From a virus: a DNA stretch of 48,290 nucleotides. Every line of letters begins with the position of its first letter. Position 1 is the stretch's first letter. Location of the stretch: IMG/VR virus record IMGVR_UViG_3300011118_000001, positions 1-48,290 of that record; one strand, 5' to 3'. A program made the translations under genes and the position numbers. Below are positions 1 through 48,290 of this stretch, in pieces. The notes under the pieces were generated by a model, which saw only the letters and a program-made list of their open reading frames with translations, searched no databases and was not told the origin of the DNA.

Positions 1-123
1 AATAAGTTGTTTGAGGTTGTTCCTAACATCCCCATAACCTTTAGATTCTAACTCTGTTATAATAGGTTCATAATTGAGAACCATATTCAACAAACGTAAC
101 TCCTCAGCCATACCAACATATTC
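1..123. repeat. Direct terminal repeat, left copy (circular join)
   Basis: These 123 bases are identical to 48168-48290. Joining the ends at the repeat keeps the large leftward gene open, so this is the overlap of a circular or circularly permuted assembly rather than two functional elements. A true short terminal repeat of the packaged DNA cannot be excluded from sequence alone. Confidence 0.95.
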
Positions 124-2946
124 GGCTACGGCATATTGAACTGTAAAGAACTTACTGAAAGCATCCCCCACAATCAATGCACCTTTCGGGCCTTTACGTG
201 GTCTAAGAATACTTTTGTTTTCAAGTAAGGATATACTATATGTTCCTCTACCTTTAACGCGCAACGGCCTATCAACATTCAAATGCCAGTAATTTATTTC
301 ATCAGCTAATTTTTCAATGGCTTCAGGGTTAATACGACTATGGGTATAGTTTAATTGGGGAGCTATATATTCTGTTGCTATTTTAACAACAGCATTAGCA
401 AATGCCTTTGCCTTAGGGTTTGCCCTCACCAAATCTAACAACGGTTGAAGTTGTTCTTTGGTAAGAGGACCGGTTTTCTCACCGAAAATTTTTAGACCAG
501 CTTTCTCAATATGACCCATTCCCTCCTCTTGTTGAGCACTCAAATAAATATCAAGTAATTCTGCCATAGACAAACTGAATTTTTTACCATTCAATTCTAC
601 AGTATATTGCTTGGTTTTTGGTTTACCAACCAGTTCACGGCCACGTTGAATCAAGGCCAATCGCGGGTCTAACTGTAAGCTCATTTCCGCTAAATCATTT
701 GCTGTAACTCCGGCTTTATCCAGTGCATCTGTAAGCATATCAGTAGCACCCCGGAACACGGATGAAATCCTATGGATACTCCTACGGTAATTGGTGACAC
801 CAACTTCTTTTAATACCCCTTCTATTGCCCCACCTATTTTACGAATCAAGTGGGGAATACTTAAGTTATCTATTCCAACACCAATAGCTTTGGCAGTTTT
901 TAACAACCCACGTTTTCGCCTTGGGCCTCTACGAGTTATTATCTTTGGTTTCTTTTTGGTCTTACGTTCCAAATTCTCGACCTCGGCCAGAGCCTTGTCA
1001 AAAAACTCCTCGGTTTTAACTTCTCTTGTTCCTATAAACATTGTCTTTTGGTAATCCTCCGGGGGCAACACTCCAGCCTCCCGCGCTTCCCCCTGCAACG
1101 CCGTAACTAATGTTTTCATCTCTTTAGGTGTCATCCCTTTCATTGAGGGTTTACCAATCGTTTGCTGCATGAAGTCCCGGCGTTGGACCTCTTTCCACCC
1201 CAGTTTTTTGGGGAGTTGGTGACCGAGTTTCAGGAGTTTCCTACGACCCATCCGAGGGGATTTGGGTTTGACTGTTACCCCCTCTACCTCAGCGAAATCA
1301 ACACCTTCAGCTATCAAATGCTTACGGTCAATAAACTCTTGTGCCATTGCATCCTTACCGGTGAGTTTAAGTTGACCAGCTTTCTCTGCTATATCCCAAC
1401 CTTCTTGTGGTGATACGAAACGACCAGTATCAGTCACGAACCCAGAACCAGCAGGTATATCAAATTCCTCATTAGTTATAATTCTGCCTGATGCAGCTAC
1501 GTCCCTAAGAATATTAGCATGGGTAGTGCCTGTCAACATCTCACCTGATTTAAGGCGTATTGCTGAACCAGTCAATTTCTCTGGTTCCTCCCCAACCACC
1601 TCTGTTATTTGTGGGGCTTCTGCTTTGGGTAGTACACCAAATGGCTTTCCACCCTGATAGAATCCTACATCAATAAGTTCAAGAGTATGTTCATCTCCCT
1701 CTTGAACTTTTTCTAAAAGACTATCATAAGTTGGCCTATTAAACCCTTGAACAAGGTTGTTTAATCTACCAATAGCACGTTTATCTCCTTCTTGTATTTT
1801 TTCAATAAGGGCATCATATTGTTCTACTTCTTTTTTAATTTCTGGTAAAACTGGTTGTATGGGGGGTTTAGTTTCTATTCTTTCTACCGGCTTCTCTGCC
1901 GTTACCGGGGGTATTTCTACCCCCTCGACCGGAGTTCGGTCAGCCACAGCCCCAGATGGGGCTGGAATGGCCTCTATAGGAGCTACTGGTTCTACATCGG
2001 CCCGGCCTTTACCCTTAACAGCCCCGGCCACTCCACCGGCCACGCCCGGTATCAGACCTATCATAAACCCAAGATATGCTTCCTGAGCACGCCTGTCGAT
2101 GAATCCAGCAACCCCATCAGGAACACTCTTATCATATACCAATTTAGCCGTTATCTCCTGCCACGCCCCCTGTGATAGCTCCTCAAGCCCCTCCTGAGCC
2201 GCAATCTTAATAACATCCCATGTAGCATGTCGTAACCCCCGACCAGCTACCTTCTGAACTGTGCGATTCAACAGGGCGTTATATGAACCCTTACCAATTT
2301 TGAGTAATCCTTCCAACTGCATCTTCTCAAGAGCAGCAGACACAGAACCATATATGGCATACGTTATGGCCGCATCATCCTCAGATGCCCCATCCTGAAT
2401 AGCTTGGTCATATGCCTGTTGTCCCTCAGTCACATACATCATCCCCATTGCGAGGTTGGGGTGGCCAGCCAGAGTAAGGATACCAGCATTGACCAAAACA
2501 GGCATAGATTCAGCAACGGCTATACCCAATTTATCAGGGCTTATGAGAAGATCAATAAAGTTTTTAGGTGGATCAGATGCCCATTCAGGATGATTTTGTT
2601 CGATTATCTTGCGCCCAATCTTATGTAGCTCTGCTGGTTTGTTCAACCAATTGGCTACTTTATCAAAAGTTTGTTCTGAATCGGCCATCTGTTCCCGGAG
2701 TATTGCCTGACGTTCCGGGTCAGTTTCTCTGAGCACGGCATTGGCCATATCAAACTGACGAACAAGACCATACTGTTTCACAGCCATCGCAGGGGCGCGT
2801 AGAATGGCTTGTCCAACAGCCATTTCACCTTTGGCAACTGCACCCACAGCCCGTTCTGGGAACGAGGCACGGGTTATTGGGGCTTGTTCCCAAGCCGGTC
2901 TTTGTTCTGGTTCTACTATCGGTGCTTCTTCCCACTTTTTTGCCAT
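1..2946 (-). CDS. Large polyvalent/ejection-type virion protein, N-terminal 982 codons
   Basis: The gene starts at the ATG at 2946 and runs off the left edge; it continues in the same frame at 48167-47037, giving 1358 residues. The start follows the upstream stop in a TAATATG arrangement. The protein opens with a charged segment, then helical stretches. A Gly/Ala-rich hydrophobic segment (GLIPGVAGGVAGAVKG) lies near residues 290-312, followed by a Pro-rich linker (about 315-365) and a very basic stretch near residue 660 (RKTKKKPK). No enzymatic motif was recognised. Giant helical proteins at the end of a podovirus late operon are usually internal virion (ejection) or large polyvalent proteins carried in the capsid and injected with the DNA. 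That role is inferred from size, composition and position. Confidence 0.6.
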   Translation of the reverse strand, partial: MAKKWEEAPIVEPEQRPAWEQAPITRASFPERAVGAVAKGEMAVGQAILRAPAMAVKQYGLVRQFDMANAVLRETDPERQAILREQMADSEQTFDKVANWLNKPAELHKIGRKIIEQNHPEWASDPPKNFIDLLISPDKLGIAVAESMPVLVNAGILTLAGHPNLAMGMMYVTEGQQAYDQAIQDGASEDDAAITYAIYGSVSAALEKMQLEGLLKIGKGSYNALLNRTVQKVAGRGLRHATWDVIKIAAQEGLEELSQGAWQEITAKLVYDKSVPDGVAGFIDRRAQEAYLGFMIGLIPGVAGGVAGAVKGKGRADVEPVAPIEAIPAPSGAVADRTPVEGVEIPPVTAEKPVERIETKPPIQPVLPEIKKEVEQYDALIEKIQEGDKRAIGRLNNLVQGFNRPTYDSLLEKVQEGDEHTLELIDVGFYQGGKPFGVLPKAEAPQITEVVGEEPEKLTGSAIRLKSGEMLTGTTHANILRDVAASGRIITNEEFDIPAGSGFVTDTGRFVSPQEGWDIAEKAGQLKLTGKDAMAQEFIDRKHLIAEGVDFAEVEGVTVKPKSPRMGRRKLLKLGHQLPKKLGWKEVQRRDFMQQTIGKPSMKGMTPKEMKTLVTALQGEAREAGVLPPEDYQKTMFIGTREVKTEEFFDKALAEVENLERKTKKKPKIITRRGPRRKRGLLKTAKAIGVGIDNLSIPHLIRKIGGAIEGVLKEVGVTNYRRSIHRISSVFRGATDMLTDALDKAGVTANDLAEMSLQLDPRLALIQRGRELVGKPKTKQYTVELNGKKFSLSMAELLDIYLSAQQEEGMGHIEKAGLKIFGEKTGPLTKEQLQPLLDLVRANPKAKAFANAVVKIATEYIAPQLNYTHSRINPEAIEKLADEINYWHLNVDRPLRVKGRGTYSISLLENKSILRPRKGPKGALIVGDAFSKFFTVQYAVAEYVGMAEELRLLNMVLNYEPIITELESKGYGDVRNNLKQLI

Positions 2947-2947
2947 A

Positions 2948-3865
2948 TTAGGGTTTTGTCCTCACATTACCTTGAGGGTCAGTGAACTGTGCCCCACTCG
3001 GTAGTTTGTCATAATCGGCATCTGTAGATATACTTGGTAATTTTTGAGCAGCAGCTTTTCGTTTACCAACCAATTCTTTGTACAGCAAAGCAGCACCTAC
3101 TGGTGACATTGCTTGTAATTTCACCCTAAGGGGAACTTTGGGTTTCAAAGCCTTGGCCATAGGTGATATAGGTTGACCTTGTGCTTTACGGGCTGCGATA
3201 TTAAGTAGCCGAGTATCATAGGTTCGGGACATAAAAATATCTGGGTCAGTTTTTTTGAGTTGTTTCCACGTTTTAATAGTATGTTTACTACTTGACAAAG
3301 CCTGGTCCCATGCCAAATCAAAAGCCTTTTTCTCAGTAGTATTCATATCAGTATCATAGCCATATTTAGCCCTAACGCCGAAATATTGTTCCTTCAATTG
3401 TTCTGGGTCAGAATATTTACGACTTCCCTTACCCCACCCCCAGGGATTAACTATTGTTGATTCGGCAGCTTCCCCAAATTCTTTAACATAGGACTTAAAC
3501 TCGCCGGGCGTAAACCGTCCACGTTGTTCAGTTGGTTGTTTGGGGAACATAGCTTCGACTGTCTCTTGGGGAGCCACCAACTGCATCATAGCCCTTTGCC
3601 CCTTAATAACATTAATCTGACCGGATGCCATACCTTGTTTTATATCATCGAGTTGTAATTTGGTTGATATAAATTTGAACTTAGATTCGTCATATTCCTG
3701 TTGCATTTGGGCTATGGCTCTGTTGTGAGTTTCTTGTGAGAGACCGTAACCCCTGAGTGTTTTTTCTCTACGTCTATAATATTCCTTGAGTTCGTTTTGG
3801 TTCTTATCAAGGATTTTATAGGGGTCAATACCAGATGACCCTTGCCTGATATGTTGTATAGGCAT
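2948..3865 (-). CDS. Structural protein of unknown function (305 aa)
   Basis: A good AGGAG site precedes the ATG, and the stop lies one base before the start of the giant virion gene, so the two are probably translated together. The N-terminal half is rich in charged helix (near ELKEYYRRREKTLRGYG) and there is a Gly/Trp-rich segment in the middle (NPWGWGKGSRKY). The C-terminal third is basic. No membrane segment or catalytic motif was seen. Its place beside the ejection-type protein suggests an internal virion or tail-assembly role, which is inference only. Confidence 0.55.
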   Translation of the reverse strand: MPIQHIRQGSSGIDPYKILDKNQNELKEYYRRREKTLRGYGLSQETHNRAIAQMQQEYDESKFKFISTKLQLDDIKQGMASGQINVIKGQRAMMQLVAPQETVEAMFPKQPTEQRGRFTPGEFKSYVKEFGEAAESTIVNPWGWGKGSRKYSDPEQLKEQYFGVRAKYGYDTDMNTTEKKAFDLAWDQALSSSKHTIKTWKQLKKTDPDIFMSRTYDTRLLNIAARKAQGQPISPMAKALKPKVPLRVKLQAMSPVGAALLYKELVGKRKAAAQKLPSISTDADYDKLPSGAQFTDPQGNVRTKP

Positions 3866-3878
3866 TATATTCTCCTAA

Positions 3879-5465
3879 TTATGCTGCTGCTATAAGACCA
3901 TGCGTAATCATAGCATCTCGCAATGAATCAATAACTCCATCAGTTGTTACATCACCACTATTAATTGCATCATCACATCTCGCATCTATTACTCTATTAC
4001 TAACTACTTGAACATCATCTACTTGATAACTTTCGTCTGTAGTAATTACCCCTGCAAACGTAGCAAGTAAATCACTACCAATCTCTAATGCCTGAACTAA
4101 TCCAGCACCAGTATTAACACTCCATATACCCTTACCAAGCTGGTCATTTGCAACAGCACCATCGTGGGAGGCTTCAAACTGAAAACATGCTGTTTCCGTA
4201 CCAGCACCATCTTCACGTTTGAAAATTAGTCTTGATTCCCCACCACCATCTGTATCTTCGTGAGTGGAATTATGAAGAGTTAGATAAGGAGTAGTATGAG
4301 TCCATTCTGCGAAAGTTTCAGGATTAGGTTCCATGTAGCCGACATTGCCATTGGCCAAAATTCTTACCTTTTCAACTCCCCCAGTTGTAAAAGCTAAAAT
4401 ATCATCAGCAATATTATACAGTCCAGTATTAGGGTCTTGGTTGAATGATATACTGGGATTCGTCACTACACCTCTATTACGCGCTTCCAAAGAATTTGGT
4501 TTCATGTCACCATCAGCGGTTACATCACCATTTTCATCTACAATGAATCTTTGAGCATCAACATCCGTTCCAATTTGGAATAATATCTGACCCGGACTTG
4601 GACTATCTTGATATATATGTACGTTAGCTAAAGGTGTTGCCGTCCCAAACCCCCATCTCTTATTAACCGTATCAACATTGTCAATAACTGTACCATCGGC
4701 ACTTTTGACCTGAAAGAAAGTCGTAGAGTCGATTGTTGGTTGTAGTATCACACTATCAGAACCAACTACAGAACCATTAGCTAATTTAATTTCCTCAGAA
4801 GAAAATGTCCCACCACTAAAATCAATCCCATAAGTAAATGCTTTATTTCCCGCTGAAAGATTAGTTCCCTTAAAATATATACCAGCATCATAAGCCTGAC
4901 CATTCCCACCAACAGCCTCATTCTCAATATATATACCATATCCTGTCCCAAACGAACCAGCACCGGCAGCATTTCTGGAATGTCCCCTAACGTGAAGGGT
5001 CTTGAGATTGGTAACAGTATCTAATGCCCCCCATTCAGTGCCTATCAACGCACCACGCATCGTAGAGATTGTAGCGGCAGTAGTAGTTGATTTGCCAATA
5101 GCTTCAATCAATGCACCTTGGAGCACACCTGCATTGATGCCATCGTTGTTAGCAGCCTGAAGCAATGCCCCCTGTGCTGTTGCTGTAGTATCAGTAGTAA
5201 CTAACTGTGCTCTGGAACGTATGCCAGTGACATCATAATCATTACCAGAATAGTGAAGTTCAAATCCATGTTGGCGGGTAGATGTGACATCGACAGGACT
5301 CGCTTGAGAACCAACAACTAATTTACCAGTAAGGGTTGCACCTGCCCATGTAGGGCTACTCCCCGTGCCAAGTTCCTGACCTATCACCCGACTGGCAAGG
5401 TCATTTATGATAAACTCAAGATTGAGCCAATCATGTGCAACTAAACTATATTGTTCTATACCCAT
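3879..5465 (-). CDS. Probable tail fibre / appendage protein (528 aa)
   Basis: The translation is low in charge and rich in Gly, Thr, Asn and Asp, with short repeated beta-type segments such as NEDGDVTADGD-like turns, WGFGTATPLANVHI and PNTGLYNIADDILAF. Segments of the form 'G.GT.tP...lhv' followed by 'nGdvta.gd' are common in phage tail fibres and in the stalk before intramolecular chaperones. The first 40 residues, which include a helical stretch, could attach the fibre to the virion. The last residues form a short helical tail (VIDSLRDAMITHGLIAAA). No enzymatic motif was seen. Its site in the tail block supports a host-recognition fibre. Confidence 0.6.
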   Translation of the reverse strand: MGIEQYSLVAHDWLNLEFIINDLASRVIGQELGTGSSPTWAGATLTGKLVVGSQASPVDVTSTRQHGFELHYSGNDYDVTGIRSRAQLVTTDTTATAQGALLQAANNDGINAGVLQGALIEAIGKSTTTAATISTMRGALIGTEWGALDTVTNLKTLHVRGHSRNAAGAGSFGTGYGIYIENEAVGGNGQAYDAGIYFKGTNLSAGNKAFTYGIDFSGGTFSSEEIKLANGSVVGSDSVILQPTIDSTTFFQVKSADGTVIDNVDTVNKRWGFGTATPLANVHIYQDSPSPGQILFQIGTDVDAQRFIVDENGDVTADGDMKPNSLEARNRGVVTNPSISFNQDPNTGLYNIADDILAFTTGGVEKVRILANGNVGYMEPNPETFAEWTHTTPYLTLHNSTHEDTDGGGESRLIFKREDGAGTETACFQFEASHDGAVANDQLGKGIWSVNTGAGLVQALEIGSDLLATFAGVITTDESYQVDDVQVVSNRVIDARCDDAINSGDVTTDGVIDSLRDAMITHGLIAAA

Positions 5466-5470
5466 TGCTA

Positions 5471-6142
5471 TTAGAATTTCATAGTATTGTATGTACCACC
5501 AGGACTGGTTATTGGTCTATTTCTTACATCAAACTCACGCATAAATTGAGATAGTGATTTACGTTGCGTTGCTGCTGTCGCCTTGATTTGTGCCCTTTGC
5601 ATTGCTTCTTGAGAAGCCCGCGCCTCAGCCCCACCCAGATATGACATATACGGAGCATACACCGGGTCTTGAGTCGTGGCCAATGTTTGTGCCCGTTGGC
5701 CGCGCAAACCAGCCAAACTTTGCAATGCTTGAGTCAAAAACTGAGTACGGACATCTTCCACACCGGCAAGACCCTGAGCCAAATCTCTTTTGACCCGCAA
5801 CCCTGTTCCTGTTGCCAATGACCCACTACTCATCCCAGTTGCCACTTGACTGGACAACGCCTCGGCCTGAGCTTGCCTGGCTTGTTCCTGCAACAACATG
5901 GCTTGGCCTTGGCCATATCCACCACCCGGTTGGAACATCTGCACACTTCGTTGTAGGGGTTGTTCAGCACCGGCAAACATCCCCCGTGCTTCTCTTTGAG
6001 TACCCAACCACCTTTGCAAAGCTGATTGAGCTACACTTCTACCATAACTTTGTCGTGGATTATAATTAGATGTTTGATATGGTGCTGGTTGCCGCCCAAA
6101 ATTTATAGATGGAATCCGCGCTCTACCTGATTTATAAAGCAT
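5471..6142 (-). CDS. Gln/Ala-rich virion-associated protein (223 aa)
   Basis: The ATG overlaps the stop of the upstream nozzle-like gene (TAATG), so translation is likely coupled. The protein is rich in Gln, Ala, Arg and Gly. It has a disordered basic N-terminus (PYQTSNYNPRQSYGR), long amphipathic helices between about residues 40 and 190, and no Cys. Small Ala/Gln-rich helical proteins in this position of podovirus operons are often internal core or ejection proteins. That assignment is inferred from composition and position. Confidence 0.5.
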   Translation of the reverse strand: MLYKSGRARIPSINFGRQPAPYQTSNYNPRQSYGRSVAQSALQRWLGTQREARGMFAGAEQPLQRSVQMFQPGGGYGQGQAMLLQEQARQAQAEALSSQVATGMSSGSLATGTGLRVKRDLAQGLAGVEDVRTQFLTQALQSLAGLRGQRAQTLATTQDPVYAPYMSYLGGAEARASQEAMQRAQIKATAATQRKSLSQFMREFDVRNRPITSPGGTYNTMKF

Positions 6143-7665
6143 TACTTACTCCTTCCAGACTCTTGTAAATCTGTATCTATTTTTTCCATACTCCAACTTG
6201 ACGCAACTGAGGTGTTGGATAATTTTATTCCAACTGCCATAGCCTCTACATGTTGTCTAATTGATGGAAGTAATTTATCAACTGCAAATGTTTTTGACAC
6301 TTTGGGTGATTCACCATCAACAACATTCTTTATTAAGTGCTGGGCTGTAAGACCAGAATACACAGAAGCCGTAATAGAATCAGTATCTATACCAGTCCTG
6401 ATGGATAACTCATCCAAACTCACTTTAGCTCTTATGTTTTGGCCGACTATTGGCCCTAACAAAACTTCACTCTCTATGGCCGCGTCACCGTCATCAGATT
6501 TTTTTGATTCATCCCACTTACGAATATAGCCATCATTGCACCCGGCCAATAAAACTCGCTGGGATTTGACTCTTGAATCAAAATAAGCCAAAATAGTAGG
6601 GATATGTGCTTCCTGATATTCTTCAGGGAACACGCCACCTGTTCTCAAGTCCAACCAAAAGATAGCATTCCACTTCCCATCATATTGACTAACTGAAATT
6701 TCTATACCATACCTGTCCTTGTCGTATTCCATTGTCACCCTATCGGTGCGCCTATTAAGTCCTAAATTAGAAATTAATTTGGGCAAATGTTCTTTAGTAA
6801 GATTGGTGGGTGATTGACCTTCAATTATAGCAGCAGCCGTAAGTCCATATATCCCATCACTACCAACCCAATATAGATTATTTTTGTCATCCCAACAATA
6901 TGCTGTGTCACTAAAGATACCAGTTGTATCAGACAAGGTAGTAAAAAACCCACCTTTGGCCGGGTCTGCCCGCATCACGAACATATTATTGAGACAGCCA
7001 AATACCATAGTATTGCCCTTATAAGGTATCATAGCTATAATCTTATCACCAACCAATCCTGCCTTTTTAGTTGCCTGGCTGTTCTGGGCCGAGGCCACAT
7101 CATCAACTACCAAAAGAAGGTCAAGGGGGTCATTGATTCGAGTAGCAAACCATTGGTGGGGGTTCTGGATACTGTTCATAAAAATCCTGCCCCAACACAA
7201 GGCCATAATATTAGACCCACCATCAGGAAACGTACCAATAGATAATGTCCAGTTTAACCAGTGTGGTGGAGCGACTATCTTGGCGGCATCGGCAGGAGTT
7301 ACTGTAGCCCCAGAATCGGCTCCGGTTATAAGTTTGGAATGAACAAATTCAGTTGTAGTAGTTCGGTATATCAAACTCCAAGCCGTTGCCCCACTCCCTA
7401 CGTTCTCATCGAAAATACCAATGGCCCCGGAATCAGCCTGTGTCACTACTTCACCTTGGGTGAACGTGCCGGTGACTGTGCCAACTATACGGGTATTAAT
7501 GAAATCCAACTTGTGAAATCCGCTATCAGCCTTGGTTGCAGAATACGCTCGTCCATCCGCGAAATAAACCTTCTGGTACGCAGGCTGTATGGCCACCTGG
7601 CCTGATGTATCGAGGTCGTTTACCGTGAATCCGTGACCGGAAGCTAACTCTGTTAAAGTCGCCAT
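6142..7665 (-). CDS. Nozzle-like / beta-propeller tail protein (507 aa)
   Basis: A GGAGA site precedes the ATG. The sequence is beta-rich. It carries blade-like segments such as GDKIIAMIPYKGNTMVFGCL, then FVMRADPAKGGF, YCWDDKNNLYWVGSDGIYGL and LLAGCNDGYIRKWDES. This pattern resembles the tail nozzle and P22 gp10-like stabilisation proteins of podoviruses, which close the portal channel and hold the fibres. The usual N-terminal module with an 'R-GG-RPG' signature is missing here, but a similar module is encoded separately at 9588-9824. Identification rests on fold-like patterns, not on an alignment. Confidence 0.5.
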   Translation of the reverse strand: MATLTELASGHGFTVNDLDTSGQVAIQPAYQKVYFADGRAYSATKADSGFHKLDFINTRIVGTVTGTFTQGEVVTQADSGAIGIFDENVGSGATAWSLIYRTTTTEFVHSKLITGADSGATVTPADAAKIVAPPHWLNWTLSIGTFPDGGSNIMALCWGRIFMNSIQNPHQWFATRINDPLDLLLVVDDVASAQNSQATKKAGLVGDKIIAMIPYKGNTMVFGCLNNMFVMRADPAKGGFFTTLSDTTGIFSDTAYCWDDKNNLYWVGSDGIYGLTAAAIIEGQSPTNLTKEHLPKLISNLGLNRRTDRVTMEYDKDRYGIEISVSQYDGKWNAIFWLDLRTGGVFPEEYQEAHIPTILAYFDSRVKSQRVLLAGCNDGYIRKWDESKKSDDGDAAIESEVLLGPIVGQNIRAKVSLDELSIRTGIDTDSITASVYSGLTAQHLIKNVVDGESPKVSKTFAVDKLLPSIRQHVEAMAVGIKLSNTSVASSWSMEKIDTDLQESGRSK

Positions 7666-7676
7666 GTCACTGTCTC

Positions 7677-8051
7677 CTACACCTCACCAAAATAAATCTT
7701 TTTGTGGCCCAAAACCACCACACGGTTTTTCAATCTTCCACCCCCCGTGTACTCGAAGTCATCTATATCTACCCAACCTACTGTTGGTTGCCATACCAAG
7801 TCGGGGTCATAATCAGACCTACGAGTGAATATAGTAAAAGGTGATTGTTGTGAAATAAAAGTCCAAGTGTCACCTGTCGTGGTCAACTCAGTTACATCAT
7901 CATAAGTATCAACACGCCATTCGTAAATAGAATAATAAGCCAACAAATCCTGTATGGCACTTGGAATAGTCAACTCTGTCTCGTAGGTGTTATCTATATG
8001 TGTCCAACTGTCACCAGATAATCTATAATATACTTTATACTGAATAGCCAT
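7677..8051 (-). CDS. Fibronectin-like appendage protein (124 aa)
   Basis: I chose the ATG at 8051 because it forms a TAATG overlap with the upstream stop; an in-frame start 18 bases earlier would overlap that gene further. The N-terminal 70 residues read as one Fn3-like strand set (YKVYYRLSGDSWTHIDNTYET, then IYEWRVDTYDDVTEL). The C-terminus ends in VVLGHKKIYFGEV, resembling the end of the LamG protein at 8770-9588 (GEEGEVYFGTG). It probably decorates the tail together with its two upstream neighbours. Confidence 0.5.
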   Translation of the reverse strand: MAIQYKVYYRLSGDSWTHIDNTYETELTIPSAIQDLLAYYSIYEWRVDTYDDVTELTTTGDTWTFISQQSPFTIFTRRSDYDPDLVWQPTVGWVDIDDFEYTGGGRLKNRVVVLGHKKIYFGEV

Positions 8052-8767
8052 TAAGCTGGTGCTTCCCACTGTAATTTTTTAAGTTTCTCTATTCCTGTTA
8101 TTTTTATATCTTCTTGGTCATCTGTTGGTGTTGGGTTTTGGGCTTTTCCTGGTGCAGCAACTGTGAACCACCAATCATTACCTGTCCTTGTTCCATTCTC
8201 ATTAATAGGGTCTATTCTCCAATAACAAGTATCTGTAAACAACGCCCTTTGCACATCACTAAGTACAATTGACACACTACTTTGGGCGCTTGATATTAAA
8301 GTAAGATTATCTACCGCGTCCCCCACATAAACATTATAGGTATCAGCAGCACCACCATCTTCCCAGGATAGTGTCAAACCAGAAAAATCAATTTCTGTTG
8401 CTGTGTCTGCCGGTGTTGGGTTCTTTGGGAGGGGAGTATTCCCCTCATTAAGAGTAAAACTATGTGCGGTACTATAACTCCATTCTTCTTCTCCTGGTTT
8501 TTTGAATTTGAAATGCCAACTATATACCCCAGCAGACATTGAAGGCATATATACGCTTCTAAATATTTTAGTTGCATCGTGATTATACCAAGAACTTGAC
8601 CACTCTGTTTCACCCCCACCACCAATACTCCAAACTAAATAAAAAGTGTCTCCCACATCTATATCTACACCATCATCATAATATTGAACCCAACTAAGAT
8701 TTCCATAATCGTCACGATAATGTTCTGAACCTTCTGTTGGTGTTTGAGTTGTTTCTACCCAAGCCAT
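8051..8767 (-). CDS. Tandem Fn3/Ig-like tail-associated protein (238 aa)
   Basis: Three beta-sandwich-like units can be read. The first covers residues 1 to about 105 (with FYLVWSIGGGGETEWSS and YSWHFKFKKPGEEEW). The second begins near NPTPADTATEIDFSG and holds LSWEDGGAADTYNVYVG. A short third begins at NPTPTDDQEDIKITG. The 'NPTPAD...v.W' opening is typical of Fn3-type domains in extracellular and phage appendage proteins, which bind carbohydrate or act as spacers. The start lies two bases after the stop of the LamG gene. Confidence 0.55.
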   Translation of the reverse strand: MAWVETTQTPTEGSEHYRDDYGNLSWVQYYDDGVDIDVGDTFYLVWSIGGGGETEWSSSWYNHDATKIFRSVYMPSMSAGVYSWHFKFKKPGEEEWSYSTAHSFTLNEGNTPLPKNPTPADTATEIDFSGLTLSWEDGGAADTYNVYVGDAVDNLTLISSAQSSVSIVLSDVQRALFTDTCYWRIDPINENGTRTGNDWWFTVAAPGKAQNPTPTDDQEDIKITGIEKLKKLQWEAPA

Positions 8768-8769
8768 AC

Positions 8770-9588
8770 CTACCCCGTTCCGAAATAAACTTCACCTTCT
8801 TCGCCAACAGCAACCAGATACTCAGCAAACGCCCCTGGGATGGTCACACGACCACTCCCCCAGGTTTCACTTTCTTCGTCCCAGTATTTGTCTGCATCAT
8901 AATCAACAGGTCTATCCCCCGGCCAACCAATAGATGCGCCAGTATAAGCACTAACATTAGGGTTATCATCCGAGTCCCAAATTGGGTCATTGTGTGCAAC
9001 TAAAGTATTACTATTTGCTAATTCGTTACCATTTGATTTTAATGGCCAATAGGCTTCTAAACTTGCAAGTTCAACATCCTGTGGATTGGTTCCGCCCGCA
9101 AGGGAAACAATTTGTGCATCACTTAAATCTGTTGACCAAATACTAACGTGGGCTATTTTACCACCAAAATATGCACTGGTTACTGTTTTATATGTTCCAA
9201 TTAATATTTGGTCAAACAAAGAAAAATTAACATTCTGATTGTCTGTATTTACAATCTTACCTCCACCATTTATATATACCCTCCTGTCCGTAGAACTATA
9301 AAAAACACAGGCAATATGTGTCCAAACACCTTTAGAATATCCATTTGAACTTCTCGCACGCTTCCACGCTGTAGCATATTCCAAAGCTGCAACAGGATCG
9401 CCAGCAACAGCACCCGCCAACCAACTTGACAAAAACTCATTAGAGTTATTAGTAATAGAAAATATACCCTGATAATTGTCCAAATCAAAACTTTTAACCC
9501 ACGCCGTTATTGTAATTGGTTTTGTAGTTACACCTACTGTAGTAGTTTTCAAATATTGTTCTAAACTTCTATTAAGAATAACAGACAT
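8770..9588 (-). CDS. LamG-like (concanavalin A-type jelly roll) protein (272 aa)
   Basis: The order of motifs fits a LamG/pentraxin-type lectin fold: ITITAWVKSFD near residue 27, a YQGIFSITN strand, GVWTHIACVF near residue 88, RRVYINGGG, then FGGKIAHVSIWSTDLSDAQI with the usual conserved Trp, followed by LEAYWPLKSNG. Such domains bind sugars or displayed glycans. In phages they occur in fibres and head or tail decorations. The ATG overlaps the upstream stop (TAATG). A C-terminal extension of about 70 residues (with PGDRPVDYDADKYWDEE) lies outside the lectin fold. Confidence 0.7.
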   Translation of the reverse strand: MSVILNRSLEQYLKTTTVGVTTKPITITAWVKSFDLDNYQGIFSITNNSNEFLSSWLAGAVAGDPVAALEYATAWKRARSSNGYSKGVWTHIACVFYSSTDRRVYINGGGKIVNTDNQNVNFSLFDQILIGTYKTVTSAYFGGKIAHVSIWSTDLSDAQIVSLAGGTNPQDVELASLEAYWPLKSNGNELANSNTLVAHNDPIWDSDDNPNVSAYTGASIGWPGDRPVDYDADKYWDEESETWGSGRVTIPGAFAEYLVAVGEEGEVYFGTG

Positions 9589-9824
9589 TACGCTGGCTCG
9601 ATATAAGTAACTGCAACTGTCGCTATCTTCAACACAGGGTGTGCCCCACCAATCTGAGTATCATAAGCCTTAACAAACCCCGGTCTCTGACCACCCCGAC
9701 CACGTTCTTCTTCGACATCAAAAGCACGCACATTCTTCGCATGGGGAGTAGTCATAGGTGGTTGTTTCTCGGTGGATAATCCCTGGTGAAGCCCGGCCAT
9801 TGGGAAGGGTATTTCAGCCATCAT
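9588..9824 (-). CDS. Small protein resembling the N-terminal module of nozzle proteins (78 aa)
   Basis: A GGGAG site supports the adjacent ATGs at 9824/9821. The longer frame from 9920 would overlap the upstream gene and lacks such a site. The segment TTPHAKNVRAFDVEEERGRG followed by GQRPGFVKAY resembles the 'NVR..D...gR.RGG.RPGl.k' signature at the start of many podovirus nozzle or tail proteins. The protein ends soon after (VAVTYIEPA), so it would be only the first module. The likely partner lies at 6142-7665, with three appendage genes in between. Confidence 0.5.
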   Translation of the reverse strand: MMAEIPFPMAGLHQGLSTEKQPPMTTPHAKNVRAFDVEEERGRGGQRPGFVKAYDTQIGGAHPVLKIATVAVTYIEPA

Positions 9825-9889
9825 ATTTCTCCCAAAATTGGGCCACGCCAAGGGGTCAGACGTGGCCCACAAAAACTGTGCACAGGATA

Positions 9890-10138
9890 TTAACTCGTTA
9901 CTGAACCAATAACACTCCAACTTGCGGCGCTTGTAAACGTAGTTTCTATATTTACATAAACTTTACCAGTAGAAGTGTTTATAAGTATGCAACCAGGGGC
10001 ATAAGTGCTTGCAGTTGTCGGTTGACTCGTACCATAGCACAATAGAATACCATCCTCAGTTTTATAAATTATTTTTGGTACAGTTACTCCTGCCGGAGCA
10101 GCAATCATATTTTCGTGTTCCCAACCTTCGTATGCCAT
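9890..10138 (-). CDS. Small beta-rich structural protein (82 aa)
   Basis: A strong AAAAGGAG site precedes the ATG. The core reads IIYKTEDGILLCYGTSQP, then APGCILINTSTGKVYVNI and a C-terminal ASWSVIGSV. The pattern 'pGci...tsg..y.N......a.W' recurs in small phage structural proteins that cap or decorate virion parts. There is no signal peptide. It sits between the adaptor and the tail block; the function is unknown. Confidence 0.5.
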   Translation of the reverse strand: MAYEGWEHENMIAAPAGVTVPKIIYKTEDGILLCYGTSQPTTASTYAPGCILINTSTGKVYVNIETTFTSAASWSVIGSVTS

Positions 10139-10152
10139 TATGTTTTCTCCTT

Positions 10153-11667
10153 TTAAGTACAGGTTGTTTTAGTTACTTCATTCCACGTTCTCATTTGCGG
10201 TTGGCGTTTACCAACCTTAGTAAACATTATACTACGGGCATCAGCCTCGTATGCTTTAGGGAGTGCCTTCTGAATATATCGTTCAATATGACCCCCCTGT
10301 ATATTCTTGAAAAACTGTTCGGCTTCGGACAAACAAGAAGCCTTTACTACCTCGTCAAACTTGATACCGGCGGGGTGTAAATTATTCAAAGGTTGTATGA
10401 CATAGATACTATCGGCAGCCGGGTCAGCCCCACCCAACCAGTCAGCTACGGTAATCGTACCAAGTGCAATAGTATAAGCTGATACTATCCCATAACTCCC
10501 CCGACCAGTACCATCAATGATGTCAATTCTCCAACCAACGAAATAGTCATCTGGCTCGTCCCGCGTGGCATCCACTAAAGTTGTTTCAGAAGTCGAATCA
10601 GCAACTCCGGTTTCCATATCAATACCATCAAATACCAACACATACGGAAACTCCAACACATCGACCTGAACTGGGTCGGGGTAAAGAATCAGTTCATACC
10701 GCCGTTTGGGACCAAGAGAACTCGATGCTGGTTCAAAAGGCCGAACAGCAGCCATAAACGGATGGCCTGTGCTTTCATTACCTTGACGTTGTGCTCTTAT
10801 AACGCTTTCTGGAACCCACTCTATTTTTTGTGAATGAGTTACACCCTTGTAGTATCTTATTAACCCATTGACTTCCCCACCGAAATTCTCTGGTAGTGGA
10901 TAACGTGCTATGTCACCACCTACAGTTTCATACTGAGTGACAGCAAATGTACTTCCTGCGGTTGGGTTAGTTCCAGCAGCATTACCATATTCATCAAACC
11001 AATCACCAACTGTTATCGTTCCATTAGATGAAGTAAACCCGGTTATGGGCGCATAACTCCCTATACCTGTACCTGCTGTAATATAACAATAGTAACCAAT
11101 CAGAATTTTGTAAGGAGATATTCCAAAGGTACTATCCGTATCTGGGTTAGTCCCACCAGGTTTTCCACCTGCTGTAAGCCAATCTGCAACTGTTATCGTA
11201 CCCGTTGCGGCTGCATAACCAGTTATAGGTGCATAGCTACCAGCACCAGTTTCAGCGATTATATAACAGTAATAACCAACCAACTCATCATCTGTGTCAT
11301 AAGTTGCAAACAAAGTAGCGTCCACAAGCGTGGTGGCAGACGCAGAATCCGCCGTCCCAGACGTAGTAGATAAAGTAGCATCCACAAGTGTGGTATCGGA
11401 TGAAGAATCAACAGTACCCTCAACCTTAGTTCCAGTTATATTAACCTGAAGAATCCGCTTGCGCCATTGCCATCCCGTTGTGGGAGCATCGGCCTCAAAC
11501 TGACGTATGCCATCGTTGATGACCTGTTTTACATCTTCGAGATCATCTTTATCAACCGGAGGCATCGCACGGCCAGTAGCATTCACACCACGATAAGCAG
11601 TACCGGCTTCTTTAGCTATCCTTGTTGCAAGATTTAGGACACTTAGTTGGCTTGTCGGTTCTGACAT
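10153..11667 (-). CDS. Head-tail adaptor-like protein with internal repeated beta inserts (504 aa)
   Basis: The start at 11667 has an AAGGA site; longer in-frame starts lie deep in the upstream gene. Residues 1-75 (LNLATRIAKEAGT, VINDGIRQFEADAPTTGWQW) and the C-terminal part (ASCLSEAEQFFKN, near residues 444-456) resemble tubular-type or gp4-like adaptors that join portal and tail. Three related beta units interrupt this frame, near residues 108-184, 185-246 and 355-425. Each ends in a version of 'GTITVADW' after a 'TG.GSY..I..Y' strand. The adaptor family is normally much shorter, so most of the extra length is these units. Confidence 0.55.
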   Translation of the reverse strand: MSEPTSQLSVLNLATRIAKEAGTAYRGVNATGRAMPPVDKDDLEDVKQVINDGIRQFEADAPTTGWQWRKRILQVNITGTKVEGTVDSSSDTTLVDATLSTTSGTADSASATTLVDATLFATYDTDDELVGYYCYIIAETGAGSYAPITGYAAATGTITVADWLTAGGKPGGTNPDTDSTFGISPYKILIGYYCYITAGTGIGSYAPITGFTSSNGTITVGDWFDEYGNAAGTNPTAGSTFAVTQYETVGGDIARYPLPENFGGEVNGLIRYYKGVTHSQKIEWVPESVIRAQRQGNESTGHPFMAAVRPFEPASSSLGPKRRYELILYPDPVQVDVLEFPYVLVFDGIDMETGVADSTSETTLVDATRDEPDDYFVGWRIDIIDGTGRGSYGIVSAYTIALGTITVADWLGGADPAADSIYVIQPLNNLHPAGIKFDEVVKASCLSEAEQFFKNIQGGHIERYIQKALPKAYEADARSIMFTKVGKRQPQMRTWNEVTKTTCT

Positions 11668-11833
11668 CTTTTTTTTCCTTAGCCCCTTCTTCTTCAAAAT
11701 AATCCATACAAACCGCTTGGACAAGTTTAATATCGTTTACCAAAGTAATATGAGCTTGTCTTGGCATGTTCAATGACGCTAAATTACCATCAATTTCCGC
11801 AATGGCTTTTTGTACTTGTTCTTTGTTAAACAT
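11612..11833 (-). CDS. Small helical protein of unknown function (73 aa)
   Basis: An AAGGGG-type site precedes the ATG. The first 55 residues form a convincing helical protein (VQKAIAEIDGNLASLNMPRQ, then NDIKLVQAVCMDYFEEE). The 3' end overlaps the adaptor gene by 56 bases in another frame, so the Lys/Cys-rich C-terminus may be shaped by that overlap. It lies just after the capsid-region hairpin. The function is unknown. Confidence 0.55.
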   Translation of the reverse strand: MFNKEQVQKAIAEIDGNLASLNMPRQAHITLVNDIKLVQAVCMDYFEEEGAKEKKDVRTDKPTKCPKSCNKDS

Positions 11834-11866
11834 TTGGTTTCCCCTTTCTGGTTAAATTTCAATAAA

Positions 11867-11898
11867 ATCTCTGGGGACATATCCTCGTCCCCAGAGAT
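11867..11898 (-). terminator. Hairpin after the capsid genes (terminator or attenuator)
   Basis: A perfect 12-bp stem (11867-11878 with 11887-11898) closes an 8-base loop. In the leftward direction it follows the stop of the 277-aa capsid-associated gene and is followed by TTTATTG, a weak T tract. It could partly terminate transcription after the abundant capsid genes, or protect the 3' end of their message. Confidence 0.6.
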
Positions 11899-11910
11899 AA
11901 CAAAAACAGA

Positions 11911-12744
11911 TTAGCCTTCAAGCTGTAACATAATCACAGTTGCACCATTATCGGCGTTGTTATTGTCCATGATATAACCGGCCCTTTGTCCTATGTCACC
12001 AGCACCAGCAGTACGATGCTCAAGATTACCGTCATAACGAAACACAACATCTCGATGATACTGGGTTTTACCAACTTCAGAACCATACAAGGATGCTGAA
12101 ATCTGTCCGGCAGTCTGCTCCCAGTGATATAACCCGGACTCACTAACGGGGGCTGCGGCATAACCAACAAAACCAACATCACCAGGATATGTACCTATCT
12201 GAGCACCCTGTACCGCACTATATGGTGACGGCATACAATACCCATAAGCTACACCAGAAGATAAAGTTGTAACAAGTGGGCTATCTAAGTAAATAACACA
12301 AGTACCAGAAGCAACACCAGCAGTATTACCAGTTATAAGCCTCATCTGTTGTGTGTCATTATTAGTGCCACTGCTTATATTCAAAGAAATAAGCCCACCA
12401 CGCAAAGCATCTTTAGCAATATCTCTGGTTGATGGGAGAGTCATAGTAACTGACATATCCCCAACCTCAGAAGTAGCTGCTAAAACTGACCAGTCAATAC
12501 CAACATCACCAGCACCAGTACCAATTGAATTGGTAAAGATATTAGCAATAAATGTGTCACACTGTCCGGCAGATAAACAATAACGGAACTTACGGCCATC
12601 TGGTGTTATACACAGGTCGCCGATATTCCATTTGGGGTCTTTTACCGAAGAAACTCGGTAGATATGTTCCCAACCGGGAGCATCTATACTATTAACCAAA
12701 CCAATACCCCCAAGAAATTCAGTTCTTGATTTACCTTTACTCAT
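11911..12744 (-). CDS. Capsid-associated (decoration-like) protein (277 aa)
   Basis: A strong AAGGAG site precedes the ATG, and the gene directly follows the major capsid gene, a usual place for decoration proteins. The translation is Gly/Ser/Thr-rich and almost free of long helices, with several strand-turn units (GDLCITPDGRKFRYCLSAGQ, VMSV-type strands, QMRLITGNTAGVASGTCVIY). No membrane segment is present. A capsid-surface role fits the position and the strong ribosome site, but an appendage role is also possible. Confidence 0.5.
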   Translation of the reverse strand: MSKGKSRTEFLGGIGLVNSIDAPGWEHIYRVSSVKDPKWNIGDLCITPDGRKFRYCLSAGQCDTFIANIFTNSIGTGAGDVGIDWSVLAATSEVGDMSVTMTLPSTRDIAKDALRGGLISLNISSGTNNDTQQMRLITGNTAGVASGTCVIYLDSPLVTTLSSGVAYGYCMPSPYSAVQGAQIGTYPGDVGFVGYAAAPVSESGLYHWEQTAGQISASLYGSEVGKTQYHRDVVFRYDGNLEHRTAGAGDIGQRAGYIMDNNNADNGATVIMLQLEG

Positions 12745-12785
12745 ATTTTTTCTCCTTATTACGAAATTACAAAACTACGAAATTA

Positions 12786-13877
12786 CTAAGTTGTGTGTAA
12801 AACGTGACCGCACTTACGGACGTTCTCAACGAGAACATTATGTGCGCCATCCACAAACGATGTGAACGTGGTATGCTGCCGTCTGTCAACCATAGGCGGT
12901 TTTCGATTCATCCAATAACCATCATGGACAATCGGCTTGAACCAGGCAAGGTCAAACGTATAGAGTGGGTCATAGGTTGCATCATCCAGTGTATCTAACG
13001 GCACTACCGGGACACGATTAATTCTCACCAAGTCACCATCCACAACCAGCAACCCACCAAGGGCTTCTTTCTTAGTCGAAACGTGATGGTCATCCTTGCG
13101 GTCAACGAGTGACATAATTTCCAACACAGTATCCGTGCCAGCTACGGCCATCATCTTAGACGCACGTTCTTTCATTAGGGGTGTATCAAGAATAATAGGT
13201 ACACGAAACATAGTTTTAATACAAGCCTTACGATATGCGGTCAAGAACGCATTGTTTATAGCTGTGTACGGCGCACAATAACTACGCCACTTCTCCTCGA
13301 TAGCCGCATCAATACCAGCACAGATTGTACCTGTACTCCCACCAGTATAACTTATGGTTGTCCCATTGAAACCAGCCGTAGTGTTGATGGTTCCAGCCGA
13401 ATTAAGAACACGCAGATAATACGGCAGGGTAAACGGCGTGGTCTTGTCTGTAGCCGAGGCCGGAGCAGTAATCATCGTGGTTTCAATCAAATCCGCAAGG
13501 TCAATAATTGACTTGTCCTTACGGGTTTGTACGAGATTGACATAACCCTTCTTAGAATTTTTCTGCTGCACAATTTCAAATTCATCCCAAGAAGCATTTG
13601 TTCCGATTAACGCCCAGTGAACATCTATTGTATGAATACTGTCACCAAACTTCGGTTCATCAGTATCAAACATAGTACGGTAACGAGCATTACCGGAAGT
13701 ATCAAACGAAACTTTACGCTGAATACTTGTACCACCATCTATTTGAATATTCTTTTCCTGAAACAACGAAGTCCAAAAATACTCGTTATGGTCAAGGGCA
13801 TATTCAAGTTCCTGGTCTGGCAGATCAGCCAGTGTGGTTGCAAGTAAGTCAGCAATATCTTCAGGTCTGTAACCCAT
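12786..13877 (-). CDS. Major capsid protein (363 aa)
   Basis: The gene follows the scaffold-like gene and has an AGGAGA site. The 363-residue protein starts with a helical segment (IADLLATTLADLPDQELEY), then a loop with GGTSIQRKVSFDTSGNARY resembling the extended loop of HK97-fold subunits. A long helix (KKGYVNLVQTRKDKSIIDL) and a C-terminal beta part ending in VLVENVRKCGHVLH follow. Size, gene order (portal, scaffold, capsid) and pattern all support a capsid subunit. Its stop codon is TAG. Confidence 0.75.
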   Translation of the reverse strand: MGYRPEDIADLLATTLADLPDQELEYALDHNEYFWTSLFQEKNIQIDGGTSIQRKVSFDTSGNARYRTMFDTDEPKFGDSIHTIDVHWALIGTNASWDEFEIVQQKNSKKGYVNLVQTRKDKSIIDLADLIETTMITAPASATDKTTPFTLPYYLRVLNSAGTINTTAGFNGTTISYTGGSTGTICAGIDAAIEEKWRSYCAPYTAINNAFLTAYRKACIKTMFRVPIILDTPLMKERASKMMAVAGTDTVLEIMSLVDRKDDHHVSTKKEALGGLLVVDGDLVRINRVPVVPLDTLDDATYDPLYTFDLAWFKPIVHDGYWMNRKPPMVDRRQHTTFTSFVDGAHNVLVENVRKCGHVLHTT

Positions 13878-13887
13878 AATTTATCTC

Positions 13888-14991
13888 CTATCCAAATACT
13901 TTTTGCAAATCCTGTCCAGCCTTGGCCTCTATCTCAGTTTTGGTTTTAGTTCCAGAACCGGCAACCTTGGTCGAGCTATTAGGTTCAAAGGTTATGCTTT
14001 TGGCCCGCTTAACAGCCTTTGCTTTAATTTGTTTCCTTATTGTTTGCTCCCGCACGCCCTCCGTGACAAGCAGGTGAGCACGTTCAAATGCCTCATCCAT
14101 TGGCATGGGGGCATAATTTGGATTATCTCCATACGTTTTTTCATGCCCTACTAAAATAAGATTAGCCTGTTCTACGAGTGACCAACGCTTCTTAATCTGA
14201 CCTTGTGTAAGGTTATCCCAGTCCTTAGAATCTTTTTCAACCTTACCATACACATCTTCATATTCCGCAACATCAGGGCGGTTGAAAAAACCATCAATCT
14301 GTTGTACTATAGCAGCGTCTTCCTGAGCCTGGGCATTGTCCACTTTCAATTCGTTCAAAGAACCAGATGAACGAAGTGTTTCCACTTCGTTAGTCAAGTT
14401 GTCGTTTTGTTCCACAACCTGTTTCAAAATCCCTACGATTGGGTCGTTCTCATATTCTTTTTCCAACGCTGTGAAGTCAATCGTTTTCTTTTCGGGTTTC
14501 GATTCTGGTTTTGATTCTGGTTTAGACTCTATTTTAGATTTTGGTTCTTTCGTTACTTGGGCTTTACCAAGTTCAGAAAACTTCTTTGAAAGGTCGTTGG
14601 TGCTCTCTAAGAATTTAGCACAAGTCTTTTTTGCCAACACGGGATTAACTTTTGCTAATTCCTTTATGTCCTCCTCTGACCACTTACAATGTATAGCCGC
14701 CCGTATTTCGGCCTGAGTAAGTTTGGATTCGTCACCTGCTGGTTCCGATTCGGGTTCGCCATCAACTTTACCTGCTGGTTCCGGTTCTGATTCCGGCTCA
14801 GGTTCGGGTTCTGGCTCTGATTTCGGCTCAGGTTCCGGCTGAGGGTCGGGTTCTGGTTCCGGTTCTGGGGTAGGTTCGGGTTCTGGTTCCAGTTCGGATT
14901 CAGGGTTAGGTTCGTCACCAAACACTTTTTCTAATTGGGTTTCGGCTTTTCCTTCAACTTGTTCGAGTTGTTCTCTTTGTTCTTTGTCCAT
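13888..14991 (-). CDS. Scaffold-like protein with Pro/Glu repeat region (367 aa)
   Basis: The first 35 residues are helical and acidic. Residues of about 28-85 form a Pro/Glu repeat (PEPEPEP type), then comes a helical, highly charged body (EADL-type helices around 95-300) and a Lys-rich C-terminus with [16 protein letters not shown] charged, coiled-coil-rich protein directly before the capsid gene is the usual form of a podovirus scaffold, which templates the procapsid and then leaves it. The Pro/Glu tract is an unusual addition. A GGAAGG site precedes the start. Confidence 0.6.
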
Positions 14992-15054
14992 TTTCTTTTC
15001 CTTCCATTAAAAGGGTAAGTGATAATTTTAACTATCAGTTGCTTTTAAGGAAAA

Positions 15055-15390
15055 CTACGCAATTCGTTTCCCCTTTGGTTTTGTCTTTTGCTTTTTTTTA
15101 TAAAATCCGCATCGCTCAGCATAACGTTCTTGCTGCTTAGAACTGGTAAATCGCGGTCTACCATCTGGTAAAACATCTATATTAGGAAAAAGTCTTTTGT
15201 GTTCTGATATTTGGTCAGGATTGATGGCGAGAGAATCGGATATATGTTCATAGTCACCATTTGATATTCCTATACCACTCAAGTCCCAACGCATATCTTG
15301 GTTTTTACAATTTGGACACCTGTGCATACATTTGGTATTGGTGTCCTTTACTACAAAACCACAGCTATCGCAAACAAAAGAATGAATCAT
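15055..15390 (-). CDS. Zinc-ribbon-like small protein (111 aa)
   Basis: The N-terminus reads as a four-Cys ribbon: C8-x2-C11 (FVCDSCGF) and C-x2-C within MHRCPNCKNQDM. The C-terminus is basic (KKKQKTKPKGKR). The ATG overlaps the stop of the gene before it (ATGA). It lies between portal and scaffold in the packaging/head block. A nucleic-acid or assembly role is possible; the family was not identified. Confidence 0.55.
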   Translation of the reverse strand: MIHSFVCDSCGFVVKDTNTKCMHRCPNCKNQDMRWDLSGIGISNGDYEHISDSLAINPDQISEHKRLFPNIDVLPDGRPRFTSSKQQERYAERCGFYKKKQKTKPKGKRIA

Positions 15391-15668
15391 TTTTGCCCCA
15401 GTAATTTTTTCGTTTCCTCTTTCTTAAGGTGTTCTCTACCAGCAGGACTATGATACTTCTTAGCGATATATCCGGTAGCACCCATTTTGAGTTTCTCAAT
15501 CCAACCTGGTTTTTGTTTGGCCTTGGCTTTTCTGGCAGCAGCATCGGCTTTTCGTACTCTTGCCCTTGATTCAACTGTCAATTGCATAGCTTTTTTCATA
15601 GCTTTGTCATCAGTCATACCAGGATTCTTACGTTTTAGTGCATTGAAATTATTTATTACACTTGCCAT
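15387..15668 (-). CDS. Small basic helical protein (93 aa)
   Basis: The ATG at 15668 shares a base with the portal stop (TGATG) and has a GAGGGAG site 7 bases upstream, so the reading three bases longer with a TTG start is less likely. The protein is almost entirely Ala/Lys/Arg-rich helix (ARVRKADAAARKAKAKQKPG). It may be a nucleic-acid-binding or head-interior protein, but this is inference from composition. Confidence 0.5.
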   Translation of the reverse strand: MASVINNFNALKRKNPGMTDDKAMKKAMQLTVESRARVRKADAAARKAKAKQKPGWIEKLKMGATGYIAKKYHSPAGREHLKKEETKKLLGQK

Positions 15669-17461
15669 CAATAAACTCCCTCGTTCATAGATTGACTCAT
15701 TGCAGCAGTTTCTTGACTCTGCTGGTTAAAATCTTGTCCCGGTGTTGATACAGGTCTGGCCATCGGGTTGCCCTTGTTTTGTTTAGTTCCTTCTACCGAA
15801 TTACCCCCGGCCTTGCCTGAGTTCTGGGGACCAAGTGACATCATAATCTCCATTTTACTCTGCCACTCCGGGTCAAGGAATATGTCCTCAACTATATCAC
15901 TAATACCCATCTCAAAAGCTATCTGTGTTAAATACCTTTGAATATTAAACTGTTGACCCATCTGCATCATAGCCAAAGCTGTCTGGGCCGCACCTGGTAT
16001 TATATTAACAGTGAACTCTATTATCCTTTTTGACCGCACCATCGGGTCTAATGGAGTCATAGACCGGGCTACTATCTTAAACGTATAATCAAGGAAGTCA
16101 CCCATACGCTGTTCAGGTGTTAATTCTAATTGAACTTCCTCACCACCAGTTTCACGTTTTGTTAAAGGCAATTGAATAAACGGGTCTGTGTGTAGATACC
16201 AGGCAATTCTACGCTGAACTTCTGCGGTTTGGTCAGATACTATGTCCCGCATATCTTCAATACCAATTGAGGCGTTACCCTGCAATGCCTGTACTGCTGT
16301 AGCCGTTGTACCCTTTCCACCCGGTATGCTCTGGCCTGATATGAGTTCCGGGTTCCCAGCCATCATATTGTAAATCGTGTATAATTCCTGTAGAAATCGC
16401 TCGTTCTTTTCATTCTGACCACCAATGGAAATTTGGTTTATACCCTTGGGGTCCATAGTTGCTATAGAATCACCGGATATGGCTTCCTTAATTTGGTCAA
16501 CAGTATCAACCTGGGCAGGAGTATGAAACGTCAAATCCTTCTGGGCCTTAAACTGTATAGCCATTTTTTCAAAACACTCGTTGGCTATTTTAGCCAGTTC
16601 GTACCAAACACTAACAGGTGGAACCGGGAACGGGTTCTCATCTACCGGGGGAGAGAATGATAAGAATGTATATGGGCCTTCTTTCGGGCCATTGAACTCG
16701 GTTATCCGTAAAAATTTCCCACTTCGTTTCTTGGTAGGGTCGCCCAGCATAACAACCGATTCTATTTCCGGCACATACATCTGTACCACATCAACTTCGT
16801 CCTGAAGTTTAACCATTGCACCCTTGGCCTCGGTTGAAATTGACATACCAGAAAGTTTATCAGTGATATTAGTTGGAGAAGATGGTAAATCCTTCACAAC
16901 ATCGTGGTCAAACCCGTCAGTGTCCAATAGTGTTTGGCGTGGGACTGTCACCCTATCCCACAAACACTTGGCTTGATTAATGTTGGTACAAGTTGGATCA
17001 AATCCAAAATTACCAAGACTAACATTACGGGCATATACTTGACCGTTATCGACCATTATATCATCAAAGTTCAACAACTCACCTGTTGCTTTGATACCGG
17101 TACGCATTATGCCCCAACCAAACATGGCGTTGGTTATCCAAGCTCTTAGCTCTTGTTTGAGTTTGATTTGTCTTGCTGTTGCATCTAAACCCATTCCAAG
17201 TAATTCAGCATATTGTTTATATTTTATATATGGGGTTAGAACATGAGTTATGGGATTCTGCATAACCAAATTGGGGACGTAAGCGCGTATAGTGCTAAAA
17301 ACCAAATTGAGTGGTTCAGTACAAGTCCCTTTCTCCATTTGATAATACACTGGGACATATGATTTGAACATCCTGGCTGTGACTTTTCTAAAATGCTCCA
17401 TTCTTTTGAAGCCTAAAATCACAATCTGTTCAATCTGTTCCGGTTGTACTGATTTAGCCAT
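15668..17461 (-). CDS. Portal protein (597 aa)
   Basis: The start at 17461 forms a TAATG overlap with the terminase stop. The protein has the size and order of a podovirus portal: N-terminal helices, a central strand-rich region (FGFDPTCTNINQAKCLWDRV), a long helix with ISGQSIPGGKGTTATAVQAL near residue 370, and a C-terminal helical stem (QTALAMMQMGQQFNIQRYL). It ends in a Gln-rich tail. Portals form the dodecameric ring through which DNA enters and leaves the head and on which the terminase docks. Its place right after the large terminase agrees. Confidence 0.8.
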   Translation of the reverse strand: MAKSVQPEQIEQIVILGFKRMEHFRKVTARMFKSYVPVYYQMEKGTCTEPLNLVFSTIRAYVPNLVMQNPITHVLTPYIKYKQYAELLGMGLDATARQIKLKQELRAWITNAMFGWGIMRTGIKATGELLNFDDIMVDNGQVYARNVSLGNFGFDPTCTNINQAKCLWDRVTVPRQTLLDTDGFDHDVVKDLPSSPTNITDKLSGMSISTEAKGAMVKLQDEVDVVQMYVPEIESVVMLGDPTKKRSGKFLRITEFNGPKEGPYTFLSFSPPVDENPFPVPPVSVWYELAKIANECFEKMAIQFKAQKDLTFHTPAQVDTVDQIKEAISGDSIATMDPKGINQISIGGQNEKNERFLQELYTIYNMMAGNPELISGQSIPGGKGTTATAVQALQGNASIGIEDMRDIVSDQTAEVQRRIAWYLHTDPFIQLPLTKRETGGEEVQLELTPEQRMGDFLDYTFKIVARSMTPLDPMVRSKRIIEFTVNIIPGAAQTALAMMQMGQQFNIQRYLTQIAFEMGISDIVEDIFLDPEWQSKMEIMMSLGPQNSGKAGGNSVEGTKQNKGNPMARPVSTPGQDFNQQSQETAAMSQSMNEGVY

Positions 17462-19386
17462 TAACAAACCCCTGTAAAATCAAATTTTCGAGATGTTTGT
17501 AATCTTTTTTGCCACCTATTCTTGATATGTGAAAGGAAGCGAAATCCAGCCGAATTTACCGGGGGCGATTTCTTATCAAACTTCGGCTTTGGTATTTCAG
17601 AATCATTTAGGGTAAGTGCATCCGCCATGACCCTATCACCATGTGTTTTCTTAGCGGATGCGCTTTCCTGCATCATAAAAGCCGGGCCAATACCACCACC
17701 CACCAAATGCACATAAGTCCGGGCTTCTTCCAGAGCCAGTTCAGAACGATTTACAAATTCACCATAGGCAAGTGCTTTATCATAAGCCGACAATAATTCA
17801 TATTTACTCTGCCTGCTCGTTTGAAAACCGTACTGTTGTGTTTTCTTATCAGTTGTTTTGCCAGGGGCTTCATTCCTATAAAAATACGGATAAAAACATT
17901 TCTTGACTATAATCCTACCGAAGTCCCAGCCCGGCCCGTTATTCTCCCATTTCAAAAATGGTAATTGGAAGGGTTTAGCACCACCAAACCAAATGGCTAT
18001 TGCTATAACTACGGAAGCAAAATCATAAGGTGGGTATGTGGCATCAGCCCACTCACCTACTTTTTCCGTAGTTTCCTTACACTTAATTGACACAACCGAA
18101 TTAGATGCCCCCTGTCCTTTACCAACATCAATACCAAAAATATAACTTTTGGTTTGGTCTGGTCTACCATTGATTAAGTCGCACCACAAACTCAAAGGCC
18201 CACTTGGTGTTTCTCTGGTCCTTAACATAAGTTGTTCTTTGTGTTTTATAATGTGGGCCAATTCATCATATCCCAAATGTTTCTTCCAATTAATATCCCA
18301 CTTTGATTTGGGGTATCGAGCATACATGGCAATATGGTTATCAATATTTTGGTCCAGGAAAAATGACAATCCTGGTTCTGTATCTTCACGCAAAACTTCA
18401 GTGGCCATATATTTGGGGCCACGCGCTTTTTCTTCTTTATCAAACCAAGGCGAGCGAATCTCCCACTTACCAGTATTGGTTTGTTTGACATATCTACCAG
18501 CACCTTTTTGAGGGTGTTCCCAAAATGGCATAATAAAAACTTTAATGGTTTTGTCACTACGCCACTTATTATACTCGCTTCCTGGAACAGATGTTGAGTT
18601 GACTATACGAACTAACGCGGCATCACGGGATGACATGCGCATGGCCGCGCCATTCTGCACCGCGCCAAACTCGTCAAGAAGACAAAGCAAACGTCTATCA
18701 CCCCTTGCGGCGTGTTTGGTTGTGGACTCACCATCAATGGTACAATTAGTAAGGGGGTTATGCCATTGCATGTGCCGTCTATTGGCCTGACCAAGGAAAC
18801 AATCCGGAGGGCGCATCCATTCTGGAAGCCAGGAATGGATATAGTCTAATTTCTGAAAAAGTGCTTTCATATTACCGGGTTTATCTACATAATCTTCATT
18901 ACGACTCATAAACAAAGATTCTGTTTTCTTTTGCCTAAACAGGGTAATCCAATCAAAAAAATTAATACAACACCAACTACCACCCATATCGCGGGCTTTA
19001 TCAATGAGTATATCTTCTGCACCACCACTTTCTGCATTTTCAATACAATTCTCAAAACTCGAATGTAACTTGTCCTGAATTGGCCAAGTAATCATAGGTT
19101 GATCTGGGTGTTTAGATTCAATACGTTGACCAATCTCGTCCACATCAAATTGGTGGTAGGTCATACAGAAAGCGTTGATGTAAAACAACTGTGATGCTAC
19201 ACATGCAGCAAGTAGATCATCCTGCATCCCCATGTCTTTCTCAGCCTTCTCCAACAAGTCCATTCGCCACCTAAGATTGGCATCAGGTCTTTTTGGGACT
19301 ACCAGTCCTGTTTTTGGGCACGTCCACTGGTCTGGTTGGTCCGGGAACGGTGTCGGAAGGCTCGGTTTTATTTTCGGTCGGTTCAT
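17461..19386 (-). CDS. Terminase large subunit (641 aa)
   Basis: I chose the ATG at 19386 because the sequence from there (PDQWTCPKTGLVVPKRPD) looks like the usual start of this terminase group; no clear Shine-Dalgarno site precedes it. The ATPase half has a Walker A-like loop (DKARDMGGSW, about 129-138) with a deviant, GK-less form, and a Walker B (LLCLLDEFGA, 233-242). The C-terminal nuclease starts at FGIDVGKG with the first metal-binding Asp and ends near HGDRVMADAL. It cuts and packages DNA into the procapsid through the portal. Confidence 0.85.
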   Translation of the reverse strand: MNRPKIKPSLPTPFPDQPDQWTCPKTGLVVPKRPDANLRWRMDLLEKAEKDMGMQDDLLAACVASQLFYINAFCMTYHQFDVDEIGQRIESKHPDQPMITWPIQDKLHSSFENCIENAESGGAEDILIDKARDMGGSWCCINFFDWITLFRQKKTESLFMSRNEDYVDKPGNMKALFQKLDYIHSWLPEWMRPPDCFLGQANRRHMQWHNPLTNCTIDGESTTKHAARGDRRLLCLLDEFGAVQNGAAMRMSSRDAALVRIVNSTSVPGSEYNKWRSDKTIKVFIMPFWEHPQKGAGRYVKQTNTGKWEIRSPWFDKEEKARGPKYMATEVLREDTEPGLSFFLDQNIDNHIAMYARYPKSKWDINWKKHLGYDELAHIIKHKEQLMLRTRETPSGPLSLWCDLINGRPDQTKSYIFGIDVGKGQGASNSVVSIKCKETTEKVGEWADATYPPYDFASVVIAIAIWFGGAKPFQLPFLKWENNGPGWDFGRIIVKKCFYPYFYRNEAPGKTTDKKTQQYGFQTSRQSKYELLSAYDKALAYGEFVNRSELALEEARTYVHLVGGGIGPAFMMQESASAKKTHGDRVMADALTLNDSEIPKPKFDKKSPPVNSAGFRFLSHIKNRWQKRLQTSRKFDFTGVC

Positions 19387-19576
19387 CTGGTTTCGATTTT
19401 GGTTTTGGTATAGTGCGCAAAACTTCACGACTCAATTCACTAAGGTCATTAGGACAAAACTTATTGGGGATTGTAAAAACCCCATCTTTATCCAAACCAA
19501 TTAAAATGACTTTGGTGAAGTTACATCTTCCACAACTTAGTTCTATTTTCAATTCATTTTTCAATTCGTTACTCAT
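19283..19576 (-). CDS. Small Cys-containing protein overlapping the terminase start (97 aa)
   Basis: An AAGGGG site precedes the ATG, which overlaps the upstream stop by 8 bases. The first 50 residues are well formed, with a CGRC motif (LSCGRCNFTKVILIG) and a single Cys later (FCPN), possibly an incomplete zinc site. The C-terminal half is Pro/Lys/Thr-rich, and 104 bases of it are shared with the terminase start in another frame. The function is unknown. It could act with the terminase. Confidence 0.5.
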   Translation of the reverse strand: MSNELKNELKIELSCGRCNFTKVILIGLDKDGVFTIPNKFCPNDLSELSREVLRTIPKPKSKPDEPTENKTEPSDTVPGPTRPVDVPKNRTGSPKKT

Positions 19577-19961
19577 TTTGGTTCCCCTTACTCTTACTCA
19601 CTCCGGACCGCTTCGGACCCAACCTATCATTCAAACGCCTACTCACCGAGCTATTAAAAGACCCAGGTTTGTGGCCCTTGGGTCCAGTTCCTACAACTTC
19701 CATCGGGGCTTTACCTTCTGTGAACTCACGTATTATTTTTGCCACTCTATGATCTGGTTTATGGTACACCTTAACTACCTGCCCATCAACGTCTTTAATT
19801 TCCTCCACCCCACCAAGAGCCAACAAGTACATCTTACGAGCCAGGGCTTCGGCCCGTGTCACGGTCTTGGCCTGGCCATCAATACAGATGGTGACTTCCT
19901 CCTCGCCGATTTGATTGAGGAAAGCTGTTAGTGCGCTTTTGGCTTCTGTTTGGCCTGCCAT
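19569..19961 (-). CDS. Possible small terminase or packaging-associated protein (130 aa)
   Basis: The N-terminal two thirds are helical (AKSALTAFLNQIGEEEVT, RAEALARKMYLLALGG) and the segment DHRVAKIIREFTEGKAPMEV recurs in proteins coded next to large terminases. The C-terminus is basic (RRLNDRLGPKRSGVSKSKG). Position (two genes before the large subunit), size and basic tail fit a DNA-recognising small terminase, but no helix-turn-helix is clear. It overlaps the gene before it by 34 bases. Confidence 0.45.
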   Translation of the reverse strand: MAGQTEAKSALTAFLNQIGEEEVTICIDGQAKTVTRAEALARKMYLLALGGVEEIKDVDGQVVKVYHKPDHRVAKIIREFTEGKAPMEVVGTGPKGHKPGSFNSSVSRRLNDRLGPKRSGVSKSKGNQNE

Positions 19962-20122
19962 TTTTTACTCTGTACAGAATTACATCTTTTACAACGATAT
20001 AACAATTTGGTAGCTTCAAATTTATAACTTCTAACACTAAAAACAAAACAAGCCACCCTACCACATGCAGTTATTGTACCATCATTCTCATGTAAATGTA
20101 TCTTACGCCAAGGTTTTTTCAT
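19928..20122 (-). CDS. Small zinc-knuckle protein (64 aa)
   Basis: A GGGATAGGATA region precedes the ATG. The protein has one Cys in TACGRVAC and a CKRC pair (LYRCKRCNSVQSKKW), giving a likely four-Cys zinc site, and a very basic C-terminus. Small Cys4 proteins of this type sit near terminases in many phages. The function is unknown; nucleic-acid binding is inferred from composition. Confidence 0.5.
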   Translation of the reverse strand: MKKPWRKIHLHENDGTITACGRVACFVFSVRSYKFEATKLLYRCKRCNSVQSKKWQAKQKPKAH

Positions 20123-20126
20123 TATC

Positions 20127-20351
20127 CTATCCCCCTATCCTAAACCTCTTACCTAACTTAGCCCGTTTAACCTTAGTCACCAGCCGATTCAAAGCCTTAC
20201 CCGCAGCCTTCTCTGGCAAACCCTGTTCAGTTTGCCCACCCAACATCTCTGCAGCCTTGGCCTTGGTAAGACTACCCCGTTCCGGTATCGTTCCTTCGGA
20301 AATTCCCTTGAACAGCCTAAACTGACTTTTTGACGTTGCTTTACCCGGCAT
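20127..20351 (-). CDS. DUF3008-like small basic protein (74 aa)
   Basis: The pattern MPGKATSKSQFRLFKGI followed by KAKAAEMLGGQTEQGLPEK matches the small phage family that starts 'MP.KSKaQqRlm' and carries 'aaemlggqs.kgLPe', often annotated DUF3008. These proteins are short, basic and common in head or packaging blocks. Their role is not established. No strong ribosome site is close to the start. Confidence 0.6.
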   Translation of the reverse strand: MPGKATSKSQFRLFKGISEGTIPERGSLTKAKAAEMLGGQTEQGLPEKAAGKALNRLVTKVKRAKLGKRFRIGG

Positions 20352-20369
20352 TAGAGTATAGACCTTTCG

Positions 20370-20849
20370 TTATTCTCTTACTGTATCGATATACAAAACA
20401 GCCGGATTCAACGTAGTCGCTATAAACAAAAATCTCGTATGCCCATGTGTGTTCAAAGATAACTGTGCAATTCCATTAGCCCCATCACTAACTTCTACTA
20501 TATCATCAACCCACTTTTCATTTGAGACGCCTATAGTGTCAATAAATAAATATGTTCCGTCAGTCTGAGTACCGGTAGTTAGTGTCAATGTGGCTATACG
20601 CGTGTAATGATCGCGAGTACCACGCATAGCATACAAATTGACTACAGTAGTCTGACCATCAGTTCCTCCTCGGAATCGGAAGTTATGGGCTACTGCCCCA
20701 TTTTCTACGCGGAGCAAGGCAATACCAGTAGAAGTCAGGGCGTGGACGGTATCTGCACTTTTATCAGTCGTTAAGGCTGCTTGCACGGTAGTCAGATTGC
20801 CTATGTTATACCAATCCATCTGACTTACATGAACTTCAGAATATTCCAT
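20370..20849 (-). CDS. Beta-rich structural protein (159 aa)
   Basis: An AAGGA site precedes the ATG. The sequence is made of alternating strands and turns (ALLRVENGAVAHNFRFRGG, TVVNLYAMRGTRDHYTRIAT) with few helices and no Cys. It lies beside a duplicated beta protein and ends in a VLYIDTVRE strand. It is probably a virion decoration or appendage component, judged from composition and operon only. Confidence 0.45.
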   Translation of the reverse strand: MEYSEVHVSQMDWYNIGNLTTVQAALTTDKSADTVHALTSTGIALLRVENGAVAHNFRFRGGTDGQTTVVNLYAMRGTRDHYTRIATLTLTTGTQTDGTYLFIDTIGVSNEKWVDDIVEVSDGANGIAQLSLNTHGHTRFLFIATTLNPAVLYIDTVRE

Positions 20850-20872
20850 CGTTTTTCCTTATCAATAATTGT

Positions 20873-21883
20873 TTATGCGTCTATTTCAACACCAAAAATA
20901 TATGTTGGCCTTCTAAGTGAAAAACCAGAACTGGTCATGGCCGTGATCCATTTTTTCGCAGTGAACCTACCGTAAACCTCTTGAAACCCAGAATTTATAT
21001 TAGCATTACCACACATAAAAACTTGTCGTGACAGCGTAGAGTTCACAGATGTGCTCTCACCGATTATGCCGTTGTTAGTAGCATAGTCTGTCCAATAAGA
21101 TATAGCACCTGCAATATAAACCTTATCAGCCGGTACATCATAATCAACCCAACTCGAACCATTCCACTCATGAAATGTTTTCATTGCGGATTTGGTAGGG
21201 TCATCAGTGCATATTAGCGTTTTCAACTTCGTATAATCCTCGCAAATATATCCGCCGATGTCAAACTGTACAATAAGTTCATCTGTAATCGCGCCATCTT
21301 CGTCTACCGTAACCTCGATACCATACAGCATAGTGGGGGTTCTAAGTGAATAATTGCCTGTAGATTCAGCGTTCACATACTTACCGGCAGTAAACACACC
21401 AGGACAAGAAGCGTTACCACCACCAATCTGACCATTACCAAAACACATCTGATCATGAGTAATCTGTCCATTCAGGGCTATACCTTCACCAATTCGTCCT
21501 CTATTGTACCCATGATCGAGATAATAACTAACCTTACCAGCCAGAAATACCTTATTCGCAGGAACCGTATATACTGCACCATCCGCAGTATCATACATCG
21601 ACTTAGCAGACGAATCGGTCGCATCGGCAGGTAGGTACAAAGTTTTAGCATAAGACATATCGGATACGATAAGAGAGCCAATATGATGCTGAGTTGCTTG
21701 GGTTACTTCGCTTAAAACTGTTTCCAGAGTTACATAATCAAGGTCACCGATATTCTGAAGTGTCAATAGGTCATCAGGCAGTTCGGGCACTGAGGTTATT
21801 GCATCCTCACCACCAATCGTCAATGTATTAACGATTTCAAGATTATTGAGTTTACCTAATCGTAAATACGGAAAGCCTATCAT
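20873..21883 (-). CDS. Structural protein with an internal tandem duplication (336 aa)
   Basis: After a 75-residue N-terminal part, two copies of one unit of about 115 residues follow (roughly 78-191 and 218-334). Shared landmarks in order are 'KTL', 'D.....VPA.KV..AG..SY..D......G.IGE', a Cys-Gly-Asn/Phe-Gly-Asn turn, 'F.A.K....' and 'SLR.PT...GvE'. Such duplicated beta domains are typical of virion surface or fibre proteins. A good AGGAG site precedes the start. The binding target is unknown. Confidence 0.55.
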   Translation of the reverse strand: MIGFPYLRLGKLNNLEIVNTLTIGGEDAITSVPELPDDLLTLQNIGDLDYVTLETVLSEVTQATQHHIGSLIVSDMSYAKTLYLPADATDSSAKSMYDTADGAVYTVPANKVFLAGKVSYYLDHGYNRGRIGEGIALNGQITHDQMCFGNGQIGGGNASCPGVFTAGKYVNAESTGNYSLRTPTMLYGIEVTVDEDGAITDELIVQFDIGGYICEDYTKLKTLICTDDPTKSAMKTFHEWNGSSWVDYDVPADKVYIAGAISYWTDYATNNGIIGESTSVNSTLSRQVFMCGNANINSGFQEVYGRFTAKKWITAMTSSGFSLRRPTYIFGVEIDA

Positions 21884-21893
21884 CTGTTTTCTC

Positions 21894-22181
21894 CTATTTC
21901 TTTGGTTTCTCTAATCTGTAACCTAAGCGCCACAATAGACGAGCAATGTCCCTGGCGGTTTGCTCGACCTTATCCTCTGTTTTGGCCCAATAACAAGCGT
22001 GCAAGGCTTCATGTATGCAAGTCTCTAACCCCCTCCTGGTATTCATATCAGCAAAAATACGTAAAGTCCGACCATTTCCTATCGGAGAATCACATAGCCC
22101 GTCTATTTTTTCTTTGTTGGGATCATAAACCTTGATGTCATATTTAACTCCACTAAACGTATTAGTTCTTACTGGTCTCAT
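21894..22181 (-). CDS. Small HExxH metallopeptidase-like protein (95 aa)
   Basis: I chose the ATG at 22181 because it lies one base after the groES stop (TGATATG); longer starts run inside that gene. Residues 57-61 read HEALH within ETCIHEALHACYW, the zinc-binding and catalytic motif of gluzincin-type metallopeptidases. At 95 residues it is a minimal fold without a clear third ligand. Such minigluzincin-like proteins occur in phages with unproven roles (processing, lysis or structural). Linkage to groES suggests a late assembly job. Confidence 0.6.
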   Translation of the reverse strand: MRPVRTNTFSGVKYDIKVYDPNKEKIDGLCDSPIGNGRTLRIFADMNTRRGLETCIHEALHACYWAKTEDKVEQTARDIARLLWRLGYRLEKPKK

Positions 22182-22182
22182 A

Positions 22183-22530
22183 TCAATTAAGGCTCTTGAT
22201 ATGCAATGGAATAGAAGCCACAACGTGCTTATCTGGTTCTACAATATATTTTTTATGGTCTATGCCATCATCTATACAGATAACATAAATGTCCCGCTGG
22301 CCAATCAATATGTAATCGTCTATTGGCAGTTCTCTTTGGCAAAAATACAATACTATATCCCCAGGTTTAACAAATATCTTGAGATCATCAGCACCATCAC
22401 CAACTTCAATAACCTTCCCCTTCTTGATTTTATCAACAGCAGTCTGGGGTAGTACGATACCACCAGATGTATGGTCATCCATTACCATCTTTTCGAGCAA
22501 AATTCCATCGCCAATCGGTTTATATTTCAT
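22183..22530 (-). CDS. Phage GroES-like co-chaperonin (115 aa)
   Basis: The sequence follows the Cpn10 pattern: YKPIGDGILLEK at the start, the mobile-loop region with TSGGIVLPQT (21-30), GKVIEVGDGAD, then VKPGDIVLY and a DYILIGQRDIYVIC strand. The mobile-loop GGIVLP is the part that docks onto GroEL. The protein is somewhat longer than bacterial GroES, with a C-terminal extension of about 20 residues. Phage co-chaperonins such as T4 gp31 replace host GroES so that GroEL can fold the capsid protein. It is the first gene of the leftward operon, with an AAGGGG site. Confidence 0.8.
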   Translation of the reverse strand: MKYKPIGDGILLEKMVMDDHTSGGIVLPQTAVDKIKKGKVIEVGDGADDLKIFVKPGDIVLYFCQRELPIDDYILIGQRDIYVICIDDGIDHKKYIVEPDKHVVASIPLHIKSLN

Positions 22531-22573
22531 AATCGTTTCCCCTTATCAAAGTCCTGTTCCTATTACTGAATAA

Positions 22574-22619
22574 AACTGACGTGGCTACTGCCTAAACGGG
22601 ACGCACCCGACCGTCAGTT
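22574..22619 (-). promoter_or_regulatory. Three-way-junction RNA element in the groES leader
   Basis: An 8-bp closing stem (22574-22581 with 22612-22619) encloses two small hairpins: GGC/GCC with a 4-base loop (22583-22592) and CGGG/CCCG with a 5-base loop (22597-22609). All pairs are perfect. It lies about 45 bases before the groES start, inside the leader expected from the promoter at 22752-22780. A regulatory RNA role is inference. Confidence 0.5.
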
Positions 22620-22652
22620 ACCGATTATGCCTCATTCTCTCGTCCTTTCGTT

Positions 22653-22691
22653 GGCTTACTCAGCCGATAATGTTTAGCGATTAATGAAGCC
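22653..22691 (-). promoter_or_regulatory. Second hairpin in the leftward leader
   Basis: GGCTT (22653-22657) can pair with AAGCC (22687-22691), and the enclosed CGATAA (22665-22670) can pair with TTAGCG (22674-22679) with one mismatch and a short loop. With the element at 22574-22619 it makes most of the 215-base leader foldable. An alternative short pairing (22653-22656 with 22662-22665) competes. Confidence 0.35.
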
Positions 22692-22751
22692 TCTCTATAT
22701 TACCTCGGAATATACCCCAAAACATACCATAAAATTAGAGAAAAATAAAAA

Positions 22752-22780
22752 ATATTAGCTATTTTAGTAAGTTTTTTCAA
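22752..22780 (-). promoter_or_regulatory. Leftward sigma-70-like promoter for the late arm
   Basis: On the minus strand TTGAAA (22780-22775) is followed by a 17-bp spacer and TAATAT (22757-22752). It points at groES and lies just inside the inverted repeat at 22791-22883, whose left arm ends 11 bases from the -35 box, a good place for an operator. Confidence 0.55.
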
Positions 22781-22790
22781 TGGTAACCAC

Positions 22791-22883
22791 TATAACCGTT
22801 ACAACTGTCATAATCACTACTCTAAAATACCGTATATACTATTTATAGCGATATGGGTGGTTATGAGTATTGTAACGGTTATA
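22791..22883. repeat. Perfect 14-bp inverted repeat, arms 66 bases apart
   Basis: TATAACCGTTACAA at 22791-22804 recurs as its exact reverse complement at 22870-22883. The spacer is AT-rich (around TACCGTATATACTATTTATA). Because the arms are far apart and next to the leftward promoter, paired protein-binding sites (operator or origin sites) are more likely than a hairpin. Confidence 0.6.
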
Positions 22884-22913
22884 TGTTTTGTATCGTTAGG
22901 TTAAAAATTCTGA

Positions 22914-23103
22914 GTGTGTGGGGTGGGTCTGAGAAAGGAACCCAGGGACTCCCACCGGTCTCGACCGAGGGTACTACCCCCCATACCTCATACTGCCTGG
23001 CTCAGAGCATAGCCGAGAAGGGGCCTGGCATTGCGCACAGTGGACGAACGCCATCCAACCCATACCAAACTACCCCCAATCCAGCACAGGACATGTGGGG
23101 GCC
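22914..23103. other. GC-rich island in the non-coding control region
   Basis: About 190 bases are far richer in G and C than the flanks, with runs of C and G and several short complementary segments, for example GGTGGG at 22922 with CCCACC at 22951, and CGGT/ACCG closing a CTCG loop at 22956-22967. A frame of 89 codons crosses it (22853-23122) but lacks a ribosome site and reads as low-quality protein. A structured RNA, packaging site or acquired segment is possible. Confidence 0.35.
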
Positions 23104-23139
23104 TTATCCAATACCCTACTAAAACGATAGGAATAGGGG

Positions 23140-23165
23140 GTTATAGGGTCTCAACGCCCTATAAC
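23140..23165. other. 9-bp hairpin in the control region
   Basis: GTTATAGGG (23140-23148) pairs perfectly with CCCTATAAC (23157-23165) around an 8-base loop. No T run follows on either side, so a classic terminator is doubtful. It separates the GC-rich island from the triplet-repeat segment. Confidence 0.45.
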
Positions 23166-23185
23166 ACGAATACATTAGTGCATAC

Positions 23186-23357
23186 TATATAACATTAGTT
23201 GGTACACCATTTTGAATTACCCCTTAGAAAACGCAATACTACCCATACCACTATTACTACTATACTACTTTTACTACTAACACTACTAATACTACTATTA
23301 CTACTTTTTACTTTTCTACCGTATAAGTTAGAATAGAGTAATAACTAATGTTATATA
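23186..23357. repeat. 15-bp inverted repeat framing ACT-triplet tracts (candidate origin)
   Basis: TATATAACATTAGTT (23186-23200) recurs as its exact reverse complement at 23343-23357. Between the arms, 23236-23316 is a run of ACT/TACT/ATT triplets on one strand. Related tracts follow at 23471-23495 and 23547-23573. An AT-rich, repeat-rich segment between divergent transcription units is a typical origin or control site in phages. Its function here is inferred. Confidence 0.5.
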
Positions 23358-23470
23358 ATATACTTTAGTGTGTCATACGCTAAGTTATGGGTTTTACCAT
23401 AGGTTAGTATGTTCCCATTAGTGTCATTTTGCCATGAATCGGCCTCGGTTAAACATGATTTGACTACACA

Positions 23471-23573
23471 CTACCCATACTACTATTACTACTTTTTTTG
23501 TCCTCTGATATTTTATACTTGACATGTATTGGATTATATGTTATATTACTATTACTACTAATACTACTTTTAA
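23471..23573. repeat. Further ACT-triplet tracts around the first rightward promoter
   Basis: CTACCCATACTACTATTACT starts at 23471 and closely repeats 23242-23262. A second tract, TACTATTACTACTAATACTA, begins near 23546 and forms the leader of the first early gene. The promoter at 23519-23547 lies between the two tracts. Confidence 0.5.
23519..23547 (+). promoter_or_regulatory. Early rightward promoter 1
   Basis: TTGACA (23519-23524), a 17-bp spacer and TATATT (23542-23547). A start site near 23554 gives a leader of about 35 bases to the ATG at 23588. The longer frame beginning at 23498 would lie over this promoter, which argues against it. Confidence 0.75.
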
Positions 23574-23587
23574 TGAAGGGATATGAT

Positions 23588-23821
23588 ATGACACTCGCAA
23601 AAAGAAAACGTAATGAATTATTAACCCAACAAAAGGAATGTTGTAAACTATGTGGCTACCATTTTTCTCGTAATCTACATAGCTGTTATGATGAGGACAC
23701 CAACACTCTTGTTTGTCGTTTGTGTCTAATGCTTTTGAAGTCTATACGCAAAAGCGTTATTAAAGGTGTGAACGTGGTCAAGGTTATGGAATATGACATA
23801 AATAACCAAATCCCGGTTTGA
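23588..23821 (+). CDS. Cys4 protein resembling a degenerate endonuclease VII (77 aa)
   Basis: I chose the ATG at 23588 because GAAGGG lies 7 bases upstream and it follows the promoter at 23519. The layout CCKLCGYHF ... CYDEDTNTLVCRLCLMLL copies the 'C-x2-C ... D.tg.v.g.lC-x2-C' frame of phage recombination endonuclease VII. The DH pair and the Asn after the last Cys pair are absent, so catalysis is doubtful. A related protein is coded at 27556-27834. It may keep only zinc and nucleic-acid binding. It is the first gene of the rightward arm. Confidence 0.55.
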   Translation: MTLAKRKRNELLTQQKECCKLCGYHFSRNLHSCYDEDTNTLVCRLCLMLLKSIRKSVIKGVNVVKVMEYDINNQIPV

Positions 23822-23891
23822 CAATTCGGATACTGGCCTGGTCCGAACATTAACATTGTTCATAAATTATCACTGATATTTTATTTTTTAC

Positions 23892-23920
23892 TTGCATTGC
23901 TGGACAGGATATGTTATACT
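23892..23920 (+). promoter_or_regulatory. Early rightward promoter 2
   Basis: TTGCAT (23892-23897), a 17-bp spacer and TATACT (23915-23920). It lies 45 bases before the ATG of the ArdA-like gene. Confidence 0.65.
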
Positions 23921-23964
23921 TTACATAGTGAATTGGAGGTTTTCAGTTTTTTGGAGATTTGAAA

Positions 23965-24339
23965 ATGATAGTAGAAATCAGAGAACATCAAGAGCTTCTA
24001 CATGAGATTAAAGATGTTTTGGAAATTACACATTTTGAATCGGATGAATTGCAGGAGCTTTGCGATAATCTTGGATGTGCCGATTTTCAGATAATACTTG
24101 AAGGCTCGGAATATCGTTTTATTGACGAAAGCGAAATTGAGGATATTTATGCTGAATCTATCCGAGAATTGTTTAATAGTTGTTATAATCTGAATGATAT
24201 ACCGGATGTTCTCCTTTGTCATATTGACTGGGATGGCGTTATACGGGATTGTATGATAGACGGTTATGGACACCATTTTTCAAGTTACGACAGCTATGAA
24301 TACAATGCTGGACAATACTATATTTTCCGTACTAATTGA
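23965..24339 (+). CDS. ArdA-like acidic protein (124 aa)
   Basis: The ATG at 23965 has GGAG 8 bases upstream; a TTG start 6 bases earlier is too close. The protein is strongly acidic. Its C-terminal half reads YRFIDESEIEDIYAESIREL, then a conserved-looking 'lP..L..yIDW...ird' segment (DVLLCHIDWDGVIRDCMIDG) and YYIFRTN at the end. This order resembles the C-terminal part of ArdA-type antirestriction proteins, acidic DNA mimics that block type I restriction enzymes. The segment DGYGHHFSSYD also recurs in uncharacterised phage proteins. Early expression fits an anti-defence role, but the family call is tentative. Confidence 0.45.
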   Translation: MIVEIREHQELLHEIKDVLEITHFESDELQELCDNLGCADFQIILEGSEYRFIDESEIEDIYAESIRELFNSCYNLNDIPDVLLCHIDWDGVIRDCMIDGYGHHFSSYDSYEYNAGQYYIFRTN

Positions 24340-24352
24340 GGGGGATGTGAAA

Positions 24353-24430
24353 ATGATTAGGTTGCTATTTGACGAAAACTGGCGGGCGATTGTATTTTTA
24401 GCTTTTTTAACATATATAGCACTTTGTTGA
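24353..24430 (+). CDS. 25-residue membrane peptide
   Basis: A GAGGGGG site lies 8 bases before the ATG. The peptide MIRLLFDENWRAIVFLAFLT continues into a hydrophobic end (YIALC), giving one membrane span. The gene lies 13 bases after its neighbour and 10 bases before the next, with ribosome sites on both sides, so it is likely translated. The function is unknown. Confidence 0.5.
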   Translation: MIRLLFDENWRAIVFLAFLTYIALC

Positions 24431-24440
24431 GGAGGGTAAA

Positions 24441-24701
24441 ATGAATATAGAGGAACGTAAACGTAGAATATATAGTCATCTTATTGGGATTTATAACCTA
24501 TCTCCTAAATCAAAAGAGCCATATTTTAGTAAAGCTCCTTGTGAGTGTTGCAAGTCTGAGCTTGCAGGGGATAGATATGAGTTCACAGGTCGCGTTGGAG
24601 TAGAACATGGAGGCACTTCTGGGTATGTAAATCTAAAAGAAAAAGTCGATTTGTCATGTTGTGTTGATTGTTTCTTATGGCTATTTTCTTGCGGAAATTA
24701 G
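24441..24701 (+). CDS. Cys-rich small protein (86 aa)
   Basis: GGAGGG lies 5 bases before the ATG. The protein has a CECC motif (APCECCKSEL), a Gly-rich loop (GRVGVEHGGTSGY), and a second Cys group (DLSCCVDCFLWLFSCGN), a likely zinc site split by about 40 residues. Short early phage proteins of this form are common. No function can be assigned. Confidence 0.55.
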   Translation: MNIEERKRRIYSHLIGIYNLSPKSKEPYFSKAPCECCKSELAGDRYEFTGRVGVEHGGTSGYVNLKEKVDLSCCVDCFLWLFSCGN

Positions 24702-24702
24702 A

Positions 24703-24852
24703 ATGAAACTGTCGAAAAAAGACATAGACACAATGGCGGAGAAGTTGACGGATAAGCTGTTGTGTACGGCTGGATTGAAAAACGCAAAAAAGATTGTTGC
24801 ACAAGTGAAATATAATTTAGTGGCGGAATATGAGAGGAGGAAAAACTTATGA
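24703..24852 (+). CDS. Small helical protein (49 aa)
   Basis: The ATG at 24703 lies one base after the previous stop. The longer reading from 24661 runs inside that gene. The protein is one or two charged helices (KKDIDTMAEKLTDKLLCTAG, AKKIVAQVKYNLVAEYERR). It overlaps the next ATG by 4 bases. The function is unknown. Confidence 0.5.
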   Translation: MKLSKKDIDTMAEKLTDKLLCTAGLKNAKKIVAQVKYNLVAEYERRKNL

Positions 24853-25544
24853 AAATATACTACAAATTGACAGATCAAAATTTGAAAACCTATAATGGTT
24901 TTCAATGGGTAATGGGAGAATGGCAAAAAGCTATCGGAGATATATCACAGGGTTTATGTTCGAATGCTTGGTTGCATTGTTATGATAGTCCTTTGTTAGC
25001 CATATTACATAATCCTATTTGTGGTAATATTAAAAATCCTCGATTGTTTGAAGTAGAAGTCGATGGGAAGATGAAAGATGGCAAAGGAATAAAACGGGGT
25101 TTTCGGCGAATGAGATTACTTAAAGAAATCCCCTTACCAACAATTACAACAACACAACGAAGAGCATACGGGATACTGTGTGCCAGAGAAGTTTATAAAA
25201 AGAAAATGTGGAATGAATGGGCGGATAATTGGTTAAACGGAAAAAACAGATATGATAATGCTGCCGCTTATGCTGCTGCTTATGCTTATGCTGATGTTGC
25301 TGATATTGATAATGCTGCCGCTTATGCTGATGTTGCTGATATTGATAATGCTGCCGCTTATGCTGCTGCTTATGCTGCTTATACTGCTGATGTTGCTGCT
25401 GATGTTGCTGCTGCTGCTTATGCTGCTTATACTGCTGATGTTGCTGCCGCTTATGCTGCTGCTGATGCTGCCGCTTATGCTGCTGCTGATGATAAACAAT
25501 TAGATTTGCCTAAAATAGCCGAACAAGCAATAAAAGAATTTTGA
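24849..25544 (+). CDS. DUF7666-like protein with Ala/Tyr/Asp repeat tail (231 aa)
   Basis: A GGAGG site precedes the ATG. Residues 1-130 resemble the phage domain that begins 'MK.YKatd.dlk..gfqfe.Gk' and has a 'hcy..pl' turn (YKLTDQNLKTYNGFQW, WLHCYDSPLLAIL). Residues 137-214 are an Ala-rich repeat built from AAAYA, ADVADIDN and AAYTADV units. The Ala-rich tail probably forms a regular helix or solenoid. Similar phage proteins carry such tails; their role is not known. The coding DNA is a triplet repeat and can change length by slippage. Confidence 0.6.
   Translation: MKIYYKLTDQNLKTYNGFQWVMGEWQKAIGDISQGLCSNAWLHCYDSPLLAILHNPICGNIKNPRLFEVEVDGKMKDGKGIKRGFRRMRLLKEIPLPTITTTQRRAYGILCAREVYKKKMWNEWADNWLNGKNRYDNAAAYAAAYAYADVADIDNAAAYADVADIDNAAAYAAAYAAYTADVAADVAAAAYAAYTADVAAAYAAADAAAYAAADDKQLDLPKIAEQAIKEF
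24867..24896 (+). promoter_or_regulatory. Promoter-like sequence inside the DUF7666-like gene
   Basis: TTGACA (24867-24872), an 18-bp spacer and TATAAT (24891-24896). Both boxes are consensus, but the site is inside the first codons of a gene, where such a match may be chance. It could raise expression of downstream genes. Confidence 0.35.
25257..25490. repeat. GCT/GCC/TAT/GAT triplet microsatellite
   Basis: The tract codes for the Ala-rich tail and contains larger direct repeats, for example GATAATGCTGCCGCTTATGC starting near 25308 and again near 25344. No stop occurs in two of the other frames, one on each strand, across this segment, giving overlapping Leu/Met- and Ser/Ile-rich frames that are shadows of the repeat. 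Confidence 0.8.
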
Positions 25545-25557
25545 GGAGGAAAAATTT

Positions 25558-25701
25558 ATGAATGCGATTGACATGATTGAATATAGAGGGTATAACATCA
25601 AGATTTATGCTGACGAAAGTGCCGAGAATCCTATTACGGAATGGGATGAAATCTACAATAAAGAATTGTGGAAACGGATAAAATCAATAGAAACGCAATA
25701 A
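25558..25701 (+). CDS. Truncated conserved phage protein (47 aa)
   Basis: GGAGG lies 8 bases before the ATG. The core EYRGYNIKIYADESAENP resembles the N-terminus of a longer phage family that begins 'y.GytIkIy.De...nPr.e.dn'. Here the frame ends shortly after ITEWDE, much earlier than in that family, just before a hairpin and an HNH gene. It may be a remnant cut by the insertion, or a short natural form. Confidence 0.45.
   Translation: MNAIDMIEYRGYNIKIYADESAENPITEWDEIYNKELWKRIKSIETQ
25568..25596 (+). promoter_or_regulatory. Promoter-like sequence inside the 47-aa gene
   Basis: TTGACA (25568-25573), a 17-bp spacer and TATAAC (25591-25596). It could drive the hairpin-HNH segment that follows. 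Its place inside a gene lowers confidence. Confidence 0.35.
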
Positions 25702-25706
25702 GTTTG

Positions 25707-25767
25707 TTGGCAAAGCCTATCACAATATCCAGCATAGCGATCTGGCATTACTGATAGGCTAAGCCAA
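25707..25767 (+). promoter_or_regulatory. Structured hairpin A (before the HNH gene)
   Basis: An outer stem pairs 25707-25711 with 25763-25767 and 25714-25722 with 25752-25760, with a 2x2 A-A internal loop. Inside it CCAG (25729-25732) pairs with CTGG (25742-25745) around the loop CATAGCGAT, followed by CATTAC. The core recurs at 26148-26170 with a compensated stem change. Confidence 0.6.
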
Positions 25768-25789
25768 TAAGTTTTACGAGTATTGTAAA

Positions 25790-26143
25790 ATGAAACGAAG
25801 TACTAAAAGAGCCAAGAGTATGAAACGATACCAACAAAGTCATAAGACCCAGCTTGCAAATTATGACAAAGAATATCAGAAAACACTAACAGGGTATCTT
25901 CGCAAGCGTTTTGTTGCAATAACCCAAAGATGTAATAATCCTAAACGTTCAAATTATAAACACTACGGGGGACGTGGAATTAAGTGTCTTTTCAAATCAG
26001 CAGACGATTTTATAGACTATGTGGTTAATGTATTACAGGTTAATCCCAAAGGATTAACTATTGACAGGATTAACAATGATGGACATTATGAACGTGGTAA
26101 TATCCGATTTGTTATTCACAAAGAGAATTGTAAAAACAGATGA
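25790..26143 (+). CDS. HNH-type homing endonuclease (117 aa)
   Basis: The pattern RCNNPKRSNYKHYGGRGIKC, then FIDYV, then LTIDRINNDGHYERGNIRFV matches the phage HNH family with 'rC.np...y..YGGRGI' and 'DRIdn.G.Y.p.N.r'. These nucleases cut DNA at a site lacking the gene and so spread it. No clear Shine-Dalgarno site precedes the ATG. A related gene lies at 32987-33481. The gene sits between two copies of a structured hairpin core. Confidence 0.7.
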   Translation: MKRSTKRAKSMKRYQQSHKTQLANYDKEYQKTLTGYLRKRFVAITQRCNNPKRSNYKHYGGRGIKCLFKSADDFIDYVVNVLQVNPKGLTIDRINNDGHYERGNIRFVIHKENCKNR

Positions 26144-26175
26144 GGCTCCGGCATAGTGATCCGGCATTACCGGCC
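26144..26175 (+). promoter_or_regulatory. Structured hairpin B (after the HNH gene)
   Basis: CCGG (26148-26151) pairs with CCGG (26161-26164) around CATAGTGAT, then CATTAC follows, as in hairpin A. GGCT (26144-26147) can pair with GGCC (26172-26175) including one G-T pair. It begins right after the HNH stop and is followed by a T-rich run and the ribosome site of the next gene. Confidence 0.55.
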
Positions 26176-26198
26176 AGCTTTCTTTTGGAGGATTGACA

Positions 26199-26408
26199 AT
26201 GGACAAGAGAACACTTGAAACATATTTGAAAACAGCAGGGATGCGACACGATAATCTTATGGAGTTTTGGGCGGATTTAATGAATGAAACAAAAGGACAG
26301 ATAGCTGGCTGGCTGGTCGAGAATAATTATACAGACTTGAAACAGCTTAGCCAATATTTGCGACTTAGTCAAATTGTGGCGATTAGTGAGGAGATTGACA
26401 ATGGATAA
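26199..26408 (+). CDS. Small protein of unknown function (69 aa)
   Basis: GGAGG lies 7 bases before the ATG at 26199. The protein is mostly helical (MDKRTLETYLKTAGMRHDNL, then QIAGWLVENNYTDLKQLSQY), with no Cys and an acidic end. It overlaps the next gene by 8 bases. No family was recognised. Confidence 0.5.
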   Translation: MDKRTLETYLKTAGMRHDNLMEFWADLMNETKGQIAGWLVENNYTDLKQLSQYLRLSQIVAISEEIDNG

Positions 26409-26598
26409 TTTCATTAAGATAACAACAGGATGGGCACAACAATATTATAAACGTAATGAAAAAGGAAAGTTTGTGTGCACCAAACAAGAGTTTGAGGCTG
26501 GAGATATTGTCGAATATACAGATAGTACAGATTTTCCCCTAACTATTTGTTATGATAATCCGCCAAAATATCAATATCAGCCTTATGAAATGATATAA
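26401..26598 (+). CDS. Small protein of unknown function (65 aa)
   Basis: GAGGAG lies 7 bases before the ATG at 26401, inside the end of the previous gene. The sequence is strand-like (FIKITTGWAQQYYKRNEKGK, AGDIVEYTDSTDFPLTI). The small-barrel look is a guess. The segment 26599-26657 before the following hairpin holds no gene. Confidence 0.5.
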   Translation: MDNFIKITTGWAQQYYKRNEKGKFVCTKQEFEAGDIVEYTDSTDFPLTICYDNPPKYQYQPYEMI

Positions 26599-26657
26599 CC
26601 GAGTCAAGGGAACAAAGAATTAAGAAAATAACACAACAAAACATATCACTTTCATCA

Positions 26658-26711
26658 GGAACCGGGCCAGGCGCTCCCTCCCGCCGACTACAAGCCCGGC
26701 TCCTACTTTTT
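26658..26711 (+). terminator. Branched hairpin with T run (terminator or attenuator)
   Basis: An outer stem of 10 positions with one mismatch (26658-26667 with 26694-26703) encloses a perfect GGCG/CGCC stem (26670-26673 with 26682-26685). Five Ts follow (26707-26711) and then the GGAG of the next gene. It could end or attenuate early transcription. Confidence 0.6.
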
Positions 26712-26722
26712 GGAGATAGATA

Positions 26723-26938
26723 ATGGATAATTGGCAACAAATAATTCAAGATATAAAAGATGTTCTTTATGGTATGTGGGCAAAAAATAAAATAACAAAA
26801 ACGGAATATCAAAAACTTTTTATGTCTATGAATAGTGGGCTTATCGAAACTGATGATGTTGTTGGGCACAAACCGTTGACTTTATTGCAACATGCAGAAA
26901 CTTGGGCGTATATGAAAAAATTCCAAAATAATAGTTGA
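26723..26938 (+). CDS. Small helical protein (71 aa)
   Basis: TTGGAGATAG lies just before the ATG. The protein is helical and polar (WQQIIQDIKDVLYGMWAKNK, KTEYQKLFMSMNSG) with no Cys. It lies between a terminator-like hairpin and a consensus promoter whose -35 box overlaps its stop. The function is unknown. Confidence 0.5.
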   Translation: MDNWQQIIQDIKDVLYGMWAKNKITKTEYQKLFMSMNSGLIETDDVVGHKPLTLLQHAETWAYMKKFQNNS

Positions 26939-26963
26939 CATTGAATTTTGGTTATGATATAAT
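26935..26963 (+). promoter_or_regulatory. Consensus rightward promoter 3
   Basis: TTGACA (26935-26940), a 17-bp spacer and TATAAT (26958-26963): both boxes are perfect sigma-70 consensus with ideal spacing. It should drive the genes from 27003 and possibly the replication module. Confidence 0.8.
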
Positions 26964-27002
26964 GTGGGGAATGAATGATATTGATATTTATGGGGAAACA
27001 GA

Positions 27003-27149
27003 ATGGGCGATTTCAAAAAGAATCCGAAAGAACCGTTTAAGGTTTCTATTCCAGAATCAACCAAACGGAAAATGAAAGGATCAATACGGTATAAAAGGAA
27101 AAACAAAAAAAATCCAAAAAAATCGTTAAAACTAAACAATTACCATTAG
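27003..27149 (+). CDS. Very basic small protein (48 aa)
   Basis: TGGGGAAACAGA precedes the ATG, about 33 bases after the expected start of transcription from promoter 3. The product is strongly basic (MGDFKKNPKEPFKVSIPEST, then a Lys/Arg run with RKNKKNPKK). A second frame from an ATG at 26971 (34 codons) would be nearly leaderless and is less likely. A nucleic-acid-binding role is inferred from charge only. Confidence 0.4.
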   Translation: MGDFKKNPKEPFKVSIPESTKRKMKGSIRYKRKNKKNPKKSLKLNNYH

Positions 27150-27227
27150 TAGCACCCGTATCGAAACATGGTTCACTGTGGTCAAGGTTTGTAAACAGAA
27201 TAAAGAAATTTTGGAGGCAAAAGTAAA

Positions 27228-27563
27228 ATGAAAAAGAGAACACTTAACCAAACTTGGACACTGTGTCTTCAGATGTGGCGGTGGATTGCTAAGGTGTGGC
27301 AAACTCCGCGTTATAGGCGATATAGTATTCACGAACTCAAAGAGATATGGCTTAGGAAAAACAAATTTATCCCAAATAGAATTTCAAACAGTTGTTTTTT
27401 TTGTGATTATACTCCAAGATTTAGTTGTAATATTTGCCCTGGTCGGTTGGTTGTTTTAGATTTTCATTGTTGTAATAAGGATTATAACTGGGAAATCAAA
27501 CCAGTTGAATTTTACAAAGAACTCCTTCGACTAAATAGAATACGAAAGGCCAAAAATGAATAA
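27228..27563 (+). CDS. Phage protein with C-terminal Cys cluster (111 aa)
   Basis: GGAGG lies 10 bases before the ATG. The N-terminus reads TLCLQMWRWIAKVWQTPRY, and later come CFFCDYTPRFSCNICPGRLV with two CxxC-type pairs. This order, a 'lW.Wla' helix and then 'C..C......C..CP', recurs in small phage proteins of unknown role. It overlaps the next gene by 8 bases. Confidence 0.55.
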   Translation: MKKRTLNQTWTLCLQMWRWIAKVWQTPRYRRYSIHELKEIWLRKNKFIPNRISNSCFFCDYTPRFSCNICPGRLVVLDFHCCNKDYNWEIKPVEFYKELLRLNRIRKAKNE

Positions 27564-27834
27564 GTACCAACTCAAAACCAGACACGGCTTAACTCCTGAC
27601 CAACTTCGTAAACAATTTTACACGACTCAGAATAGACGGTGTGTTATTTGTGAAAACGAGCTTGAATTTGGTCATGCTACCATTTATGATGGGCCAAGTG
27701 GTAAAATAGTGTGTCGAAGATGTAAGATGTTATTGAATGCCCTACGGTTGGCATTAGGTGATAGACTTGACCGGGCGATGGCGTTGGTAACGGGTAGTAG
27801 TGATGGTAGCGGAAATAACAGTTGTGTGGATTAA
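27556..27834 (+). CDS. Second degenerate endonuclease VII-like protein (92 aa)
   Basis: The layout RRCVICENELEFGHATIYDG, then SGKIVCRRCKMLLNALRLAL matches the frame of recombination endonuclease VII with two Cys pairs and a following helix. The DH residues of the active site are replaced (near ATIYDG) and the usual Asn after the last Cys is Met. It is probably a zinc-binding relative without the usual catalysis. The stretch 27835-27929 that follows holds no gene. Confidence 0.5.
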   Translation: MNKYQLKTRHGLTPDQLRKQFYTTQNRRCVICENELEFGHATIYDGPSGKIVCRRCKMLLNALRLALGDRLDRAMALVTGSSDGSGNNSCVD

Positions 27835-27929
27835 AATTTTCAAAAAGTGCTCAAAAATGTTCAAATATTTTGGATTTCCCTCTGAAATTACCGAATATGT
27901 TGGGTAAATAAGGAAGGGCGACTTTTATT

Positions 27930-28616
27930 ATGGAATAGATACCAGGTTTTCCAAATTATTCAATAACTAAAAATGGACAAGTATAGTCACACCGTAATAA
28001 AATATGGTTGAAACCTGGTCAACAAACTAAGGGCTATCTAATTGTTAATTTATGTAATGGGCATTCACATGTTCGTACTATTCATCGTCTTGTTCTCGAA
28101 ACATATGTTGGTCCTTGCCCAGAAGGTATGCAGTGCCGTCATTTGAATGGGAATCAATTTGATAATAGATTTGAAAATTTGTGTTGGGGAACACCAAGTG
28201 AGAATGTTCGAGACACTATACAACACGGAACATATAATAACAAAGCCATGACAAAAAGAAACCTATCACATTTTGAAGAAAAAGTTTTACGTGTCTGTCA
28301 CCATGATTTCGGGGGGCTTTCTATTGAGGAAGCCGCAAAGAAATTGGAGTGTTCTCCCCAAACTATTAAATCAGCATTAAAACACGCAAAAAAGAAAGCA
28401 CCGACTCTTTTTCCCATTCTCACTCCTCAACATCAAGCAATATTATTGATGTATGACAAACACATGAGCCGGGCTTCTATTGCTGCGGCGTTGGGTATCT
28501 CTAAACAGGAGTTGCACAAAGAAATAGCTTTTTTACGGAAACATAAGTTTTTATGGAATCGTAAACCAGATCAGTATGACCCGATTTTAGATAATAAAGT
28601 CAAGGAAAAATTTTAA
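27930..28616 (+). pseudogene. NUMOD4/HNH homing endonuclease with two in-frame TAG codons
   Basis: From the ATG at 27930 (GGAAGGG upstream) the frame reads ME-stop-IPGFPNYSITKNGQV-stop-SHRNKIWLKPG and then continues without a stop to 28616. IPGFPNYSI...NGQV is the usual start of NUMOD4-type homing enzymes, and HRLVLETYVGPCPEGMQC with LNGNQFDNRFENLCWGT is their HNH_3 core. Amber codons are at 27936 and 27984, where Trp is usual. The C-terminal half holds two helix-turn-helix-like segments (SIEEAAKKLECSPQTIKSA; RASIAAALGISKQELHKEI). Unless TAG is suppressed, only a shortened protein from an internal start such as the TTG at 28008 can form. Confidence 0.65.
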
Positions 28617-28798
28617 TGTCTAAAATTTGTAGTCAGTGTAAAATGAAATTTCCGAGTATACAGGAATATTTTTATCGTGATAAACGAGCTAAAGATAAAT
28701 TATATTCTTCGTGTAAAGTATGTTGTGGTAAAATCAATGCTAAACATAATTGTACAGAAAAAGGAAAAGCTACCCGGAAAAGAGCAGATAAAAAATGA
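28616..28798 (+). CDS. Small Cys4 protein (60 aa)
   Basis: The ATG shares a base with the HNH stop (TAATG) and the gene overlaps the helicase start by 4 bases. The order KICSQCKMKFPS, then SSCKVCCGK gives two CxxC pairs and a basic tail (KGKATRKRADKK), a common small phage zinc protein often annotated as HNH- or Endo VII-like but lacking a catalytic His here. The function is unknown. Confidence 0.5.
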   Translation: MSKICSQCKMKFPSIQEYFYRDKRAKDKLYSSCKVCCGKINAKHNCTEKGKATRKRADKK

Positions 28799-30783
28799 GT
28801 TATAACTGGCAAACTAAAATCCAATATGTTAAAAAGATTGGCCCGACCAAAGCAACCGAGCTAAAAACTATGGGCATTGAAACAGTTGGCGACTTGCTCG
28901 AATACCAACCTAATAACCACATCTACCCCGGTATAACTACAATCAAAGACCTCAAGGAAGGCTACGCTATAATTAAAGCCAAGATTGTCAGTATTGATAG
29001 GTTGCCGAGCCAAGTACCGATTGTCGAAGTAAAATTGAACGATGGGACAGGAACCTGTAAGGCAATATGGTGGAACCAAGTGTATGTTCTCCAAAACCTA
29101 AGACCGGGGATGGTCGTGACATTCTGGGGCAAAAACAAGGCGGGAACACTCCAACAACCGAAATTCTCGACCTTTGGGTTTAATGCAGATGAGGTCACTG
29201 GTGGAGATTATGGTGTTCATAACAAAACGATGAAGATTGCTCTGAAGGAAGTACTGGATAATGTGGAGATACCCAATTGGCATAATGTTGATTATAAGAG
29301 TACATTTAGGGGGATAAAAAACTTCAAATATCCGGCACAAGGGTATTGTGATAATTGGGAACGAATTGAACTTTTCAAGAGTTTGCATTTTCCAGAGAAC
29401 AAAGCAACTAATATTTTAGCTTTGAAGCGTTTGAAGTTTGACGAGTTATTCCTACTCCAATTGGCAATGTTAAAGCGGCGGCAACAGGCTCGGTCTGGGG
29501 GTGCTTCTATTATTAGTGAAAAAGCAATATCAACTTCTAAAATAATGCAATATTTCCCATATAAATTTACTGAAGAACAAAACAAAGCAATTGACGATAT
29601 AATTGGTGATATAACACGCACCACTCCCATGAACCGACTCCTACATGGCGAAGTCGGTTCGGGCAAGACAGCCGTTGCGTTTTACGCGGCTATGCTCGCG
29701 GCCCTGAACGGGAAACGAACATTGATACTCTGTCCTACTACTATTTTGGCACAACAGCACTACGATACCCTGCGGGGTATGGGGTGGGATGGTGTGCAAT
29801 TACATCAATCAGGGGTTAATGCAGGAACACATAATATTATTATAGGAACACATTCTCTGTTAAATTCAGGTTATCTACTCAAATCCGCTTCCCTCATAAT
29901 CATAGACGAGTTTCAGAAATTCGGTGTTTTGCAAAGAGGACAGATTACAAAATATTCACCACACCTTTTGTTGATGTCAGCTACGCCCGTGCCAAGAAGT
30001 TTGAGTATGACTGTTTTTGGGGATTTAGACATTAGCACCATTAAAGAACTTCCGATTAAGCGTGGCCCGGTTGTCACCCGGTGGGTGTCGCCAGAAAAAC
30101 GAGAACAGATGTACGAGATTATTGAGAAGGAACTGGCTAAAGGACATCAGGCATATTTTATTTATCCTCGTATTGACGGGAGCGAGGATGTTGAGTCAGC
30201 CAAGAAGGGGTTTTATGAATTGGGTTATCGGTTTAAGGATTATGAAGAAATATTCTTAACTGGGCAAACAAAATTAGATCGAAAATGTGAATTGCTACAA
30301 CGATTTCGGGATGGTGATGCTGACATTCTCATCTCAACCATCATCGCCGAGGTTGGACTTGATAATCCAAATGCCTCGGTCATGGTAATAGAAGGCGCAG
30401 ATAGATTTGGTCTCAGTCAACTTCACCAACTTAGGGGCCGAATCTGTCGGAGTGCTGAAACTACGTTCTGTTTCATGGTATCAAACACGGCCAATGAAAA
30501 GTCCATTGCTCGGCTCGATGTAATGGAAAAATGTAATAATGGTTTTGAAATAGCCGAGTACGACCTACGATTACGGGGGCCAGGGGAAATGTTCAGTACC
30601 CGACAACATGGCCTATCGAATTTGAAGTTTGCTTCGTTGTTGTATGATTACGATTTGTTGGTGAAGGCTCGTAAACTGGCCAAGGAGTATATTGATAAGT
30701 TAGATGAACCTGGTAACGCTGGGTTAAAACAGATGTTAGAAATTAAATTTGGTGATACAATTAAGTTAGGAGAGATAGCATAA
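28795..30783 (+). CDS. RecG-like DNA helicase (662 aa)
   Basis: Residues 8-36 form a helix-hairpin-helix (YVKKIGPTKATELKTMGIET). Residues of about 50-125 resemble the RecG OB/wedge domain (KAKIVSID, LNDGTGTCKAIWWN). The motor has Walker A at 284-292 (GEVGSGKTA), motif Ia PTTILAQQHY, a Walker B of the form IIIDEFQKFGVLQRGQ (371-382; cellular RecG has DEQHRFG), MSATPVPRSL, and a C-terminal STIIAEVGLDNPNASVMVIE with QLHQLRGRICRS. RecG regresses stalled forks and branched DNA. In phages it may serve recombination-dependent replication. It is the first large replication gene. Confidence 0.8.
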   Translation: MSYNWQTKIQYVKKIGPTKATELKTMGIETVGDLLEYQPNNHIYPGITTIKDLKEGYAIIKAKIVSIDRLPSQVPIVEVKLNDGTGTCKAIWWNQVYVLQNLRPGMVVTFWGKNKAGTLQQPKFSTFGFNADEVTGGDYGVHNKTMKIALKEVLDNVEIPNWHNVDYKSTFRGIKNFKYPAQGYCDNWERIELFKSLHFPENKATNILALKRLKFDELFLLQLAMLKRRQQARSGGASIISEKAISTSKIMQYFPYKFTEEQNKAIDDIIGDITRTTPMNRLLHGEVGSGKTAVAFYAAMLAALNGKRTLILCPTTILAQQHYDTLRGMGWDGVQLHQSGVNAGTHNIIIGTHSLLNSGYLLKSASLIIIDEFQKFGVLQRGQITKYSPHLLLMSATPVPRSLSMTVFGDLDISTIKELPIKRGPVVTRWVSPEKREQMYEIIEKELAKGHQAYFIYPRIDGSEDVESAKKGFYELGYRFKDYEEIFLTGQTKLDRKCELLQRFRDGDADILISTIIAEVGLDNPNASVMVIEGADRFGLSQLHQLRGRICRSAETTFCFMVSNTANEKSIARLDVMEKCNNGFEIAEYDLRLRGPGEMFSTRQHGLSNLKFASLLYDYDLLVKARKLAKEYIDKLDEPGNAGLKQMLEIKFGDTIKLGEIA

Positions 30784-31397
30784 TGACAGAGCAAACTCCA
30801 CAACAAATCCGTAAATTCGATACTGGTGCTACACGGGATACCTTAGAGGGTAAACTTAATTTTGTTAAGACTTTATCTCCTTTAGTAATGGAACGGTATG
30901 TGCAATATATTGGAGAACACAGATTACAATCGGACGGCTCTATACGGAATTGGGATAACTGGAAGAATGGAATACCCCAAGAAGTGTATTTAGAAGGAGA
31001 AGATAGACATCATCGGGCAGTATGGAAATTGGTTCAAGGTTTTCCAGCTTTTGATAATCATGGTCCTGTGACATTAGAAGATTCTTTGTGTGGGGTTCTT
31101 TTTAACGCAATAGGAATGTTACATGAGATATTAAAGGAAAAAAATAGTCCCAAACCCATAGAGGATACAAAGTTTGAAAAGTCAATATTTGAAATTGAAT
31201 TTTATGACAGACCCAATCACGGTTGGTATATTAGTGTAAAAAATAATACCATGGAATATTTACGTGATGACCTAAAGATACATTCCGGTACTGGTTTTTC
31301 GGCGAAATATCCCATTGATAAACATGAACCTTTTGGTTACTACCCCACCAAAGAAATAGCCGAGGCGTATGCTAAAGCCTATGAGGAAAAAAATTAA
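30783..31397 (+). CDS. dATP/dGTP diphosphohydrolase-like protein (204 aa)
   Basis: The N-terminus RKFDTGATRDTLEGKLNFV, then LSPLVMERYVQYIGEHR and SDGSIRNWDNWKNGIPQE fit the phage family described as 'dATP/dGTP diphosphohydrolase, N-terminal' (formerly DUF5664), with the conserved D-T-G-A-x-R and DNW segments. These enzymes are thought to adjust dNTP pools. The C-terminal 70 residues (YDRPNHGWYISVKNN, YYPTKEIAEAYAKAY) form a second small domain. No PurZ-like gene is present, so a diaminopurine genome is not implied. The start shares a base with the helicase stop. Confidence 0.6.
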   Translation: MTEQTPQQIRKFDTGATRDTLEGKLNFVKTLSPLVMERYVQYIGEHRLQSDGSIRNWDNWKNGIPQEVYLEGEDRHHRAVWKLVQGFPAFDNHGPVTLEDSLCGVLFNAIGMLHEILKEKNSPKPIEDTKFEKSIFEIEFYDRPNHGWYISVKNNTMEYLRDDLKIHSGTGFSAKYPIDKHEPFGYYPTKEIAEAYAKAYEEKN

Positions 31398-31678
31398 TGT
31401 GGCAATGGCAAGATAATGTAAATGGGTTGTTTGAACTATGTGGTGGTATTTTCGTGTTCTTGCATTGTCTGAAACTCTATAAGGACAAAAAGGTAAAGGG
31501 TGTCAGTTTCATAGCAACAGGATACTTCACTGTATGGGGATTCTGGAATATGTATTACTACCCGTTTCTTAGGCAATGGGCAAGTCTTGTAGGTGGTTTA
31601 CTTATTGTTGCAATGAATACTTTATGGATTGGGATGATGGTTTATTACATAAAAAAGGATAAAAATGAATATAACTAA
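31397..31678 (+). CDS. Small integral membrane protein, PQ-loop-like (93 aa)
   Basis: Three hydrophobic spans can be read: FELCGGIFVFLHCLKLY, then VSFIATGYFTVWGFWNMYYY and VGGLLIVAMNTLWIGMMVYY. The first loop KLYKDKKVKGVSF resembles the 'K.kdk.v.G.S' turn of PQ-loop proteins. Phage versions have no proven role. It overlaps both neighbours by a few bases, so it belongs to the same operon. Confidence 0.6.
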   Translation: MWQWQDNVNGLFELCGGIFVFLHCLKLYKDKKVKGVSFIATGYFTVWGFWNMYYYPFLRQWASLVGGLLIVAMNTLWIGMMVYYIKKDKNEYN

Positions 31679-32072
31679 AAGTACAAATAGAGGTTTATGG
31701 TACTTTGCCCATCCTTATAGTTGTAGGGATAAAAATGGTAATTTTGTAGCTGAGGGGGAGGAAGCAAATTTTAATTTATGCAATATGAGGGCAGCAGAAT
31801 TGTTAATTAGGGGGTATAATATATATGCCCCAATATCCCACACACACCCCATTCATCGAGCCTGCCCTATATTTCTTGCCAAACAAGAGCATGAATTGTG
31901 GTATCAATTAGATAATGAGGTAATTGATAAAACAGATTGGAACGGTATCATTCTTGCTCCTGGTTGGGAGAACTCATCTGGATGTAAAGCAGAAAAAGAA
32001 CGTATTGAAGTAAGGGGATTGAAAGTGCTCTTTTACAATGATATTATCCATAATGTAGGAGTTGACCGATGA
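31665..32072 (+). CDS. DUF1937 / nucleoside deoxyribosyltransferase-like protein (135 aa)
   Basis: The order YFAHPYSCR, then NMRAAELLIRGYNIYAPISH and THPIH, then WYQLDNEVIDKTDW and ILAPGWENSSGCKAEKERIE follows the DUF1937 and nucleoside 2-deoxyribosyltransferase-like fold, with the APGWE/SxGC loop near the active site. Proteins of this fold move or hydrolyse deoxyribose on bases. The activity here is not shown. Its neighbours (dNTP diphosphohydrolase and HTH-phosphoesterase) suggest nucleotide metabolism. Confidence 0.6.
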   Translation: MNITKSTNRGLWYFAHPYSCRDKNGNFVAEGEEANFNLCNMRAAELLIRGYNIYAPISHTHPIHRACPIFLAKQEHELWYQLDNEVIDKTDWNGIILAPGWENSSGCKAEKERIEVRGLKVLFYNDIIHNVGVDR

Positions 32073-32974
32073 ATAAAACACTCACTAAAGAAATATGTCA
32101 ACTCCTTAGATATGGGATGATGAAAACAGAAATTGCTAAAAAACTTGGCATCCATGTAAGTTCTATAAAACGAGTAGTTAGAAAGGGGCAGATTAAGCGG
32201 GTACTTTTATTTGCTGACTCACATTGCGGTAGTGAAGTTGGTTTAACCCCCCCATCTTATCAATATCAAATTATTGACAACCCCCCAAGTGAGGAAGTAC
32301 GTATTAGAAATAAATGGGCCAAACAGCAACATGAATGTTGGGATTGGTACATTACCACACTTAATACTTTGGGTCATATAGATGCGTGTTTTATAAATGG
32401 AGATTGTATAGATGGTGACGGAAAGCGGTCAGGTGGAACAGAACTTATTACTACCGACAGAAAAGAACAGGTAGCTATGGCTATCGAATGCATCGACCAG
32501 ATTCAAGCAAATCGTTATACGATGGTTTTTGGCACACCATATCATTGTGGCAACAATGAAGATTTTGAACTTGATATAGCCAAACATCTTGGTTGTAAAA
32601 TAGGTGGACATGAATGGGAGAATGTTAATGGTGTTGTGTTTGATTTGAAACACAAACAAAGTAATTGTATAAATCCATCAACAGGACTATTCAATGAAAT
32701 AAGAGATAACCGAGAATGGGTAGCCGTAGGTGAGCAACCAAAGGCCGATGTTTTAGTCCGGTCGCATACACATAGGTTTTGTTTAATTAGGACAGAGGAT
32801 ACAATTGGAATTTCTACCCCTGCGCTTCAGGCATACGGAAGTAAGTTTGGGGCCAGGCAATGTTCGCGTAAAGTACAATTTGGTGTGGTAGTATTAGATG
32901 TGTGGCCCGATGGTGAAGTAGTAGAGCATGTACATATTGCACGATTGGCATCACATTCAACACATACTAATTAG
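32069..32974 (+). CDS. HTH-metallophosphoesterase fusion (301 aa)
   Basis: Residues 1-40 form a helix-turn-helix (GMMKTEIAKKLGIHVSSIKR), and residue 43 onward a calcineurin-like phosphoesterase: FADSHCGS (D50, H52), FINGDCIDGDG, GTPYHCG in the Asn/His loop, and RSHTHRF near residue 230. These residues bind two metals in nucleases and nucleotide phosphatases of this group. The HTH implies DNA binding or dimerisation at specific sites. It could be a nuclease guided to DNA, or a phosphatase. It overlaps the DUF1937 gene by 4 bases. Confidence 0.65.
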   Translation: MNKTLTKEICQLLRYGMMKTEIAKKLGIHVSSIKRVVRKGQIKRVLLFADSHCGSEVGLTPPSYQYQIIDNPPSEEVRIRNKWAKQQHECWDWYITTLNTLGHIDACFINGDCIDGDGKRSGGTELITTDRKEQVAMAIECIDQIQANRYTMVFGTPYHCGNNEDFELDIAKHLGCKIGGHEWENVNGVVFDLKHKQSNCINPSTGLFNEIRDNREWVAVGEQPKADVLVRSHTHRFCLIRTEDTIGISTPALQAYGSKFGARQCSRKVQFGVVVLDVWPDGEVVEHVHIARLASHSTHTN

Positions 32975-32986
32975 GAATATTTAACA

Positions 32987-33481
32987 ATGCCTATACTTGT
33001 TGGAAAATTTTGTCCTGTTTGTAAAGAGCAATTTGATATAGAAATTAAAAGAATAAATGCTGGACAAGGAATTTATTGTTCTTGTTTTTGTGCAACAATG
33101 GCAAAGTATAAAGGTGGGAGAAAGGCTTCTGCAAAACGTAATCGCGAAAAACATAAAAATGAACGACTTGTTTATAATTTAGAGTATAATCGTAATTATA
33201 GAAAGACTATTAGGGGGCATTTAGTATTACTTTTTCACCATCTGAAAAACCGATGTAGAAACCCATTATATCGGGCTTATCATAGATATGGTGGTCGTGG
33301 GATTAAATGTCTATTCAAATCATCTGCTGAGTTTGCGAATTATGTTATTAATGTATTGAAAATTAATCCACATGGATTAGAAATTCATCGGATTAATAAT
33401 AACAAACATTATGAACCAGGTAATATTGAATTTCTTACATCTAAAGAGCATGGATTGAAACATAGAAAGGCTGGGCAGTAG
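32987..33481 (+). CDS. HNH homing endonuclease with zinc-finger N-terminus (164 aa)
   Basis: The N-terminus GKFCPVCKEQFD with a later CSCFC cluster makes a zinc-binding part that the related gene at 25790 lacks. The C-terminal half matches that gene closely: NRCRNPLYRAYHRYGGRGIK, CLFKS, FANYVINVLKINPHGLEI, then HRINNNKHYEPGNIEF. It ends in TAG right before a gene whose own start codon seems lost. The two HNH genes likely arose from a common mobile source. Confidence 0.65.
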   Translation: MPILVGKFCPVCKEQFDIEIKRINAGQGIYCSCFCATMAKYKGGRKASAKRNREKHKNERLVYNLEYNRNYRKTIRGHLVLLFHHLKNRCRNPLYRAYHRYGGRGIKCLFKSSAEFANYVINVLKINPHGLEIHRINNNKHYEPGNIEFLTSKEHGLKHRKAGQ

Positions 33482-33483
33482 GT

Positions 33484-33636
33484 ATTGGTAAAGGATCACA
33501 ACGTAGGCCAACAGCTATCAGCCAAGAAGAAGAATCATTAAGATGGCTGTTGGCGACTGGTGAGATTACTCTCAAGGGGTTTGAGGAACAATATAGGAAA
33601 CTGAAACAGCAGGGTAAGATATATAGGAGATTCTAA
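33484..33636 (+). CDS. Small gene with lost or ATT start after the HNH insertion (50 aa)
   Basis: From ATT at 33484 the frame reads GKGSQRRPTAISQEEESLRW through LLATGEITLKGFEEQYRKLK to the TAA at 33636, which overlaps the next ATG. This resembles small phage proteins starting 'MGKGS.pRP'. No ATG, GTG or TTG lies in frame upstream after the HNH stop. So it either uses ATT, a rare start codon, or lost its start when the HNH gene inserted. Confidence 0.5.
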   Translation: MGKGSQRRPTAISQEEESLRWLLATGEITLKGFEEQYRKLKQQGKIYRRF

Positions 33637-33851
33637 TGGATAATATAACAGATACAGGTTTAAGATTCAAAGGTCATCCCATATTACTTGGCCCAAGTCC
33701 TATCACTAATCAGACAGCAGATAGATTAACATTGACACGGCTTGATAGGTTCTTGAGAAAACACTTTCCATTCTTATTAGGTTTTAGGCAAACAAAAGAA
33801 ATCCTTGTTATGGGGGCTGTGCCCCCAAAGGAAGGTTCTAATGGGTCTTAA
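33636..33851 (+). CDS. Small basic protein of unknown function (71 aa)
   Basis: The ATG overlaps the previous stop (TAATG) and a TATAGGAG site lies upstream. The core DNITDTGLRFKGHPILLGPS is followed by TADRLTLTRLDRFLRKHFPF. The C-terminus overlaps the next gene by 11 bases. No family was recognised. Confidence 0.45.
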   Translation: MDNITDTGLRFKGHPILLGPSPITNQTADRLTLTRLDRFLRKHFPFLLGFRQTKEILVMGAVPPKEGSNGS

Positions 33852-34056
33852 AATAGGACAGGTAATATATGGTTATTGTGGTGGGGTTTTTGGACGAGAG
33901 TTCAATGCCTATAAAGATAAACGAGTTGAAGCAATCGGTTTTGATTGGGTTGTGTTACGAGATGAAGATGGTAACATACATTTTGCAGTAGGGGATGAAC
34001 TACAACAACTTGAAGAACATACTACACCACCAGAGGAGAATGAAAATGAGTCTTAA
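33841..34056 (+). CDS. Small beta-rich protein (71 aa)
   Basis: I chose the ATG at 33841 because AAAGGAAGG lies 5 bases upstream; the longer frame runs inside the previous gene. The sequence GLKIGQVIYGYCGGVFGREF then VEAIGFDWVVLRDEDGNIHF suggests a small barrel of the kind seen in phage proteins read as 'G..v....gG.FGR..y..k.vEaIG.DWvv.Rd.dG'. The function is unknown. It overlaps the polymerase start by 11 bases. Confidence 0.5.
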   Translation: MGLKIGQVIYGYCGGVFGREFNAYKDKRVEAIGFDWVVLRDEDGNIHFAVGDELQQLEEHTTPPEENENES

Positions 34057-36007
34057 TCAACATAGAAACAAAATAAATAATTGGGAAGGTATTCTAAAAC
34101 AGATTGGGCATCCAACGACTGTAGTATGTTTAGATATAGAAACATATTTTGATACTGACTATAACCTTAAAAAACTTTCGACCATTGAATATATAATGTC
34201 TGAACAATTTGAATTGACTGGCCTTGGTGTGTTATCTACTAAAGGTGAGGTTGGTAAATTTATTGAACCTGGTAATATTGAAAAAATCCTTAATACCATA
34301 GATTATGAAAATGTAACTGTATTATGTCAAAATTGTAGATTTGATGTGACAATTTTTCAAGTAAAATTCGGTATCGTCCCCAAATACATAATCGACCTCA
34401 AAGACCTCGCATCTCATTACGATGCCAGGATGTCACACAAACTCGCAGACATGGCCAAGATGTTCGGCTTAAAAAATAAAGGTGACACGATGCAGTTCAA
34501 AGGATTGCACTGGAACACCATGACTGAGGAACAACGACAAGCCTTCAAAAAATATACCATAAACGATGTTGAAATCGAAATCGATTTGTTCAAAATCCTA
34601 CTGCCCAAACTAACCAACCCCGTTATTGAATCACAATTGATGCGGCACACCCTCGATCTTTGGCTATACAAACGGTTTGTAGTTGATATTGATGCAGCGA
34701 CTAAACTCAAAACCAAGATGCGGACACAAATGGCTAAAACCATCAAGGATTCCGGCCATACCTCCAAAGAACTTAGGAGTAAAAAATTCGTTGGTTATCT
34801 TGAAGCCACCCTTCCCAAAGGTGAACAAGTACCGATGAAACAAGGTAAACGGGGCAACATACCGGCCTTGGCTAAGGATGATGAAGCCTGTCAACAACTC
34901 ATAGTTCACCCTAAAAAAGAAGTTCGTGACCTCGTACTCGCTCGGCTTGCAGTCAAATCTTGGCCAACCCACATCAAACGGGTTCAGAGTCTTATATCTC
35001 AAATTATGGCCAATGATGGGTTGTTACGAGTTCCACTAACATATTATGCCGGGCATACAGGCCGATGGGGTGGGTCGGAAAAGATTAACCTTCAGAATAT
35101 GGGTGGTGCAGGTCGGCGTGGAGTAGGTCACGACCCACTTATAGGCCAAACCAAAAAAGTGTTTATGGCATTACCGGGGTGTGTGCTCGGTATGGCCGAC
35201 TCAGCCCAAATTGAAGCCCGGCTATTGGCTTGGCTTGCGGGGCAAATGGATTTACTAAATGGGTTTGCACGTGGTGAGGATGTGTATTCAGAATTTGCTA
35301 CCACTCTGTTCCAAACAACAGTACGAAAACCTAAAAAAATTGACCCTCTGTTACTCGCTCGGTATTTAGAAATCAAACGTGGGTTTGGTAAAGATAGTAT
35401 TCTCGGTTGTGGTTATGGTATGGGTGCAATTAAGTTTTATAGTTTTTGTATGAAAAATCCAGCACTTCGTCCCCTATTCGATTCTGGTCAATATGGTTTC
35501 AAATTTATTGAGAAACTTATTAAATTATACCGTACTAAATACTCTAAGATACCTGAATACTGGGGTAAAGTAGAACGTGCGTTCAGGCAATGTATCAGGT
35601 TTCCTCATCTTGAACCGACTGTTGGGCCACTAACATTCAGATGTAAAAATGCCGAGGTTCAGATTCAACTTCCTTCTGATAGGATTTTGTATTATCGCCA
35701 TTGCCGGATTGATAAGAAAAAGAGTATTAAGTATCATGGTGGGCCATTATGGGGAGGAAGTATCACCGAGAATATTGTTCAGTCTGTTGCCCGTGACCTA
35801 CTTGGGTTCTGGATATTGGAATGTGAACGGACTGGATTACTTGTTATGTTACACATCCATGACTCGATAATTACATTAATACCAGAGGATAAGGTTGAAG
35901 AACAAAGTAAACTGTTGGGCACTGTTATGTGTTCTCTCCCGGACTGGGCCGAGGGGTTCCCGGCTGCGATTGACCCAGTTGTATTAAATAGGAGGTTGGT
36001 GAAGTGA
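34046..36007 (+). CDS. polA-like: Family A DNA polymerase with 3'-5' exonuclease, Leu at the 762 position (653 aa)
   Basis: The ATG at 34046 has GAGGAG 7 bases upstream. The exonuclease keeps DIET (D30, E32), NCRFD (D100) and YTINDVE (D174). The polymerase half has TGRWGGSEKINLQN, motif A GMADSAQIEARL (D385), the O helix RGFGKDSILGCGYG (R445, K449, Y457) and motif C HIHDSI (D606). The residue equal to E. coli Phe762 is Leu453, a variant known among viral Pol I enzymes and linked to slower or strand-displacing synthesis. Motif C carries Ser instead of the usual Glu after Asp. No 5' nuclease domain is present. It copies the phage genome. Confidence 0.85.
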   Translation: MSLNQHRNKINNWEGILKQIGHPTTVVCLDIETYFDTDYNLKKLSTIEYIMSEQFELTGLGVLSTKGEVGKFIEPGNIEKILNTIDYENVTVLCQNCRFDVTIFQVKFGIVPKYIIDLKDLASHYDARMSHKLADMAKMFGLKNKGDTMQFKGLHWNTMTEEQRQAFKKYTINDVEIEIDLFKILLPKLTNPVIESQLMRHTLDLWLYKRFVVDIDAATKLKTKMRTQMAKTIKDSGHTSKELRSKKFVGYLEATLPKGEQVPMKQGKRGNIPALAKDDEACQQLIVHPKKEVRDLVLARLAVKSWPTHIKRVQSLISQIMANDGLLRVPLTYYAGHTGRWGGSEKINLQNMGGAGRRGVGHDPLIGQTKKVFMALPGCVLGMADSAQIEARLLAWLAGQMDLLNGFARGEDVYSEFATTLFQTTVRKPKKIDPLLLARYLEIKRGFGKDSILGCGYGMGAIKFYSFCMKNPALRPLFDSGQYGFKFIEKLIKLYRTKYSKIPEYWGKVERAFRQCIRFPHLEPTVGPLTFRCKNAEVQIQLPSDRILYYRHCRIDKKKSIKYHGGPLWGGSITENIVQSVARDLLGFWILECERTGLLVMLHIHDSIITLIPEDKVEEQSKLLGTVMCSLPDWAEGFPAAIDPVVLNRRLVK

Positions 36008-36183
36008 GTAGGACTAAACGATTCAAATACTGCAAAAACATAACCAAACAAGCTATAAAAAAAGCAATTCATAGAAATGATATTGAAAAACCAAAACATA
36101 TAAAACAGGTTAGAGAAAAGATTGATGAAAAACACAAGAATAAAAACTGGCTGTTGTGGGCACAGGAAAGATTGGTAAAATGA
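36004..36183 (+). CDS. Small basic helical protein (59 aa)
   Basis: A GTG start overlaps the polymerase stop (GTGA) and the TGA overlaps the next ATG (ATGA), which strongly supports translation. The protein is very rich in Lys (KRFKYCKNITKQAIKKAIHR) and fully helical. It is probably a nucleic-acid-binding accessory of the replication module, judged from charge and coupling only. Confidence 0.5.
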   Translation: MSRTKRFKYCKNITKQAIKKAIHRNDIEKPKHIKQVREKIDEKHKNKNWLLWAQERLVK

Positions 36184-36626
36184 AATCTCCCACCAAAAAA
36201 CAAAAACTTGATAACTACTACGAAGCCTACCATCATGCGAAGCACGGGACACGACCGACACGGAAGGCCAAGGACGGGTCTATCCCGACCCATCCTGTTG
36301 TGCCTGTGCCGGAGTTGCCAGAGGATGAAGTCAAGATTGAATGTTGTAGGTGGTTAAGGCAACATCGTATCTTTCATAATAGACATGATTGTGGAAGTTG
36401 TTCTACTGGTTATGGTTTTATTATATTTGGCATCAAAGACTCCGGTGACATACATGGCATACTACCATCAGGAATACACTTTGAGATAGAAACCAAACGA
36501 GGTAAGGGTGGTCGGCAAAGTGCTGGTCAACAGAAAAGAATGGCTGGTGTTCGTGCTACTAATGGGATTTACTTAGTGGTGCATGGGGTTTTGGAATTAG
36601 AGTTTTTAATGAAGGGGTTGGTATGA
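36180..36626 (+). CDS. VRR-NUC nuclease (148 aa)
   Basis: The ATG at 36180 is coupled to the previous stop; an in-frame GTG at 36156 is less likely. The order EVKIECCRWLRQHRIFHNRH, then STGYGFIIFGIKDSGDIHGI with D90, then HFEIETKRGKGGRQSAGQQ (E102, E104, K106, QQ 117-118) is the PD-(D/E)XK core of VRR-NUC proteins, standalone phage nucleases for branched or flap DNA. Residues 1-50 are a basic linker. It lies downstream of polymerase and RecG-like helicase, which fits recombination-dependent replication. Confidence 0.75.
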   Translation: MKSPTKKQKLDNYYEAYHHAKHGTRPTRKAKDGSIPTHPVVPVPELPEDEVKIECCRWLRQHRIFHNRHDCGSCSTGYGFIIFGIKDSGDIHGILPSGIHFEIETKRGKGGRQSAGQQKRMAGVRATNGIYLVVHGVLELEFLMKGLV

Positions 36627-36769
36627 TAAAAGAAATAAAAGTGTTAAGAAAAAAATATCAAACCATTGCAAAACATAGTGAATATATTAGTATTAATGAT
36701 GTATTATGTGATTTATATCATCTTGAGCAAGATGCTCGTTTGAAAAGAATACCAAAGAGCGAAAGGTAA
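36623..36769 (+). CDS. Small helical protein (48 aa)
   Basis: The ATG overlaps the VRR-NUC stop (ATGA). The product has a basic N-terminal helix (EIKVLRKKYQTIAKHSEYIS) and an acidic/amphipathic second helix (LCDLYHLEQDARLKRIPKS). It lies 4 bases before the methyltransferase gene. The function is unknown. Confidence 0.45.
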   Translation: MIKEIKVLRKKYQTIAKHSEYISINDVLCDLYHLEQDARLKRIPKSER

Positions 36770-36773
36770 TATA

Positions 36774-37610
36774 ATGCAACGACCCAGATTACTAACCGAG
36801 CAGCTTATATATGGTGATTATCTCGATGTCGCCCCAAAGATGCCATCTAACTCGATTGACTTGGTATTCGGTTCGCCTCCATACGAGGATTGCCGGACTT
36901 ATGGAATCGACTTCAAGCTCAAAGGTCAAGACTGGGTTGACTGGATGGTTGAGGTTGTCCGAGCATCGACTCGTATATCAAAAGGACTTGTAGCGTTTGT
37001 CGTTCAAGGTCGAACTCGTAAGTTCAAGTGGTCGTGTACCCCGACTTTGCTCATTGCTGACCTACATCGGGCGGGGTTTAATGTGCGTAATCCTGTGATA
37101 TACCACCGTTCTGGTATTCCTGGTTCGGGTGGCCCTGATTGGTTACGATCTGATTATGAATGGGTTGTTTGTGTTTCCAAGCCAGGTCGTTTGGTCTGGT
37201 CGGATAATACGGCTTGTGGCCACCCACCAAAATGTCCACCGGGAGGAAATCCATCACACCGGCAAAAAAACGGAAGCAGAACTGGACACGGGCGAAAAAA
37301 AGCCGGTGAACTTATTATTGGTAAACCTTATCTTCCACCCCCAAAATCCAATCCTGGTAATGTAATTAAATGTAAAGTAGGTGGTGGCCATCTCGGTTCC
37401 AAACTCGCCCACGAAAATGAAGCCCCATTCCCAGAGAAACTGGCCGAGTTCTTTATTAAATCGTTTTGTCCACCGGGGGGTATTGTTCTTGATCCCTTCG
37501 GAGGAAGTGGTACATCTGCATCAGTGGCCAAACAGAATGGTCGGGGTTATATTAGTATTGACATAAGACAATCACAAATTGAATTAACACAAAGGAGGTT
37601 AAATGAATAA
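36774..37610 (+). CDS. DNA methyltransferase, SPPY type (278 aa)
   Basis: Residues 34-37 are SPPY (catalytic motif IV, within DLVFGSPPYEDC), and the AdoMet-binding motif FGGSGT lies at 242-247 near the C-terminus. This IV-then-I order marks the beta class. SPPY occurs in N4-cytosine and some N6-adenine enzymes, so the target base is not certain. The middle (PPKCPPGGNPSHRQKNGS) is an exposed, basic target-recognition region. A solitary phage enzyme such as this probably hides sites from host restriction. It overlaps the next gene by 8 bases. Confidence 0.75.
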   Translation: MQRPRLLTEQLIYGDYLDVAPKMPSNSIDLVFGSPPYEDCRTYGIDFKLKGQDWVDWMVEVVRASTRISKGLVAFVVQGRTRKFKWSCTPTLLIADLHRAGFNVRNPVIYHRSGIPGSGGPDWLRSDYEWVVCVSKPGRLVWSDNTACGHPPKCPPGGNPSHRQKNGSRTGHGRKKAGELIIGKPYLPPPKSNPGNVIKCKVGGGHLGSKLAHENEAPFPEKLAEFFIKSFCPPGGIVLDPFGGSGTSASVAKQNGRGYISIDIRQSQIELTQRRLNE

Positions 37611-38763
37611 ACCAATGTCACTATCAGCAACATCCATAGGATGTTACAAAGCCTGCCCGATGCGATACTACTTCTGTTACCACCTCGGCCTTGTACCCGT
37701 CGAGGACACGGACAGCCAACGAGTTGGGACGAACTGGCATCGGATACATGAGATAGCCGATATGAAACCAGGCGGGGTGTGTGAATGTTTTGAACATGCT
37801 ATGGGTGATGATGGACCAAACCCCAACTGCCCCCTCTGCTCTGGCACAGGCCAGTTCCCGGATGACCCAATGGACGCTGTAATCGCCCACCTTAACCAAG
37901 CGTATGCAACCCCACCAATTTCCAAGACCATCGAGGAATGGGAAACGGAACGCATCACACTTCTCTATTCTCTGGTAGGTTATCAATGGTACTACAACGA
38001 TGCCGAGTATGAAGTCGAACAACTTGAACAGAAATTCGACCTACCCCTGCGCTCACCCATTACTGGTCATAAACTCCGGGCTAACCTACGGGGTAAGATA
38101 GACCGTGTGTTCTCTGCTGGTAACAATAGGTTTGTTCACGAATATAAGAGTACCAGTAAGAGCATAGACCCGGACTCGACCTATTGGAATCACCTTACAC
38201 TTGATACCCAAACCCGGCTCTACACCTACGCTGCTGCTCAATTAGGGTTAGGAATGTGTGGGGTGTTATACGATGTATGGTCTAAACCCAAGACCCGACC
38301 CAAGAAACTGACCCAGGGTGACAGTAAGAAGTTCATAGCTGATGGGATGTACTGTGGGGAGAAGTTCTCGGTATTACAATCACCTGATGAGGTGGGTGGT
38401 GGTATTGAGATTAATCGTACATTTGCCGAAATCATACTCGGAGCCAAACCCGGTACGTTTGCCATCAGGGAAACCCCGGAGATGTATGGGGCACGACTCC
38501 TACAGGACATCACCCAACGACCAGAGTTCTACTTTGCAAGACGAGAGATAGCCCACACAGCCAATGACATTGAGAAGTTTGAACGACAACTTTATAACAT
38601 TTATAAAGGTATTGGGAACATGACTAAAACCAATGGATGGTGGGAAGATGAAAATGCGTGTGAAGCCACTTTTAGATGTTCGTATCTTGGCTTTTGCTAT
38701 AACCATATTGAGGTCGGGCCGGACGAAGTGCCCGATGGGTTTAGAAAAATAGGAGATAAATGA
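37603..38763 (+). CDS. RecB/Cas4-like PD-(D/E)XK nuclease with Cys cluster (386 aa)
   Basis: The start LSATSIGCYKACPMRYYF is typical of RecB-family nucleases (His/Cys-adjacent N-terminus). LRGKIDRVFS and FVHEYKSTSKS supply the catalytic Asp and E-x-K. One N-terminal Cys (C18 or C14) and a C-terminal trio (near ACEATFRCSYLGFC) could bind a 4Fe-4S cluster as in Cas4 and AddB. A central insertion CECFEHAM...CPLCSGTG adds a separate zinc-like loop. Such phage enzymes process DNA ends before annealing, and it sits beside the Sak4-like ATPase. Confidence 0.7.
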   Translation: MNKPMSLSATSIGCYKACPMRYYFCYHLGLVPVEDTDSQRVGTNWHRIHEIADMKPGGVCECFEHAMGDDGPNPNCPLCSGTGQFPDDPMDAVIAHLNQAYATPPISKTIEEWETERITLLYSLVGYQWYYNDAEYEVEQLEQKFDLPLRSPITGHKLRANLRGKIDRVFSAGNNRFVHEYKSTSKSIDPDSTYWNHLTLDTQTRLYTYAAAQLGLGMCGVLYDVWSKPKTRPKKLTQGDSKKFIADGMYCGEKFSVLQSPDEVGGGIEINRTFAEIILGAKPGTFAIRETPEMYGARLLQDITQRPEFYFARREIAHTANDIEKFERQLYNIYKGIGNMTKTNGWWEDENACEATFRCSYLGFCYNHIEVGPDEVPDGFRKIGDK

Positions 38764-39074
38764 TGTTTAGAAAGAGAAAACAAATTATTAAAGACATGCA
38801 AGAGAGTATTTCAGTTTTGACAGCGAAACACTATAACATACGGGAGCGGGTAATCGAACTTGAACAAAAAGTTAAACAACTTGAGTGCAAACATAATTTT
38901 ATATTTAATACTTATAGAATCGGTTTCATGGATACTTGCTATGTCCACCATAAATGTACTAAGTGTGGTAAAACAATAACAAAACAATGGGACTTTGTTG
39001 TAAAAAAAGAACAGCAAGCACTTAAACTCTTAAATCTTGTACCAAAAGATTGGAAAATCAAAGGAAATAAATAA
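38760..39074 (+). CDS. Coiled-coil and zinc-finger small protein (104 aa)
   Basis: The ATG overlaps the previous stop (ATGA); an ATG follows at 38763. Residues 5-45 form a coiled coil (IIKDMQESISVL, RVIELEQKVKQLECKH). Residues of about 43-73 hold C, H and CTKCGK residues of a probable zinc site (ECKHNF ... HHKCTKCGK). It lies between the RecB-like nuclease and the Sak4-like ATPase and likely works with them. The function is unknown. Confidence 0.5.
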   Translation: MMFRKRKQIIKDMQESISVLTAKHYNIRERVIELEQKVKQLECKHNFIFNTYRIGFMDTCYVHHKCTKCGKTITKQWDFVVKKEQQALKLLNLVPKDWKIKGNK

Positions 39075-39964
39075 TGCGACCACTACCACCAAGACCAGGA
39101 ACGGGAACTAAACCTAAATCTTTAGTCGGGACTAAGAAAACATATACCACTAAGCAATGGGATACAGCTAAACAAGGAGAACGCATTATAGTGTATGGTG
39201 ATTCGGGAATGGGCAAGACAACTCTTGAAGCAATGTTACCGAATCCCAAATTCGCTAATTTTAACGGGGGTAGTGATAAAATTAGACACCCTGTTACCGG
39301 GGAACGATTGGTATATATCCCAGGATTGGAAACATTTGATGATGTACGTGATGTATGTTATCAACCAAACCTATTTATACCTGGTGATAGTTTTGTTCTG
39401 GACACAGCTACGGAATTTGAAGGTGGATTTGCATTACCTTGGATGTTAAAAAATATACCACATGAAAAGGGTAAATTGATTAAACGTATTGAAGATTATG
39501 GTTATGGAAAAGGTTATCGTCATTTGTATGACACTATGCGCCTTCCACTTTTGCCTTTTGATGTATTGATTGAACGTGGTGTAAATGTAGTGGTTTCATG
39601 CCAAATGCAACAAGTTGAAACTTCAAATTCCAGTGGTGCTGATTTTTTATGTGATGTACCCAAACTCCAAAAAGCACACGGCAAAAGTACGCCTTCTGTA
39701 TGGGGGTTGTGGAATGAATGGGCCGATCACATTTTCAAAATAGATTATGATGATGTAAATGTGACAGACGGTAAATCGTTTGGTACAGCAGATCGAGTTA
39801 TACGAGTTCATGGTAGCCCATCCTTTAAGGCCAAATCAAGGTCAATCCCCCATGTGTTCCCAGTAATATCATTTAGTAAACCAAATGATGATAGTATATG
39901 GAAATTTTTGTTTGATGAAGCATGGCGAGAATTAATAGATGAAAATGGTGATTTGAAACCCTAA
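39074..39964 (+). CDS. Sak4-like RecA-fold ATPase (296 aa)
   Basis: Walker A is VYGDSGMGKTT (40-50) and a Walker B-like strand is SFVLDTATEF. Later landmarks are VVVSCQMQQVE and the C-terminal PVISFSKPNDDSIWKFLFDE. Size (296), fold and the DUF669-like neighbour fit the Sak4 group of phage single-strand annealing or RecA-like recombinases, which act with a single-strand binding protein. A decayed copy of its 3' end lies just downstream at 39971-40063. The start shares a base with the previous stop. Confidence 0.65.
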   Translation: MRPLPPRPGTGTKPKSLVGTKKTYTTKQWDTAKQGERIIVYGDSGMGKTTLEAMLPNPKFANFNGGSDKIRHPVTGERLVYIPGLETFDDVRDVCYQPNLFIPGDSFVLDTATEFEGGFALPWMLKNIPHEKGKLIKRIEDYGYGKGYRHLYDTMRLPLLPFDVLIERGVNVVVSCQMQQVETSNSSGADFLCDVPKLQKAHGKSTPSVWGLWNEWADHIFKIDYDDVNVTDGKSFGTADRVIRVHGSPSFKAKSRSIPHVFPVISFSKPNDDSIWKFLFDEAWRELIDENGDLKP

Positions 39965-39970
39965 TTGTAA

Positions 39971-40063
39971 TATAAATCCCGGACATTGGATGAGCCGGTC
40001 ATATCGTTTAGTACCAAGGAGGATAATAGTTTATGGCGTTTACTTTTTGATAAAGGGGAATAG
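39971..40063 (+). pseudogene. Remnant of a second Sak4-like gene 3' end
   Basis: The frame reads SRTLDEPVISFSTKEDNSLW and then RLLFDKGE before a TAG. It matches the end of the gene at 39074-39964 (SRSIPHVFPVISFSKPNDDS, then IWKFLFDEAW). A stop codon lies just upstream in frame and there is no start. It is probably a leftover of a duplicated or replaced gene end. Confidence 0.6.
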
Positions 40064-40065
40064 AA

Positions 40066-40272
40066 ATGGGAATGAGAGAACTTGAATCAGCAATATTGGC
40101 TGAAGCCAAAATAGTAACTGGCAATAACAAGTTAAAAAAGAAAGATATAATGGAATGGAGTACCGGTAAAATAAAACCAGAACAAGGAGAGAAGGTATAT
40201 CATTTACCAGATATGAACTGTAATATAGCAATTAAAACAAGAACCGAAACAAAAATCAGAAAGGAAAACTAA
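40066..40272 (+). CDS. Small basic protein (68 aa)
   Basis: AAAGGGGAATAG lies before the ATG, and the stop shares a base with the next start. The product is MGMRELESAILAEAKIVTGN with a Lys-rich middle (NKLKKKDIMEWSTGKIKPEQ) and basic end. It lies between recombination genes; its role is unknown. Confidence 0.5.
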   Translation: MGMRELESAILAEAKIVTGNNKLKKKDIMEWSTGKIKPEQGEKVYHLPDMNCNIAIKTRTETKIRKEN

Positions 40273-41051
40273 TGGGACTAATCAATCAAAAAAATGTGTA
40301 TCGTGGTGTAATAGCAGATGCCGGGTTCAGTCAATCTACTGGTGGCTTCCCGCAGGAAGTCCTCAGTCTTAGGGCAGACGAAGTCTATGACCCCGAATCC
40401 GATACCTGGCTCCCAGCCGACCCAGAGGCTAACGAGATAACTTGGTATGGTGTTCTCATCGACAGTAAAGACAAGGAAACCAAAAACGCCCAGCAACTCA
40501 AAAAGATAACTGGATGGACTGGTGCGAGCTTCGTTGACCTGAGTCAGATGAACCTCGTAAATGTGTCGATTCAGTTCCGGGTTGAACCCAACACCTACAA
40601 AGAGGTTACTACCCTTCAGGTTTCGTGGATTGACACCACCGATGCCCCCCCGTTCCGCACGGTTCAAAAACTCGATGCAGCTGATGTCGCGGCGTTGCAG
40701 TCACGCTATGCCTCAGTTCTCGCGAGTACCAAGTCTGCGGCCAAGCCCGTGAGTGCTGTATCAGCACCTAAAACTGTGGCCAAACCAACTGTTCCTAAGA
40801 GCAAATCCAAGGCTAAGAAGCCGACTGCTCCCAAGGCTCCTAAAGTGCCCAAAATTATAGTCGGTAAGTGCACTGCTGATGAAGCCTATACAGCCTGTTA
40901 TAATCTGAAACGGGATGGTGTCACTGATGATGCCTTAAATGGGATATGGTTGACCGAGGTTGCCAAGGTGAACACAGATGAGTCTAAAATCACTGATGAA
41001 CAATGGTTTGTGATTAAGGAGAGTGTACTGGGACAGGTTAGTAAGGTGTAA
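40272..41051 (+). CDS. DUF669-like single-strand-binding candidate (259 aa)
   Basis: Residues 1-150 contain GLINQKNVYRGVIADAGFSQ, ITWYGVLIDSKDKE, ITGWTGASFVDL and VSIQFRVEPNTYKEVTTLQV, which resemble the phage DUF669/SSB-like fold often encoded next to Sak proteins. Residues of about 155-200 are a Lys/Pro/Ala-rich flexible linker. The last 55 residues (CTADEAYTACYNLKRDGVTD) form a separate helical domain. It would coat single-stranded DNA and feed the Sak4-like ATPase. The DNA of this gene is markedly GC-richer than its neighbours. Confidence 0.5.
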   Translation: MGLINQKNVYRGVIADAGFSQSTGGFPQEVLSLRADEVYDPESDTWLPADPEANEITWYGVLIDSKDKETKNAQQLKKITGWTGASFVDLSQMNLVNVSIQFRVEPNTYKEVTTLQVSWIDTTDAPPFRTVQKLDAADVAALQSRYASVLASTKSAAKPVSAVSAPKTVAKPTVPKSKSKAKKPTAPKAPKVPKIIVGKCTADEAYTACYNLKRDGVTDDALNGIWLTEVAKVNTDESKITDEQWFVIKESVLGQVSKV

Positions 41052-41062
41052 AGGAGAATAAT

Positions 41063-41287
41063 ATGTTACAAGAATTTGATATTAGTAAAGAACGTTGGCG
41101 TGAATACGATTGGAATGGTCGAGTTTATAGAATTAATGCTCCTCGACAATTATTTCTACGCCCAAGGGGGTCAACCCATCGAATTGTTGATGAATTTGGA
41201 ATTGTTCATTGTGTCCCCAGTGTTGGTGTAATGGGATGTGTATTGCGGTGGGAAAATAAAGACCATAACAAACCTGTTAATTTCTAA
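41063..41287 (+). CDS. Conserved phage protein of unknown function (74 aa)
   Basis: AAGGAG lies before the ATG. The order EFDISKERWREYDWNGRVYR, then RPRGSTHRIVDEFGIVHCVP and GCVLRWEN recurs in small phage proteins often found in replication modules ('IskerWREY...GRvYrI', 'tHRvvD..GvvHCvP.pG..GcvLrW'). No activity is known. It ends 50 bases before a terminator-like hairpin. Confidence 0.55.
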   Translation: MLQEFDISKERWREYDWNGRVYRINAPRQLFLRPRGSTHRIVDEFGIVHCVPSVGVMGCVLRWENKDHNKPVNF

Positions 41288-41336
41288 AGAGACGTGTATG
41301 ACTATATACGATGGCTTATAGTGTAAGATGGCTGCC

Positions 41337-41369
41337 ACCCCGTCAGCCTGACCATACGGGGTAGTTTTT
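41337..41369 (+). terminator. Hairpin with T run before the MT-A70 gene
   Basis: ACCCCGT (41337-41343) pairs perfectly with ACGGGGT (41356-41362) around a 12-base loop; AG and five Ts follow, then GGAG at 41370 and the next ATG at 41382. It looks like an intrinsic terminator placed right against a ribosome site, as at 26658-26711. Confidence 0.65.
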
Positions 41370-41381
41370 GGAGAATATGAG

Positions 41382-41939
41382 ATGATACCTTTTCCAGATA
41401 AGAAATATCAGGTAATAGTAATAGACCCACCTTGGCCTGTTAAAAAATTAACACACAAAAAACGACCTAATCAAATAACAATGGATTACCCAACAATGAC
41501 AGTAGAGGAAATAAAAAATTTACCTGTTGGTAATTTGGCTAATAGCAGTTGCTGGTTATTTTTATGGACTACACAAAAATTTCTTTTCGAGACTAAAACA
41601 ATTTTAGAACATTGGGGTTTTTCTCATTTGCTTACTATGGGTTGGGAAAAAACATATGGTAAATCTGCTGATATGCCTTTATTTGGGTTTAGGTGGAACC
41701 TTGAATTTATTTTAGTGGGTTACAAAACTAAACCTGAGTTGTGGCCCAAACGCCCATTAATACCCTGTAGTTTTCAAGCTGAAAATATTAAGCACTCCCA
41801 AAAACCAAATAAATTTTATAAAATGATTGAACCACTTGGAAATGCTCGTATTGATTTATTTGCTCGCCAACAACGTGGGGGTTGGGATGTATGGGGAAAC
41901 GAAGTAAATACACCACAACGACCAAGACTAAACCAATGA
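41382..41939 (+). CDS. MT-A70-family adenine methyltransferase (185 aa)
   Basis: YQVIVIDPPWPV contains the DPPW catalytic motif (15-18) of MT-A70-type N6-adenine methyltransferases. SCWLFLWTTQKFLFET, then LTMGWEKTY and NLEFILVGYK are their usual strands. Phage MT-A70 proteins methylate adenine in DNA. The gene starts after a terminator-like hairpin and ends in an ATGA overlap with the primase-helicase, suggesting expression with replication. Confidence 0.75.
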   Translation: MIPFPDKKYQVIVIDPPWPVKKLTHKKRPNQITMDYPTMTVEEIKNLPVGNLANSSCWLFLWTTQKFLFETKTILEHWGFSHLLTMGWEKTYGKSADMPLFGFRWNLEFILVGYKTKPELWPKRPLIPCSFQAENIKHSQKPNKFYKMIEPLGNARIDLFARQQRGGWDVWGNEVNTPQRPRLNQ

Positions 41940-44191
41940 CAATCAACTTCCAAGAGCTTCATAACATATACATACAGAACATACAGATGTTCCCTACCGT
42001 GCTCAAGGAGTTATCGAACCAGTTGGGGGTGTCGATAACTTCCTTGAGCCGGATTGGGGTCGGCCTCAACCCCATGAACGAATACGGGATGTGGGCTTGG
42101 GTATTCCCAGAACGGGATGATAAAGGGAACATAATAGGGCTACTGGAACGGTACGTAGATGGTTCTAAGTTAATGGTTAAGGGGTCTAAACGTGGTTTGG
42201 TTTATGAGGTTAATCATGGAACAAAAGAATATGAAAAGAAAAACTGGGCCAGGGTCTCTACCGAGTTCCCCTGTTCATTATGTGGGAAGGCTGACGGGTG
42301 TATGTATCCCGAAGGAGAATATGAAAAACCAAATGCCATTGTCTGTGTTCATATCTCAGAAGGGTCTGATAGACCCTTATCGTTGGGTTATCTACATATC
42401 CTTGACAAAACCAGAGCAATTCAAAGGGCCAATAGAGGTTCGCTATTGTGCGCTTCTCCCCATCCGGTTTTGGTTGTGGAGGGGGCATCGGATGTTTGCG
42501 CAGCTATGGACTTGGGTTTCACGGCTGTGGGCCGACCCTCGGCAGAAGGTGGGACCAAACTACTTCCCAAACTATTACGGGGTAAACAAACAGTTGTCAT
42601 TGGGGAAAACGATTCAGGGCCAGGCCGGGCTGGGATGGAGAAAACCTTCATTGCACTCAAAGATGTTTGCCAATCTACCAAAATCCTTCCTCCAGGAAAT
42701 GTCAAAGACCTTAGACAATGGAAAATAGCTGGGCTTACCCAACAGGAACTCCTTGATTATATTGAGAAAACAGGTGACTCGTCAATGAGTCCTGATATAT
42801 TTGAGGATGACATAGCTTATACCATAGCTAAGACTTGGTTGAAACAGGATAAAATTGTTGATGGTAAATTATTATTGAGGACATTCCGTAAGGGATTCGT
42901 TCAATTCGATGGACACTGTTATCGGGACATATCAGACGAGCTAATACACGGCCAATTATATGATTATCTCGCTGGGAAAACTTTTATTCATATTGGTGAC
43001 CAAATTAAGGCTTATAAACCAACCCGTGCTAAATTGTATGATATTTTGGATGCCTGTAATGCGTTCTGTCCCATAGAAGCTCAGCCCCCGACCTGGCTCG
43101 ATGATTCCCCCCACCCTGACTCAGAACGATTGATTACTTTTCAAAATGGTATTCTTGATGTGAATGATTATATCAAAGGCAAGGTGACACTCCATAACCC
43201 AACTCCAGACTTTTTCACCTTTACTGTGTTGCCCTATAAGTTTGATGAAAACCTTAACTCAAAAATATGGGAGGAATTTATTAATGACATTTTTAATAAA
43301 GATAAAGATAAGATTGCGCTTCTGGCTCAATGGTTCGGTTACAATTGTGTGCCCGACCTCTCTTATGAAAAACTTATGTTGTTTACTGGTAGGCCCCGAA
43401 GTGGTAAATCTACCACACTCGAGACATTACAGGCGATGCTTGGAAATAACAATTGCTGCGAAACATCTTTTCAAGCACTTGCCGGAGCATTTGGTTATCA
43501 GCCTCTTATTGGGAAACTCAGTGCTGTTATTGGAGATGCCAAATCACCTAAACGTGGTGAAGCGGAAGCTATTCTTGAAAAAATTCTCCACATTACTGGT
43601 GGGGATGCCATTAGTGTTAATGTTAAGAATAAAGCTGCCCTCCCCCTTATTAGACTCTTATGCCGGTTTACCATTGCTATGAACGACCTCCCGGCCTTTA
43701 CCGACCACAGCCGGGCACTGGAATACCGTACCAACATTTTAACATTTAATAATTCGTATGTAGGCCGAGAGGACAGAACACTCAAACATAGACTAAGACA
43801 GGAAGCTGGATCGGGTAAGCTGATTAACTTTGCCCTACAAGGATTGGTCTCGCTCTACAAAGGTAATGACTTTATTGTACCAGCAGAATCAGCCATGACC
43901 ATGAACACATTCCGGGAACTCGTATCCCCCATCGTGGAGTTTGCTGATAACTGTCTCGGTAGTATTGAGAATAATGGCGTACCAGCAGATTACCTTTATG
44001 ACTTATGGAAATGGTGGTGTAAACGAGAGGGTCGGAACGCAGGATTTAAGAGTACGTTTATTCGTAACCTGTTATCAAACATGACCAATGCCTTACAGAT
44101 TAGGGAGGGGAAAATGGGCAATATGGATAGAGTTATAATGGGTGTTAAGGTAACGGATTGGGCAGAGAAAGAATATTTGAAAGGGGAATGA
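41936..44191 (+). CDS. TOPRIM primase / SF3 (D5/P4-like) helicase (751 aa)
   Basis: I chose the ATG at 41936 because it overlaps the previous stop; the longer frame runs inside that gene. A zinc site (C113, C116, C122, C137) precedes the TOPRIM domain (VLVVEGASDVCAAMDLG with E182; VVIGENDSGPGRAGME near 220-235). The C-terminal superfamily 3 helicase has Walker A FTGRPRSGKSTT (483-494), AVIGDAKSPKRG and a sensor-like RFTIAMNDLPAF. It unwinds the origin and makes primers for the family A polymerase. The single-subunit layout resembles P4-like and giant-virus D5 proteins. Confidence 0.8.
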   Translation: MTINFQELHNIYIQNIQMFPTVLKELSNQLGVSITSLSRIGVGLNPMNEYGMWAWVFPERDDKGNIIGLLERYVDGSKLMVKGSKRGLVYEVNHGTKEYEKKNWARVSTEFPCSLCGKADGCMYPEGEYEKPNAIVCVHISEGSDRPLSLGYLHILDKTRAIQRANRGSLLCASPHPVLVVEGASDVCAAMDLGFTAVGRPSAEGGTKLLPKLLRGKQTVVIGENDSGPGRAGMEKTFIALKDVCQSTKILPPGNVKDLRQWKIAGLTQQELLDYIEKTGDSSMSPDIFEDDIAYTIAKTWLKQDKIVDGKLLLRTFRKGFVQFDGHCYRDISDELIHGQLYDYLAGKTFIHIGDQIKAYKPTRAKLYDILDACNAFCPIEAQPPTWLDDSPHPDSERLITFQNGILDVNDYIKGKVTLHNPTPDFFTFTVLPYKFDENLNSKIWEEFINDIFNKDKDKIALLAQWFGYNCVPDLSYEKLMLFTGRPRSGKSTTLETLQAMLGNNNCCETSFQALAGAFGYQPLIGKLSAVIGDAKSPKRGEAEAILEKILHITGGDAISVNVKNKAALPLIRLLCRFTIAMNDLPAFTDHSRALEYRTNILTFNNSYVGREDRTLKHRLRQEAGSGKLINFALQGLVSLYKGNDFIVPAESAMTMNTFRELVSPIVEFADNCLGSIENNGVPADYLYDLWKWWCKREGRNAGFKSTFIRNLLSNMTNALQIREGKMGNMDRVIMGVKVTDWAEKEYLKGE

Positions 44192-44469
44192 TGACTGAAG
44201 AAAAAATAGCCAGGATACTTGAATTAATTGAACAGGAAACAAGGTGTGAGATTATGGCAAGATTTGTTCTTCGTCACCCAAATGATTATACTTGTTATAC
44301 TTACAAACAAATTGAAATAAGGGATCAATTACGAAAACTTGTATTTGGTTCTTCTTGTTTGGTTAAATTAGGTGTACGGTGGGGGCTATTAGAAAATAAA
44401 CCAAGTAAACAACCTAAGTCCAAACGCTCTGTTGTGGGGACATCAAAACGACCGAGATTAGGAGAATAA
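44188..44469 (+). CDS. Small basic helical protein (93 aa)
   Basis: AAGGGGA lies right before two adjacent ATGs at 44188 and 44191. Helices dominate (EEKIARILELIEQETRCEIM, QIEIRDQLRKLVFGSSCLVK) and the C-terminus is basic (KQPKSKRSVVGTSKRPRLGE). The helical layout could be winged-helix or HTH-like, but no clear recognition helix is seen. The function is unknown. Confidence 0.45.
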   Translation: MMTEEKIARILELIEQETRCEIMARFVLRHPNDYTCYTYKQIEIRDQLRKLVFGSSCLVKLGVRWGLLENKPSKQPKSKRSVVGTSKRPRLGE

Positions 44470-44470
44470 A

Positions 44471-44521
44471 ATGATTAAAGGCTTTACTCACGAATCTACA
44501 TATAACAAGGATAAAAAATAA
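44471..44521 (+). CDS. Possible 16-residue peptide
   Basis: TTAGGAG lies 6 bases before an ATG, giving MIKGFTHESTYNKDKK and a TAA two bases before the Dam gene start. It may be a real leader peptide, or just a ribosome-loading site for the Dam gene. Confidence 0.3.
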   Translation: MIKGFTHESTYNKDKK

Positions 44522-44522
44522 G

Positions 44523-45437
44523 ATGAATACTGGGCTAATGTTTAGTTCTAAGCGTACGAATTGGAAAACACCACAGGCGGTATATGATTCTTTGAACAAG
44601 GAGTTTAATTTTGATTTTGATCCATCCCCAGTCGATCCTACATTTAACGGTCTTATTATTGAATGGGGCCAACGTAACTTCTGTAATCCCCCTTATAGAC
44701 GCATATTACCTCGATTTGTACAAAAAGCATACGAAGAAACAAAAAAAGAAAAATTCTCTGTCCTACTGATTCCTGCCAGAACAGACACAAGATATTTTCA
44801 TAAATATATTTTCCCTTTTTGCGGAGGTGTTGGGATTAAAGAGGATGTGGTCTGGGCTGCGGGAATAATAGACGAAGAAGGGTGTATCCGAATACAGAGA
44901 AAATTACCAGCCGATAATAACCATTTGAAATCTTCCTCGTGCAGCCTTATGCTAAAAGTAAAAATGACTCACTTTCCAACGATTCAAAAACTTCAAGATA
45001 TTTTTAGGTGTGGAAATCTTTACAAAGAAAAAAAATCAGAAAATAGAACCAAAGATATTTGGTATTGGAGTGTTTATGGACAAGATGCCTATAACATCCT
45101 TCGACAGATATATCCTTTCTGTATAACAAAAGAAAAAGAAATATTCTTTGCATTGGAGTGGGCGGCTGCTCCAAAACCAGGACGAAAAAGTGGTATGAAA
45201 CAGTTATCGGCCTCTAATATTGAACGGGATAATAAATATTACTGGCTTTTAAGAAAGTTGAAGCAGTCAGATATTGCTGTTCATCCTGTACACACTCAAA
45301 TCAGATTTATACAGGGGAGATTGCATTTTGACGAATACAAGACAGGCGCTCCTTTCCCAAGTTGTATTATAATATTCAATACAAGACAAACTAACGCAAC
45401 CTCCGCAGAACTCAGGAAAAGGAGAAATCAGAAATAA
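44523..45437 (+). CDS. Dam-type adenine methyltransferase with in-frame LAGLIDADG insertion (304 aa)
   Basis: Residues 1-105 follow the phage Dam family (PF05869): MFSSKRTNWKTPQAVYD, FDFDPSP, FCNPPYRR (catalytic NPPY, 55-58) and LLIPARTDTRYFHKYI. The family resumes at residue 261 (RFIQGRLHFDEY, then TGAPFPSCIIIF). In between, about 155 residues form a LAGLIDADG endonuclease: WAAGIIDEEGCIRIQRKLPA (motif at 111-121), a mid-strand MLKVKMTHFPTIQKLQDIF and ERDNKYYWLLRKLKQSD. The insert is about the size of a complete single-motif enzyme, with no room for intein splicing domains or a group I intron core. It may fold as a domain insertion, or inactivate Dam. Confidence 0.7.
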   Translation: MNTGLMFSSKRTNWKTPQAVYDSLNKEFNFDFDPSPVDPTFNGLIIEWGQRNFCNPPYRRILPRFVQKAYEETKKEKFSVLLIPARTDTRYFHKYIFPFCGGVGIKEDVVWAAGIIDEEGCIRIQRKLPADNNHLKSSSCSLMLKVKMTHFPTIQKLQDIFRCGNLYKEKKSENRTKDIWYWSVYGQDAYNILRQIYPFCITKEKEIFFALEWAAAPKPGRKSGMKQLSASNIERDNKYYWLLRKLKQSDIAVHPVHTQIRFIQGRLHFDEYKTGAPFPSCIIIFNTRQTNATSAELRKRRNQK

Positions 45438-45451
45438 CACTTGCAGAGGAA

Positions 45452-45514
45452 ATGAAACGCTATAATGTTAAATTTAACGAACTAACTAAACTTTTTGAAA
45501 GGAAACCAGAATGA
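45452..45514 (+). CDS. Possible 20-residue peptide after Dam
   Basis: From an ATG at 45452 the frame reads MKRYNVKFNELTKLFERKPE and its TGA overlaps the next ATG. The frame stays open a short way upstream (EKSEITLAEE) without a good start. The GAGGA site is too close to the ATG for strong use. It may be the end of a gene whose start was lost. Confidence 0.3.
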   Translation: MKRYNVKFNELTKLFERKPE

Positions 45515-45798
45515 AAACAAAAAAACAAATTGCAAAAGAAATTAAAGCCCTTAAAACAGTTAAGTCAAATGTGCGCCCTATGAGTATATTTGGGGATGAT
45601 AATTTAAGAAGTATTGATGCTCAAATTACAGTGCTTGAAAATAATATGGATAATAAAGATATTTATGAGATGTATGATCGTGCCAGTTCATCAGAATATA
45701 TTTTAGATGCAGCAATCGCGGCACAAAAATGGATTGATGACAAAGAAGATGATGACTGTGAAGGACTGGCTTGCGAATGGCCATTGAAGAAAAATTAA
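45511..45798 (+). CDS. Conserved small acidic phage protein (95 aa)
   Basis: GAAAGGA lies before the ATG. The order KTKKQIAKEIKALKTVKSNV, then RPMSIFGDDNLRSIDAQITV and LDAAIAAQKWIDD recurs in small phage proteins ('I..ei..L..vk..vr..s.FGDdN...IdaQi.vL'). It is helical and acidic. The role is unknown. Between it and the next gene (45799-45849) only a 10-codon frame occurs. Confidence 0.55.
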   Translation: MKTKKQIAKEIKALKTVKSNVRPMSIFGDDNLRSIDAQITVLENNMDNKDIYEMYDRASSSEYILDAAIAAQKWIDDKEDDDCEGLACEWPLKKN

Positions 45799-45849
45799 AA
45801 ATGAAAACAGCAACAAAGTCAACAGATACTTAATAGAAAGGAAACCGAA

Positions 45850-46290
45850 ATGAAAAAGAGAACACTACTGTTTATTATAAGTTGGTTTTTATTATTCCTG
45901 TGCGTTACAGGATGCCAACTTGTAAAAGATGAAACTGGAACACACATTAGATTGTCACCCCAAAGCCATAAAACTATAAGTGATGCGGCCAAAGGTGGGG
46001 TCGATTTACTCAGTATATTGAGTATTTTTGTACCAACCTTAGCACCTATAGCGGCAGCAGCTGGTGCTGGTGTTATCACCTGGAACCGTATGGGTAAAAA
46101 AGTCACCAAGTACAAAACACCATTGGAACATACAGTTTACGTATTAGAAAGTCTTAAAAAGAATGAAAAACTATGGACACAGGTAAAACCTTATCTTAAA
46201 GGTAATGCCGAAAACGTATGGTCTTTGCCTTCTGCTAAAACTGAGGCTACTATCAGAGAGATTGTTGATGATAACCAAGGAGCTATGTAA
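45850..46290 (+). CDS. Lipoprotein (146 aa)
   Basis: GAAAGGA precedes the ATG. Residues 1-22 form a Lys-rich start, a hydrophobic core (LLFIISWFLLFLC) and a lipobox VTGC, so signal peptidase II would cut before Cys22 and anchor the protein in a membrane. A second hydrophobic stretch (APIAAAAGAGVITW) lies near residue 70. Phage lipoproteins in this position can serve lysis (Rz1-like) or superinfection exclusion. At 146 residues it is longer than Rz1. Confidence 0.6.
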   Translation: MKKRTLLFIISWFLLFLCVTGCQLVKDETGTHIRLSPQSHKTISDAAKGGVDLLSILSIFVPTLAPIAAAAGAGVITWNRMGKKVTKYKTPLEHTVYVLESLKKNEKLWTQVKPYLKGNAENVWSLPSAKTEATIREIVDDNQGAM

Positions 46291-46565
46291 TGCACATCAT
46301 CTCTCGAACACAACTACTCACTTGGCTTGCTGACCACCCTCCGAACAGGGTGGTTCAGCAAGCAATTGATAGGGGGAAGGTCACAGTACACGGCTTATAT
46401 AAAGGTGGGTGGGTAGTCAAAGCCGAGTATCTTGAACAGAGTTATGTTATTGGTATCAAGCCAGTTGGGATTGAGGGTCGGTTGATATGTGGGTTGTTAA
46501 AACGAGTACCTGTTGGGGATTACGTTGGGGGGAATAGTCCGTTATCGAAAGGGGATAAAAAATGA
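46290..46565 (+). CDS. Small protein of unknown function (91 aa)
   Basis: The start shares a base with the lipoprotein stop. The product HIISRTQLLTWLADHPPNRV, VTVHGLYKGGWVVKAEYLEQ has a helix and then strands, no Cys except one (LICGLL). It lies in the operon with the lipoprotein and overlaps the next gene by 4 bases. No family was recognised. Confidence 0.45.
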   Translation: MHIISRTQLLTWLADHPPNRVVQQAIDRGKVTVHGLYKGGWVVKAEYLEQSYVIGIKPVGIEGRLICGLLKRVPVGDYVGGNSPLSKGDKK

Positions 46566-46786
46566 AAATAGAAATACACCGAGTTAGTTGTAGAGCTTGT
46601 GATGAAATATTCTGTGCGGGGACTCTCAAAGAAGCCGAGGAAAAACTTCAACAACATACTGAAAATTGTGAAACAATCAAAACCCTCGAAAAGATAGAAA
46701 AGTTTAGAAAAGAAACAGAGAAAATACTTGGTCGTAAAATGACATTTTTAGAGGCTTCTAAGTTACTTACTGATAAGAAAAAATGA
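46562..46786 (+). CDS. Small Cys-containing helical protein (74 aa)
   Basis: The ATG overlaps the previous stop. The first 40 residues hold SCRACDEIFCAG and a later HTENCET, which together could form a zinc finger (C, C, H, C). The rest is a charged coiled coil (IKTLEKIEKFRKETEKILGR). Its stop overlaps the next ATG. The function is unknown. Confidence 0.5.
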   Translation: MKIEIHRVSCRACDEIFCAGTLKEAEEKLQQHTENCETIKTLEKIEKFRKETEKILGRKMTFLEASKLLTDKKK

Positions 46787-46911
46787 ATGAGGTATTAGAA
46801 AACGCTATCGTAACCGTGTGTATAACCTATATAATCTGGTGGGTTTTGAAAACCTATAGGAGATTAAAGAACTTTAATCAAGGCAATAGCCAAAGTAACG
46901 ATAGCCCCTAA
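46783..46911 (+). CDS. 42-residue membrane protein
   Basis: The ATG overlaps the previous stop (ATGA). The peptide has one membrane span (ENAIVTVCITYIIWWVL) and a basic-polar tail (KTYRRLKNFNQGNSQSNDSP). It overlaps the 3' end of the leftward gene at 46864-47037 by 48 bases. With the lipoprotein upstream, a lysis or membrane role is possible. Confidence 0.5.
   Translation: MNEVLENAIVTVCITYIIWWVLKTYRRLKNFNQGNSQSNDSP
46862..46879. repeat. 8-bp palindrome at the convergent gene ends
   Basis: GATTAAAG and CTTTAATC face each other around AA at the stop of the leftward XhlA-like gene and inside the end of the rightward membrane gene. It is a perfect palindromic pair and the only possible stop signal seen between the two arms, although too AT-rich for a strong terminator. 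Confidence 0.4.
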
Positions 46912-47037
46912 AGCTACACCCCACGCCATGATAGAATATCTAAAATGATGAATCAAGTGGTTCTCAAAATCAGCCTTGAGTTCTTTCAATTTTACTTCAA
47001 GACATATTAAAATATCATGGTCGTTTCTATCATCCAT
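46864..47037 (-). CDS. XhlA-like membrane protein, possible holin (57 aa)
   Basis: The ATG at 47037 overlaps the stop of the large virion gene (TGATG). An N-terminal helix (ICLEVKLKELKADFENHLIH) leads into one span (ALGAIVTLAIALIKVL). This order, a short coiled coil and then a C-terminal membrane helix, is the XhlA (haemolysin-associated) pattern of phage holin partners. It is the last gene of the leftward arm, where lysis genes often lie. No endolysin was recognised in the window. Confidence 0.5.
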   Translation of the reverse strand: MDDRNDHDILICLEVKLKELKADFENHLIHHFRYSIMAWGVALGAIVTLAIALIKVL

Positions 47038-48290
47038 CAGTCTATATAACCTCCAATGTGTTTGGGAACTTCCTCTGACTCTACAGCTTTGTTTATCTTC
47101 TCAATCTGCCGAACCGGAACACCCTTCATAGTACCAATACTCAGTATAAGATTCCGGGTAGCGGCCTTAATCTGTACTTCAGCCTTATCTTCTTCACCGG
47201 CCAGGTAAAATGCTGCCGCCTTTGTAGTTTGACCAATACCCAGGAAAAACTTCTCTAACGTATTGGTAGCTAAATTGGAAATGGGTTCCCCCTCGAACTT
47301 CTGTTTTTCTCCGGCCAATATCCTGAACACATTACCCACAACTCGATTCATAAACCCACCAACCACACTAACCATTACGAGGGGAGCAGCTATCATAGCC
47401 CCAACATAATCCCAAATTGATTTACGTTTTCTCCATAGGGTATGACCAATGAAAGTTCGTATCAAGGCTGTCATCATTTGACTACCAATTACCGCGCCAT
47501 AGACTTGTGACCATTTTGCTTTGTCTGTTACTGTTTTCCCACTGGTCTTATATGTTTCATTGGCTGTACTCAACATCATAAGTGACTTCTCAAAATACGA
47601 CCGGAACAAAAATGGTAATCGTTTGATACCGCGTTGAGATGTGTTTATTGACTTGTTCCACTTATCCCAACTCGGTTGAGTGTCCCATAGCTCCTCGGCC
47701 TTATCATTGACCGCATCCCAATATTCTGGAGAATCCTTTTTCAACTGGGTTGTATCCTCCACAAAAGTCTTGGCCACCTTCCAACCCTGACCGAACGCAG
47801 CAAGGTCGGTCATTTGGGCCGCAATACCAGTCTTATTAAGGTCGGCACGTTTACCTGTAAGTAAACGTAATGAGGCATCAAGTTGTCCAGTCTCAGCCAG
47901 TTCCGCACTTTGGCCACCAGCACGATTTCGCATCCAAACTACTGGGTTGTGTTCAAGCATTTCCTTGATTAACTTGGGTGTTGGTGGTACACTAAGTAAT
48001 GGAACATACTTGGAGGCAACCACACCGGCATAATGCCCGGTTGACATATATTGAGAAAGAATAACTTCGGGGGAAAAATGCAACACGGCCCGATATGCGC
48101 CATGTAAAATCTTAGATACTAATTTATCAGCGCGTACTGTAGAACTTTTGGGGTCTTGTACCCATTCAATAAGTTGTTTGAGGTTGTTCCTAACATCCCC
48201 ATAACCTTTAGATTCTAACTCTGTTATAATAGGTTCATAATTGAGAACCATATTCAACAAACGTAACTCCTCAGCCATACCAACATATTC
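47037..48290 (-). CDS. Large polyvalent/ejection-type virion protein, C-terminal part
   Basis: This is the 3' part of the gene that starts at 2946; 48168-48290 duplicates 1-123 and 47037-48167 adds the last 376 residues. The region is helical, with SQRGIKRLPFLFRSYFEKSL, hydrophobic IWDYVGAMIAAPLVMVSVVG and a long helix near the end (TTKAAAFYLAGEEDKA). The pattern resembles C-terminal helical domains of large polyvalent phage proteins (LPD38-like). The hydrophobic helices could insert into the host envelope during injection. Confidence 0.6.
   Translation of the reverse strand, partial: EYVGMAEELRLLNMVLNYEPIITELESKGYGDVRNNLKQLIEWVQDPKSSTVRADKLVSKILHGAYRAVLHFSPEVILSQYMSTGHYAGVVASKYVPLLSVPPTPKLIKEMLEHNPVVWMRNRAGGQSAELAETGQLDASLRLLTGKRADLNKTGIAAQMTDLAAFGQGWKVAKTFVEDTTQLKKDSPEYWDAVNDKAEELWDTQPSWDKWNKSINTSQRGIKRLPFLFRSYFEKSLMMLSTANETYKTSGKTVTDKAKWSQVYGAVIGSQMMTALIRTFIGHTLWRKRKSIWDYVGAMIAAPLVMVSVVGGFMNRVVGNVFRILAGEKQKFEGEPISNLATNTLEKFFLGIGQTTKAAAFYLAGEEDKAEVQIKAATRNLILSIGTMKGVPVRQIEKINKAVESEEVPKHIGGYID
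48168..48290. repeat. Direct terminal repeat, right copy (circular join)
   Basis: Identical to 1-123. See the left copy; it marks the point where the assembled circle was opened. Confidence 0.95.

Follow-up and report, generated by a model that had tools for sequence, protein, structure and literature searches.

An in-frame LAGLIDADG endonuclease domain within a phage Dam methylase gene, with no detectable intein or intron

The stretch of DNA analyzed here (the window) is a viral contig of 48,290 nucleotides (IMG/VR record IMGVR_UViG_3300011118_000001), positions 1-123 of which recur as 48168-48290; this direct terminal repeat of 123 bases makes it probable that the genome is complete. On the plus strand, 44523-45437 is a single uninterrupted open reading frame (ORF) of 304 aa, starting with an ATG at 44523 and ending with a stop at 45437, in which a Dam methylase is interrupted by an in-frame LAGLIDADG insert. 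Other methylases of this phage are encoded at 36774-37610 (N6_N4) and 41382-41939 (MT-A70), and an HNH endonuclease with a sigma-like helix-turn-helix is encoded at 28008-28616.

Pfam Dam (PF05869) matches ORF residues 9-93 with an E-value of 4.6e-11, above the curated cut-off, and LAGLIDADG_1 (PF00961) matches residues 113-195 with an E-value of 9.7e-5 (23.6 bits against a cut-off of 23.1); in PHROGs, the N part is matched as a DNA methyltransferase and residues 107-239 as an endonuclease family. Two further HMMs were made, one from 87 distinct uninterrupted phage Dams and one from 72 phage endonucleases. The Dam model gives two separate matches, one to the N half (E-value, 6.8e-42) and one to the C half at 45279-45383 (E-value, 0.0011), and the endonuclease model, which includes the window's own copy among its 72 sequences, matches 44838-45269 (E-value, 1.1e-41). 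In alignments with uninterrupted Dams, the empty site falls after residue 98 (44814-44816) and before about residue 258 (45294), which gives a Dam N half of residues 1-98 (44523-44816), an insert of about 159 codons in the Dam frame and without a stop (44817-45293, with an uncertainty of about 3 codons), and a Dam C half of residues 258-304 (45294-45434). The first-pass annotation of this locus had read Dam until about residue 105 and again from residue 261, with 155 inserted residues at 44838-45302; the two halves and the in-frame insert stand, and the limits shift to those given here. The endonuclease itself occupies 44838-45269, leaving only linkers of 21 and 24 nt on its two sides.

With the NPPY motif (residues 55-58, 44685-44696) and the conserved Dam motif residues present, the methylase belongs to PF05869, and in the C half the conserved residues R261, F262, R266, F269, and S280 are in place. 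Across both halves, 35 of the 37 near-invariant Dam positions are retained; the exceptions are Glu76 and Cys35, the latter being cysteine in 87 of 87 related Dams and serine here (44625-44627). Alignment with uninterrupted phage Dams does not bear out the possibility, allowed for at first, that all Dam homologs carry the segment as a normal domain: 87 distinct related phage Dams lack it, and it is absent from the 124 Dam loci among the IMG/VR matches listed, 3 of which are cut or frameshifted and not readable through. In these IMG/VR relatives, the helix TDT(R/K)WWHDY is joined to the strand EIRFIKGRL by a direct connection of about 5 residues. A genome scan gave 7 Dam loci, 4 of them uninterrupted as judged by match length. 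The closest Dam relative among the matches listed is about 60% identical in amino acid sequence over the N half, and no closer donor was found.

A sibling phage, L216, carries a Dam without interruption at this locus and with the same neighbors, the nearest flanks being 84-88% identical at the DNA level. Nucleotide similarity between the two phages ends at 44191 and restarts at 45480; since it is lost over the whole of 44192-45479, the entire dam module differs between the siblings, beyond the insert alone. The dam module showed no DNA similarity to isolated phages, and the same insert was found in no relative, either by a single-sequence scan for nuclease relatives or by looking for the left-junction DNA in viral contigs. 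That this junction was not found in other viral contigs (a set from which near-identical records were possibly left out) and that the ORF is known from a single metagenome contig would fit a chimera created during assembly from a Dam gene and a separate, free-standing endonuclease gene. Such an artifact is extremely unlikely, as the insert is in frame at both ends and lies between the correct two Dam halves, the G+C content is 36-38% in all three segments (N half, insert, and C half), and both contig ends carry the direct repeat, as in a complete genome.

In an AlphaFold model of the L216 Dam (mean pLDDT, 89), the insertion site is a turn between helix and strand; among solved structures, this model comes nearest, although at weak E-values, to cap-specific adenosine methyltransferases and E. 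coli Dam. A 397-aa Dam from a giant virus, Clandestinovirus (BFVD A0A8F8PK56), aligns with the model of the window ORF across 352 columns and may also carry an insert. The position in a turn, the frame intact through and past the insert, and the near-invariant residues kept across both halves all argue for a tolerated insertion; they have to be weighed against the serine at position 35, the MT-A70 and N6_N4 methylase genes, which would cover a loss, and the recent exchange of the module that sets this phage apart from L216. It is thus quite possible, although short of an even chance, that Dam is dead through the insertion or through Cys35Ser, the invasion being recent, the frame not yet decayed, and the nuclease the sole remaining activity, if any. 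A dead Dam would be a consequence of the same insertion and is compatible with the reading preferred below, so the probabilities of the two overlap.

The identification of the insert as one in-frame LAGLIDADG enzyme with the motif WAAGIIDEEGC, made in the first-pass annotation, agrees with the Pfam and HMM matches described above and with the predicted structure. The AlphaFold model of the whole ORF has a mean pLDDT of 74 and a pTM of 0.48, which makes the relative placement of the two domains unreliable, and the alignment behind it has a few residues misaligned at the domain junctions. Within this model, the insert folds as alpha-beta-beta-alpha-beta-beta-alpha with extra helices, and Foldseek matches it to complete I-CreI and I-MsoI monomers (TM score of about 0.70 by target length; best E-value, 3e-8); the insert is therefore one whole single-motif LAGLIDADG subunit, modeled as an entire I-CreI-type monomer. 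The LAGLIDADG helix spans 44853-44885, and its catalytic position is E119 (44877-44879). Of 122 relatives, 120 carry Gly and 2 carry Ala immediately before the catalytic acid, where this nuclease has Glu (E118, 44874-44876); the fold and catalytic acid of a LAGLIDADG homing endonuclease are present, and the Gly or Ala before the acid is absent. The counterpart of E118 in I-CreI is Gly19, adjoining the catalytic Asp20, and a bulky charge at this position may harm dimer packing. I-CreI, I-MsoI, and I-CvuI resemble the insert in monomer fold, size, and the acid at the catalytic position, but they are encoded in group I introns, whereas the window has no intron and has Glu rather than Gly before the catalytic acid. 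No close relatives of the nuclease were retrieved by the single-sequence scan. The nuclease does not qualify as a free-standing homing endonuclease gene, as it lies in the Dam frame with no stop between them. An independent internal start is likewise unsupported: the only candidate is a GTG at 44847, and the Shine-Dalgarno-like sequences near it (GGAGG 19 nt upstream and AGAGG 2 nt upstream) are badly placed.

With its odd residue next to the catalytic acid, the nuclease could be one that binds DNA but does not cleave it, and the single intact frame would suit a domesticated nuclease, the product being either a bifunctional polypeptide, like a restriction-modification pair, or a Dam with a DNA-binding targeting domain. 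Domestication is nevertheless unlikely, given one instance with no sign of long shared inheritance and the argument that restriction-modification systems are not known to include LAGLIDADG enzymes (PMC9957025). If anything slightly less likely is the specific form in which the nuclease, no longer cutting after the Gly-to-Glu change, would be retained to bind DNA at a long site and thereby direct or limit methylation by Dam; if true, this would be a natural single-chain targeted methylase.

To look for splicing elements, intein models from Pfam and NCBIfam were searched up to an E-value of 10; none matched in the ORF, and both collections detect the intein of a related phage methylase (L312). 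At Rfam gathering thresholds, even the T4 td and nrdB introns are missed, so only negatives from permissive searches count. A permissive Rfam search (E-value of 10) of 44300-45800 for group I and group II introns returned nothing intron-like, and under permissive settings the td and nrdB introns are recovered with E-values of 2.5e-8 and 5.6e-7, respectively. We therefore rejected a group I intron, for which no ribozyme core was matched while the controls were found, and an intein, which in addition to the missing model match would have no His-Asn at its C junction (VHTQ/IRF) and no room for blocks A, B, F, and G in the 21 and 24 nt outside the nuclease. The original proposal that there is neither intein nor intron here, nor space for either, is upheld by these searches. 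An element of unrecognised type, such as an atypical intron or an intein that is split or very short, might still remove the insert, and two features are in its favor: spliced elements typically sit in conserved stretches, as this insert does, and residue 100 is Cys, like the first residue of many inteins. We consider this very unlikely in view of the unmatched models with working controls, the junction and the spare sequence just described, and the insert RNA, which appears unstructured, folding no better than shuffled sequences (z, 0.51).

LAGLIDADG endonucleases had been taken to reside only in introns, inteins, or free-standing genes, a view that does not hold for phage methylases. Nine mycobacteriophage methylase sequences, including Taj gp79, have a LAGLIDADG domain (PMC9957025), and the endonuclease of the F-cluster mycobacteriophages was reported as apparently standing alone, neither an intein nor an intron having been found for it (PMC11855218). 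In Taj gp79, the LAGLIDADG domain is 139 aa long, in frame, and predicted to have its own fold (PMC9957025, PMC11855218); our translation of it contains PF01555 and PF00961, and a permissive Rfam search found no intron in it. Like the window ORF, it has a single-motif LAGLIDADG domain of similar size in the methylase frame and no detectable intein or intron; it differs in its host methylase (N6_N4_Mtase, PF01555), in its insertion site, and in its nuclease, which is 22% identical to that of the window. The features of the Taj gp79 kind are all found in the window: an in-frame LAGLIDADG domain with both methylase parts, no splicing element, and homologs free of the insert. The Taj-type insert is common to nine related phages, whereas the window insert is a single instance whose sibling phage has a different, uninterrupted Dam; clade-wide sharing is a reported property of the Taj group and is not essential to the architecture. 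A second counterexample is L107 (IMGVR_UViG_3300035701_000088), in which ORF 653-2263 is an N6_N4 methylase with an in-frame lone LAGLIDADG domain at residues ~224-363; dozens of homologous N6_N4 methylases lack this insert, and the flanking residues are adjacent in them. The same site holds an intein in L312 (1864-3552) and a gene-splitting HNH-like ORF in L327 and L328. The window ORF thus adds to a rare class of insertions whose first description dates from 2023. Both its host family (PF05869) and its insertion site are new to this class, and we could find no earlier case in a PF05869 Dam.

Nucleases have also entered or settled beside phage methylase genes in other arrangements. In L057, an unrelated phage (IMGVR_UViG_3300037247_001088, 2827-3874), a related nuclease with 31% identity lies antisense at nearly the same Dam site; there, the N half of Dam is fused at ...TDTRW to a C half that is divergent, and a canonical C half (RWWHEYAMRAKEIRFVRGRLKF) lies beyond the nuclease. 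Fungal mitochondrial mobile ORFs, known from atp6 of Allomyces and Glomus, bring a replacement gene end with them (PMC3630166), and L057 looks like a bacterial-virus version of such elements. The atp6 elements resemble the phage cases in placing an endonuclease in a coding gene without an intron or intein, and the duplicated gene end is seen in L057; the window differs in having no duplicated Dam C half and in holding its nuclease in frame between the halves. The ShiLan domain (PMC11855218) is likewise a splicing-free, in-frame-open insertion in a phage methylase, but there the nuclease is an HNH enzyme in another frame, whereas here it is a LAGLIDADG enzyme in the Dam frame. Much like the ShiLan domain, the methylase of L335 (IMGVR_UViG_3300009499_000003, 1363-3258) has an insert that stays open in the methylase frame and conceals an HNH-like ORF (1913-2413) in a different frame. 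In L331 (IMGVR_UViG_3300033388_004813, 607-3498), a 964-aa methylase ORF reads through an antisense LAGLIDADG_3 gene (688-1572, minus strand) and seems to hold an intein further on. A nuclease gene lies directly upstream of, and overlaps, the dam gene in L072; nuclease relatives are found just upstream of C5 methylases in L084, L089, L126, and L129, LAGLIDADG genes are nested out of frame in C5 methylases of L134 (1791-3281) and the Gordonia phages L047 and L049, and other nuclease relatives adjoin thyX and capsid genes. Among the matches listed by these pattern-limited scans, phage methylases have been invaded repeatedly, by several non-standard ways, which is no claim of enrichment in methylase genes.

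The explanation we favor, with a probability of about 0.78, is that a homing endonuclease of the free-standing type settled in a surface turn of Dam and that the two are translated as one unspliced chain. The presence of two Dam halves around a complete LAGLIDADG domain in a single open frame counts for this reading. The invading element would have been a selfish LAGLIDADG homing endonuclease with a single motif and the I-CreI fold, of the type that is free-standing in phages. It would have landed in a PF05869 Dam, in frame and in the sense direction, at the turn that connects the helix ...TRYFHKYIF to the strand TQIRFIQGRL. We infer that no splicing follows and that a 304-aa polypeptide is made, with the endonuclease bulging from the Dam surface turn. 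Spread would occur by cutting of empty dam genes at this conserved stretch and copying of the nuclease during repair; that the insert is a single instance, with no relative sharing it, counts against this reading and leaves homing and lasting maintenance putative. Tolerance by Dam would come from the kept frame and the permissive turn, and any loss of Dam would be softened by the other two adenine-type methylase genes of the phage. Read from the sequence, the substitutions Cys35Ser (Dam) and Glu118 (nuclease) are hints that at least one of the two activities may be impaired or fading. Fading activities are expected late in the homing cycle.

This Dam, Taj gp79, and L107 show the same lone in-frame arrangement in different methylase families, and L057 would represent another escape, by antisense insertion beside a duplicated Dam C half. 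With a methylase of about 145 residues holding a nuclease of about 159 residues in one turn, the window ORF is a small, testable case, and phage methylases seem well suited to studying how selfish nucleases persist in genes without splicing.
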